Shown piece by piece: positions 1 to 44,821 of a DNA stretch of 44,821 bases; position 1 is the stretch's first letter, and every line of letters begins with the position of its first letter. This DNA is from Labilibaculum euxinicum. GTDB lineage: Bacteria > Bacteroidota > Bacteroidia > Bacteroidales > Marinifilaceae. The notes under the pieces were generated by a model. The model saw nothing but the letters and a program-made list of their open reading frames with translations, had not been told where the DNA came from and searched no databases. The translations under genes and the position numbers were made by a program. Location of the stretch: contig NZ_WTCR01000021.1 of assembly GCF_009795715.1 (NCBI RefSeq), positions 1 to 44,821 on the forward strand, in the 5' to 3' direction.

Positions 1-89
1 AATTTCAAAAAAATAAAGCCCGTTCCGGTGATAAAAAAATTACTCCCCAAATCACCCAAAATCCTGCCCACTTTCCGTTGAAAGCGGTG

Positions 90-122
90 CAAAGATAAAC
101 CATTATTTTTCCCAATTCCAAA
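90..122 (-). promoter_or_regulatory. Bacteroidota-type promoter reading out of the window
   Basis: On the minus strand TTTG (119-122) is followed after exactly 21 bases by TATCTTTG (90-97), a full match to the Bacteroidota consensus TTTG-N19-21-TAnnTTTG. Transcription would begin near base 83 and run left, so the gene it serves lies outside the window. A short stem, CTTTC-cgtt-GAAAG, lies at 71-84 near the predicted transcript start. Confidence 0.55.
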
Positions 123-516
123 CCATTCCATAAAGTTTTTCCAAACATTAACTTAACTAACTGATAACATGAATAATTATTTTTTATAAAAAGTAAATTA
201 ACCAATGATTCCTGATGGTGCTGAGTAAAACAAACATTTTCTTCTTCTGGGAATAAAACTACTTTAATCTTCGAAATAAAGATATGGGTGGTATTTGTAA
301 AGCCGTACTAAGAAGTGTGAAGGATAATTAAAAACAACAAAACATGAAATATGCTGCGTTAAGGATTGAAGTGGATACCCCACAGCGATGCATAAAATCA
401 TTTGAGAAATTGGAAGAGGCAGGTTGATTAATTTACTTGCTGCTATAAGAGAAGAGTAAAGCGAGGAGTAGGAACGGAAAGCCTGACCCGAATTTATGAG
501 GGAAACGCCCTAAACT

Positions 517-543
517 AAAAAAAACCTTCCCGAGATGAGAAGG
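517..543 (-). terminator. Rho-independent terminator of the oxidase-like gene
   Basis: On the minus strand the stem CCTTCTC / GGGAAGG (one G-T pair, five-base loop) is followed by a run of eight T. It lies just past the stop codon at 565. Confidence 0.7.
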
Positions 544-564
544 CTTGCTGTATTATAGGTCTTT

Positions 565-1077
565 TTAAGATTCTTTATTGTCTCTTTTCATTTGCCAGGG
601 GAAATTGTTGCCATGCGGCGCACCAAATTCCTTAGCGGTAATTTCGTCAATTTTCATACGGTATACTTCTACATTACGAACGGCTGGCGTGTTGTAGGTA
701 AATTTGTGATCTGTATAATTAGCCATGGTAATGTTCAGCGCATCAACTTTTTGATCCAAATCGATAATGAACTCGATAGGACCACGTGCCACAACACTTT
801 TTCCTTTCATGCGGTAACTGCATGCCATGTGAACATCCTGATAAGCCAAAACTGGAGGTGTGCAAAAAGTAACACATGCTTCCGGGTTCAATTTTAAACA
901 ATCTATTAGTTTTCCAAAACCTGCTCCGTGTAAATAAATGTAATTATCGTGAAAGCCAAAGTTCATAGGAATAACATATGGTTTGTTTTCCGGATCGACT
1001 ACTCCCAAAAAGCAGGTATCGCATGAGTTGATAATTTCGTCGATTTGCTCTTTGGATTCAATAAATATGGTCTTCAT
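565..1077 (-). CDS. Pyridoxamine 5'-phosphate oxidase family (FMN-binding, NimA-like)
   Basis: A 170-residue cytoplasmic protein with the split-barrel flavin-binding fold of the pyridoxamine-phosphate-oxidase superfamily. The N-terminal stretch (CFLGVVDPENKPYVIPMNF, about residues 22-40) is the usual first strand pair. A later block around YRMKGKSVVARGPIEF matches the NimA-type subgroup, some of whose members reduce nitroimidazoles. The real substrate cannot be told from sequence. It lies 21 bases downstream of dnaG on the same strand and is probably co-transcribed with it. A terminator follows. Confidence 0.8.
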   Translation of the reverse strand: MKTIFIESKEQIDEIINSCDTCFLGVVDPENKPYVIPMNFGFHDNYIYLHGAGFGKLIDCLKLNPEACVTFCTPPVLAYQDVHMACSYRMKGKSVVARGPIEFIIDLDQKVDALNITMANYTDHKFTYNTPAVRNVEVYRMKIDEITAKEFGAPHGNNFPWQMKRDNKES

Positions 1078-1098
1078 ATATATGTGTTTTATTAGATT

Positions 1099-3054
1099 CT
1101 ATGATATGGTTCGATTTCCCAGTTCTTTTGAAATCGCATTTTTAATTTGATCGAGCACCATTTTTTGCTTCATCAGTTCCATCATTCGATCTGCATTACC
1201 GGTATCCTGAGCTTTCTGCATTTCCTGCATGACTTCCTTCATTAACAAACGAACTTTTTTCCCTTTGTATTCATTCACCAATTTAGGAACGATCTCTTTC
1301 AGTTTCATTTCCTCTGATTCAACAACGCTTTCATTACGCGTCCACAAACCACTTAATTGATGGGGTTCACTAAGAATATCGGCAGCTAACTGATTTACTT
1401 TTTCGTTGGGAAGATCGCGAAAGAAGGTTTTTGTATTGAAAGCTTCCTTTTCCATATTTTCACCGTACTGATCGAATACCAATTGATACAATGGATTGAC
1501 TGATTCCAGTTCATCATTGGAGAGCTCTGTAATAATATACTGTCCAACCAGCAACTGCTCTTCATTTCCTGCTTCATCTTTCTGACTATAGAGAATTTCA
1601 CTTCCAAAATTGAGCAATATTCGAACCAATGCCCGCTCCTCCAAATCGCATTCATTTGCTGAACGCAGAAATGCAGAATTCTCCGACAACTTATCTGTAG
1701 TCTGATCTTCCGGTAAATTGGATCTTTGTTCATTCTTCCAGCTATCTTCTTTTACTCTATGAATTATTTTATTGATTTCGGTATACAATACTCTTTCATC
1801 TACATTTAGGATATTACTGCACTCACGCACATAAACTGCCCGAACAATACCGTCGGGAATTATGGCTATGGAACGCACAATATCAATAATGAGATTGGCT
1901 CTTTTTACCGGATCATCTTTTGCATCTTTTAAAAGCAGATTGGTTTTAAAAACGATAAAATCACTCTCATTCTTCTCGATGTATTCCATTAATTCACTTG
2001 CCCCCATAGTTCTGGAAAATGAATCAGGATCTTCGCCTTGAGGCAATAATAGAACTTTTACGTTCACTTCCTGTTCCAATACCAAATCGATTCCCCGAAG
2101 TGAAGCTTTAATACCTGCAGCATCGCCATCGTATATAATGGTAATGTTATTGGTAAATCTTTTAATCAGACGTATTTGGTCAGCAGTAAGAGCCGTTCCG
2201 GATGAAGCAACAACATTCTCGATTCCTGCCTGATGGAATGAAAGTACATCAGTGTACCCTTCAACTAAAAAACACTTTTCGTTTTGCACAATGGATTTCT
2301 TGGCTTGAAAAATACCATACAAAATCCGGCTTTTGTGATATACTTCTGATTCGGGGGAATTTAAATATTTGGCTGCTTTGGCATCATTTTTAAGTATTCT
2401 ACCACCAAATGCCTGAACCCGGCCTGCAATTCCGTGAATCGGAAAAATAACTCTTCCGCGAAAGCGGTCGAGCAATCGGTTTTCTTTTTCGATGCTTAAT
2501 CCGGTTTTCACCAGATATTCCTTTTTATAACCACAATCAAGAGCATGATTCGAAAAAGCATCCCAAGCCTCTAAACAATAACCTACCTGAAACTTCTTAA
2601 TAATATCATCTCGAAACCCGCGTTCCCGCATGTATCCCATTCCTATGGCCATGCCTTGAGCATGCTCATACAAATTCTGGGTAAATGATTTTTGAGCAAA
2701 AGAATTCACAATCATCATACTCTCCCGATCATTCTTTTGTCTTTCCTGTTCGGGCGAAAGCTCTTTTTCAACAACCTCGATGTGATATTTTTTCGCCAGA
2801 TATTTTAATGCACCTACATAATCGAGATGCTCATGTTCCATAATAAAGTTCACGGAATTTCCACCTTTTCCACAACCAAAACACTTGTAAATGCCTTTGG
2901 CAGGAGAAACGGTAAAGGATGGCGACTTTTCGTTATGAAAAGGACACAATCCCAGGAAATTAACGCCTCTTTTTTTTAGAGTCACGAAATCGGAAACTAC
3001 TTCGGTAATTTCGGCAGAGTCGAAAATTCGTGCAACTGTTGACTGATCAATCAT
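1099..3054 (-). CDS. dnaG: DNA primase DnaG
   Basis: Makes the RNA primers for chromosome replication. The N-terminal CHC2 zinc-binding domain is complete, with C37, H40, C58 and C61. The central TOPRIM domain shows VEGYTD and later YDGDAAG, the metal-binding acidic motifs. The C-terminal helicase-binding part is divergent and rich in charged residues. I take the ATG at 3054 (MIDQSTV) as the start. An in-frame ATG seven codons upstream (3075) would add residues unlike the family N-terminus. Length, 651 residues, is normal for Bacteroidota. Confidence 0.95.
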   Translation of the reverse strand: MIDQSTVARIFDSAEITEVVSDFVTLKKRGVNFLGLCPFHNEKSPSFTVSPAKGIYKCFGCGKGGNSVNFIMEHEHLDYVGALKYLAKKYHIEVVEKELSPEQERQKNDRESMMIVNSFAQKSFTQNLYEHAQGMAIGMGYMRERGFRDDIIKKFQVGYCLEAWDAFSNHALDCGYKKEYLVKTGLSIEKENRLLDRFRGRVIFPIHGIAGRVQAFGGRILKNDAKAAKYLNSPESEVYHKSRILYGIFQAKKSIVQNEKCFLVEGYTDVLSFHQAGIENVVASSGTALTADQIRLIKRFTNNITIIYDGDAAGIKASLRGIDLVLEQEVNVKVLLLPQGEDPDSFSRTMGASELMEYIEKNESDFIVFKTNLLLKDAKDDPVKRANLIIDIVRSIAIIPDGIVRAVYVRECSNILNVDERVLYTEINKIIHRVKEDSWKNEQRSNLPEDQTTDKLSENSAFLRSANECDLEERALVRILLNFGSEILYSQKDEAGNEEQLLVGQYIITELSNDELESVNPLYQLVFDQYGENMEKEAFNTKTFFRDLPNEKVNQLAADILSEPHQLSGLWTRNESVVESEEMKLKEIVPKLVNEYKGKKVRLLMKEVMQEMQKAQDTGNADRMMELMKQKMVLDQIKNAISKELGNRTIS

Positions 3055-3231
3055 AGCAACAAAAATAGGAAACAAGATTGATAAAAATGGAAAGATCGGC
3101 AGATTTTAGAAATTCTAAATTAAACCCAATCACAAAACCATGTAATCATTCTCTTGAAAATTCTTCCGGAATCGAAAATAATACCAACAACAATTCGTTC
3201 TACATTTTGATGGACATAATTTATTTGATTA

Positions 3232-3248
3232 AATTCAATACTTGAATT
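3232..3248. promoter_or_regulatory. Small inverted repeat upstream of the secreted-protein gene
   Basis: AATTCAA-tac-TTGAATT is a perfect 7-bp inverted repeat about 55 bases before the start at 3303. It could be an operator. AT-rich sequence makes chance occurrence possible. Confidence 0.25.
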
Positions 3249-3302
3249 GTATTAAAACCATAAAAAAACAAGCAAGTCAACACATTATCAAGATGTAAAA
3301 CC

Positions 3303-4148
3303 ATGAATAGAATCATTATAACAATCGCAATTTGTCTGGCAGGAATCCAGTTATTCTCACAAGAACACTTACCAAGCGCATCTGACTACAATAGATTTCA
3401 CAACACAAAAACACTTGTGGTTTTGGAAGATAATCTGTTTTCCGATTTTAATGACAAGATAAAAGAAGCAGTTAAACAAAACTGGACCATTACCCAGTAT
3501 GAATTTATTTCGAACGCAGAATTCGAAAAACAACGATTCAATCCTAAGTATTCATTTTTAGTAACAAGTATTGTTACTTTTAATAAAGACAAAACCAATG
3601 CCAAATACAATTTTTTAAGTCTGCTTTTGGGTGGACAGGCAAATGTTATTGGTGATATGCCTGACCTGTGTTCAATCCCATTATCGTATGTGCGGGTTGA
3701 TGAAGAAAGTTACATTTATAAACTCACCTCTTTGGTTCTGTTTATGCAAAATCATATTGCGCTGGTAACTAAAAATCCTGACATTATATCTGAAAACATA
3801 CTGAAATACTACAATAAAAACAGTTCCGAAACTAAAGACAAAACTCTCTATTTGCTAAAGAATGAAATGGATGATGACGTTAATTCCGCAGCTAAAATAC
3901 GAAAAATATATCCTGGCAAAGTGAAATTGGTAGAAGCCAATGAAATTGAGGAAGCCATTCGAAATAAGAACAACGATATTCTCTTTTTGCATAAAGTTGG
4001 CCCCGAAAAAACAAAAAATAAGGCCAGATGTTTTAAAATACTTATTGGTGCCGGCGACTCAAAGTTTTATTATTTCGATTACCATATGGTAAAAGGCAAG
4101 CAAACCGACAGATTTTTGGGGAGTGATTTTAAAAAGTTAGCAAAATAA
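3303..4148 (+). CDS. Secreted protein of unknown function
   Basis: A 281-residue protein that I cannot assign to a family. It begins with a standard signal peptide (hydrophobic stretch IIITIAICLAGIQLF, cleavage expected near SQE at about residue 20), so it should be exported to the periplasm or outer membrane. There is no lipobox cysteine and no other membrane segment. The mature part is mixed alpha/beta in appearance and lysine-rich, with no recognisable catalytic motif. It stands alone between dnaG (divergent) and the sirtuin gene, 111 bases downstream. Confidence 0.7.
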   Translation: MNRIIITIAICLAGIQLFSQEHLPSASDYNRFHNTKTLVVLEDNLFSDFNDKIKEAVKQNWTITQYEFISNAEFEKQRFNPKYSFLVTSIVTFNKDKTNAKYNFLSLLLGGQANVIGDMPDLCSIPLSYVRVDEESYIYKLTSLVLFMQNHIALVTKNPDIISENILKYYNKNSSETKDKTLYLLKNEMDDDVNSAAKIRKIYPGKVKLVEANEIEEAIRNKNNDILFLHKVGPEKTKNKARCFKILIGAGDSKFYYFDYHMVKGKQTDRFLGSDFKKLAK

Positions 4149-4259
4149 ATATATGCTCATACTTGCTTTAATTTGTTTAAAGAGATAATTGCCCGAATTG
4201 ATAAATTTTGAACGACCTTATTTTATGACTAAATTGAGTCGAAAAGATCCATTTATTGT

Positions 4260-4940
4260 ATGAAAAAATTGGTTGTGTTAAGTGGTGCCGGCATGAGTGC
4301 TGAAAGTGGTATCCAAACATTTCGTGACATGGGTGGTCTTTGGAACCAATACGATGTAATGGAAGTTGCCAGTCCGCATGCCTGGAAAAAAAATCCGCAT
4401 TTAGTGCATCAATTTTACAACGAGCGCCGTAAACAGTTATTTAATTGTTTTCCCAATAAGGGACATTTGCTTATTGCGGAACTTGAAAAACATTATGAGG
4501 TTGAAATTGTTACTCAGAATGTTGATGATTTGCATGAACGGGCTGGAAGTTCAAATGTATTACATCTTCACGGTGAGTTAAAGAAGGCTAGAAGTACAGC
4601 TGATCCTGAATTAATTTATGATCTGGATCATTGGGAACTAACTTTAAACGACACTTGTGAAAAAGGTTCACCATTGAGGCCTCATATTGTATGGTTTGGC
4701 GAAAGTGTTCCGGCAATTAGCGAAGCGGTGGCTATTGTTAGTAAAGCGGATGTTTTTGTGATTGTTGGAACGTCATTAAATGTGTATCCGGCAGCAGGTT
4801 TAATCGACTATATTCCAAATAAAACACCTGTTTATGTTATCGATCCTAATCAGCCATTAATGCAATCAAACAGAAATATTACTTATATTAGAGAAAAGGC
4901 GAGTGTTGGAATGGAAAAACTGTTCGAACTTCTTCATTAA
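4260..4940 (+). CDS. cobB: Sir2-family NAD-dependent protein deacylase
   Basis: Removes acyl groups from lysine side chains using NAD. The NAD-binding motif GAGMSAESGIQTFRD (residues 9-23), TQNVDD (85-90) and the catalytic histidine of LHG (H104) are present. Y53 and R56 form the YxxR pair that in class III sirtuins (SIRT5, bacterial CobB) reads negatively charged acyl groups such as succinyl-lysine. The small domain lacks the two CxxC zinc pairs: only one cysteine (C133) lies between residues 105 and 150. I believe such zinc-less forms are common in Bacteroidota. Length is 226 residues. A lipoprotein gene follows after 13 bases. Confidence 0.88.
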   Translation: MKKLVVLSGAGMSAESGIQTFRDMGGLWNQYDVMEVASPHAWKKNPHLVHQFYNERRKQLFNCFPNKGHLLIAELEKHYEVEIVTQNVDDLHERAGSSNVLHLHGELKKARSTADPELIYDLDHWELTLNDTCEKGSPLRPHIVWFGESVPAISEAVAIVSKADVFVIVGTSLNVYPAAGLIDYIPNKTPVYVIDPNQPLMQSNRNITYIREKASVGMEKLFELLH

Positions 4941-4953
4941 ATACCATTGAGTT

Positions 4954-5475
4954 ATGAAAAAACAAGTGCTGTTACTACTATTGGGAATATTAGTTTTGAC
5001 TTCTTGTAATCATTATGAATCGAAAGTACCAATATCGCCTTCGGGTAATTCTGTAATCGAAAAAAGTTTATTGGGAGAATGGATTCTTAGTTCCGAGAAT
5101 AAAAAAGAAGAAGCATCAGGTTATATCGAAGTGATTCCTTTTAATGATACAGAGTACCTTGTTCAATTAAAAGAAATTGCAGACTCAACGAAGAATATTG
5201 AATCGATTATCAACATTAGAATGTTTTCGTCGGAAGTAAACGAGAATGTTTATTTTAATATGCAATTTGTTGGTGCAGACAGCGATAAGGGTTTTATGAT
5301 TTATCGTTACAAGCCAATTGCCGGGAATCGCTACAAAGTCTTCTTTTTATCAAAAGATCAGTTTAACAAGGTATTTCCCAACTCGAAAAGCTTTAAAGAG
5401 TATATTGAAACACATACGAAAGAATTTGAAAAATATTTTGATGTGGAAGGCATTCTCGAGCGAAAAATAAAATAA
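4954..5475 (+). CDS. Small lipoprotein of unknown function
   Basis: A 173-residue lipoprotein. The signal peptide ends in the lipobox LTSC at about residue 18, so it is predicted to be lipid-anchored. The rest is hydrophilic with a short WILSSEN strand pattern that resembles lipocalin-like or DUF-type beta domains of Bacteroidota, but I do not recognise a family. It lies 13 bases after the sirtuin gene and shares its terminator, so the two probably form one transcript. No functional link between them is evident. Confidence 0.7.
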   Translation: MKKQVLLLLLGILVLTSCNHYESKVPISPSGNSVIEKSLLGEWILSSENKKEEASGYIEVIPFNDTEYLVQLKEIADSTKNIESIINIRMFSSEVNENVYFNMQFVGADSDKGFMIYRYKPIAGNRYKVFFLSKDQFNKVFPNSKSFKEYIETHTKEFEKYFDVEGILERKIK

Positions 5476-5477
5476 GC

Positions 5478-5515
5478 AAAAGGGTATCCAAAAAAATCGG
5501 ATAACCCTTTCTATA
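5478..5515. terminator. Bidirectional terminator between lipoprotein and phosphate transporter genes
   Basis: AAAGGGTATCC and GGATAACCCTTT form a stem (one-base bulge) around an A-rich loop. It ends the plus-strand lipoprotein gene and the converging transporter gene (stop at 5536). Confidence 0.65.
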
Positions 5516-5535
5516 TTATTTGAACAATAGTCTAA

Positions 5536-7824
5536 TTACAAATCGTCATTTGTTAGATCGATCACGCCATTTGTCGTTGTAAAATCGCGGGATGCTTTCA
5601 AAAGATTTCCGGAATAAAGCACAAGGTTTTTGGTTTCATTAATAATTCCCAAATAAAGAACCGAATTTCTGGTTCCAACTTTCTCAGCCTTAATTCTTCT
5701 AATTTGCTCTTTTCTAAACTTACTTAAAGATGACAGTAAATCTTTTTGCTTTCCAAAAGCTTTTTCGATTTGATTTAAATCATAATCATTGTCATTTAAC
5801 AAACGGTTTATGGTTTTGAAGAAATCCTCAAGCTTTGTTTGAATTATATTTAACTCATTGATTTGTTCAGGAACCAATGATTTATGATTGTTGTCCACAT
5901 AATCGAAAGCAGGTTCAGCAATAAAATTAATCGAGTGAGCAATTTCTCTTAAGTAATCAAGCAATTGAACGTAAAATGGACCTGTTGTTATACTGTCCTC
6001 AGAAAGTTTCTGAACAACAAAAGGAACCTGATCTTTCAGTGATTTAGCTTCCTTGTCGAGCTTCCTTACTTTTTTTAGAGATTCTTTAAGAGTACCACGT
6101 TCTTCAAAAGCCAAACCGTTAACAATTTTAGCATAAACCTTAGGAATCTTAGTGGTTACAACCGACACTGCATGAGTAAGCTGTTCAAGAATCTCTCCTT
6201 TACTAATAATAGAAGCATCTTCTTCGTCAATTTCTTCGGCTGAGTCTTGCCCCTTCGATTTGCGTTTATGGAATACATGTGACCGCACAACAAATGCAAC
6301 AGCTACAACTAATAAGCCAATGATCGCGTATCCACCAAGCCAATTAATTAAACTTGCGAAAATAAAAGCTGCGGTAAAAGCAAAAAATGCTGTAAAAAAC
6401 CAACCTCCTATTACGGTAAGTACTCCAGTAATTCGGTAAACTGCAGAATCTCTGTCCCATGCTCTATCGGAAAGTGAAGAACCCATTGCAACCATAAATG
6501 TAACATAGGTTGTAGACAAAGGTAATTTTAGAGATGTACCTATAGAGATTAAGATACTTGCAACAGTAAGGTTTACCGAAGCACGAATCATATCAAAAGC
6601 AGGTACATCCTTTTTATCGATACCTGCCGGAGCTGAAGGCTTGGCAAATCGTTTTTGAATCCCCTCCTGAAACTTAACAGGTAATATACTTTTTAAACTA
6701 CTATTTGCAGACAAAGAACGTCGAACCAAAAGACGGGCAAAAAAAGACGATCCAAATTTTTCCTCGCCTTCATTCTGATTACTCAATCCTATTTCTGTTT
6801 CGGTAACTGTTCTGGCTTTTTTAGAAAACCAAAGAGTAATTGTCATTATTAAACCGGCAATAATCAACAGATAAGTTTCTGTTTTCACCTTATCGTTTAG
6901 AATTTCCATTGTCATTCCGTAAGCATCTGTACCTGGATTTGCGATAAATGCCTGAAACGATTTGAAACCCGCCAACGGAACACCAATAAAGTTTACCAAA
7001 TCGTTACCCGCAAAAGCCATTGCCAAAGCAAAGGTTCCGACCAAAACAATTACTTTCAGGATGTTTAAACGGACAAACCACACCAAAGCCTGCAGAACTA
7101 CTGTCCAACCTACAAAACAAACAAAAATGATTGTTAGTGTGTTTTCTTTTATCCAGCTAAGAGTTTCTTTCGTTATAAAAGAAGATCCCTTGGCTCCTTT
7201 TATTAAAATGAAATAGGTAATTGCAGTAATTGCAAACCCACCAAAAAGTGCTCCGAAATACTTAAATGTTTTTTCAAATTTATAAGTGAAAATCAAACGG
7301 CTAACATACTGCACAAGAGCCCCTGAGAAAAAGGCTATGACCACACTTAACAGGATACCTGTAATAATCGCCAGTGCTTTTGCCGAATTAATGTAACTTC
7401 CTAAGTCAAGTATTGTCTGATCAGAAGAGTTCATGATCTTTACAACGGCCACAGCCACAGCGGCACCCAGTAATTCGAATACAATCGACACGGTTGTCGA
7501 CGTTGGTAAACCTACGGTATTGTAAAAATCCAACAGAATAATATCCGTTAGCATTACCGCAATAAAGATGATCATGATTTCTGCAAAGTAGAATTGGTCG
7601 GGATGAAATATCCCTTTACGGGCAACTTCCATCATTCCACTGGAAAAAGTGGCTCCAACCAAAACTCCAAGACTGGCAATCGCTAAAATCGCCCAACGCG
7701 GGGCTGCCTTGGAGCCAAATGCAGAGTTTAAGAAATTAACGGCATCATTACTAACCCCAACAATAAGGTCAGAAATAGCCAGTGCAAAAAGCACTACTAC
7801 AATAATTAAGTAAAAGTTCTCCAT
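5536..7824 (-). CDS. pit: PiT-family inorganic phosphate transporter with PhoU-like C-terminal domain
   Basis: Imports phosphate by cation symport across the inner membrane. The protein has the two PHO4 half-repeats with their signature motifs: SNDAVNFLNSAFGSKAAP near the N-terminus and AGNDLVNFIGVPLAG in the middle, within about ten membrane spans. After the last span (about residue 520) comes a soluble helical tail of about 230 residues resembling PhoU. This fusion is usual in Bacteroidota. I choose the ATG at 7824 (MENFYLI). The upstream in-frame ATG at 7854 sits inside the predicted -7 element. Length is 762 residues. A Pho-box-like motif lies 73-93 bases upstream. Confidence 0.92.
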   Translation of the reverse strand: MENFYLIIVVVLFALAISDLIVGVSNDAVNFLNSAFGSKAAPRWAILAIASLGVLVGATFSSGMMEVARKGIFHPDQFYFAEIMIIFIAVMLTDIILLDFYNTVGLPTSTTVSIVFELLGAAVAVAVVKIMNSSDQTILDLGSYINSAKALAIITGILLSVVIAFFSGALVQYVSRLIFTYKFEKTFKYFGALFGGFAITAITYFILIKGAKGSSFITKETLSWIKENTLTIIFVCFVGWTVVLQALVWFVRLNILKVIVLVGTFALAMAFAGNDLVNFIGVPLAGFKSFQAFIANPGTDAYGMTMEILNDKVKTETYLLIIAGLIMTITLWFSKKARTVTETEIGLSNQNEGEEKFGSSFFARLLVRRSLSANSSLKSILPVKFQEGIQKRFAKPSAPAGIDKKDVPAFDMIRASVNLTVASILISIGTSLKLPLSTTYVTFMVAMGSSLSDRAWDRDSAVYRITGVLTVIGGWFFTAFFAFTAAFIFASLINWLGGYAIIGLLVVAVAFVVRSHVFHKRKSKGQDSAEEIDEEDASIISKGEILEQLTHAVSVVTTKIPKVYAKIVNGLAFEERGTLKESLKKVRKLDKEAKSLKDQVPFVVQKLSEDSITTGPFYVQLLDYLREIAHSINFIAEPAFDYVDNNHKSLVPEQINELNIIQTKLEDFFKTINRLLNDNDYDLNQIEKAFGKQKDLLSSLSKFRKEQIRRIKAEKVGTRNSVLYLGIINETKNLVLYSGNLLKASRDFTTTNGVIDLTNDDL

Positions 7825-7847
7825 GTTATAAGTTCGTAAATTCCCCG

Positions 7848-7855
7848 CAAACATA
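7848..7855 (-). promoter_or_regulatory. Candidate -7 element for the phosphate transporter
   Basis: TATGTTTG on the minus strand fits TAnnTTTG exactly and predicts a 5' leader of about 17 bases. There is no TTTG at the proper -33 distance, as is usual for promoters that need an activator. Confidence 0.4.
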
Positions 7856-7896
7856 CAAACACATGGAGACGCTAATATTTCTCAAACATTATCTTT

Positions 7897-7917
7897 GTGT
7901 TAATTTAACGTTAACAC
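7897..7917 (-). promoter_or_regulatory. Pho-box-like site upstream of pit
   Basis: On the minus strand this reads GTGTTAACGTTAAATTAACAC: two TTAAC units repeated with an 11-bp period, the spacing used by PhoB/OmpR-type regulators. It is also a 7-bp inverted repeat. Nearly the same motif recurs upstream of the TonB receptor at 30657. Confidence 0.4.
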
Positions 7918-7919
7918 TT

Positions 7920-8294
7920 TTATGCCTCTGATTGATTAAGTTTTACCAAATAATCTGCAGTAGCCACATTTAAGGCCATTGGCACATTATTTATTACGCA
8001 TGTTCTTATTAAAGTTTGAATATCATGCTCATGTCCGTGCGGTGTTTCGGCATCAATTAAGAAAATTACTTCATCTACCTTGCCTTCCAATATCTGAGCA
8101 GCTAAAAGAATATCTCCACCATTAGGACCATGACCAAAGCCTTTAACCTCAAGATCCAAAACTGAATTCAATAATTCAGATGTATTTGTAGTCCCTATTA
8201 ATTTATGCTTTTTAAGCTCATCCTTATGTCTTTTTACCCAGGCAAGCATCACACTCTTCTTTTCATTGTGAGCAACCAACGCGATTGTCTTCAT
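7920..8294 (-). CDS. mgsA: Methylglyoxal synthase
   Basis: Converts dihydroxyacetone phosphate to methylglyoxal and free phosphate, a bypass that releases phosphate when sugar phosphates build up. By alignment from memory to the E. coli enzyme, the key residues are all kept: H9 (H19 in E. coli), D61 of GGD (D71), D81 (D91), H88 (H98) and D91 (D101). The phosphate-binding GTT motif is at 34-36. GPNGGD replaces the usual GPLGGD or GPMGGD. At 124 residues it is a compact form. The gene lies just upstream of pit on the same strand, with 95 bases between them. Confidence 0.9.
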   Translation of the reverse strand: MKTIALVAHNEKKSVMLAWVKRHKDELKKHKLIGTTNTSELLNSVLDLEVKGFGHGPNGGDILLAAQILEGKVDEVIFLIDAETPHGHEHDIQTLIRTCVINNVPMALNVATADYLVKLNQSEA

Positions 8295-8490
8295 ACATTT
8301 ATTTTTTAATTGTTTTGTAATTTAATATATTTCACGAAGCATGACTTAAGAATCCTTTTTTTAATCAAAAATTCATACTTATATTCGTGTTTTGGCAAAA
8401 TATTCGTGTTTTTATGAAATGACAGAAACCAAAGCCCGATTCGAATAAGTTGATCTGACACTAATGAAATAACAAATAAACGAAGTATTA

Positions 8491-8519
8491 TTGAAATCAT
8501 TAATAAAATTGTAAATTTG
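8491..8519 (+). promoter_or_regulatory. Candidate promoter of the SPOR lipoprotein pair
   Basis: TAAATTTG (8512-8519) fits the -7 consensus exactly. A weak TTGA lies 17 bases before it. Predicted leader about 20 bases before the ATG at 8545. Confidence 0.4.
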
Positions 8520-8544
8520 TTACTATAATATTAATCCTACACTT

Positions 8545-8976
8545 ATGAAAAAATATATTAAAACCGTATTTATTGCTTCACTCATTCTTTCAATTGGTGT
8601 CTCGGCCTGCAAGGATGAAAAAAAGACTCCCGTAAAAAAAGAAGTTGCTGAAAAGGTGAAGGCAAAAAAAGAATCATCAAAAACTGAACCCAAGGCAGAA
8701 CCCGTAGTAGCTAAAAAGAAACTTAAACCTGTAGTTGAACAGGTTCCGAACAAATATTTTTTAATTTTAGCTAGTTTTCAAAATATAAAAAATGCAGAAC
8801 GTTTGCAGCAAAAATTAACCAAGGATGGTTATAATTCTGAAATTTTTGAAGCTGCAAATGGTTTTCACCGGGTTTCTTACAAAGCTTTTTCAGATCGCAC
8901 TCTTGCTTTTCAGGAACTAAAATCGGCTAGAGCATCTGAAGAGCATAAAGAAAACTGGCTTTATATTAAACGATGA
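8545..8976 (+). CDS. SPOR-domain lipoprotein (first of a pair)
   Basis: A 143-residue lipoprotein. The signal peptide ends at the lipobox VSAC (cysteine about residue 22), followed by KDE, which resembles the lipoprotein surface-export signal known in Bacteroidota. A lysine-rich linker leads to a C-terminal SPOR domain (about residues 68-143: YFLILASFQNIKNAERLQQ). SPOR domains bind peptidoglycan stripped of stem peptides, typically at the division septum, so a cell-wall or division role is likely. It is followed after 19 bases by a paralogue. Confidence 0.82.
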   Translation: MKKYIKTVFIASLILSIGVSACKDEKKTPVKKEVAEKVKAKKESSKTEPKAEPVVAKKKLKPVVEQVPNKYFLILASFQNIKNAERLQQKLTKDGYNSEIFEAANGFHRVSYKAFSDRTLAFQELKSARASEEHKENWLYIKR

Positions 8977-8995
8977 TTTGAAACTTGAAATCGAA

Positions 8996-9415
8996 ATGGT
9001 AAAATTTAACTTCTTTTTAATTCTTGTATTTCTTCTTTTTTCCGGATGTAAAGATAAAAAAACAATAACTCCGATTGAAAAAGGTAAGGTTGTAGAACAG
9101 ACAGCAAAACGATTGGTTCCCGAACTAACACCTGAACCAAACAAGCCAGATCCAAAATTTACAAGTGAGCAAATTGCTGAAAACAGGAATTCTTTTGATT
9201 ATCACATTGTAGCCGCCAGCTACAATAATTTAAGTCAGGCTGAAAATTTTAAAGGTAAATTGTACCAAAAAGGATATCCAAGTATTGTAATGGAACAAAA
9301 CGGCAAGTTCCGTGTTGTAATGCAATCATTTAATAAAAAAGAAACTGCAGTAAAAGAACTGATTCGATTACGGAAGTTGAATAAAACACCGGATTTGTGG
9401 TTGTTGCACCAATAA
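8996..9415 (+). CDS. SPOR-domain lipoprotein (second of a pair)
   Basis: A paralogue of the preceding gene, 139 residues. Signal peptide with lipobox FSGC, then KDKK, a proline-rich linker, and a SPOR domain near the C-terminus (YHIVAASYNNLSQAENFKG). I choose the ATG at 8996 (MVKFNFF). An in-frame TTG at 8978 would put charged residues before the signal peptide. The two genes share order of parts and spacing but differ clearly in sequence, so the duplication is old. They are probably one transcript. Confidence 0.78.
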   Translation: MVKFNFFLILVFLLFSGCKDKKTITPIEKGKVVEQTAKRLVPELTPEPNKPDPKFTSEQIAENRNSFDYHIVAASYNNLSQAENFKGKLYQKGYPSIVMEQNGKFRVVMQSFNKKETAVKELIRLRKLNKTPDLWLLHQ

Positions 9416-9426
9416 ATAATAGAATT

Positions 9427-10029
9427 TTATATTAACAGCATACAAGAACAGATTGTTACTAAACCAACTATAAAACCTGCGTAAACCTGAGATGGAGTAT
9501 GCAGGTTTAATTTTAACCGGGAATACGCAATTAATCCTGCAAAAATAATCCCCACCATAAATACAAGTTTTAGAGAACTGGAATAAAGTATGGTAAATGC
9601 AATTACCATTCCTAAAAAGCCCCCAATACCTGCCATATGCAAACTAATTTTCCACTTTAGTGAGATAAGAGTAACTATGACGATAGAAATAATAGCGGCC
9701 AGTTGTAAATTAGCAACAATCCTTGTGATTGGAAATTTAAGCAACATGTAATAGCCTAAAAAGTAAAATAGTAGTGTTAATACTAAGGGAATGAGCCTTT
9801 CCTGACGTTTTTCCAAACCAATATCTGAAATGATATTCTGATTCTTCAGTAAAGGCAAAATACTTAAGGGAAGTAATACCGTTGAAATTACTACAATCAT
9901 ATAAATTACACGTACCAATTGATGGGGCGCAAAGTCAAGATAAGTTCCTGAATGAAATATTACAAAAACAGAAATTAATGGCATTAACATTGGGTGTGCC
10001 ACTCCTGATATTATTCGAGCGAAATTCAT
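9427..10029 (-). CDS. PAP2-like integral membrane protein
   Basis: A 200-residue protein with about six membrane spans. Three segments echo the phosphatase motifs of the PAP2 superfamily: EKRQERLIPL (73-82, like KxxxxxxRP), ISLHMAG (about 128-134, in place of PSGH) and SRLKLNLHTPSQVYAG (about 169-184, like SRxxxxxHxxxD). In the second motif the usual PSG is replaced by ISL, and in the third the aspartate after histidine is replaced by glutamine. Activity as a lipid phosphatase is therefore uncertain. It is downstream of rpoN on the same strand, with a hairpin between. Confidence 0.65.
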   Translation of the reverse strand: MNFARIISGVAHPMLMPLISVFVIFHSGTYLDFAPHQLVRVIYMIVVISTVLLPLSILPLLKNQNIISDIGLEKRQERLIPLVLTLLFYFLGYYMLLKFPITRIVANLQLAAIISIVIVTLISLKWKISLHMAGIGGFLGMVIAFTILYSSSLKLVFMVGIIFAGLIAYSRLKLNLHTPSQVYAGFIVGLVTICSCMLLI

Positions 10030-10094
10030 AATAGTAGATTTAAAATGCAGAATAGAAAATGTGAAAAAAGATTACATCATTTATCCAAGCCCTT

Positions 10095-10132
10095 TAACAA
10101 AACAAAGGTGCAAAGATAATTGTCTTTGCACC
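10095..10132 (-). terminator. Hairpin after rpoN that also holds a -7 element
   Basis: GGTGCAAAGA and TCTTTGCACC (10107-10132) form a perfect 10-bp stem with a six-base loop, followed on the minus strand by TTTGTTTTGTT, so it can end rpoN. The minus-strand TATCTTTG at 10111-10118, inside the stem, is an exact -7 element for the downstream membrane-protein gene. Confidence 0.5.
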
Positions 10133-10156
10133 AACTCGTTTATTCTTTAACAAAAT

Positions 10157-11611
10157 TTATAATTCTTTTCTCAATCTGGCCACAGGAATATTTAATTGTT
10201 CTCTGTATTTAGCTACAGTGCGCCTGGCTATCAGATACGATTTTTCCTTTAAAATAACCGCTAACTTATCATCAGTTAATGGCTTCTTCTTGTCCTCATT
10301 ATCAATGCACTCCTGCAATATTTTCTTTATTTCACGAGTCGACACCTCTTCTCCCGAATCGGTTTGCAAACCTTCTGAGAAGAAATACTTTAAGGAAAAA
10401 ATACCAAAATGAGTTTGTATGTATTTCGAATTTGATACCCGTGATATGGTTGAAATATCCAGCCCTGTTATTTCAGCAATATCTTTCAAAATCATTGGTC
10501 TGAGTTTACGTTCATCACCTTCCAGAAAATATTCCCGCTGAAAATCAATAATCGCGTTCATGCTTATCAACAATGTATTTTGTCTTTGTTTAATTGCATC
10601 AATAAACCATTTTGCAGAATCGAGCTTTTGCTTCACAAACATAACGGCGTCTTTATTCTCTCGTGACTGATTTTTCTTATTGCCGGAATAATCCTCTAGC
10701 ATCTCGGAATAAGCTCTGCTAATGTGCAGTTCGGGAACATTTCGTGAATTCAGGCTCAATAACAAATCGCCATCTTCCTCTTCCAATATAAAATCGGGAA
10801 TAATAGTAGGCGATGCTTTATCTAATGGGTTATTAAATGTGCTTCCCGGCTTTGGATTTAACTTTAAAATTTCGTCAACAGCACATTTAAAATCTTCATC
10901 GCTTGCGCCAACTCTCTTCTGAATTTTATCGTAGTGCTTTTTGGTAAACTCTTCAAAATTCTTTTTCAGAATCAGCTTAGCTAATTTTACATCTGGATTA
11001 AATTTCCCTTTGCGTTCAATCTGAAGAAGCAAGCACTCCTGTAAGTCGCGTGCACCAACTCCTGCCGGATCAAAATCCTGGATTACCCGTAACAATTCCA
11101 CTAATTCTTCATAAGAAGTTTCAACACCCATCGAAAAAGCCAAATCATCCACAATACTTTCAATCTCTCTTCGCAGGTATCCGTCTTCATCAATATTTCC
11201 AATCAGATATTCCGTTAAAGCATATTTTTCAGGAGTAAGAATGCGCAATCCCAATTGTGATATCAGCAATTCATGAAAAGTTGTTCCTCCCGAAAAAGGG
11301 ATTTCTTCGTGCTTGTCATCCTGCGAATAATTTTGTGCAGAAAGTTTATAAGATGGAGTATCTTCATCATTCATATAATCTTCCAAAGAAAATTCTTCCT
11401 GATCCTTATCTTTCTCGGGAGCTTCATCAGATTGATTATCATCTTGATAATCCTCTTCATTATTTCCTTCTTCCAGAACAGGATTCTCTTCCAACTCCTT
11501 TTTAATTCGCTCTTCAAGCTGCAAAGTTGGAAGCTCCAACAATTTTATCACCTGAATTTGCTGAGGCGATAATTTCTGTAATAACTTTTGCTGTAAACTT
11601 TGCTTTAGCAT
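10157..11611 (-). CDS. rpoN: RNA polymerase sigma-54 factor
   Basis: Alternative sigma factor that needs an ATP-using activator. Region I is the glutamine/leucine-rich N-terminus (MLKQSLQQKLLQKLSPQQ) that contacts activators. An acidic region II follows (residues about 50-90). The helix-turn-helix stretch TGLDISTISRVSNSKYIQ contacts DNA, and the diagnostic RpoN box ARRTVAKYRE is at about 462-471. The start at 11611 is chosen because region I begins there. An ATG 27 codons upstream (11692) would add an unrelated N-terminus. Length is 484 residues. It lies downstream of asnS but is separated from it by a terminator and 308 bases. Confidence 0.95.
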   Translation of the reverse strand: MLKQSLQQKLLQKLSPQQIQVIKLLELPTLQLEERIKKELEENPVLEEGNNEEDYQDDNQSDEAPEKDKDQEEFSLEDYMNDEDTPSYKLSAQNYSQDDKHEEIPFSGGTTFHELLISQLGLRILTPEKYALTEYLIGNIDEDGYLRREIESIVDDLAFSMGVETSYEELVELLRVIQDFDPAGVGARDLQECLLLQIERKGKFNPDVKLAKLILKKNFEEFTKKHYDKIQKRVGASDEDFKCAVDEILKLNPKPGSTFNNPLDKASPTIIPDFILEEEDGDLLLSLNSRNVPELHISRAYSEMLEDYSGNKKNQSRENKDAVMFVKQKLDSAKWFIDAIKQRQNTLLISMNAIIDFQREYFLEGDERKLRPMILKDIAEITGLDISTISRVSNSKYIQTHFGIFSLKYFFSEGLQTDSGEEVSTREIKKILQECIDNEDKKKPLTDDKLAVILKEKSYLIARRTVAKYREQLNIPVARLRKEL

Positions 11612-11919
11612 ACTGATTCCGTTCTTTTTTTTGAATGAAGCAAGGTACATATTCTCTTGTGAACTTACAAGAAGATCATCACTCAAGTACAATTTTCAAG
11701 CCATAAGTGGTAAGTATCAAAATCTTAAGCACAACAGGCATGCTCAAAAAGCTCAAAATAAGTAGCTTAGTTTATCGTTTTTTTTATAAATAATTCTGTC
11801 AGGCTTTGGCTTATCAGGATAAAACTCCAAATTTCAATTTCAACATTCATAATTTAGAGCACAAAAAAACCGTACTACATATGCAATACGGTTTTCAATA
11901 TCATTTGGTTTTTACCCTC
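11612..11919. other. Spacer between asnS and rpoN
   Basis: Holds the asnS terminator (11863-11895) and presumably the rpoN promoter, which I cannot place with confidence. No gene, RNA or repeat is recognisable. Confidence 0.5.
11863..11895 (-). terminator. Terminator of asnS
   Basis: On the minus strand AAACCGTATTGC pairs imperfectly with GTAGTACGGTTT, followed by a T run. It lies 25 bases past the asnS stop. Confidence 0.7.
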
Positions 11920-13365
11920 TTAAAACTCAGCATTTTTTGGTGTTCTTGGGAAAGGAATTACGTCGCGGATATTACCCATTCCGGTAACAAACAACATCAT
12001 TCTTTCAAATCCTAACCCAAAGCCGCTATGAGTAGCTGTTCCAAATCTTCTGGTATCTAAATACCAATCCATATCTTCAGCAGGTATACCCATTTCTTTC
12101 ATACGGGTCACCAATTTATCCAAATCTTCCTCACGCTGCGATCCTCCAATAATCTCACCAATTCCCGGGAATAGAATATCCATAGCAGCTACAGTTTTTC
12201 CATCCTCATTTTGTTTCATATAGAAAGATTTAATCTCCTTTGGATAATCAATCAAGATAACCGGTTTCATGAATTTCTTCTCTACCAGATATCTCTCATG
12301 CTCTGACTGCAGATCAGCTCCCCAACCATCAATCAAATATTGAAATTTCTTCTTTTTATTGGGCTGAGAGTTACGAAGAATATCAATTGCCTCCGTATAA
12401 GTTAAACGAACAAAGTCGTTCTCCAAAACAAATTTCAATTTCTCAATCAATTCCATTGATTGTTCATCAGCTTTCTTCCCTTTTTCCTCTTCTTTTAATC
12501 TCTTACTCAAAAATTCAAGATCTTCCATACAGTTATCCAAAGCATATTTAATCATATACTTTAAAAACTCTTCGGCCAAATCCATGTTATCGGTGATATC
12601 ATAGAAAGCCATTTCAGGTTCTATCATCCAGAACTCTGCCAGATGACGGGTTGTATTTGAATTTTCAGCCCGGAATGTAGGACCAAAAGTATAAATTTCT
12701 CCCAAAGACATTGCTCCCAATTCACCTTCCAACTGACCGGAAACTGTAAGATTTGTTTCCTTTCCGAAAAAATCTTCCTTATAATTAATGCTTCCATCTT
12801 CGTTTAAAGGTGGATTTTTAGCATCCAAAGTACTTACTCTAAACATTTCACCGGCACCTTCAGCATCCGAACCTGTAATAAGCGGCGTATGCATATAGAA
12901 AAAACCTTTTTTATTAAAGAATTCGTGTACCGCAAAAGCCATTGCATGGCGAATACGGAAAACCGCACTAAATGTACTGGTACGAAAACGTAAATGCGCT
13001 TTTTCTCTCAAAAATTCCAAAGAATGTTTCTTTGGTTGAAGTGGGTATTTTTCGGGATCGGCAACACCTAAAACCTCAATTTTTGTAGCAGAAATCTCAA
13101 CACTTTGTCCGCTTCCCTGCGATGCGATAACCTCTCCAACAACAGAAATCGCTGCACCTGTAGAAATTTTCTTTAATAAATCCTCATTAAAATTTGGAAC
13201 ATCAACAACGATCTGAAGATTATTAATAGTAGAACCATCATTTAAAGCGATAAAATTAATTTGCTTGTTTCCACGCTTGGTTCTAACCCAACCTTTCACA
13301 TTTACTTCACTGCCAACTTCATTTGAAATCAACAGCTTTTTGATCTTAATTCTTTTCTGTTCCAT
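11920..13365 (-). CDS. asnS: Asparaginyl-tRNA synthetase
   Basis: Charges tRNA-Asn with asparagine. A class II synthetase of the AspRS/AsnRS group. The N-terminal OB-fold anticodon-binding domain (about residues 15-100: [21 protein letters not shown]) is followed by a catalytic domain with motif 2 ([17 protein letters not shown]) and motif 3 ([12 protein letters not shown]). At 481 residues it is slightly longer than many AsnRS. The extra length lies in a lysine-rich insert after about residue 285 ([13 protein letters not shown]). The minus-strand TATTTTTG at 13399-13406 is a candidate -7 element. Confidence 0.95.
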
Positions 13366-13398
13366 TTTATATTACTGGTTAATGAGATAATAAGTTTA

Positions 13399-13406
13399 CA
13401 AAAATA
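13399..13406 (-). promoter_or_regulatory. Candidate -7 element for asnS
   Basis: TATTTTTG on the minus strand matches TAnnTTTG, about 34 bases before the asnS start. No clear -33 TTTG is seen at 19-21 bases. Confidence 0.35.
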
Positions 13407-13642
13407 TAAAATTGGATTCAATTATGGTCTTATTAAGTAAATAATCAGCCAAAATCGTAAGACAAACTCGATATTTATTCTCTTAATAAACTGAAATACC
13501 TTTTTTTTTCAACATTAAAGCAGTAGTGCAAACGATTGATTTAATGATACTTATTTATATCACAAAGGAATTTAATACAAGTATGATTATGATTTTTTGT
13601 CAAGATTAGTATCTTTAAGGCCTTCAAATAATCAGTAAGTAT

Positions 13643-15301
13643 ATGATTGAGAATAAGTTAATCGAAAAGATTCGAAAAACCATACATAAAAACTGGGAGC
13701 AACCAGCATTTACCAATTACCAAAAAGACACCTTAACTTATCAGGAAGTTGCTCAAAGAATACATTGGATGCATCTTCTTTTTAAAGAGTTAGGAATAAA
13801 AAAAGGAGACAAAATTGCAGTTATTGGTCGTAATTTAAACAATTGGGCTGTTACTTATTTGGGAACCATAACTTATGGAGCTGTAATTGTACCCATTCTT
13901 CCTGATTTTAATTCCAGCGATATTCATCACATCGTTAATCATTCCGAATCTACATTACTTTTTACAACCGAAAATATTTTCAATAAAATTGATGATTCAA
14001 AAATTGAAAAACTGAAAGGTATTATTTCATTGGAGGATTATAACGTTTTTTGTTCATCGTGCGACAAATTGAAAAAAGCAGTTGAAAAAGCCAATGCAGA
14101 ATCACTAAAAAATAAGGTAGATAAAAACAAACTGGATTACGCCAATCCTAAAGATGAAGATATTGCAGTTCTATCGTATACATCAGGTACATCCGGATTT
14201 TCGAAAGGGGTAATGCTGGCCTATGAGTCACTGTATTCGAATATACAAATTGGCTTCGATTATATGGATTTTCGTCCTCAGGACAAGATCGTTTCATTTT
14301 TGCCATTGGCACATGTATTCGGCTGTATGTTCGAATTCCTCACCGAATTCTGTTGTGGCTGTCATGTTATATTTCTCTCGAGAGTGCCAACTCCTCAAAT
14401 AATAACCAAGGCCTTTCAGGAAGTACAACCTCGGTTAATCTGTTTGGTTCCTCTTATAATGGAGAAAATCTATAAAAAAAGAATATTGCCTGTATTGGAA
14501 AGCAGAAGAGTGAAACTAATGCTGAAGATCCCATTACTGGAAAAGAAAATTTACAAAAAGATTCGAAATTCACTCACTGAAACCTTTGGCGGGAAATTTA
14601 TCGAAGTGATTATTGGAGGCGCGGCCTTAAGCAAAGAAGTGGAAGATTTTCTTCTAAAAATAGAATTTCCATTTTCTGTTGGTTACGGAATGACGGAGTG
14701 TGGTCCATTAATTAGTTATAGTTCAAACAGTAAATTTCGTGCACATTCCTGTGGTAAAGTAGTTGATCGCATGCAGGTTAGAATCAAATCTGACGACCCG
14801 TTTAATATTGTAGGTGAAATTCAGGTGAAGGGCTCCAATGTAATGAAGGGCTACTACAAAAATCCTGAAGCTACAAAAGAAGCCCTTGATAAAGACGGTT
14901 GGTTGGGAACAGGTGATCTTGGAATCATTGATAAAGACGATAACATATACATCAAAGGCAGATGTAAGAATATGCTGCTTGGTCCATCCGGACAGAATAT
15001 TTATCCGGAAGAAATTGAAGCATGCTTAAATAATATGCCGTTTATTCAGGAATCAATTGTTACTGATGATAAAGATCACAAGTTAATTGCACTGATCTAT
15101 CCGGATTACGAAGCTTGTGATGCGGAAGGATTAAGCAAAGACGAAATTGAAGAAGCTCTTAATAAGGACAAGCAAATTTTAAACAAAAGCTTTCCTGCCT
15201 ATATGAAAATATCACGGGTTATTGTATTTCCCGAGGAATTTAAGAAAACTCCCAAAAGAAATATAAAAAGATATTTGTACACTAGTTTGTATCACGAATA
15301 A
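13643..15301 (+). CDS. Long-chain fatty acid-CoA ligase (AMP-forming)
   Basis: A 552-residue member of the adenylate-forming ANL superfamily that activates a carboxylic acid, probably a fatty acid, to its CoA thioester. The P-loop-like motif YTSGTSGFSKG is at 179-189, the adenine-binding motif GYGMTECGP near 345, the hinge GWLGTGDLG near 425, and NIYPEEIE near the C-terminal domain. The conserved lysine expected near the end lies in KKTPKRNIKRY. Overall it resembles FadD/AMP-binding proteins of Bacteroidota. The exact chain length cannot be told. It is a single-gene unit ended by a strong hairpin. Confidence 0.85.
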   Translation: MIENKLIEKIRKTIHKNWEQPAFTNYQKDTLTYQEVAQRIHWMHLLFKELGIKKGDKIAVIGRNLNNWAVTYLGTITYGAVIVPILPDFNSSDIHHIVNHSESTLLFTTENIFNKIDDSKIEKLKGIISLEDYNVFCSSCDKLKKAVEKANAESLKNKVDKNKLDYANPKDEDIAVLSYTSGTSGFSKGVMLAYESLYSNIQIGFDYMDFRPQDKIVSFLPLAHVFGCMFEFLTEFCCGCHVIFLSRVPTPQIITKAFQEVQPRLICLVPLIMEKIYKKRILPVLESRRVKLMLKIPLLEKKIYKKIRNSLTETFGGKFIEVIIGGAALSKEVEDFLLKIEFPFSVGYGMTECGPLISYSSNSKFRAHSCGKVVDRMQVRIKSDDPFNIVGEIQVKGSNVMKGYYKNPEATKEALDKDGWLGTGDLGIIDKDDNIYIKGRCKNMLLGPSGQNIYPEEIEACLNNMPFIQESIVTDDKDHKLIALIYPDYEACDAEGLSKDEIEEALNKDKQILNKSFPAYMKISRVIVFPEEFKKTPKRNIKRYLYTSLYHE

Positions 15302-15342
15302 AAATAGAAATCCATTCCTTTAAAGAATGGATTTCTATTTTT
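15302..15342. terminator. Bidirectional terminator
   Basis: AAATAGAAATCCATTC and GAATGGATTTCTATTT form a perfect 16-bp stem with the loop ctttaaa, with T runs on both strands. It overlaps the end of the converging gene (stop at 15335). Confidence 0.8.
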
Positions 15343-16189
15343 TAAATAAACCATTCTGAAGGCGGGTTGTGTGATTCAATTTAAAGACAAAATCCATAAC
15401 CGGCATCACTAAAAACTGAGACCCGTAATTGGTGTTCAGGTAGTATAATTTATACCCTCCCGAAACAGAAAATTTACTGTCGCGGTGCCAATGAATTTTC
15501 CCCTGACTCTCAGCAGCCCATTCACCATTAAAATCGATAGAATAATAATCTGCGTTGATCGAAAAGTTAAAATTCCGGTAAACATTTCCATCCAATTCTA
15601 CTCCTGCAAAATAAAGCTTTTGGCTGTTATGACAGGATGCTGTTCTGTGGTATAAAAAATGATAATCCAGTAATGGCAACTGAGAGTCTCCTGTTGTTAA
15701 CGAAAAATCAAAACCAAGCCTTCCTGTAAGTACTAAATCGGGAAGTTTAATAAAACAATCTTTAGGCTGGGGATTAATTATATGACTAACAATCAATTCA
15801 TTTCTAAAGGTGAAAATATGAGGAACTACTGCCGACTTAGGTATTTGATCTTGAAATCCACTACTTCTTGCCCATTTAAGACCAAGCGTTGGATAATAAA
15901 AGCTGTGTTGGGTTGAAACAATTGTGTTTTGCCCGAACCATTCATGTTTTACTCCAACATTAGGAGCAAATGGAAACAGTAATAACTGAGAATTAATTTC
16001 CGTTTTGGGATAATTCCCATATCTGCTTACTGCTAATGCACTTAGATGTATTTCACCCGAGGGAACCACCTTAGCTCCCCGTTCAGTCCAACTGCTGAAA
16101 TAATCAATACGTTCTCCTCCAACCAAGGAAACTTGAGCCATGCTGTTGCCGGCAACAAGTAGCAAAAAAAGCCATAATAAATTCTTCAT
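15335..16189 (-). CDS. Putative outer-membrane beta-barrel protein
   Basis: A 284-residue exported protein from the ATG at 16189 (MKNLLWLFLL). An ATG three codons earlier is also possible. The signal peptide ends near MAQVS. The mature part has alternating polar and aromatic strands (for example NTIVSTQHSFYYPTLGLKW, NFNFSINADYYSIDFNGEW, KFSVSGGYKLYYLN) typical of outer-membrane barrels, but ends in LFKK rather than an aromatic residue. I do not recognise a named family. Its role is unknown. It converges on the acyl-CoA ligase gene and shares its terminator. Confidence 0.6.
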   Translation of the reverse strand: MKNLLWLFLLLVAGNSMAQVSLVGGERIDYFSSWTERGAKVVPSGEIHLSALAVSRYGNYPKTEINSQLLLFPFAPNVGVKHEWFGQNTIVSTQHSFYYPTLGLKWARSSGFQDQIPKSAVVPHIFTFRNELIVSHIINPQPKDCFIKLPDLVLTGRLGFDFSLTTGDSQLPLLDYHFLYHRTASCHNSQKLYFAGVELDGNVYRNFNFSINADYYSIDFNGEWAAESQGKIHWHRDSKFSVSGGYKLYYLNTNYGSQFLVMPVMDFVFKLNHTTRLQNGLFKK

Positions 16190-16419
16190 ACAAATCATCT
16201 TTCCTTAAATAACCACAAAATTCACATTTTATTATTTGGTTCACAAATACAAAGAATCCTTTCTGCAAAACACCTTGTCTCAATCCTTTTACCGATAAAA
16301 TATGAAGAGTTACCTAATAAGTTGATCTGAAATAAAACAAGATCTATATTTTTATTGTTGCAATATTAAACCTATAGAATTAAAATGACTTTAGTGTTAA
16401 GAAGAGTTAATAAAAGAAA

Positions 16420-16447
16420 GGAAACTTTTAACACAAAGATAGTTTCC
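16420..16447. promoter_or_regulatory. Likely TetR operator
   Basis: GGAAACT-N14-AGTTTCC is a perfect 7-bp inverted repeat 30 bases before the tetR start. Its right arm overlaps the TTTC that would serve as the -33 element, so binding should block transcription of the efflux operon and of tetR itself. Confidence 0.5.
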
Positions 16448-16472
16448 GGAGTTTTTTATTGATTTATATTTG
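16443..16472 (+). promoter_or_regulatory. Candidate promoter of the efflux operon
   Basis: TTTC (16443-16446), 18 bases, then TATATTTG (16465-16472), an exact -7 element. The predicted transcript start falls at or next to the ATG at 16477, suggesting a leaderless or almost leaderless message. Confidence 0.45.
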
Positions 16473-16476
16473 CTGC

Positions 16477-17085
16477 ATGAATGAGCAAAAAACAAATATC
16501 ATTACTACTAGTTGGGCTTTATTTTTCCAATATGGTATTAAAAGTATAAGCATGGATGACATTGCTTCAAAAATGGGCATGTCTAAAAAAACATTATATA
16601 ATTATTTCACCAACAAAAATGAACTAATAAATGAAGCTTGTAAATGGGATATCAAAAACCCTCAGTTTTCCTTTAAATCTGATCGAATAATCAATTTAAA
16701 CGCACTCGATCAGTATTTTGAATTTTTTAATTTTATTAATGAGAGGATTCTTAAAAAATGTGATTCGTTAGACTATGATCTAAAAAAATACTACCCTGAA
16801 ATATGGTTGAAAATTAAAGAGGAGAAAATTAAAAATTTCCAAATAGAGATAATTTACAATCTGCAAAAAGGAATTAAAGAAGGCCTGTATCGGCCGGAAT
16901 TAGATGTTCTGTTTATAAGTAAAAATCTGGTTAGTTTTTATTTAAATCTTAACACAACCGAATATCAGGTGTTTTCAAGCAATGAAGTTTTTAATAAAGA
17001 TATGCACATAGAACTGACCCTCTATCATCTTTATGGTATTTGTACAAATAAAGGAATTGAATATTTTAAAAATAAATTTAAATAA
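16477..17085 (+). CDS. TetR/AcrR-family transcriptional regulator
   Basis: A 202-residue repressor-type regulator. The N-terminal helix-turn-helix is clear: ITTSWALFFQYGIKSISMDD then IASKMGMSKKTLYNYFTNK (about residues 9-47). The C-terminal ligand domain is helical and not informative about the ligand. The start at 16477 (MNEQKTN) is chosen because it lies just before helix 1 and just after the candidate promoter. An in-frame TTG 18 bases upstream lies within the -7 region. The tolC-like gene begins four bases after its stop, so it heads the efflux operon and most likely controls it. Confidence 0.88.
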   Translation: MNEQKTNIITTSWALFFQYGIKSISMDDIASKMGMSKKTLYNYFTNKNELINEACKWDIKNPQFSFKSDRIINLNALDQYFEFFNFINERILKKCDSLDYDLKKYYPEIWLKIKEEKIKNFQIEIIYNLQKGIKEGLYRPELDVLFISKNLVSFYLNLNTTEYQVFSSNEVFNKDMHIELTLYHLYGICTNKGIEYFKNKFK

Positions 17086-17089
17086 TACA

Positions 17090-18436
17090 ATGAAAAACAT
17101 CCTACCAGCATTAATGGTGATTTTTATTGGACTCGGTACTCCCGCAAAAGCACAAACTGAATCCAACTTAAAACTTACCTTAGCCGAAGCACAACAGTAC
17201 GCTTTGGAAAATTCGTACTCGATAAAATCAACTGAATATGATTTGCAAGTGGCCAGAAAAAAGGTTTGGGAAACGATTGCCGATGGTTTGCCTCAAATTG
17301 ACGCAGCACTTGATTACAACAATAATCTAAATTTATCAGTTTCCTTGCTTCCTTCTGAATTTTTTGGAGGCACACCAGGAACTTATACTCCAATTAAATT
17401 TGGTCAGCGATATACCAGCTCTGCTTCAGTTAGTGTTAGTCAGAAAATTTTCGACGGATCTTACATTGTTGGAACAATGGCTGCCAAAGTTTTTGTACAA
17501 CTTTCTCAGAATCAAAAAGAAAAATCAGAAATTGAGATTAAAAATACTGTGTCTCAAGCCTACTTTACCGTTTTGGTTGCCGAAGAAAATTACAAAACCA
17601 TTCAGGAAAATCTCGAAATTAATCAGAAACTCCTAACCGAAACTGATGCGTATCACCAAAATGGTTTTAGAGAAGAATTGGATGTAGATCAAATTCGACT
17701 GATGCTCAATACAAATAAAAATCAATTAGCAGATGCCAAAAGAGCTATTCAAACTTCACTAATTATATTAAAATTTGGCTTAGGGATAGAAATTGATGAA
17801 AAAATTGAGTTGACCAATAGCCTGGAAGAACTGGTTGATCCTATTAGAACAGAATCGCCGGTAATTTCAAATTTTAATATGTCTGATCATATTGATTTCA
17901 GAATTATTGAGACCCAATTAAAAGCACAGGAATTGATTATAAAAAATGAAAAAGCGGCTTATTTACCAACTATTTCGGCCTTTTACAACTATGGTAAAAA
18001 CACCAGTTCAGATTATACCAATGTATTCAGATCTGATGTTCCCTGGTTTAAATCATCAGTTCTTGGATTTCAATTAAAAATGCCGATTTTTTCGGCAGGC
18101 CAAAAGCGTTCAAGAATTAAGCAAGAGAAAATCAATTTTATGAAGCTGGAAAATCAACAGGAGATGACTCAACAAAATCTTAAAATGGATGTAACTCTAT
18201 CTTTTACCAACTTGTTGAATGCTCAGGAGAAATATGAAAATGATATAGAAGGCTTAAAAATTGCCAAACGAATTTTCGATAGAACCCAAATCAAATTTAA
18301 GGAAGGAATATCTACAAGTACAGAATTATCTGAAAACGAAAAACAATACCTGGATTCGCATTCCGCATATATTAATTCAACGCTCTCGCTTTTAAATTCG
18401 AAAATTGCCTTTGAAAAAGCCTTGGGTAAATTGTAA
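17090..18436 (+). CDS. TolC-family outer membrane efflux protein
   Basis: Outer-membrane channel of a tripartite pump. A 448-residue protein with signal peptide (cleavage near KAQTE, about residue 23) and two TolC-type repeats of long coiled-coil helices, each starting with a pattern like LTLAEAQQYALENSYSIKS (about 28-46) and a second near residue 280. Barrel strands lie between them. The ATG at 17090 is chosen since the signal peptide begins there. Frames opening earlier overlap the tetR gene. It is followed by the adaptor after 29 bases. Confidence 0.9.
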   Translation: MKNILPALMVIFIGLGTPAKAQTESNLKLTLAEAQQYALENSYSIKSTEYDLQVARKKVWETIADGLPQIDAALDYNNNLNLSVSLLPSEFFGGTPGTYTPIKFGQRYTSSASVSVSQKIFDGSYIVGTMAAKVFVQLSQNQKEKSEIEIKNTVSQAYFTVLVAEENYKTIQENLEINQKLLTETDAYHQNGFREELDVDQIRLMLNTNKNQLADAKRAIQTSLIILKFGLGIEIDEKIELTNSLEELVDPIRTESPVISNFNMSDHIDFRIIETQLKAQELIIKNEKAAYLPTISAFYNYGKNTSSDYTNVFRSDVPWFKSSVLGFQLKMPIFSAGQKRSRIKQEKINFMKLENQQEMTQQNLKMDVTLSFTNLLNAQEKYENDIEGLKIAKRIFDRTQIKFKEGISTSTELSENEKQYLDSHSAYINSTLSLLNSKIAFEKALGKL

Positions 18437-18465
18437 TACTAACATCCTACAAAAAACATTATAAA

Positions 18466-19587
18466 ATGAAAAACTTACTTATAGCCTGTATTATTCCATT
18501 ACTTTTTGCCTGTTCTGCAAAGAACTCGGAAAAAAATGAGAACAAATCCGAACAATTAAAACAGTATAAATCAGAACTTTCTATTTTGAAAACCAAAATA
18601 GCAGATTTGGAAAATGAAATTCGAAGTACAAGTAACGAAGAAGAAACGATAAATGTGGTTGTTGAAAAATTAGCGACATCAAAATTTGAACATTATATAC
18701 AAGTAACCGGTAATGTGGAAGCCGATAAAAACATAACGATAACTCCGGAAACTGCCGGAAATATCATTTCTGTTGATGTAAGTGAAGGACAGCATGTGAA
18801 CAAAGGTGATATTTTAGGGAAATTGAATACATCTCAAATTCAGCAACAAATTGACGAGGTAAAAACCAATCTTGCACTAAACACAACAATCTTCGAAAGA
18901 CAAGAGCGTTTATGGAACCAAAAGATTGGTTCTGAAATAGAATACTTGCAGGCAAAAGCAAATAAAGAAGGATTCGAACGCAAACTGGAAGGTTTGGAAG
19001 CTCAAAAAGATATGGCAATTATCATGGCTCCCTTTAATGGTATTGTTGATGAAATACATCAGAAAAAAGGAGAATTAGCAGGACCTTCTATTCCATTTGC
19101 TCAATTGGTTAATATTGATAAAGTCTATGTTGAAGGTGATGTATCTGAAACATTCTTAAATTTTATTAAAGCAGGAGAAGCTGTAGAATTGGATTTCCCG
19201 GCTATTAATTACCAGACCAAAGCAAATATCTACCGCACATCAAATGTAATTGATCCTGCAAACAGAAGTTTCAAAATTCGAATCAACCTTAACAATCCAA
19301 AACACATGATCAAGCCAAATTTGATTTCTGTAATGAAAATCAAGGATTATGAAGTTCAGGATGCCATGGTTGTTCCTTCAATTATTATTAAAAAAGATTT
19401 TGAAGGAAACTATCTGTACATAGCTAAAAAGGAGGGAAAAAACCTTGTGGCGAGAAAAACATATGTAACTGTTTCCAAAACCTACAACAATGTTTCGATG
19501 ATTGATTCTGGTCTTTCGCTAGGAGACCAAATTATAACAGATGGGTTTTCTCAAGTTGTGAACGGATCGCTGATTAGCACCAAATAA
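18466..19587 (+). CDS. RND efflux periplasmic adaptor (lipoprotein)
   Basis: A 373-residue membrane-fusion protein that links the RND pump to the TolC channel. The signal peptide has the lipobox LFAC (cysteine about residue 16), anchoring it by lipid to a membrane. A short coiled coil follows (about 25-55: SEQLKQYKSELSILKTKIA), which is an uncommon addition before the first beta strand. The lipoyl-type halves (GNVEADKNITITPETAGNI and IIMAPFNGIVDEIHQKKGE) flank the helical hairpin. Eleven bases separate it from the pump gene. Confidence 0.9.
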   Translation: MKNLLIACIIPLLFACSAKNSEKNENKSEQLKQYKSELSILKTKIADLENEIRSTSNEEETINVVVEKLATSKFEHYIQVTGNVEADKNITITPETAGNIISVDVSEGQHVNKGDILGKLNTSQIQQQIDEVKTNLALNTTIFERQERLWNQKIGSEIEYLQAKANKEGFERKLEGLEAQKDMAIIMAPFNGIVDEIHQKKGELAGPSIPFAQLVNIDKVYVEGDVSETFLNFIKAGEAVELDFPAINYQTKANIYRTSNVIDPANRSFKIRINLNNPKHMIKPNLISVMKIKDYEVQDAMVVPSIIIKKDFEGNYLYIAKKEGKNLVARKTYVTVSKTYNNVSMIDSGLSLGDQIITDGFSQVVNGSLISTK

Positions 19588-19598
19588 TTTCAAATAAA

Positions 19599-22500
19599 AT
19601 GGATAAAATCAAAGATACAGGCGCTGCCGAAGAAAATCAAAGGCAGTTTAAACCAACATTCGGAGCATTAAAGAATAAGAATTCCATTTTTATTCTAACT
19701 GCAATTCTCTGCATGTTTGGTTGGTTTTCGTACCAAAGTATGCCTCGGGAATATTTTCCTGAAGTAGTGATTCCGAACATTCTAATTTCAACTCCTTATC
19801 CGGGAAACTCTCCGGTTGATATCGAGAATCTGATAACCAGACCCATTGAAAAGGAGTTAAAATCCTTAAAAGGAGTTAAGAAAATGTCTTCTGCCTCCTA
19901 TCAGGATATGAGTTTGATTGTTGTTGAGTTTAACACTGATGTAAATGTAAAACAAGCTCTTCAGGATACAAAAGACAAAGTAGACAAATCTTTAAGCGAA
20001 TTACCTGATGATTTGGATACGGATCCAATTGTTGAAGACATAGATTTTGCTGATTTTCCAATCCTGAACATTAACCTTTCGGGCGATTTTGGATTGAACG
20101 AATTAAAACAATTTGCAGAAGATCTTCAAGATAAGTTTGAAGCCTTGCCTGAAGTCTCTGAGGCTGATATTAAAGGGGTTGATGAAAGAGAAATTAAGAT
20201 CAATGCCGATTTGCACAAAATGGAAGCAAACGGTGTTTCCTTTCAGGATATTGAGACTGCCATCAGCGATGAAAATGTTACAGTGAGTGCAGGTACTTTA
20301 ATCACTGATAACACCCGGCGAAGCATTCGTACCAGTGCCGATTACACCAACATGCAGCAAATCGAAAATACTATTGTAAAAGTTACCAATGGTAAAGTGG
20401 TTTATCTTAAGGATGTTGCCGAAATTGAAGATGGATACGAAGAACTTTCTTCCATTTCAAGATTGAATAACAATCCCGTAGTTTCCCTCTCAATTTCTAA
20501 AAAATCCGGTGAAAACCTTTTGGCTGCAACCGATGAAATCTATAAAATTATCTCGAAAGAGAAAGAGTTGGGGAATTTGCCACGAGGATTGCTGGTAACG
20601 GTTACCGATGATACATCTGAAGATGTTCGTGGTCAGGTAAGCGACCTTGAAAATTCCATTATTATGGGAATGTTATTGGTTATCCTGATCCTTTATTTAT
20701 TTATGGGATTGCGCAACGCACTCTTCTCAGGTTTAGCAATTCCTATGTCGATGTTTATCTCGTTTATTATTCTCAATCAAATGGGATATACAGTAAATCA
20801 GATGATTCTGTTTTCTTTGATTTTGGCATTGGGAATGCTTGTTGATAATGCAATTGTTGTGGTCGAAAACGTATATCGTCTGCATGAAGAAGGCCTTTCG
20901 AAACTAGAAGCGACCAAAAAAGGGGTAAGTGAAATTGCAGGGCCGATTATTTCATCAACAGCAACAACCCTTGCCGCATTTTTCCCATTATTGCTTTGGG
21001 GTGGAATCATGGGTGAGTTTATGAAATACCTGCCTATTACCTTAATCATCGTATTGTCATCATCGCTGTTTGTGGCATTAATTCTTAATCCTGTATTTAC
21101 AGCTAGTTTTGTAAAAATCGATAATATTTCGAAAAAGATTGACGCCAAAAAGTACCTTATTATTTCAGGATCTTTCCTAATTGCCTCACTTCCATTCTAC
21201 GTATCAAAAGCATTTGGAATACTGGATACTTATATCATGGCAAATCTTTTGGCATGCATAGGCTTACTAATCGTAACAAATTTATTGGTGCTAAAACCTT
21301 TTGCACGTTGGTTTCAGTTAAAATTTCTGGTTGCACTCGAAAACTCGTATGAAAGAACCCTGAGGTATGCACTTAAAGGTATTCGTCCCTTACTTTTCTT
21401 TCTTGGAACTTTTGTTTTAATGATTGTATCCATCATGTTTTATTTTGGAACCAAGCCTTTAGTCGTTTTCTTTCCGGATAACGATCCCAAGTCTGTTTAC
21501 GTTACTATGGAACTTCCATTGGGAACTGATATTCACAAATCCAACGAAATTTCCGTTGAGGTTGAAAAAATTGTAAAGAAAACAATGGAACCCTATAAAG
21601 ATATCATTCGTTCCATTTCAACCAATGTTGGTTCAGGTAAAGGCGGCATGTTTGAAGGTTCCCGTTCAGCAAATAAATCATTAACAAGTATTTCGTTCGT
21701 TGAATACAAACAAAGAGGTGGAGTTAGTACTTCCGAATTAATGAAGAAACTAACTGCAAATTTTAAAGGTTTTGTCGGTGCTAAAATATTTGTTGAAAAA
21801 AATTCTGAAGGTCCCCCTGTTGGACATCCAATCAATATTGAGGTTTCAGGTGATGATTTTGAACAATTGTTGATTCAGGCAAATCGTATCAAACAGAAAA
21901 TAGATGACGAAAGAATTGCCGGTATTGAAGAATTGAAACTAGATCTGGATCAGGGAAAACCAGAAATGCTGATTAATATCGATCGGGACAAGGTGAGACG
22001 CTTTGGTTTATCAACTAATCAGGTAGCACGTGCACTTCGTAATTCCTTATATGGTTTGGAAGTATCCAAATTTAAAGATGGTGAAGATGAATATGACATT
22101 ATGCTCCGTCTGGCAGATAAATACAGATATGACGTTCCCTCTCTTATGAACCAGAAAATTAATGTAATGAGTCCGGTAAGTAACCAAATGGTTCAGATTC
22201 CAATATCGGCTGTTACAAGCTACAACTATGGTTCAACCTACGAAAGAATTAATAGAATTGATAACACACGTGTTGTTACAATTTACTCAAACGTAGAAGA
22301 AGGGTTTAATGCCAATGAAATAAATGCTAAAATAAGGGAAGTTTTAGCCGATTCCGAAATGCCAAAAGGATACACTCACAAGTTAACCGGAGAACAGGAA
22401 GAACAGGATGAAACATCAGCATTTTTAACTCAGGCTTTATTAATTGCCCTTGCATTAATTACCCTTATATTGGTTACACAATTTAATTCGGCAGTTAAGC

Positions 22501-23036
22501 CGCTAATTATAATGATTACAGTACTCTTTAGTACAATCGGTGTATTCCTTGGTTTAGGTATTTTCAATATGCCATTCGTCATCTTAATGACGGGAATCGG
22601 TATTATCTCACTTGCCGGAATTGTTGTAAACAACGGAATTGTGCTTGTTGATTACATTGACTTGCTTCGGAAACGCAAAATAGAGACCATTGACAGAAGC
22701 CAACGCAAATATTTGACTTCTGCCGAAGAGGTTGATTGTATCGCAAAAGCAGGTAAAACCAGATTACGTCCGGTTATGCTAACAGCAATCACAACAGTTC
22801 TTGGTCTGTTCCCTCTTGCCGTAGGTATGAATTTCGATTTCTTCACTTTGTTTAGTGAATTCGATCCGCAATTATCATTCGGCAGCGATAGTACTGCATT
22901 TTGGGGACCTATGTCGTGGACTGTTATTTTCGGACTTAGTTTTGCAACTTTTTTAACACTAATTATTGCGCCGGTCATGTTCCGCCTTTCAACTCAAATT
23001 GAACATCGTTTATACGATATGTTTTCTAAAAAATAG
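19599..23036 (+). CDS. RND-family efflux pump permease
   Basis: A 1145-residue inner-membrane proton-driven exporter of the AcrB/HAE-like superfamily. Seen: the first span FILTAILCMFGWFSY (about 31-45), the large periplasmic loops, the TM4 proton-relay motif LALGMLVDNAIVVVENVYRL, and the second-half spans ending near residue 1130. The length exceeds AcrB (1049) by about 100 residues. Part of the excess is a hydrophobic insert after about residue 505 (IDAKKYLIISGSFLIASL) and part lies near the last spans. The exported compound is unknown. Last gene of the tetR-tolC-adaptor-pump operon. Confidence 0.92.
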   Translation: MDKIKDTGAAEENQRQFKPTFGALKNKNSIFILTAILCMFGWFSYQSMPREYFPEVVIPNILISTPYPGNSPVDIENLITRPIEKELKSLKGVKKMSSASYQDMSLIVVEFNTDVNVKQALQDTKDKVDKSLSELPDDLDTDPIVEDIDFADFPILNINLSGDFGLNELKQFAEDLQDKFEALPEVSEADIKGVDEREIKINADLHKMEANGVSFQDIETAISDENVTVSAGTLITDNTRRSIRTSADYTNMQQIENTIVKVTNGKVVYLKDVAEIEDGYEELSSISRLNNNPVVSLSISKKSGENLLAATDEIYKIISKEKELGNLPRGLLVTVTDDTSEDVRGQVSDLENSIIMGMLLVILILYLFMGLRNALFSGLAIPMSMFISFIILNQMGYTVNQMILFSLILALGMLVDNAIVVVENVYRLHEEGLSKLEATKKGVSEIAGPIISSTATTLAAFFPLLLWGGIMGEFMKYLPITLIIVLSSSLFVALILNPVFTASFVKIDNISKKIDAKKYLIISGSFLIASLPFYVSKAFGILDTYIMANLLACIGLLIVTNLLVLKPFARWFQLKFLVALENSYERTLRYALKGIRPLLFFLGTFVLMIVSIMFYFGTKPLVVFFPDNDPKSVYVTMELPLGTDIHKSNEISVEVEKIVKKTMEPYKDIIRSISTNVGSGKGGMFEGSRSANKSLTSISFVEYKQRGGVSTSELMKKLTANFKGFVGAKIFVEKNSEGPPVGHPINIEVSGDDFEQLLIQANRIKQKIDDERIAGIEELKLDLDQGKPEMLINIDRDKVRRFGLSTNQVARALRNSLYGLEVSKFKDGEDEYDIMLRLADKYRYDVPSLMNQKINVMSPVSNQMVQIPISAVTSYNYGSTYERINRIDNTRVVTIYSNVEEGFNANEINAKIREVLADSEMPKGYTHKLTGEQEEQDETSAFLTQALLIALALITLILVTQFNSAVKPLIIMITVLFSTIGVFLGLGIFNMPFVILMTGIGIISLAGIVVNNGIVLVDYIDLLRKRKIETIDRSQRKYLTSAEEVDCIAKAGKTRLRPVMLTAITTVLGLFPLAVGMNFDFFTLFSEFDPQLSFGSDSTAFWGPMSWTVIFGLSFATFLTLIIAPVMFRLSTQIEHRLYDMFSKK

Positions 23037-23056
23037 TTTATTTTATTCATCCAATT

Positions 23057-23086
23057 AAAGCTGGCCAAAGGGTCAGCTTTTTTTTT
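23057..23086 (+). terminator. Terminator of the efflux operon
   Basis: AAAGCTGgCC and GGgTCAGCTTT form a stem followed by nine T, starting about 20 bases past the pump stop. Confidence 0.8.
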
Positions 23087-23421
23087 ATAAAATATCATAT
23101 GCTCGTACTGTTTAATTGAAGATAACTAATATTTCATTTATGCTTCAAAATAAAGATTGAATAACCAAAGGAAAATGATATAAATTATGACCTGTAAACA
23201 TAATCTGAAAAGGCCTGATTCTATTGATTTTACTGGGAAATTTATAAAAACTTAAAATCATTTTTTAGTCTCGAAAAACAGCCTGTTTGTCCAATAAAAA
23301 CATAGATAAATAAAAACGGACATTCTTGTTTTGTGTAAGAACATAATAATTCGTAAATTTTTCATTACAAACTTGTTACAGACATTCTGCTATATTAACC
23401 ATCTTTATAATAACACTACTC
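23087..23421. other. Spacer with a candidate promoter
   Basis: AT-rich, with no gene. A good promoter candidate is at 23330-23361 on the plus strand. I see no repeat or RNA. Confidence 0.5.
23330..23361 (+). promoter_or_regulatory. Candidate promoter of the 23422 gene
   Basis: TTTG (23330-23333), 20 bases, then TAAATTTT (one mismatch to TAnnTTTG). The predicted leader is about 55 bases. Confidence 0.35.
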
Positions 23422-24012
23422 ATGGAAATCACTTCAATGATATTACAGATTTTAAGCTTGGCGGCACTCGCTTTCTTAATTTCCTTTTTAATTCAGGAAA
23501 GGAGAAATACCACAAGGGATTCTGGTGAGATTGAAATAAAAAATGAATTGAGCAAATCTCATACTTCTGCAAATAATTCTAACGAAAAACGTGAGGAATT
23601 TCTTCGGATTAATGCATTTTTCATGAAGATATTGTGCGAAAAGAAAAGTAAAAGTAATTTTAAAAAACTACAGAAAGAATTTTTGGAATTAGGAACCAAA
23701 TTGTATTATTTAGCTTCAGAACGAACCATCAAGAAATTTTTGGAATTTAAATCTTTAAGTTCATTTGTTGAAGGGACTGTTCATGAACACAAAATAGCCT
23801 TATTGTGGTTTGCCGAGTTTAATCTGTTGCTAAGAAGCGACCTGGGTCTTGAAACATCTCCTGAACTAATTAAAGACTACCTTAATATCGTCCTTACCTA
23901 TTGGGATGAAGAAGAAATGGAAAAAGAAGAATTGGATGACCTGAAATCTCAACTTGCCGATTCAATAGATAACTACTTTAGTGTATTTAATGTAGGAACA
24001 TCATTAAATTAA
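23422..24012 (+). CDS. Membrane-anchored helical protein of unknown function
   Basis: A 196-residue protein that I cannot assign. A single N-terminal membrane span (ILQILSLAALAFLISFLI, about 7-24) is followed by a charged, almost entirely helical cytoplasmic part (for example KSNFKKLQKEFLELGTKL and EEEMEKEELDDLKSQLADS). There is no signal cleavage site or catalytic motif. It is monocistronic, converges on the GH16-like gene and shares a hairpin terminator with it. Confidence 0.65.
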   Translation: MEITSMILQILSLAALAFLISFLIQERRNTTRDSGEIEIKNELSKSHTSANNSNEKREEFLRINAFFMKILCEKKSKSNFKKLQKEFLELGTKLYYLASERTIKKFLEFKSLSSFVEGTVHEHKIALLWFAEFNLLLRSDLGLETSPELIKDYLNIVLTYWDEEEMEKEELDDLKSQLADSIDNYFSVFNVGTSLN

Positions 24013-24042
24013 AAAAGTGCCCGCAACCGGGGCACTTTTTTT
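24013..24042. terminator. Bidirectional terminator
   Basis: AAAAGTGCCC and GGGCACTTTTTTT form a GC-rich stem with T runs on both strands. It serves the plus-strand gene ending at 24012 and the minus-strand gene ending at 24041. Confidence 0.8.
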
Positions 24043-25453
24043 ATTCCTTTATTTTGTAGCATCGTACCCAATCTATTTCGAGGGAAGCATTTACGTTTGC
24101 CTGTTCTTTTGTAATGCCCATACTAAAATTTAAATACATTGGGTCTTGCGGAACACCTTCGGTCTGAGTTTTTACCACCACATCATTTATTTTCCAAACC
24201 AATTCATTTTTATTCCAATCCAAGGTGTAAATAAAATAACCTTTCGAAAGGTCAATTCCCTTTATTTTAAAATGTTTTGAATGAATTTGGCTTTCACTCC
24301 CCCAATAGTTTCCTATCAACAATTTTCCATCGCCGGAAGTCTTTAAAACATCTATATGAGGAGAATTTTTATCAGCAACCATCCAGAATGAATGCATAAC
24401 CTGATTTGGATTTGTAAGCTTTATTTTGGCTTCGAACCGACCGTATTTTTGGCGAAATGATTTTCCGGTATTGATAATTGCAGATGTGTAATCAAATTCT
24501 TTAGGCACAAAACCCATTGTTGGGTTCCACAACAAACCTTGATGTTTTTCTTTTCGCGCCTGCAGTAGAATTGAAGAAGCCGAGTGATCTATATTTTTAC
24601 CTTCGGTGAAAGTGTGTAAATCTGAATTTAAACTATATCCCTTATTCAGCAATTCCTCACCCCAAAAATATTTATTGATCCATTTCTCTTCATCCAATTG
24701 TTTGGAATCAAATTCTTCAGAAAAGCTAAGTTCCCATTTTTTTAATTCTTCAAACGGATTTTTATTTTTAAGCTCAAAGTACTTTTTATATCGGTCGGAT
24801 TCTTTCAGAGCCAGATATTCCTGAAGCTTCTTATAATCATCGGTCTTTTCGAATCTCTTTTTATCCAGCAAATCAGCTTTTTCTTCCCGGAATTCATCAG
24901 AACTAATCTTTTCCTCTAATTTCAAATACTCTTCCAGTTCTTTCGAATCCTCAAGCTCTTTATAAATTTTATAGGATTTCGATTTTTCAAACTTAAAAAA
25001 GTCCTTAATATGCTGAGAACTTTTCATCAGCTTAAACTCCTTCAATTCTTCCAATTGTTCTTTCTTATTAAAATCTGCAGAGTGAACAATAGAATCTAAT
25101 TCCTTGAATCGCGCAATTTCATCTGATACTTTGGTTAGTTCAAAAGTGGCTAATTCATTAGAACCTTTTAATCGAAAATAAGTCTTGAATTTTTTAGATC
25201 GCTGAAAACGTTTAAAATCCTTTTCATCCTTAAAAAGATCACTCTTTTTATAGCACTTACTTTCTATTGTTTTCCTGTTTGATTTGAATTTCTCAGACTG
25301 AATATAGGCTTCCAAATCATAATAATCTTTCAATTCCTCCGAAACAGAAAAAGATTTAAAGTCTTCAAAGTCTTTTCTAAGAGTATCTCTATTATTTTCA
25401 ATACCAAGAGTATCAGAAGCTTTGTGAAGTTTGTATGCTAAAAAAAAGCTCAT
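24041..25453 (-). CDS. GH16-fold protein lacking catalytic glutamates, with N-terminal helical repeats
   Basis: A 470-residue protein in two parts. Residues about 25-240 are a very charged helical region of degenerate repeats with the pattern Y/F-x2-Y/F/L-x2-L/K-x-S, for example HIKDFFKFEKSKSYKIYKEL and DYKKLQEYLALKESDRYKKY. Residues about 243-470 match the glycoside hydrolase family 16 jelly-roll: YGRFEAKIKL (337-346), HSFWMVAD (354-361) and a C-terminal IDWVRCY strand. The family catalytic motif ExDxxE reads HIDVLK at 366-371: D368 is kept, but the nucleophile and the acid/base glutamates are H366 and K371. No signal peptide is visible. It is therefore probably a non-enzymatic, perhaps glycan-binding protein. 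Its location is unclear. Confidence 0.78.
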   Translation of the reverse strand: MSFFLAYKLHKASDTLGIENNRDTLRKDFEDFKSFSVSEELKDYYDLEAYIQSEKFKSNRKTIESKCYKKSDLFKDEKDFKRFQRSKKFKTYFRLKGSNELATFELTKVSDEIARFKELDSIVHSADFNKKEQLEELKEFKLMKSSQHIKDFFKFEKSKSYKIYKELEDSKELEEYLKLEEKISSDEFREEKADLLDKKRFEKTDDYKKLQEYLALKESDRYKKYFELKNKNPFEELKKWELSFSEEFDSKQLDEEKWINKYFWGEELLNKGYSLNSDLHTFTEGKNIDHSASSILLQARKEKHQGLLWNPTMGFVPKEFDYTSAIINTGKSFRQKYGRFEAKIKLTNPNQVMHSFWMVADKNSPHIDVLKTSGDGKLLIGNYWGSESQIHSKHFKIKGIDLSKGYFIYTLDWNKNELVWKINDVVVKTQTEGVPQDPMYLNFSMGITKEQANVNASLEIDWVRCYKIKE

Positions 25454-25556
25454 AGCGAAATTATTTTTTTTATAAAATGAGTTTCCAATTTATATATTAT
25501 TGCTTAATAATCAAGAATATATTTTTATGCTATATCAGTAAACCAATACAACAGTT

Positions 25557-26381
25557 TTATTGCTTTACAAATTGGTAGGTAATTGTACCAATTTGCTGCT
25601 GAGGACTACTCGTACTGATATTAAATCTGGTTTTTCGGGAAGCTTGTAATGCAGCATCAAATAAACAATTATCCTGCACTCCTGATTCTTGTTTCAAAAT
25701 TTTGGATTGGATCACTCTTCCTGCCTGATTAACAGCAATCTGAACAACAACCAAGCCTTCGCCTTCGCATTTAAATACCGGAATAGGCAAATAGATTTTA
25801 TGCCTGCCCTCTAAACTGTAATAAACACTGCTTGGACCACTGTACTCAATACTTTCCAAAGAATCTAAAAGCTTCTGTTTTTCTTTTGCCTCGGCATCGG
25901 TCAAACTATCCTTTTTAAACTCTTTTAAGTCCCCTGAACCATCTGCAGCATCGTCGGAACTATAATCATCCAAGTCCTTTCGAATCTCTTCAATCATTTT
26001 ATCGACGTTTCGTTTTGGATCCGTTTTCGATTTTGCAACGTTTTGGTTTACGGCAATTGAGCGAAGAAGTTCGTCTACGCTTTTAGAGATTTCAGATTTT
26101 TTTTCTTCGAGGGCTTCTTCAATTTTTTCCTTCTCTTCTTTTAGAAACTGTTCGGCCACTTCGGGAGGAATATCAATTAAAATTTCCGATTCTAAAAATT
26201 CTCTCTTCGTATTCAGTTTAAAGGCCAGAAGCAGTATAATCAAAAGCATGTGAAAAGCGAGTGTGCCCATCACACCATATTTATTCCTTCTCAAAAAACC
26301 AACAAATTCAGAATAAAGAAAACTGAAAAATTGAACCAGTCGGTTTTTAACATTTACTACTATTTGGAAAAAGGAATTCAT
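25557..26381 (-). CDS. TonB-like energy-transducer protein
   Basis: A 274-residue protein. After about 35 basic and hydrophobic residues there is one membrane span (GVMGTLAFHMLLIILLLAFK, about 36-55), a long charged helical linker rich in E and K, and a C-terminal domain (about 195-274) with the TonB_C-like pattern GLVVVQIAVNQAGRVIQSKILKQ. TonB proteins carry proton-motive energy from ExbBD to outer-membrane receptors. The usual proline-rich periplasmic linker is missing here, so its partner is unclear. It lies between the GH16-like gene (103 bases downstream) and the MORN-type gene. Confidence 0.72.
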   Translation of the reverse strand: MNSFFQIVVNVKNRLVQFFSFLYSEFVGFLRRNKYGVMGTLAFHMLLIILLLAFKLNTKREFLESEILIDIPPEVAEQFLKEEKEKIEEALEEKKSEISKSVDELLRSIAVNQNVAKSKTDPKRNVDKMIEEIRKDLDDYSSDDAADGSGDLKEFKKDSLTDAEAKEKQKLLDSLESIEYSGPSSVYYSLEGRHKIYLPIPVFKCEGEGLVVVQIAVNQAGRVIQSKILKQESGVQDNCLFDAALQASRKTRFNISTSSPQQQIGTITYQFVKQ

Positions 26382-26485
26382 TAAATTTTATTCTATTTCA
26401 GATTACTATTGTTATAGTGTAACGCTTCTATTGCAAAATTATTAACAATTTTCATGTATTCATTACAAACAATTAGAATAAACGA

Positions 26486-26516
26486 GAAAAGCCGCTTAAT
26501 TTTCATTAAGCGACTT
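26486..26516 (-). terminator. Terminator of the MORN-type gene
   Basis: On the minus strand GTCGCTTAAT-gaaa-ATTAAGCGGC forms a stem followed by TTTTCT, 25 bases past the stop at 26541. It separates that gene from the TonB-like gene. Confidence 0.65.
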
Positions 26517-26540
26517 CAGAGAACTATTATTGTGAATTTA

Positions 26541-27008
26541 CTAAAACTTACGTTCTTTTAGAAGATTTCCATTTTCATCCCAAATATACCAGGTTCCAAC
26601 TTTCTCACCCTCACTATATTCCATCTCGTATCTTTTAACACCATTATCATCCCAAATATACCATTTCCCGTGTTTTTTATTCCGTTTATAAGTTGCTTCC
26701 GCAATTTTTACAGAATTATCGTTCCAGGTAATCCAGGTACCATCCATTAGTCCGTCCGAATAAGAACGAACCTCCTGAATTTTTTCATTTTCGAAGTAAA
26801 GCGTAATTTTTCCATTTCGCTTTCCCTCTACTAAATTCATTTCTATTCGTTTGTTACCACTCTCGTAAAATTCGGTATATGTTCCCGTATACAAATCTCC
26901 GGTGGCATTGTAATACAATCCTTCAACTTCCTTAATCACCTGGGAAATAGAGTGATTTGTAATCAGACAAAATAAAATGCCTAAAACAATTGGTAATTTT
27001 CTACTCAT
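26541..27008 (-). CDS. Secreted MORN-type (YwqK-like) repeat protein
   Basis: A 155-residue protein with a signal peptide (LPIVLGILFCLITNHSIS) and about five repeats of the MORN_2 pattern, for example GKRNGKITLYFENEKIQ, GLMDGTWITWNDNSVKI, NKKHGKWYIWDDNGVKR and GEKVGTWYIWDENGNLL. Proteins with these repeats are often listed as YwqK-like antitoxins, but a secreted form with no adjacent toxin gene does not support that role. It is probably a binding or scaffold protein. It begins nine bases downstream of the small carboxypeptidase-regulatory-domain gene and is likely co-transcribed with it. Confidence 0.72.
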   Translation of the reverse strand: MSRKLPIVLGILFCLITNHSISQVIKEVEGLYYNATGDLYTGTYTEFYESGNKRIEMNLVEGKRNGKITLYFENEKIQEVRSYSDGLMDGTWITWNDNSVKIAEATYKRNKKHGKWYIWDDNGVKRYEMEYSEGEKVGTWYIWDENGNLLKERKF

Positions 27009-27017
27009 CTATAAAAA

Positions 27018-27389
27018 TTAATCCTTTTTAAGAACCAGGCGAATAACATTATTTACACCATTCACATTTACATCTTTTAATTTATTATCATTATAAGAAA
27101 TGTAACTTGATAAAATGTTGTAATTTCCTGGAACAACATTGGCAATTTTAAAATTCCCGTCAAAATCTGTGTAAACTGTTTCATTTGATCCTTCGAAACG
27201 GATAGCAACTCCTGTTAATGCTTCACCAGTTTCATTATCCAAAACAACACCAGTTAAACTCGTTGTTGTCATGGCTGCCATTTCGGCAACTTCCATTTCT
27301 TTATCGCCCACAGGCGTAACTACATTTACAGCTTGACTTTCAAGACCTAAAACAAGTAGCGCAACAAAAAGGAATACTAATTTTTTCAT
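27018..27389 (-). CDS. Small secreted carboxypeptidase-regulatory-like domain protein
   Basis: A 123-residue exported protein. The signal peptide (MKKLVFLFVALLVLGLESQA) starts at the ATG at 27389. An in-frame ATG 11 codons upstream adds basic residues and is less likely. The mature part is a single beta-sandwich domain of the carboxypeptidase D regulatory type (TSLTGVVLDNETGEALTGVA, then YTDFDGNFKIANVVPGNYNI). In Bacteroidota this domain usually heads TonB receptors. Here it stands alone, without plug or barrel. A surface or periplasmic binding role is likely. Confidence 0.75.
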   Translation of the reverse strand: MKKLVFLFVALLVLGLESQAVNVVTPVGDKEMEVAEMAAMTTTSLTGVVLDNETGEALTGVAIRFEGSNETVYTDFDGNFKIANVVPGNYNILSSYISYNDNKLKDVNVNGVNNVIRLVLKKD

Positions 27390-27607
27390 TTTTTTTGATT
27401 TCAGTTTAATATGAACATTCAATCTTCAAATATTTTTTAATTAACTTAATTTTCTTATTTTAGAAGGTAATTAATAACTCTTTTATTTACCATTCTCTTT
27501 TCACAACAAATATAGCTCAGTATAATCTGAAAGAGATTAGAATAAACTTATCAAACCATTAAGTAAGAGTTAAATTTTTATTGAGAAATTATTACAGCTC
27601 AAATAAC

Positions 27608-28312
27608 ATGACATTAAAACTTTCTATATCAACATGGTTTAATGATTTCCTCAATTTGTTTTACCCCAGACTGTGCGAGGCTTGCGGTAGTTATCTTTTT
27701 AAAAATGAAACAACAATATGTACCAGGTGTTTATTTCATTTACCCAAGACTGATTTTCATCTGAATAAAAACAATCCTGTCTCGATATTGTTTTGGGGTA
27801 GAGTAAATATTAATTATGCCGCTTCGTATTATACATTTAGTAAAGGGAGTCAGTTTCAGAAGTTAATTCACAAATTGAAATATCACAATAAACAAGAAAT
27901 TGGATTTGCATTGGGAAAACACTTTGGTGAAAGTCTAAAAAATTCAGAATTTTTTAAAGATATTGATGTTATTATTCCTGTTCCACTGCATCCAAAGAAA
28001 GAAAAAATAAGAGGATACAATCAAGCAGAATTAGTAGCTCTTGGCCTTGGAAAATCGATGCTGAAACCTACTGATTCAAAAAATTTAATCAGAAAGATTC
28101 ATACCGAATCACAAACTAAAAAGAACAAATTAGAACGATGGCAAAATGTGGATAACATCTTTGAGCTGATAGAGCCATCGAATCTAATTAACAAGCACAT
28201 TTTATTGGTTGATGATGTAGTAACCACAGGATCAACCCTTGAGGCGTGCGCTCATGCCCTATTAAAAGCCGAGGGTGCAAAAGTTAGTATCGCCACCCTG
28301 GCATATGCCTAA
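27608..28312 (+). CDS. comF: ComF-family phosphoribosyltransferase-like protein
   Basis: A 234-residue cytoplasmic protein. The N-terminus carries a four-cysteine zinc-binding motif (C23, C26, C38, C41). The rest is a type I phosphoribosyltransferase fold with the PRPP-binding motif ILLVDDVVTTGSTLEAC (about 200-216) and IPVPLHPKKEKIRGYNQAE. In transformable bacteria ComF acts in DNA uptake. Here its role is only inferred. The ATG at 27608 is preferred over a TTG 27 bases upstream. Its stop codon overlaps that of the converging response-regulator gene. Confidence 0.85.
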   Translation: MTLKLSISTWFNDFLNLFYPRLCEACGSYLFKNETTICTRCLFHLPKTDFHLNKNNPVSILFWGRVNINYAASYYTFSKGSQFQKLIHKLKYHNKQEIGFALGKHFGESLKNSEFFKDIDVIIPVPLHPKKEKIRGYNQAELVALGLGKSMLKPTDSKNLIRKIHTESQTKKNKLERWQNVDNIFELIEPSNLINKHILLVDDVVTTGSTLEACAHALLKAEGAKVSIATLAYA

Positions 28313-29013
28313 TCTACATCAACAAATTTATATCCTACTCCTTTAATTGTTTGAATAAAACGATCGCCAATTTTTTCACGCAATTTTCGAATATGTACAT
28401 CTATTGTACGATCTCCCACAATAATTTTTTCGCCCCAAATGGCCGCATAAATATCATCGCGGGTAAATACTTTTTCCGGACGCGATACCAACAATAATAA
28501 CAACTCAAATTCTTTTCTTGGCAATGAGAACTCATTTCCATTTTGAATAATTAGATAACGCTCCCTGTCAATCGATAAATTCCCAATCGTAATTAATCGG
28601 GTTGATGGATTCGAAGTATCATCAGAAATTCGTCCTGATCTTTTTAGAAGAGCATTTACCCGGCTTATAAATACCTTTGGTTTAATTGGTTTATTGATAT
28701 AGTCATCAGCTCCTGCTTCAAAACCGGCAATTTGAGAATAATCTTCTCCACGTGCAGTTAAAAAAGAAATCAACACATCTTGAAAATCGGGTATCGAACG
28801 GATTTTTTCGCATGTTTCAATTCCGTCCATTTCCGGCATCATCACATCTAAAATAATTAAATGGGGATGAAATTTTTTAGCTTTTTCAATGGCTTCAACG
28901 CCATTTCCAGCTGTGGCAACCTGAAAACCTTCTTTTTTCAGATTATAACTCAAAAACTCAAGAATATCAGATTCATCGTCTACTAATAAAATCTTGTAAT
29001 TACTGCTTTCCAT
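28309..29013 (-). CDS. PhoB/OmpR-family response regulator
   Basis: A 234-residue DNA-binding response regulator. The receiver domain has the acidic pocket DD at 12-13 and the phosphorylated aspartate D56 in DVMMPEMDG. The C-terminal winged helix (about 135-234) shows RKEFELLLLLVSRPEKVFTRDDIY and a typical VDVHIRKLREKIG recognition region. It is the last gene of a kinase-regulator pair (25-base gap). A phosphate-responsive role is suggested by the divergent TonB receptor module with its Pho-box-like site, not by any residue. Confidence 0.85.
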   Translation of the reverse strand: MESSNYKILLVDDESDILEFLSYNLKKEGFQVATAGNGVEAIEKAKKFHPHLIILDVMMPEMDGIETCEKIRSIPDFQDVLISFLTARGEDYSQIAGFEAGADDYINKPIKPKVFISRVNALLKRSGRISDDTSNPSTRLITIGNLSIDRERYLIIQNGNEFSLPRKEFELLLLLVSRPEKVFTRDDIYAAIWGEKIIVGDRTIDVHIRKLREKIGDRFIQTIKGVGYKFVDVD

Positions 29014-29038
29014 TATACTTTTGGTTATTTAGTTTTGT

Positions 29039-30076
29039 TTATTTTGCTTTGTCCAGTGTAAATGTAAAACTTGCACCCTCACCATACGTGCTGCTAACAT
29101 TAATAGTTTGGTTATGAGCATCAATAATGTGTTTAACGATTGCAAGTCCTAATCCAGAACCACCCATATTTCGGGACCGGCTTTTATCTACTCTAAAAAA
29201 ACGTTCAAAAATCCGGGGAAGATTATCAGGTTCAATTCCGATACCATTATCCCGAATTTCAATCAGAAACGTTTTATCCATACTCATTACTTCAATATGC
29301 GTTGTTCCTTTGTTTTTTCCATATTTAATAGAATTAACAAGCAGATTATTTACAACCTGGAAAATTTCCTTTTTATCTGCATACACAAATTTAGAACTAT
29401 CATTCTCTTGCGCAAAAACGAGCTTTATATTATTCTTTTTAGCTCTAATTTCCTGCATCTCCAGCACCTCATTTATCAAATCGACGATATTAAACCGCTC
29501 AAAACACAATTTTAATTCTCCTGATTCCAGTTTTGAAATAACTTCCAGATCCTTAACAATTGTAATCATACGATTGATACTTTTCTCAGTTCGCTCCAAA
29601 TACATTCTGTTTATGGATTGATCTTCCAGACCTCCATCCAACAAGGTAAGAACATAACCTTGAATATTAAAGATAGGTGTCTTAAGCTCATGAGAGACGT
29701 TACCAATAAATTCTTTTCTGTATTTCTCTTGTTTTTTTAATTGTGAAACCAGCGATCCCCTGTTTTCGCTCCATTCCATCACTTCCATTTCCACGGCATG
29801 CAAAGCATCAGTATTTTGAACTTTTTCAGCTAAATCCTTATCAATTAACTGAGTATCATGAATTGTTTTATAAAGTATTCTGATTTTAGAATATAAAAAT
29901 CGATCAACGAGATACTTTGTCATGAAATAAACCAGCAAACCTGTAATAATTGTAAATATAATCAGATACAACAAATTAAAGGGTAAAAAATAGGTGAGCC
30001 CGTATAGTAATATACTTAGCAATGCAGTAAATAAACTTAGATAGACTGTAACCTTTTTTGATGAAATCAATTTCAT
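29039..30076 (-). CDS. Two-component sensor histidine kinase (PhoR-like)
   Basis: A 345-residue inner-membrane kinase. Two spans lie close together at about 10-30 and 33-55 with almost no periplasmic loop, as in PhoR kinases that sense through partner proteins. The phosphorylated H129 is in NVSHELKTPIFNIQGY. The ATP-binding domain has NLLVNSIKYG, DNGIGIEPDN and GGSGLGLAIVKHI. It is followed by its response regulator. No PAS domain is seen. Confidence 0.88.
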   Translation of the reverse strand: MKLISSKKVTVYLSLFTALLSILLYGLTYFLPFNLLYLIIFTIITGLLVYFMTKYLVDRFLYSKIRILYKTIHDTQLIDKDLAEKVQNTDALHAVEMEVMEWSENRGSLVSQLKKQEKYRKEFIGNVSHELKTPIFNIQGYVLTLLDGGLEDQSINRMYLERTEKSINRMITIVKDLEVISKLESGELKLCFERFNIVDLINEVLEMQEIRAKKNNIKLVFAQENDSSKFVYADKKEIFQVVNNLLVNSIKYGKNKGTTHIEVMSMDKTFLIEIRDNGIGIEPDNLPRIFERFFRVDKSRSRNMGGSGLGLAIVKHIIDAHNQTINVSSTYGEGASFTFTLDKAK

Positions 30077-30146
30077 ATGATAATAATATGTTTTTTAATT
30101 GCAATATAGCCTGTCCCGAATTTATCGGGAGAACTTGCCATGTACC

Positions 30147-30196
30147 AATAATTATCCCCCGTGTGTCAAAATATCCTTGTCACAGACGTTTCATAT
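30147..30196. repeat. Dispersed repeat, copy 1
   Basis: Matches 40708-40758 in the same orientation: AATAATTATC, a short variable part, GTGTGTCAAAAT, four variable bases, TTG-n-CA-nn, then GACGTTTCATAT. It lies 71-120 bases upstream of the kinase start. Confidence 0.6.
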
Positions 30197-30654
30197 AAAT
30201 TTTAAAACGCTATTTAAAGTAAGTAAACCAACAATAATGACGTAAAATAAGGATTACTGAATCACTCTTTTTTCGATCAGCAAATATTTAAATAAAAGTA
30301 AGATAATCTTTGAAATCTATGTTAAGTTTTCATTAATCTTATTGTAGTTCAATTGTTTAAATATTAATAAAATCTTAATAATTAAGACATAAAAATAATT
30401 AAGCCCGATAATTTCGTCTTAAAAAAGTGAGAAATATTTCGTGAGAAATTTTCGATCATTTTTACTCGAAAAAATAAATAAATCAAAAAAACTGTCTTAA
30501 AAAAACACTGTAATAATTTCGCAATCTCATTGTAATAATAACGAAGCAAATATAAATAACACACTAATTACATTTGACTTACCTACTGGCTCAATTATCA
30601 ATGTAAATATCATCTTTACATTCACTTCACATTTGTTTTACAAACGAATCAATC

Positions 30655-30674
30655 CCTAACTTAAAATTAACACC
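30655..30674 (+). promoter_or_regulatory. Pho-box-like site upstream of the TonB receptor
   Basis: TAACTTAAAATTAACAC (30657-30673) has TAAC twice with an 11-bp period and matches the site upstream of pit (TAACGTTAAATTAACAC) at 15 of 17 bases. It lies 117-133 bases before the receptor start. Confidence 0.4.
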
Positions 30675-30716
30675 AGCAGTTTAATTTGATAATTTTTATT
30701 TAAAACGCACTTATCA

Positions 30717-30758
30717 TTCTAATCACAGTTCTTCCCTAACATCGCAATGTGATTAGAA
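30717..30758 (+). promoter_or_regulatory. Hairpin in the TonB receptor leader
   Basis: TTCTAATCACA and TGTGATTAGAA form a perfect 11-bp inverted repeat with a 20-base loop, ending 31 bases before the start codon. It lacks a T run, so it is not a terminator. It could be an operator or an RNA stem. Confidence 0.45.
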
Positions 30759-30789
30759 AGTAAAAACGTATTGACTTATTTTTCAAAAA

Positions 30790-33513
30790 ATGATTAAACA
30801 AGTAATCTTAGTTTTATTACTAAGCATTTCATCAATTAGTGTATTTGCGCAAAAGGGAAGCGCAACAGGAAATGTGAAGGATGGAAAAACCGGAGAAGCA
30901 TTAATTGGAGCATCGGTATATGTAGACGGTACTACTATTGGAACCGTAACCGATTTTGACGGTAATTATTCACTGCCAAATATTCCAGCTGGCGTTGTAA
31001 CTCTTAAATGTTCCTTTATTTCCTACGAAACCTTATCAAAAGAAAACATCTCCGTTAATGAGGGAAACCCGGTGAGTGTGGATTTTGTATTGGGATCTTC
31101 AACAGTAGAGTTAAATGATGTAAAGGTGTTTGCCAAAGCGAAACGAGAATCTGAAGTTGTATTGCTGTTGGATCAGAAAAAATCTGCAGTAATTAAACAA
31201 TCTATTGGTGCTCAGGAATTAGCCAACCAAGGTGTTTCCGATGCTGCTGCTGCAGCTGCTAAAATTACGGGAATTTCAAAACAAGAAGGAACTAATGGTT
31301 TAAACGTTCGTGGATTGGGGGATCGTTACAACTCAACCACCCTAAACGGATTGCCTTTACCATCCAACGATTCTCAGTTTAAAAATATCGATTTAAAATT
31401 ATTTTCAACCGATATTATTGAATTTGTTGATGTTCAAAAAGTTTCAATGTCGAATTTATCAGGTGATTTTGCCGGTGCCAACATCAATATTGTTTCGAAA
31501 AAGCATAGTGGTGAAAACTTTTTTAAGGTAGGTGTAAAAACAGGTTTGAACTCAAGCACACTGGATGCTGATAAATTCTATATGAGTGACGGACCTAATT
31601 TGACAGGATTTTATAACTCAGATTATCCAACTGATTTTTCAAATTACAAATTTGAGAACAAATGGAATCCTCAGGAGAAAACAATCTATCCGAATTTAGG
31701 TTTAGCCTTATCGGGAGGAAAAACTTTCGATTTTGAAAATTCAAAGCTAAATGTTTTTGGAACATTGTCATTCGATAACGAATACTACTATGGAGAACTT
31801 GCCGAAAGAAAAATAAACGGCAGCAATGATTTAAGAAAGGATTTAACCGGTGAGGAGTACCAATACGATACTCAAACAACCGGAATGATCAATTTAAATT
31901 ACAATTGGAGCAATTCCAATATTTATTTGAACTCAATGTTCTTAAATACTTCGGAAGATTGGATTGGAAGTGGCACAGGATACATTAAAGATTTGGCTGA
32001 AGAGGGCGCACTTGTTCGTAAAATGGAATATGAAAAAAACACCGTACTCGTAAATCAGTTGCTGGGAGATCATAAACTGAATTCTAAAACAGATATTCAT
32101 TGGGGAGTTACCTATAACAACGTAAACAACGTTGTACCTGACAGGAGATATATTACCATGGAAAATGGTACTGATACAGAAAAAGAATTTGCAACCAACG
32201 ATCCGGCCAATAACAGCAGATATTATCATGACTTGGTGGAGGATGAAATAGCTGGGAATTTTAATCTGGATTACAAATTTGGAGAAGGATTTGAAGATGC
32301 CGGTTACAAAGGAAAATTAAGTGTAGGTTATTCTGGAAAATTCAAAACAAGAAGCTTTGAAGCCGTTCAGTTCAATCATAAAATTTTGAACAATAGACTT
32401 ACTAATGTTGATGATATTGATTCCTATTTTAACAATGAAGGTCTCCAAAATAAACTGTTTGACTTAAGGGTTAGATCAAGTCATTTTATAGTGTTTGATA
32501 CCTACGATGGAAAACAGACTATCAATGCCGGATTTGCTTCCTTGGAATACAACTTTACTGCCCGCTTGTTGCTTTTATTAGGAGTCAGACTTGAAAATGT
32601 TTATCAGCAAATTGAATACAATACGGCTTTAGGAAGCGATAAAAATGATTTTACGGAATTAAACGTATTACCGGATCTATCTTTACGATATGCTTTAACT
32701 GATAAATCGAACCTGCGATTTGCAGCAGGTGTAACTTATACGCTTCCGCAATTTAAAGAAACTGCCTTATTCTCATTTCAAGATAAAGACGAAGAATCAT
32801 TAGGAAATCCATATTTAACTCCTTCAAAAAACTACAATGGAGAATTGAAATGGGAAGTATACCCGAAACCAAATGAATTATTTTCTGCTGCTGTTTTTGG
32901 TAAATACATCGTCGACCCAATCAACAAATTTGTAATGGCATCAGCCAGTAACGATTTTACCTATGCAAATACAGGAGATTGGGCTTATGTATATGGAGTA
33001 GAGCTGGAAGCTAAAAAAGATATTCTCACAATTTCTTCCGGAAATTCTGCTAAAAAATTATACACAACTGCCAATCTTACCTTAATGAAAACTGAGCAGA
33101 CATTGGATAGTGAAAAAATTAACGAACAATCTCAAGGTCTTGTAAATGCAAATTTCAATAAAGATAAAGAAGAATTACAAGGTGCTGCTCCGCTTATTGC
33201 AAATGCAAATTTAAGTTATAAATATTCTTGGAACACTGTTAATTCAATAACCTCTACCATTTCCTACAATTATGTTTCTGACCGATTAAATCTAATTGGA
33301 TATGCATCACTGGGAAATCAGGTAGACAAGGAAATTCACAATCTTGATTTTGTTGTAAAATCAAAATTAAAAAAGTTCGGTGTAAGCCTCTCTGTAAAAA
33401 ATATATTAAACCAGAATATAGATAGAATTCAGGAAAACGAAACCCAAAACTGGTTAGTTAAACACCATAAAAAAGGAGTGAAATTCAGTTTGGGAGTAAA
33501 CTATACATTTTAA
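30790..33513 (+). CDS. TonB-dependent outer-membrane receptor with carboxypeptidase-regulatory N-domain
   Basis: A 907-residue outer-membrane transporter. Signal peptide ending near VFAQ (residue 20), then a carboxypeptidase-regulatory-like domain (about 22-105: GSATGNVKDGKTGEALIGAS), then the plug (about 135-235, with NVRGLGDRYNSTTLNGLPLPS) and a long beta-barrel ending in the aromatic strand FSLGVNYTF. No SusD partner follows. Instead there is a duplicated-domain lipoprotein 35 bases downstream. The Pho-box-like site and divergent PhoR/PhoB-like pair suggest phosphate or an organophosphate as substrate. This is inference. Confidence 0.9.
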   Translation: MIKQVILVLLLSISSISVFAQKGSATGNVKDGKTGEALIGASVYVDGTTIGTVTDFDGNYSLPNIPAGVVTLKCSFISYETLSKENISVNEGNPVSVDFVLGSSTVELNDVKVFAKAKRESEVVLLLDQKKSAVIKQSIGAQELANQGVSDAAAAAAKITGISKQEGTNGLNVRGLGDRYNSTTLNGLPLPSNDSQFKNIDLKLFSTDIIEFVDVQKVSMSNLSGDFAGANINIVSKKHSGENFFKVGVKTGLNSSTLDADKFYMSDGPNLTGFYNSDYPTDFSNYKFENKWNPQEKTIYPNLGLALSGGKTFDFENSKLNVFGTLSFDNEYYYGELAERKINGSNDLRKDLTGEEYQYDTQTTGMINLNYNWSNSNIYLNSMFLNTSEDWIGSGTGYIKDLAEEGALVRKMEYEKNTVLVNQLLGDHKLNSKTDIHWGVTYNNVNNVVPDRRYITMENGTDTEKEFATNDPANNSRYYHDLVEDEIAGNFNLDYKFGEGFEDAGYKGKLSVGYSGKFKTRSFEAVQFNHKILNNRLTNVDDIDSYFNNEGLQNKLFDLRVRSSHFIVFDTYDGKQTINAGFASLEYNFTARLLLLLGVRLENVYQQIEYNTALGSDKNDFTELNVLPDLSLRYALTDKSNLRFAAGVTYTLPQFKETALFSFQDKDEESLGNPYLTPSKNYNGELKWEVYPKPNELFSAAVFGKYIVDPINKFVMASASNDFTYANTGDWAYVYGVELEAKKDILTISSGNSAKKLYTTANLTLMKTEQTLDSEKINEQSQGLVNANFNKDKEELQGAAPLIANANLSYKYSWNTVNSITSTISYNYVSDRLNLIGYASLGNQVDKEIHNLDFVVKSKLKKFGVSLSVKNILNQNIDRIQENETQNWLVKHHKKGVKFSLGVNYTF

Positions 33514-33548
33514 AAAAATTCCATTTTATAATTAAAAAAAAAGAAAAA

Positions 33549-35792
33549 ATGAAAAATTTATTGTTATCGATGTTAGCGATTTCTATAATTGCTTTATCAA
33601 GTTGTTCAGATGATGACAATGGGACTGACAACCCGCTTGATAAATTTACAGTTGAAAATTTTAAGGGGGATGTTACCGAAAGCATGACATTAGATGCCAG
33701 CAAAGTTTACAAGTTATCAGGAAAACTTCTTGTAAAATCGGGAGCTACTTTAACAATTCCCGCGGGAACAAGAATCGAAGCCACAACACCAACCTCTGCA
33801 AATAGCGAAGTTCGCTACATCGCTGTTGAACAAGGAGCAAAAATAAATATTGATGGTACTGCTAATTCACCTGTTGTAATGACCAGTGATGTAAAAGAAG
33901 CTGAAGCCTGGGGTGGATTGGTATTGTGCGGATATGCTCCAACCAACAAAGCTGATGCAAGTGCTGGTGCTGAAGTTTCCGGTTTAACTTACGGCGGCGA
34001 TGTTGCTGATGATAATTCAGGAAGCATTACTTACCTGCGTTTGGAATATACAGGTTATAAATATACCGATACAAAAGAATTCAACGGACTTTCTTTATTC
34101 GGTGTTGGTTCTGGAACTACTTTAGATTATATCGTATCTTATAAAGGTGGTGATGATGGTATGGAGTTCTTTGGTGGAACCGTTAATGCTTCTCACTTTG
34201 TTTCTGTTGACAGTGAAGATGATGGAATTGATTTTGCTGACGGATGGTCTGGAACCGGAGAGTACTGGGTTTCAATCAACTCAACAAAATCAGGTATCGA
34301 AGGATCAAACAACGGCGATAACGGAGCAGCAACTCCTATGACCAATGCTACTTTAAAAAACCTTACTGTTTACGGAATGGGCGAAAAACCATTCTATTTG
34401 AAAGAAGGTGCTGGTAAAATGAATATCAATAATATCGTTATTGGTGGTTTAGCAGACGGAAAAGCTCAAGCTTATTTTTATGCTGATGATGCATCAAAAG
34501 ATGCTGCCGCACATGCTAGAATTGATGCTGGTGATATTAAAGTTACCGACGTTAAATTCGTAAACATGGGTGAAGGAAATACAGTTAAGACTGTAGCTGG
34601 TTTAACCGTTTCAGAAAACTTTTCTGCTAGTGGAGCTGGTAATGGTATCAACAAACCAGACTGGATGCCGGACGCATTAAATACAATTAATGCAACAACA
34701 ACTGTTTTTGGTGATGCAGTAAAAGCTACTTTGGTGTTAAACGAAGATATCACATCAGATAAAACATTAGATGCCAATACTACTTATATTCTTGATGGTC
34801 CTGTAATTGTTAAAAAAGGTGCAAAATTAACTATCCCTGCAGGAACTGTAATTATCGCTTCGGAAGTAACTCAGGCCAATGCTGCAGTTCGTTATATCGC
34901 TGTTGAACAAGGTGCTCAAATCTTTGTAAATGGTACTGCTGATGCTCCTGTTGTTATGACTTGCGCAAAAGAAGAAGCAGAAGCATGGGGTGGATTGGTA
35001 TTGTGCGGATACGCTCCAACCAACAAAGCCGATGCAAGTGCTGGTGCTGAGGTTTCCGGTTTAACTTACGGCGGCGATGTTGCTGATGATAATTCAGGAA
35101 GCATTACTTACCTGCGTTTGGAATATACAGGTTATAAATATACCGATACTAAAGAGTTTAACGGACTTTCTTTATTCGCTGTTGGTTCTGCTACTGTTCT
35201 TGATTATATCGTATCCTATAAAGGTGGTGATGATGGTATGGAATTCTTTGGTGGAACTGTAAACGCTACTCACTTTGTTTCTGTTGACAGTGAAGATGAT
35301 GGAATTGATTTCGCTGACGGATGGAATGGAACCGGAGAGTATTGGTTATCAATCAATTCTACAAAATCAGGAATTGAAGGATCAAACAATGGTGATAACG
35401 GTACTGCAACTCCTATGACCAACGCTGCTTTAAAAAACCTTACTGTTTACGGAATGGGCGAAAAACCATTCTATTTGAAAGAAGGTGCTGGTAAAATGAA
35501 CATTGATAACATTGTAATTGGCGGATTGGCAGCTAACAAAGCTCAAGCCTATTTCTATGCTGATGACGCAACAAAAGATGCTGCCGCACATGCTAGAATC
35601 GATGCTGGCGATATTGTTGTTACCAATGTCAAATTTGTTGATATGGGAACTGGTAACGATGTAAAAGCCATTACTGGTCTAACTGTTACCGAAAATGCTG
35701 ATGCAACAGGTGCTGGTGCTGGTACTGCAAAACCAACTTGGTTGTCGGATGCTTTGAACAAAGCTTACAACGGAACTACTATTGTACAATAG
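33549..35792 (+). CDS. Surface lipoprotein with two near-identical beta-helix halves
   Basis: A 747-residue lipoprotein. Lipobox cysteine C19 is followed by SDDDN, resembling the surface-export signal of Bacteroidota lipoproteins. The mature part consists of two copies of a domain of about 359 residues (about 28-390 and 391-747), with Gly/Asp-rich short strands (YGGDVADDNSGSITYLRLEY, FFGGTVNASHFVSVDSEDDG) suggesting a right-handed beta-helix. Aspartate-rich turns could bind calcium. The copies also match at DNA level with a period of 1077 bp. Its position directly after the TonB receptor suggests that it captures the ligand for that receptor. I do not recognise a named family. Confidence 0.8.
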   Translation: MKNLLLSMLAISIIALSSCSDDDNGTDNPLDKFTVENFKGDVTESMTLDASKVYKLSGKLLVKSGATLTIPAGTRIEATTPTSANSEVRYIAVEQGAKINIDGTANSPVVMTSDVKEAEAWGGLVLCGYAPTNKADASAGAEVSGLTYGGDVADDNSGSITYLRLEYTGYKYTDTKEFNGLSLFGVGSGTTLDYIVSYKGGDDGMEFFGGTVNASHFVSVDSEDDGIDFADGWSGTGEYWVSINSTKSGIEGSNNGDNGAATPMTNATLKNLTVYGMGEKPFYLKEGAGKMNINNIVIGGLADGKAQAYFYADDASKDAAAHARIDAGDIKVTDVKFVNMGEGNTVKTVAGLTVSENFSASGAGNGINKPDWMPDALNTINATTTVFGDAVKATLVLNEDITSDKTLDANTTYILDGPVIVKKGAKLTIPAGTVIIASEVTQANAAVRYIAVEQGAQIFVNGTADAPVVMTCAKEEAEAWGGLVLCGYAPTNKADASAGAEVSGLTYGGDVADDNSGSITYLRLEYTGYKYTDTKEFNGLSLFAVGSATVLDYIVSYKGGDDGMEFFGGTVNATHFVSVDSEDDGIDFADGWNGTGEYWLSINSTKSGIEGSNNGDNGTATPMTNAALKNLTVYGMGEKPFYLKEGAGKMNIDNIVIGGLAANKAQAYFYADDATKDAAAHARIDAGDIVVTNVKFVDMGTGNDVKAITGLTVTENADATGAGAGTAKPTWLSDALNKAYNGTTIVQ
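33900..35740 (+). repeat. Internal 1077-bp duplication in the lipoprotein gene
   Basis: The block starting at about 33905 (CTGGGGTGGATTGGTATTG) recurs 1077 bases later (359 codons). Long stretches are nearly base-identical, including silent positions, for about 160 bases from each block start. Other stretches have diverged. Confidence 0.85.
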
Positions 35793-35817
35793 TTCACTAT
35801 AAATTCAGATAATTAGG

Positions 35818-35852
35818 AAAGGCAGATCCGTGAAGATCTGCCTTTTGTTTTG
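35818..35852 (+). terminator. Terminator of the TonB receptor/lipoprotein operon
   Basis: AAAGGCAGATC-cgtgaa-GATCTGCCTTTTGTTTT: an 11-bp perfect stem with a T-rich tail, 26 bases past the lipoprotein stop. Confidence 0.8.
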
Positions 35853-35907
35853 TTTCTATTTCTCTGTTTAGAATGTTCCAATTTTTTGAAAGACATCTCT
35901 AATTGCC

Positions 35908-36470
35908 AGATCTATCTCAGCCCTACTCCTTCAAATCAAATCCATTTGAACCAATTACTGCAGAAATTCTTACAATTTAAAATTCGAATTGAACAATTGT
36001 TTGAGAAATAGTACCAAAACAATTTAAGAATTAAAGATCTGACTCTGTCCTTTCACTCAAACCAAATCTATTTGAACCAATTGCTGCAGAAATTCTTACA
36101 ATTTAAAATTCGAATTGAACAATTGTTTGAGAAATGGTATCAAAACAGTTTTAGAATCACAGACCTGACTCTGTCCTGTCACTCAAACCAAATCTGTTTG
36201 AACCAATTGCTGCAGAAATTCTTACAATTTAAAATTCGAATTGAACAATTGTTTGAGAAATGGTATCAAAACAGTTTTAGAATCACAGACCTGACTTTGT
36301 CCTGTCACTCAAACCAAATCTGTTTGAACCTATTGCTGCAGAAATTCTTACAATCTAAACTTAGAATTGAACAATTGTTTAAGAAATAGTACCAAAACAA
36401 TTTAAGAATTACAGACCTGACTCTGTCCTATCACTCAAACCAAATCTGTTTGAACCTATTGCTGCAGAAA
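35908..36470. repeat. Tandem array of a 126-bp repeat
   Basis: The PstI-like hexamer CTGCAG recurs at 35958, 36084, 36210, 36336 and 36462, exactly 126 bases apart. There are four full units, a decayed partial unit before and a short partial after. Units 2 and 3 differ at two positions only. The unit length is 42 codons, but units 1 and 4 have TAG where units 2 and 3 have TGG, so I do not call it a gene. The array ends at the rhodanese stop codon. Confidence 0.9.
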
Positions 36471-36475
36471 TAATA

Positions 36476-36865
36476 TCAATTCTCAATTTCTTTTCCCTCC
36501 TGAAGCCAGGCATCCAATCCTCCTTCCAGGGAACAAACAGATATTTTATACTTTTCGTAAATCATCTTCCCGGCATCAACACTTTGCTCACCATACTTAC
36601 AATAAAGCAAGTATACTTTCGATGTTCCCAAAGAATCAATCAAATGAAATAACACCTCAGAATTTTGAGCTAAATAAGCGCCTTTAATATGAGCTTTTTT
36701 GAATTCCTTCTTTGGTCTTACATCTATTAGTACAACGTCTGGATTTAGCTGTAATACCCTGTTAAAATGATTTGGACTCAAAACCTGAATTGAATCGTTT
36801 TGCGAATAAACATTTGAAATGCCTAATACAATAAACACAAGTAAAAAAGAAGTAATTGCTTTCAT
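36476..36865 (-). CDS. Exported rhodanese-like domain protein
   Basis: A 129-residue protein with a signal peptide (MKAITSFLLVFIVLGISNVYS) and one rhodanese domain. The active-site loop CKYGEQS begins with C89, and DVRPKKEFKKAHIKGA (48-63) is the conserved N-terminal motif. Rhodanese domains move sulfane sulfur via a cysteine persulfide. The exact acceptor is unknown. It is exported, so it acts in the periplasm. The 126-bp repeat array abuts its 3' end. hemW lies upstream on the same strand, with 55 bases between them. Confidence 0.85.
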   Translation of the reverse strand: MKAITSFLLVFIVLGISNVYSQNDSIQVLSPNHFNRVLQLNPDVVLIDVRPKKEFKKAHIKGAYLAQNSEVLFHLIDSLGTSKVYLLYCKYGEQSVDAGKMIYEKYKISVCSLEGGLDAWLQEGKEIEN

Positions 36866-36920
36866 CCAAAATAGAATTGTAATTTATATATTCTTTAACA
36901 ACGTTTGTATTTACATTCTA

Positions 36921-38057
36921 TTATTCTTCTTCAATCCAAAAAAAATCGGACATAATATCATTGGAAACAAACACACCTTTATCATTTAAAATGATACAAT
37001 TATTTTCTTGTCTTACATGATCAGATAAAAGATACTTTTTAGATTTTGTGATACAATGCTGATAAAGATCTTCGCCAAAATCCTTACGCACCAATTCCAA
37101 ATCCATTCCCCAATAAGTTCGAAGCGAAGTCAAAATAAAATCATTAAAACGATCGAATTCACTCAATTCTTCCTTTTCAGAAAAACTCTTACCTTCCCTA
37201 ATTGCCTTTATATATTTGTAATTGTTGGCAATATTCCATTCTCGTTGCTCCAAATTGTAGGAATGGGCTGATGGGCCGATTCCCAGATATTTTTTCTGTT
37301 TCCAGTAGCTTGAATTGTGTTTGGAAATATATCCTTCTTTCGAAAAATTGGAAATTTCGTAATGAATAAAACCATGTTTTCTGGCTTCATCAATCAAATA
37401 ATTAAACTGCTCAAAACTCTCTTCTTCATCCATCTCAACCAGCTGTCCTTTTTCCAGCTTTTTTGTAAATATTGTGTTCGGATCATACATTAAATGATAA
37501 GATGAAATATGCTGAATATCCAAGTCAAAAACCAGCTCTAAATTCTCCTTCCACTTTTCCATACTCAGGCCGGGAACACCATAAATCTGATCAACCGATA
37601 TATTGTCAAAACCAAAACTCTGAGCTCTGCGAATAGCATCAAAAGCCTCTTTACCGGTATGTCTTCTGTTCATCAGAATCAAATCTTCATCATGAAACGA
37701 TTGAATTCCCACACTAAGTCTGTTTACCCGGGTTTTACCCAGCTCCTGCAGGTATTTTTCAGTAAGATCATCAGGATTGGCTTCTAATGTAATTTCAGCA
37801 TTAGCATCAATAGTAAAATACTTGACCACTTCATCAATCAACGATTCAATTTCTTTTGGTTGATACACCGATGGTGTTCCTCCTCCAAAATATATGGTAT
37901 TTAAACTTGTATCACCTAAATATCCTTTTCTAAGTTTTAATTCAAGCTTTAAGCATTCCAACATATCATTTTTTGCCTGCAATGAAATACTTTTGTGAAA
38001 AGCACAATAGTGGCAAAGTTGTTTACAAAATGGAATGTGAAAATATACTCCCGACAT
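36921..38057 (-). CDS. hemW: Radical SAM heme chaperone HemW
   Basis: A 378-residue radical SAM protein. The cluster-binding cysteines C11, C15 and C18 are in FHIPFCKQLCHYCAFH, and the HemW-type GGGTPS motif follows at about residue 58. The missing fourth cysteine after the triad (F instead of C) separates HemW from coproporphyrinogen dehydrogenase HemN. HemW binds heme and is thought to deliver it to proteins. The C-terminal winged domain has the usual RTYWGMDLE. It probably leads a two-gene unit with the rhodanese. Confidence 0.88.
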   Translation of the reverse strand: MSGVYFHIPFCKQLCHYCAFHKSISLQAKNDMLECLKLELKLRKGYLGDTSLNTIYFGGGTPSVYQPKEIESLIDEVVKYFTIDANAEITLEANPDDLTEKYLQELGKTRVNRLSVGIQSFHDEDLILMNRRHTGKEAFDAIRRAQSFGFDNISVDQIYGVPGLSMEKWKENLELVFDLDIQHISSYHLMYDPNTIFTKKLEKGQLVEMDEEESFEQFNYLIDEARKHGFIHYEISNFSKEGYISKHNSSYWKQKKYLGIGPSAHSYNLEQREWNIANNYKYIKAIREGKSFSEKEELSEFDRFNDFILTSLRTYWGMDLELVRKDFGEDLYQHCITKSKKYLLSDHVRQENNCIILNDKGVFVSNDIMSDFFWIEEE

Positions 38058-38246
38058 ATCAATCTATTTTTCTGCAAGGTAAATTCATTTGACAAATTTT
38101 CCTCTTCAACAAGCGAATAATTAAAAATCTTGTTAACTTTTGTTAGCTACTAAAACAATCAGTTAAGAAAAAATGCAACACTTATATTCCCAAAACGTCT
38201 TTATATCAACAAAGCTAAAGTGAACTTATACCTAAAAATAATAGTT

Positions 38247-38966
38247 ATGAATCCAATTAGAAAAATATTTTCATTAGTATCGATTCTGTTTATCAGCCTT
38301 ATATGTATATTTCCTGCTAAGGCAGATGGAGTAAAAGGCAATGGGAATGTGCAAACAGAGGAAAGAGAAGTAAGCACCTTCGAAACCATTAAAGTTAACG
38401 GTGCCTTTACTATTATTCTTTCTCAGGATGATGATTACAGCCTAAAAGTAGTTGCGGATGAAAATCTTATGGATATTATTAAAACCAGGGTTAAGGGCGA
38501 CGTACTTTATATATCAACCGAAAAGAGTATTTACAAATCAAAAGAATTAAAATTATACATTGGTTTTAAACATCTTAGCGGATTAAAAGCCAATGGTGCA
38601 ATTTCTTTAAAGTGTGATCAAATGCTTCGTTTTGATGAGCTAGATATTGAAATAAACGGTGCATCTTCTGCTGATTTAGAACTTTCGGCCAATCGATTAA
38701 CAATTGATAATAGTGGTGCTTCAACTATTAAATTAGCTGGTAAATGCGACGAAGTTTCAATTGATATTTCCGGCGCAGGAAGTGTAAGCGCCTACGATCT
38801 GATTGTAAAAAGAGGCAGTATTGATATTAGTGGAGTTGGAAGTGGTAAAGTTTGTGTAGAAGAAGATCTTCGGGTAAGTATCTCAGGAATTGGTTCAGTT
38901 AAATACAAGGGCGAACCTAAAATTACAAGTGATATTTCTTTTCTGGGTAGCTTAAAAAAGTACTGA
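38247..38966 (+). CDS. GIN-domain (DUF2807) exported beta-helix protein
   Basis: A 239-residue exported protein starting at the ATG at 38247 (MNPIRKIF). An in-frame GTG 27 bases upstream is less likely. The signal peptide ends near PAKADG. The rest is the head GIN domain: FETIKVNGAFTIILSQDDDY followed by repeating GAxS/GxGS turns (INGASSADLELSANRL, ISGAGSVSAYDL, ISGVGSGKV). These fold into a small beta-helix. Some family members are annotated as putative adhesins. Real function is unknown. Monocistronic with its own terminator. Confidence 0.82.
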   Translation: MNPIRKIFSLVSILFISLICIFPAKADGVKGNGNVQTEEREVSTFETIKVNGAFTIILSQDDDYSLKVVADENLMDIIKTRVKGDVLYISTEKSIYKSKELKLYIGFKHLSGLKANGAISLKCDQMLRFDELDIEINGASSADLELSANRLTIDNSGASTIKLAGKCDEVSIDISGAGSVSAYDLIVKRGSIDISGVGSGKVCVEEDLRVSISGIGSVKYKGEPKITSDISFLGSLKKY

Positions 38967-38986
38967 TTAAAACAGCATATTAACTT

Positions 38987-39016
38987 AAAAAGGGATCAAA
39001 TTGATTCCTTTTTTTG
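38987..39016 (+). terminator. Terminator of the GIN-domain gene
   Basis: AAAGGgATC-aaatt-GATtCCTTTTTTT forms a short stem with a seven-T tail, about 20 bases past the stop. Confidence 0.6.
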
Positions 39017-39193
39017 TATCCAATAATTACCGTATAAAACTACAAACACTCAAAATTACATATCATAAATATACACTATTTTACAAATGCCGGATCAATT
39101 GTTTCTTCTTTACAATCACCTCAAAGTGAAAATTCTCCTTTAAGAGAAAAGAAAGTATTCTCCTGAAAAAATAAAAATCTTAAAAATGCGTAT

Positions 39194-39201
39194 TACCTTT
39201 G
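39194..39201 (+). promoter_or_regulatory. Candidate -7 element of the VanZ gene
   Basis: TACCTTTG fits TAnnTTTG exactly, predicting a leader of about 16 bases. It overlaps an in-frame TTG at 39199, which argues against that codon as a start. Confidence 0.4.
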
Positions 39202-39222
39202 AATAAAATTCAGCAAAACTTT

Positions 39223-39651
39223 ATGAATACTAAATTATTTTGGAGAAACATTCTTTGGGCAGTTGTCATTTTCATTCTATGCTCAATTCCTGGAGATGAT
39301 CTTCCCAACACTCCACTAATATCAATACCACACTTCGATAAACTTGTTCATTTCGGAATGTTCTTTATAATGGGAATTTTCTTATTTGCAGAGCTAAGTA
39401 TTCAAACGAAATTAAAACGTATTTATAATGCAGTAATTATACTATTATTAATTGCCTTTTACGGAGGCTTAATAGAGTACCTTCAGCAAAACTATTTCGT
39501 ACATAGAAGCGGCGATTATTTGGATTTATTCGCTGATATTTTAGGAGGTGTTTTTGCTATAATAATGTATCCTTGGCTAAAAAAACAAAAGGACTTGCTG
39601 TTGAACCGCAAGCCCTTTAATAAGATATCTTTTTTTAAGAAAATATTATAA
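39223..39651 (+). CDS. VanZ-family membrane protein
   Basis: A 142-residue inner-membrane protein with four spans (about 8-24, 42-60, 68-90, 107-124) and the VanZ-like motifs FDKLVHFGMFFIMG and GGLIEYLQ...GDYLDLFADILGG. VanZ of enterococci gives low-level teicoplanin resistance, but most homologues have no known role. The ATG at 39223 is chosen (see the -7 element at 39194). The 3' end overlaps the converging Rrf2 gene by six bases. Confidence 0.82.
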   Translation: MNTKLFWRNILWAVVIFILCSIPGDDLPNTPLISIPHFDKLVHFGMFFIMGIFLFAELSIQTKLKRIYNAVIILLLIAFYGGLIEYLQQNYFVHRSGDYLDLFADILGGVFAIIMYPWLKKQKDLLLNRKPFNKISFFKKIL

Positions 39652-40089
39652 ACTAATAAATTCTTCGGCTGTTCCCATTTCATCTATTAATTCACCAATC
39701 GTTTTTCCATTAAATAAATCATAAATGGTTTGTCGGATACTTCCAAATTGATTATGAACCGGACAAGGTGATTGTTTATTTGTGTGTGTTTTACAGGGTC
39801 TCATACCAATCAAACAGTTCTCGAACATATCCAATCCATCAACTATTTCAACAATATTCATTAATGTTATTTCAGATGGCTTTTTGCCCATACCAAATCC
39901 ACCATGAGGCCCTTTTGTTGAAGTAAGCAATTTTTGTCTGGCTAAACTTTGCAATATTTTGCCCAAAAATGGAGTGGGAATTTCTAAATCTTCCGAAATC
40001 TTTTTGATTCCAATTTTCTTTCCTTCTGTGCCATTCAGCGATAAATAAATTACTGAACGAATTGCATATTTACAGGTATTCGATAACAT
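39646..40089 (-). CDS. Rrf2-family regulator with cysteine triad
   Basis: A 147-residue transcription factor. The winged helix-turn-helix is at about 8-60 (IKKISEDLEIPTPFLGKILQSLARQKLLTS). Three cysteines, C92, C99 and C109, are placed as in IscR, NsrR and RsrR and should hold an iron-sulfur cluster, so it senses cluster state, nitric oxide or redox stress. Which of these cannot be told. The minus-strand TATATTTG at 40134-40141 is a candidate -7 element. It stands alone. Confidence 0.85.
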   Translation of the reverse strand: MLSNTCKYAIRSVIYLSLNGTEGKKIGIKKISEDLEIPTPFLGKILQSLARQKLLTSTKGPHGGFGMGKKPSEITLMNIVEIVDGLDMFENCLIGMRPCKTHTNKQSPCPVHNQFGSIRQTIYDLFNGKTIGELIDEMGTAEEFISL

Positions 40090-40133
40090 TCTTTCTATTT
40101 AGTATTACTCTCATATTCATCTAACAATCAGCA

Positions 40134-40141
40134 CAAATATA
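40134..40141 (-). promoter_or_regulatory. Candidate -7 element of the Rrf2 gene
   Basis: TATATTTG on the minus strand is an exact match to TAnnTTTG, predicting a leader of about 38 bases. No clear -33 TTTG. Confidence 0.4.
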
Positions 40142-40218
40142 ACAATATTTACTACTAATAAAGCATCTTTAATTCTTTAATTCCTTATTTAGATTCTGTT
40201 TATCAAAAAAATAACACT

Positions 40219-40659
40219 CTATTTTAAAGGAATTTTATCTATTCGAGTTTGGTGTCTACCTCCTTCAAAATCAGTTGATAAAAATATTTTTGCAATCTTT
40301 TCTACTTCTTCGTAAGAAATAAATCTAGCTGGAATTCCACACACATTTGCATTATTATGCAACCTTGCTAATTCAGCAATTTCAGAATTCCAACACAATG
40401 CCGCACGAATTTTTTGATGCTTATTTGCTGTCATGGTAATTCCATTGCCACTACCACAAAGAGTAAATCCAAAATCAAATTTCTCTGACGCGACAGCTTC
40501 TGCTAATGGATGAGCTGTATCCGGATAATCCATACTAGCTTCCGAATCGGTACCAAAATCAGTCACCAAATAACCGTTTTTCTTTAAAAATTCTCCAAGC
40601 CTATTCTTGAATTGATAACCTGCATGATCTGATGCAATAGCTATTTTTAGTGTTTTCAT
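40219..40659 (-). CDS. rpiB: Ribose-5-phosphate isomerase B
   Basis: Interconverts ribose 5-phosphate and ribulose 5-phosphate in the pentose phosphate pathway. A 146-residue member of the LacAB/RpiB family. SDHAGY (10-15) binds the phosphate end, the catalytic base C68 lies in CGSGNGI (more often CGTGIGM), and H101 in RLHNNANV opens the ring. The C-terminal GGRHQTRIDKI block is present. It is a single gene. Copy 2 of a dispersed repeat lies 49-99 bases upstream. Confidence 0.93.
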   Translation of the reverse strand: MKTLKIAIASDHAGYQFKNRLGEFLKKNGYLVTDFGTDSEASMDYPDTAHPLAEAVASEKFDFGFTLCGSGNGITMTANKHQKIRAALCWNSEIAELARLHNNANVCGIPARFISYEEVEKIAKIFLSTDFEGGRHQTRIDKIPLK

Positions 40660-40707
40660 ATACTTATTATTTCTTTTTTATTTACCATATCGAACTTTCA
40701 ATGCAGA

Positions 40708-40758
40708 AATAATTATCTCTCTGTGTGTCAAAATCGATTTGGCATGGACGTTTCATAT
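40708..40758. repeat. Dispersed repeat, copy 2
   Basis: Same element as 30147-30196: AATAATTATC, GTGTGTCAAAAT and GACGTTTCATAT are conserved, with short variable parts and one indel between them. Confidence 0.6.
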
Positions 40759-41182
40759 TTGCAATTTTTCAAAATAAAGTAGATTAAAAAGTGTTTAATT
40801 TTTAATCTATTCTTTAAAATCCACAAAAATATTTCATTGTTTAAGGATACAAAACTAATTAAAATTACTCATTTGCTTGAAAAAATGGGATTTTAATATA
40901 TCTACATCCAACTGAATAAAAACAATGAATGATAATGCTGTAAATCTGACACTTACATTAAAATATCACAACTATCAACATTTTTGTTCACATTCAGTTA
41001 ACATACTGTTGATTTTTCCTTACTAAATTTTACAATCTTTTCTTTGGATCATACAATTTCCTGATTGTATAGAAAAAATATTATTCCATTACAAGTTTAT
41101 TTTTCATTTGAAGATTTACATCTCTCAACAGGTTTTCAACAGACTGTTAATATCAATAAGATAAATTTTTATTAATATTTAT

Positions 41183-41207
41183 TGTTATTAACAACTTGTT
41201 AATAACA
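41183..41207. repeat. 25-bp perfect palindrome
   Basis: Arms TGTTATTAACAA and TTGTTAATAACA are exact reverse complements around a single central C. AT-rich, with no T run, so it is not a standard terminator. It could be a protein-binding site. Confidence 0.7.
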
Positions 41208-41515
41208 TTAGTATTTCACTGAAAATCAAATATGATAAAATTAACAATACCTGTTCATTTCCTGTTACTAGGTTTAATTTTAATTAAAAATCAATAAAAT
41301 ACGGAAACTCTTACCAACAGTATTAACAGGATATATTAATCATTATATTCTTTTAAGAAATTTTAAAAAATAAATAATAATATTAGACTTGTTGATAAGT
41401 GTTAATTGGGTTCTTTAAACTTGAAATATATTCAAATCATTAGTTCGATCAAATATCTGGTTTTTGTAATGATTTTATTATCTTGCATTGCATTGAAAAA
41501 TCCACGAAATACAAT

Positions 41516-41896
41516 ATGAGCTGGGAAACAAAAAACTATTCCATTTTATTAGTTGAGGATAATAAGTTAAATCAAACCGTTGTTAAATTTACTTTAAGAC
41601 GATATGGTTATTTAATTGATGTTGCCAATAACGGAATAGAGGCAATTGAGATGTTTAAACAAGGCAATTACGATTTTATTTTAATGGATATCATGATGCC
41701 TGAAATGGATGGATTAGATGCAACGAGAGCAATTCGAAATCTGGAGAATGGTCAGAAAATTCCAATTATAGCTTTAACTGCAGATATCATGATTGCCAAC
41801 GAAGAAAAATGTCTGAGAAATGGTATGAATGGTCATATCGCGAAACCTTTTGAAATTGATAATTTGTTTAAAGTGCTAAAAAGTTTAGATCTTTAA
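41516..41896 (+). CDS. Single-domain CheY-like response regulator
   Basis: A 126-residue receiver domain with no output domain. The acidic pair E14-D15, phosphorylated D58 in LMDIMMPEMDG, T in IIALTAD and K in IAKPF are all present. The ATG at 41516 (MSWETKN) is chosen over a TTG 33 bases upstream. Its closeness to receiver domains of hybrid kinases suggests that it takes phosphate from a separate kinase. The soluble kinase at 43452 is the nearest candidate. It lies alone, 137 bases before ruvB. Confidence 0.87.
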   Translation: MSWETKNYSILLVEDNKLNQTVVKFTLRRYGYLIDVANNGIEAIEMFKQGNYDFILMDIMMPEMDGLDATRAIRNLENGQKIPIIALTADIMIANEEKCLRNGMNGHIAKPFEIDNLFKVLKSLDL

Positions 41897-42033
41897 ATAA
41901 ATTTGCAGCTTCAGTCTTATCCTTGAAAAGGATTTAATCTTATTCTGGATGAGCTATCAATAAATTTCCGTAACCCTTTTTTGTATAAATCACTTCATTG
42001 TTTACAAATGAATGTAGTCAAATTTTGCTTCTA

Positions 42034-43056
42034 ATGGAGGATCACTTGGATATCAGAGATAATAATTTTTCGGACAACGAAAAAGAGTATGAAAAGAAAT
42101 TACGACCTCTTGAATTTAGTGATTTTCGAGGTCAAAAAAAGACAGTTGAAAACCTGAGCATATTTGTTAAAGCTGCAAAAATGCGGGAAGAGGCTTTGGA
42201 TCATGTGCTGCTTCATGGACCTCCTGGATTGGGTAAAACAACACTTTCAAATATTTTAGCCAACGAATTGGGTGTTGGATTAAAGATTACTTCGGGTCCG
42301 GTAATGGATAAACCAGGAGACCTTGCCGGGCTTTTAACCAATCTTGAACCTAACGATGTGTTGTTTATTGACGAAATTCATCGTTTAAGTCCGATTGTAG
42401 AGGAGTATTTGTATTCCGCTATGGAAGACTTCAAGATCGATATAATGATTGATAAGGGGCCCGCTGCACGTTCCATCCAACTTGAATTAAATCCTTTTAC
42501 GTTAATTGGTGCAACAACTCGTTCGGGTTTACTAACTTCACCTTTGCGTGCACGTTTTGGAATAAATTGTCACTTAGAGTATTACGACCTTCCTATTTTA
42601 ACTAAAATTGTGGAAAGATCTGCTAAAATTTTAAATGTAGAGATTTCTCATGAAGCTGCAGGCGAAATTGCTTCACGAAGCAGAGGAACACCACGAATTG
42701 TGAATGCACTTTTAAGAAGGGTTCGTGATTTTGCTCAAGTAAAGGGAAATGGAAATATAGATTTGAGTATTACTAAATTCTCTTTGGAAGCATTAAATAT
42801 TGATAAACACGGTTTGGATGAAATGGACAATCGAATTCTAAATACTGTGATTGATAAATTTAATGGAGGGCCGGTTGGTATTTCTACAATTGCAACTGCT
42901 GTTGGTGAAGATAGTGGTACAATCGAGGAAGTTTACGAACCGTTTTTAATCAAAGAAGGATTTATTAAAAGAACGCCTCGAGGAAGAGAAGTAACTCCTC
43001 TGGCGTATGCACATTTGGGTAAAAACAAATTTACTGACCCTGAATTACTTTTTTAA
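42034..43056 (+). CDS. ruvB: Holliday junction branch-migration helicase RuvB
   Basis: Hexameric AAA+ motor that drives branch migration with RuvA during recombination repair. 340 residues from the ATG at 42034 ([10 protein letters not shown]). An upstream TTG at 41998 is not needed. Walker [11 protein letters not shown] (61-70), Walker [10 protein letters not shown] (109-117), sensor 1 IGATTRSG and the arginine finger region LRARFG are present. The C-terminal winged helix ends with [17 protein letters not shown] small membrane-protein gene follows after 12 bases. Confidence 0.96.
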
Positions 43057-43068
43057 TAGCAAGAACAG

Positions 43069-43398
43069 ATGAATAAAATATTACCAATTGTTTATACCAT
43101 TGCAACAATACTAATTATTATTGGTGCCTTATTTATTTTACAAGCTGAGAAATACGGATTGGCTGTTTTAAGTCTGGGACTTGTTCTTAATGTATTTTAC
43201 AGATTTAGTACACTAAATTATGAAAGCGTTAAATCATCTAAAATTTTGGAGGTTTTGCGTTTGGCAAATATTCTGTTTATGATTGTGGCTTGTGCAGGAT
43301 TTTTCTACGACTGGAATCAAAAGTTCAACTTTTTGATACTTACAATCGTATTTGACCTCCTATTGAATTTAAAAGAAATATCCTTTAAATCGAAATAA
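43069..43398 (+). CDS. Small four-span membrane protein of unknown function
   Basis: A 109-residue protein made almost wholly of four hydrophobic spans (about 6-24, 28-44, 62-80 and 86-102), separated by short polar loops (RFSTLNYESVKSSKILEV in the longest). There is no signal peptide or known motif. It is 12 bases after ruvB and shares its terminator, so it is probably co-transcribed, but no functional link to recombination is evident. Confidence 0.65.
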   Translation: MNKILPIVYTIATILIIIGALFILQAEKYGLAVLSLGLVLNVFYRFSTLNYESVKSSKILEVLRLANILFMIVACAGFFYDWNQKFNFLILTIVFDLLLNLKEISFKSK

Positions 43399-43399
43399 A

Positions 43400-43435
43400 A
43401 AAAAAAGGAGCTTGTGACCAGCAAGCTCCTTTCTA
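43400..43435. terminator. Bidirectional terminator
   Basis: AAGGAGCTTG-N7-CAAGCTCCTT: a perfect 10-bp stem with an A run on the left and T-rich sequence on the right. It serves the ruvB unit and the converging kinase gene. Confidence 0.8.
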
Positions 43436-43451
43436 TTACCTAGTAATTTTC

Positions 43452-44315
43452 CTAAATAGCAATATTCTTTTTAATAGTAGATAAAGAATATATATCGTTA
43501 ATATTAAGCTTTAAAATAGCTTCAATTTTTTCTTTTAAAATGATGTTCGATTCTGAATATTTTAGAGGAATTGTAAAATAAAAAATGGAACCTTGTCCGA
43601 GGTGTGAATCTATAAATAATTTACCACCCAAAAAGTTTACAATTTCTTTGCATAAACTCAAACCTAATCCGGCACCTGAATAAATTCTTGTGTACGAATT
43701 ATCCACTTGCGTGAATTTTTTAAATATTTGTTCTTGTTCGTTTTTGTTAATTCCGGGACCAGTATCTTTTACGTAAAAAAGAATATTATTTCTATCCTGA
43801 ATTGCGCAACCAAAATCAATTTCTCCTTTTTCAGTAAATTTCACTGCGTTTTCTAGAAGATAGGATAGAACCTTTGTTAATTTGTCAAGATCCGTGAATA
43901 TTTTAATTTCTTGAAGATCTTCAGTAAAATTTAGAATTAAATTTTTCTGAGAATCATTAATATTCTGTTCGAATATAGAATACAATTGGATAAATAAAGT
44001 GTGAACTGATATTTCCGATTCGTGGAAATTCATAGAACCACTTTCTAATTGGGAAAGTTCAAGTATTCTATTAAATAAATCCAACAATTCTTTACTGCTG
44101 GTATTAAGAATGTTAGTAAATTCATTTCGCTCTATTTTTGAAAGAGAATCATCACGTAATAATTCTGAAGCACCAATAATAGCATTCATTGGCGTTCGAA
44201 TTTCATGTGACATATTTGCAAGAAAAGAATTTTTAAGCACTTCTGCCTTGGCAGTTTTAGCTTTTTCTTCTTTTAGTAATTGCTCCAGTTCTTTATATGT
44301 AGGACGTCTCTCCAT
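43452..44315 (-). CDS. Soluble histidine kinase without sensor domain
   Basis: A 287-residue cytoplasmic kinase with no membrane span. A short N-terminal coiled coil (about 5-30) leads to the H-box with H37 in NMSHEIRTPMNAIIGASELL. The ATPase domain has LLENAVKFT, KDTGPGIN, FKKFTQVD and GAGLGLSLCKEI. It looks like the core of a hybrid kinase without sensor or receiver, matching the lone receiver at 41516. It is directly downstream of the GG-leader peptide genes on the same strand (119-base gap), so it may belong to that locus. Confidence 0.87.
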   Translation of the reverse strand: MERRPTYKELEQLLKEEKAKTAKAEVLKNSFLANMSHEIRTPMNAIIGASELLRDDSLSKIERNEFTNILNTSSKELLDLFNRILELSQLESGSMNFHESEISVHTLFIQLYSIFEQNINDSQKNLILNFTEDLQEIKIFTDLDKLTKVLSYLLENAVKFTEKGEIDFGCAIQDRNNILFYVKDTGPGINKNEQEQIFKKFTQVDNSYTRIYSGAGLGLSLCKEIVNFLGGKLFIDSHLGQGSIFYFTIPLKYSESNIILKEKIEAILKLNINDIYSLSTIKKNIAI

Positions 44316-44434
44316 GCAAATGAATTAGGTCTCAATAATAGAGTTAATTAGTCTTTTGTTTTTTACATTATTTAAAAACAAGTACACTAAGTCTTATTGA
44401 TAAAATCTTTATTGGAAATATATATTGGGTTTAT

Positions 44435-44536
44435 TTAAACAATGCAATCATCACAAATACATATATCTGTCATTTCGTTTACACCACCTTTAATTAAGTG
44501 TAATTCTTTTGTGGATACTTCTTCAAAATTATTCAT
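44435..44536 (-). CDS. GG-leader RiPP-type precursor peptide A
   Basis: A 33-codon gene. The leader MNNFEEVSTKELHLIKGG (18 residues) ends in the double-glycine site that is cut during export by peptidase-containing ABC transporters. The predicted core is VNEMTDICICDDCIV, with three cysteines. Its neighbours at 44596 and 44765 share leader and core patterns, which a chance open frame would not. This format resembles the GG-leader precursor families of Bacteroidales natural-product loci, which are often modified by radical SAM enzymes. The modification here is unknown. Confidence 0.8.
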   Translation of the reverse strand: MNNFEEVSTKELHLIKGGVNEMTDICICDDCIV

Positions 44537-44544
44537 GGGCTCAG

Positions 44545-44576
44545 TAAATATAATTTATTCAAACTACTTTGTCAAT
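44545..44576 (-). promoter_or_regulatory. Candidate promoter of peptide A
   Basis: On the minus strand ATTG (44573-44576), exactly 20 bases, then TATATTTA (44545-44552), each one mismatch from consensus. The leader would be only a few bases. Confidence 0.35.
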
Positions 44577-44595
44577 ATTTTGAAGAGATACTTAT

Positions 44596-44697
44596 TTACA
44601 CGATACAATCGTCACAAATACTAACATCAGTCATTTCGTTGATACCACCTTTGATGTTTTGTAATTCTTCCTGAGATACTATTTCAAAATTTTTCAT
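44596..44697 (-). CDS. GG-leader RiPP-type precursor peptide B
   Basis: A 33-codon gene, paralogue of A. Leader MKNFEIVSQEELQNIKGG, core INEMTDVSICDDCIV with two cysteines. Compared with A the first core cysteine of CxC is serine (VSIC for ICIC). The last 19 codons and stop are base-identical to copy C. The spacing to A is 59 bases. Confidence 0.8.
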   Translation of the reverse strand: MKNFEIVSQEELQNIKGGINEMTDVSICDDCIV

Positions 44698-44764
44698 TGC
44701 TGTTTGGTTTTATTGGTCAATACTAGGTTTACTATAGGAAATTTGGATTTGGTCAATTGGGTAC

Positions 44765-44821
44765 TTACACGATACAATCGTCACAAATACTAACATCAGT
44801 CATTTCGTTGATACCACCTTT
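44765..44821 (-). CDS. GG-leader RiPP-type precursor peptide C (cut by window end)
   Basis: Only the last 18 codons and stop are inside the window: KGG followed by the core INEMTDVSICDDCIV. All 57 bases are identical to the matching part of B, so it is a recent copy. The start codon lies beyond the right edge. Confidence 0.75.
   Translation of the reverse strand, partial: KGGINEMTDVSICDDCIV

Follow-up and report, generated by a model that had tools for sequence, protein, structure and literature searches.

The window, meaning the whole stretch of DNA analyzed, is the 44,821-bp contig C13 of the Labilibaculum euxinicum genome (G000), and the contig end falls inside a minus-strand tandem array of short peptide genes. 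Two array copies of 33 codons each are complete in it: copy 1, on the side of a kinase gene (44435..44536, minus strand), encodes a 33-aa peptide with a divergent leader, MNNFEEVSTKELHLIKGG, and the core VNEMTDICICDDCIV, and copy 2 (44596..44697, minus strand) a 33-aa peptide with the main-type leader, MKNFEIVSQEELQNIKGG, and the core INEMTDVSICDDCIV. The initial annotation had described three 33-codon genes; this stands for the two complete copies, while the third (44765..44821, minus strand) consists only of its last 18 codons, from K16 of the KGG motif, and a stop codon, its leader being absent from the window because the gene is cut by the contig end. Three further copies, with the same protein as copy 2 and a repeat unit of 169 bp, lie within the first 510 bases of contig C39 (positions 71-510), followed by a divergent 949-aa gene. 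Since peptide matches in this genome occur on these two contigs only and the order of kinase, array and TPR-CHAT genes is unbroken in relatives, we infer that a single array spans the break between C13 and C39. Its copy number is at least five, plus the partial copy.

The kinase gene (43452..44315, minus strand) lies 119 nt 3' of the last array copy on the same strand and encodes a soluble histidine kinase of 287 aa with HisKA and HATPase_c domains and no membrane segment. A scan by consensus only placed a terminator-like hairpin with a T run just 3' of this gene (43402..43434, minus strand) and found no terminator between array and kinase gene in the window. Two genes separate the kinase gene from that of a receiver-like protein, labeled as such by eye, at 41483-41896. 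Just upstream of the kinase-side copy, positions 44547-44575 (minus strand) match TTGACA-17-TATATT (11/12), a consensus that is not that of Bacteroidota; from this match, the kinase-side copy and the kinase gene may have a promoter of their own.

Across 79 copies from 18 genomes, which comprised 32 unique cores, the precursors consist of an M..FE...GG leader (18 residues in the window) and a core of 15 residues (20 cores) or 12 residues (12 cores), the array genes of relatives having 33 or 30 codons. All 32 cores are acidic, with a net charge of -5 to -2, and share the C-terminal tail [DE][DE].[IL]V, the final V being forced by the search pattern. Cysteine is absent from 9/32 unique cores; cysteine chemistry, whether disulfide, sactionine or metal-binding, was therefore rejected as a family trait, which weakens the initial annotation's view that the closely spaced acids and cysteines suit a radical SAM, disulfide or metal-binding product. 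The proposed KGG leader fared better: against the leader model TIGR01847 (cut-off 15.7), copy 2 scored 18.7 and copy 1 15.7, which places the window peptides among those matched by a GG signal model. When the whole genome was scanned with this model in six frames, four matches exceeded the cut-off, all of them array copies, with copy 1 falling below it at 14.2. Copy 1 also scored 20.3 against PF03047 (cut-off 20.4), and copy 2 scored 18.9 against the Chryseobacterium leader model NF047798, under its cut-off of 23.5. Searched against Pfam, the two window peptides matched nothing at cut-off and, against NCBIfam, the generic leader domain only.

The array frame is translated, as differences between genomes among the main copies concentrate on the third codon position (5074, 4699 and 10936 at positions 1, 2 and 3). 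Between genomes, pN/pS for the main copies was 0.18 in the leader and 0.40 in the core, which is the faster-evolving part of the precursor. The kinase-side copy has a quite different leader in 13/18 genomes compared. Its core differed from those of its own array with pS 0.830 and pN 0.082, and from those of other genomes' arrays of equal core length with pS 0.859 and pN 0.234, while its leader had no such difference (pN 0.305 vs 0.316). By best match, the kinase-side copy was closest to its own array in 6/13 genomes, with five ties and two genomes in which the own array was beaten, these genomes not being independent of one another. Because synonymous sites are saturated in both comparisons, DNA homogenization does not explain the likeness of the cores, and gene conversion was rejected. 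A cognate partner common to the array paralogues would explain it; similar cores in divergent paralogues, despite saturated synonymous sites, are a pheromone-like trait.

We surveyed linkage in 59 genomes, our own included, 15 of which carry the array. In relatives from Labilibaculum, Marinifilum and Ancylomarina, the array sits between a divergent gene for a TPR-CHAT protease, which has a caspase fold, and a soluble histidine kinase gene. Homologues in the relatives keep both leader and GG, in agreement with the initial annotation, which had looked to related genomes for such conservation. A scan of named genomes returned 17 loci, all in Labilibaculum, Marinifilum, Ancylomarina or a Marinifilaceae MAG, with 94% identity for the closest match to a window peptide, and when 344 genomes of the order were searched with a profile, three matched, namely our genome and two with leader-only matches. 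TPR-CHAT at a minimum of 48% identity is present in exactly the 15 array genomes. The kinase ortholog (E <= 1e-60) occurs in 14/59 genomes, all with the array, and the array of the one array genome without it sits at a contig end; G016 has a second kinase match at 45%. TPR-CHAT homologues at E <= 1e-100 are found in 23/59 genomes and sigma homologues (E <= 1e-30) in 21/59, all 21 of which also have a TPR-CHAT homologue. The trio of TPR-CHAT, array and kinase genes stays together despite rearrangement on one side: at L036/L040, the TPR-CHAT gene adjoins a homologue of window 10157-11692, the product of which we take to be RpoN, and at L037/L041, the kinase gene adjoins a homologue of window 4260-4940, presumably encoding Sir2. 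Array and TPR-CHAT gene are ~38 kb or more away from the sigma gene in G017 and G028. In G007 (L030:5527-9367, array on a 4.97-Mb contig), the array is intact and the TPR-CHAT frame is broken; the anti-sigma frame is likewise interrupted, and the two interruptions would reflect either decay of the genes or errors in sequencing.

Outside the array genomes, TPR-CHAT genes lie near sigma/anti-sigma homologues in 6/9 loci examined (L076, L078, L080, L081, L083 and L085) and away from them at L074, L079 and L082; in G056, the TPR-CHAT gene also adjoins a C39-ABC exporter gene. The pattern used detected no convincing GG peptide at TPR-CHAT loci of other families. G019 has no match to the window peptide; at its locus L074:11233-12169, two GG-leader peptides of 51-54 aa flank a 40%-identical TPR-CHAT gene. 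These have a common leader and an acidic ...EEDILFD end and are unlike the array peptides, with a similarly acidic C terminus; the one peptide tested scored 17.4 against TIGR01847 (cut-off 15.7). They are perhaps a second kind of TPR-CHAT partner peptide. In other families, C39-ABC exporter genes were also seen with a sigma homologue no more than 1 kb upstream of them (G041:C72:10923-14438 and G048:C140:9329-13054).

The CHAT domain of the TPR-CHAT protein is a PF12770 match, and its TPRs (residues 50-332) form confident helices in the AlphaFold model of the K2S protein. The expected catalytic His and Cys are present in 19/19 sequences. Given a C-terminal membrane anchor, spanning in 19/19, and an N-terminal hydrophobic signal, above threshold in 11/19, the protein is probably periplasmic. 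Within Labilibaculum, the TPR half (41-320) has 54-73% identity in 40-residue windows, compared with 90% in the CHAT window that contains the catalytic His and 94-99% in residues 801-880, which contain the Cys. Fold matches concern the TPRs only, because the CHAT part of the AlphaFold model is poor (mean pLDDT 60.6) and the TPR part confident; after designed TPR proteins, the latter is closest to the TPRs of LGN and kinesin light chain, several of them peptide-bound, a model-based likeness that may serve as a lead for peptide binding and not as a test of it. Helix A, which lines the usual groove, was less variable than helix B (0.260 vs 0.349), and the receptor groove as the seat of specificity was thus not supported. 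Cores co-diverge with TPRs at a partial r of 0.43 given CHAT (permutation P 0.025, 49 pairs), a weak, post hoc result, compared with 0.12 for cores and the middle region, 0.25 for cores and kinase given CHAT and 0.05 for leaders and TPRs.

Beside the TPR-CHAT gene lies a gene for an ECF sigma factor (TIGR02937 58.0, cut-off 42.9). The product of its neighbor has one membrane span, weak TPR matches and no family match; by its place and topology we take it to be an anti-sigma factor, which gives an ECF sigma factor with an adjacent membrane-spanning partner. Among five proteins searched with a defense-system library, the kinase matched PDC-M43B once, and the sole further result was a generic TPR model. 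RRNPP systems combine a cytosolic TPR receptor with a precursor that lacks a GG leader, whereas here the TPR protein spans the membrane and the precursor has a GG leader.

Upstream of both the array and the ECF sigma gene, we found a bipartite, promoter-like element, GGGTTACCTTTT-N10-GGAATAAAGGG. With up to three mismatches allowed, it occurs at 95 sites in 18 of the 59 genomes, compared with one site for the reversed pattern, and precedes the array in 15/15 and the sigma gene in 15/15 array genomes. The 14-base left half-site alone was not enriched in our genome (five matches vs 11 in the control). We examined 64 of the 65 other sites: 10 precede C25-type genes, 14 an HTH gene and 11 a lipoprotein family, some of whose genes lie up to 1.5 kb downstream of the element, and 29 have no assigned gene class, five of them truncated by contig ends. 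The C25-type assignment rests on Pfam in our genome (PF01364 plus a T9SS tail) and on similarity in the others, one of which is shorter and 33% identical. Nine of the 14 HTH sites are followed by GG-peptide, LanB/LanC, radical SAM or C39-ABC genes (L091, L135, L137, L148, L151, L152, L169, L179 and L182); L142 and L143, initially counted with these, were removed (11 to nine), since nothing but an ABC ATPase matched at the former and nothing but a LanB-like piece of 55 residues at the latter. Before the linked exporter operon, the element is present in 3/15 array genomes (G002, G003 and G005), each time with three mismatches; it was not found there within three mismatches in the other 12, or within six in our own genome.

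The element would be an autoregulated promoter read by this sigma factor. Since the C25 genes and the array are preceded by the same element, their co-regulation is suggested. The shared element and the gene linkage are shown by sequence, and signaling and proteolysis are inferred. In nine genomes, the start of a gingipain-like C25 protein of 982/983 aa lies 138-142 nt downstream of the point where the element begins (L129:931-3876, minus strand, with a T9SS tail found; L132, L138, L139, L145, L146, L160, L164 and L175). At L144:6113-9490 (minus strand), tandem lipoprotein-like genes (MKLNFKKA.../MKLIFKKA..., with a KTGGDEF stretch) each have an element of their own.

A C39-peptidase ABC exporter, which the initial annotation had expected past the window end, was found there together with HlyD, ~13.5 kb from the nearest copy, and, with the leader model match, supports the reading of the peptides as export-type double-glycine precursors. 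PF03412 matched our genome three times, strongly at 115.1 bits (on the other flank of the array) and at 110 bits, and weakly at 23.8. Orthologs of the exporter at 83% identity or more are encoded in all 15 array genomes and one draft of the same genus, the matches in G016 and G024 containing stops; the exporter lies on the array-carrying contig, by arithmetic 11.6 to 46 kb from the copies. The notion that the linked exporter is the sole C39 exporter was dropped, as a second is present in G000 and others in G014.

For the modifying enzymes that had likewise been placed past base 44821, the outcome was different. The relatives' LanB, LanC and radical SAM maturases had no match in the window or in C39:1-20000, and the only C...C..C frame in the window and the first 20 kb past the break lies in the window and is, we presume, HemW-like. 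A LanB family search of our genome was empty, as were its controls. With no modifying enzyme found in the stretch covered by these searches and no conserved cysteine in the cores, the natural-product reading fails: the array is most likely not the start of a natural-product locus and belongs with the protease, kinase and sigma factor. Upstream of the array-linked C39 exporter, G003 has an operon with HTH, class I lanthipeptide precursor (NF038153 29.8, cut-off 22), LanC and LanB genes, and G002 and G005 have comparable operons. The slot in this position resembles a cassette site (L089:7599-15341 and L091:9659-17505), occupied by class I lanthipeptide genes in G003, by LanB/LanC in G002, by genes for a radical SAM protein, a 48-aa GG peptide and an outer-membrane protein in G005 and by an S41 peptidase gene in our genome.

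We propose, with a confidence a little short of even, that the array encodes the exported signaling peptides of a peptide-protease-sigma circuit, the confidence being that in the circuit as a whole and in outline; that the peptide is a signal at all, we regard as evenly balanced. Very probably, the 33- or 30-aa precursors are cut after GG and the acidic 12-15-mers are exported by the linked C39-peptidase ABC exporter/HlyD. It is also likely, if somewhat less so, that the adjacent ECF sigma factor transcribes the array through GGGTTACCTTTT-N10-GGAATAAAGGG, which precedes the sigma gene itself, the C25 protease gene and other GG-peptide/C39 loci as well. The following steps are tentative. The divergently encoded, probably periplasmic TPR-CHAT protein would be the peptide receptor, a role suggested by strict linkage and the faster evolution of the TPRs; peptide binding, probably through the [DE][DE]x[IL]V motif at the C terminus, would activate CHAT, and its cleavage of the single-span anti-sigma factor would release the sigma factor, the resulting positive feedback amounting to quorum sensing. 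A second output would come from the soluble kinase, whose gene is probably co-transcribed with the array. As a design new to Bacteroidota quorum sensing, in which a peptide tail activates TPR-CHAT and frees a sigma factor for a regulon of array, C25 and bacteriocin-type genes including exporters, the proposal is speculative and more doubtful than not. Several findings count against the circuit: the kinase has no place in the proposed loop, the array of G007 persists with a broken TPR-CHAT gene and the element precedes the exporter in only 3/15 array genomes. Also unfavorable are the location of TPR variability outside the usual groove, the weak core-TPR co-divergence, the own array being the best match of the kinase-side copy in only 6/13 genomes, the distance of the sigma gene in G017 and G028, the TPR-CHAT loci of other families without a convincing GG peptide and, for the element, the 29 unassigned sites and the unenriched left half-site.

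Other explanations were weighed against this circuit. The peptides might be pheromones of a ComC/ComD-like system, sensed by the adjacent kinase after uptake or via another sensor, with TPR-CHAT merely co-regulated. This unlikely reading would account for the position of the kinase gene, which follows the array on its strand wherever a locus contains both and is separated from it by no terminator detected in the window, for the strict co-occurrence of kinase and array and for the gene of the receiver-like protein labeled by eye. ComC/ComD-type loci, however, have a membrane histidine kinase beside the peptide gene. None of the 17 kinases examined here has a clear membrane segment, their highest hydropathy over 19 residues being 0.85-1.61, and acting as a receptor in the manner of ComD is therefore not the obvious role for them; in addition, the first 120 columns of the kinases are well conserved, unlike those expected of a receptor for species-specific cores. 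That the peptides are short acidic bacteriocins or public-good peptides, acting as sigma-regulon effectors alongside the C25 protease and lanthipeptide loci, we consider unlikely. They share the promoter-like element with lanthipeptide and C39 loci and their leader fits a bacteriocin signal model, but the cores are negatively charged throughout, no immunity gene was recognized in the trio and a toxin would explain the within-genome core likeness of old paralogues less well than a cognate receptor.

Strict linkage to TPR-CHAT and a tail common to all 32 cores would also suit peptides that serve as CHAT substrates, pseudosubstrates or inhibitors, with the acidic tail as the recognition site and no cell-to-cell signaling. 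In that case, the GG leader and exporter would be needed solely for reaching the periplasm and an inhibitor would have no need of species-specific cores, which makes this unlikely. Very improbable is the assignment to radical SAM, disulfide or metal-binding RiPP precursors with their enzymes past base 44821: the GG leader and the C39 exporter ~13.5 kb away are compatible with it, as is the same element preceding LanB/LanC in G003, G002 and G016 and a radical SAM gene in G005, yet the operons of G003, G005 and G016 carry GG peptides of their own, our genome has no such enzyme within 20 kb beyond the break and the cores without Cys weaken it further. The near-identity of the 169-bp units might hint at repeated regulatory DNA or RNA with incidental frames, a chance we rate as next to negligible. 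It is refuted by the codon pattern, with its third-position excess and low pN/pS; moreover, divergent copies keep a recognizable leader, and Rfam gave no match at gathering score for the three copies on C39, just a tRNA further on.

Streptococcal ComC and BlpC are double-glycine pheromones (PF03047 and TIGR01847). The exported signaling peptides proposed here resemble them in the short precursor, GG leader, C39-ABC export, short species-specific core and adjoining kinase gene, and differ in that the array is tandem and multicopy, the host Gram-negative and the kinase soluble, with a linked TPR-CHAT gene and ECF sigma element. Bacteroidota GG-leader RiPPs (NF038153 lanthipeptides, TIGR04149 rSAM peptides and NF047798) have the leader type and C39-ABC exporter in common with the array, and some lie behind the same element in relatives; unlike these, the array has no conserved Cys, and no modifying enzyme was found near it. 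As for the protease, excerpts of one source describe DegS as a membrane-anchored periplasmic protease that is activated by C-terminal peptides and cuts the anti-sigma factor RseA (PMC8103513). The locus parallels DegS-RseA-RpoE in having a membrane-anchored, probably periplasmic protease, a putative membrane anti-sigma factor and a presumably autoregulating ECF sigma factor, and here too the activating ligand would be a peptide C terminus; the ligand would, however, be a dedicated exported peptide, the protease is TPR-CHAT and not PDZ, and the cleavage is predicted. The TPR-CHAT protease Csx29 cleaves a sigma-factor inhibitor, according to excerpts of another source (PMC10028731). As in Csx29/Csx30/CASP-sigma of type III-E CRISPR, TPR-CHAT would control a sigma factor through its inhibitor, although that system is an RNA-triggered CRISPR one, whereas the TPR-CHAT protein here has a signal and C-terminal anchor and no CRISPR effector was noticed among the neighbors. 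These Csx29 and DegS precedents make the last steps of the circuit plausible. The word CHAT is absent from PMC10352776, PMC8939145 and PMC9765461.

Among the matches listed in open-licence full-text literature, none has such an array/TPR-CHAT/sigma architecture. What is new is that in 15/15 array genomes, a bipartite, putatively regulatory element stands before both the array and the neighboring ECF sigma gene. To our knowledge, the trigger of TPR-CHAT genes beside ECF sigma/anti-sigma pairs has not been described; the array locus offers a candidate in the form of a defined, synthesizable peptide, testable on culturable marine species. If true, the circuit would connect peptide communication and sigma control with the bacterial relatives of caspases and provide a handle on when lanthipeptides and T9SS proteases get switched on. 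Elsewhere in the window, a plus-strand reading frame at 36072-36389 is built of direct repeats (NQLLQKFLQFKIRIEQLFEKWYQNSFRITDLTLSCHSNQICL) and is perhaps a noncoding tandem repeat.
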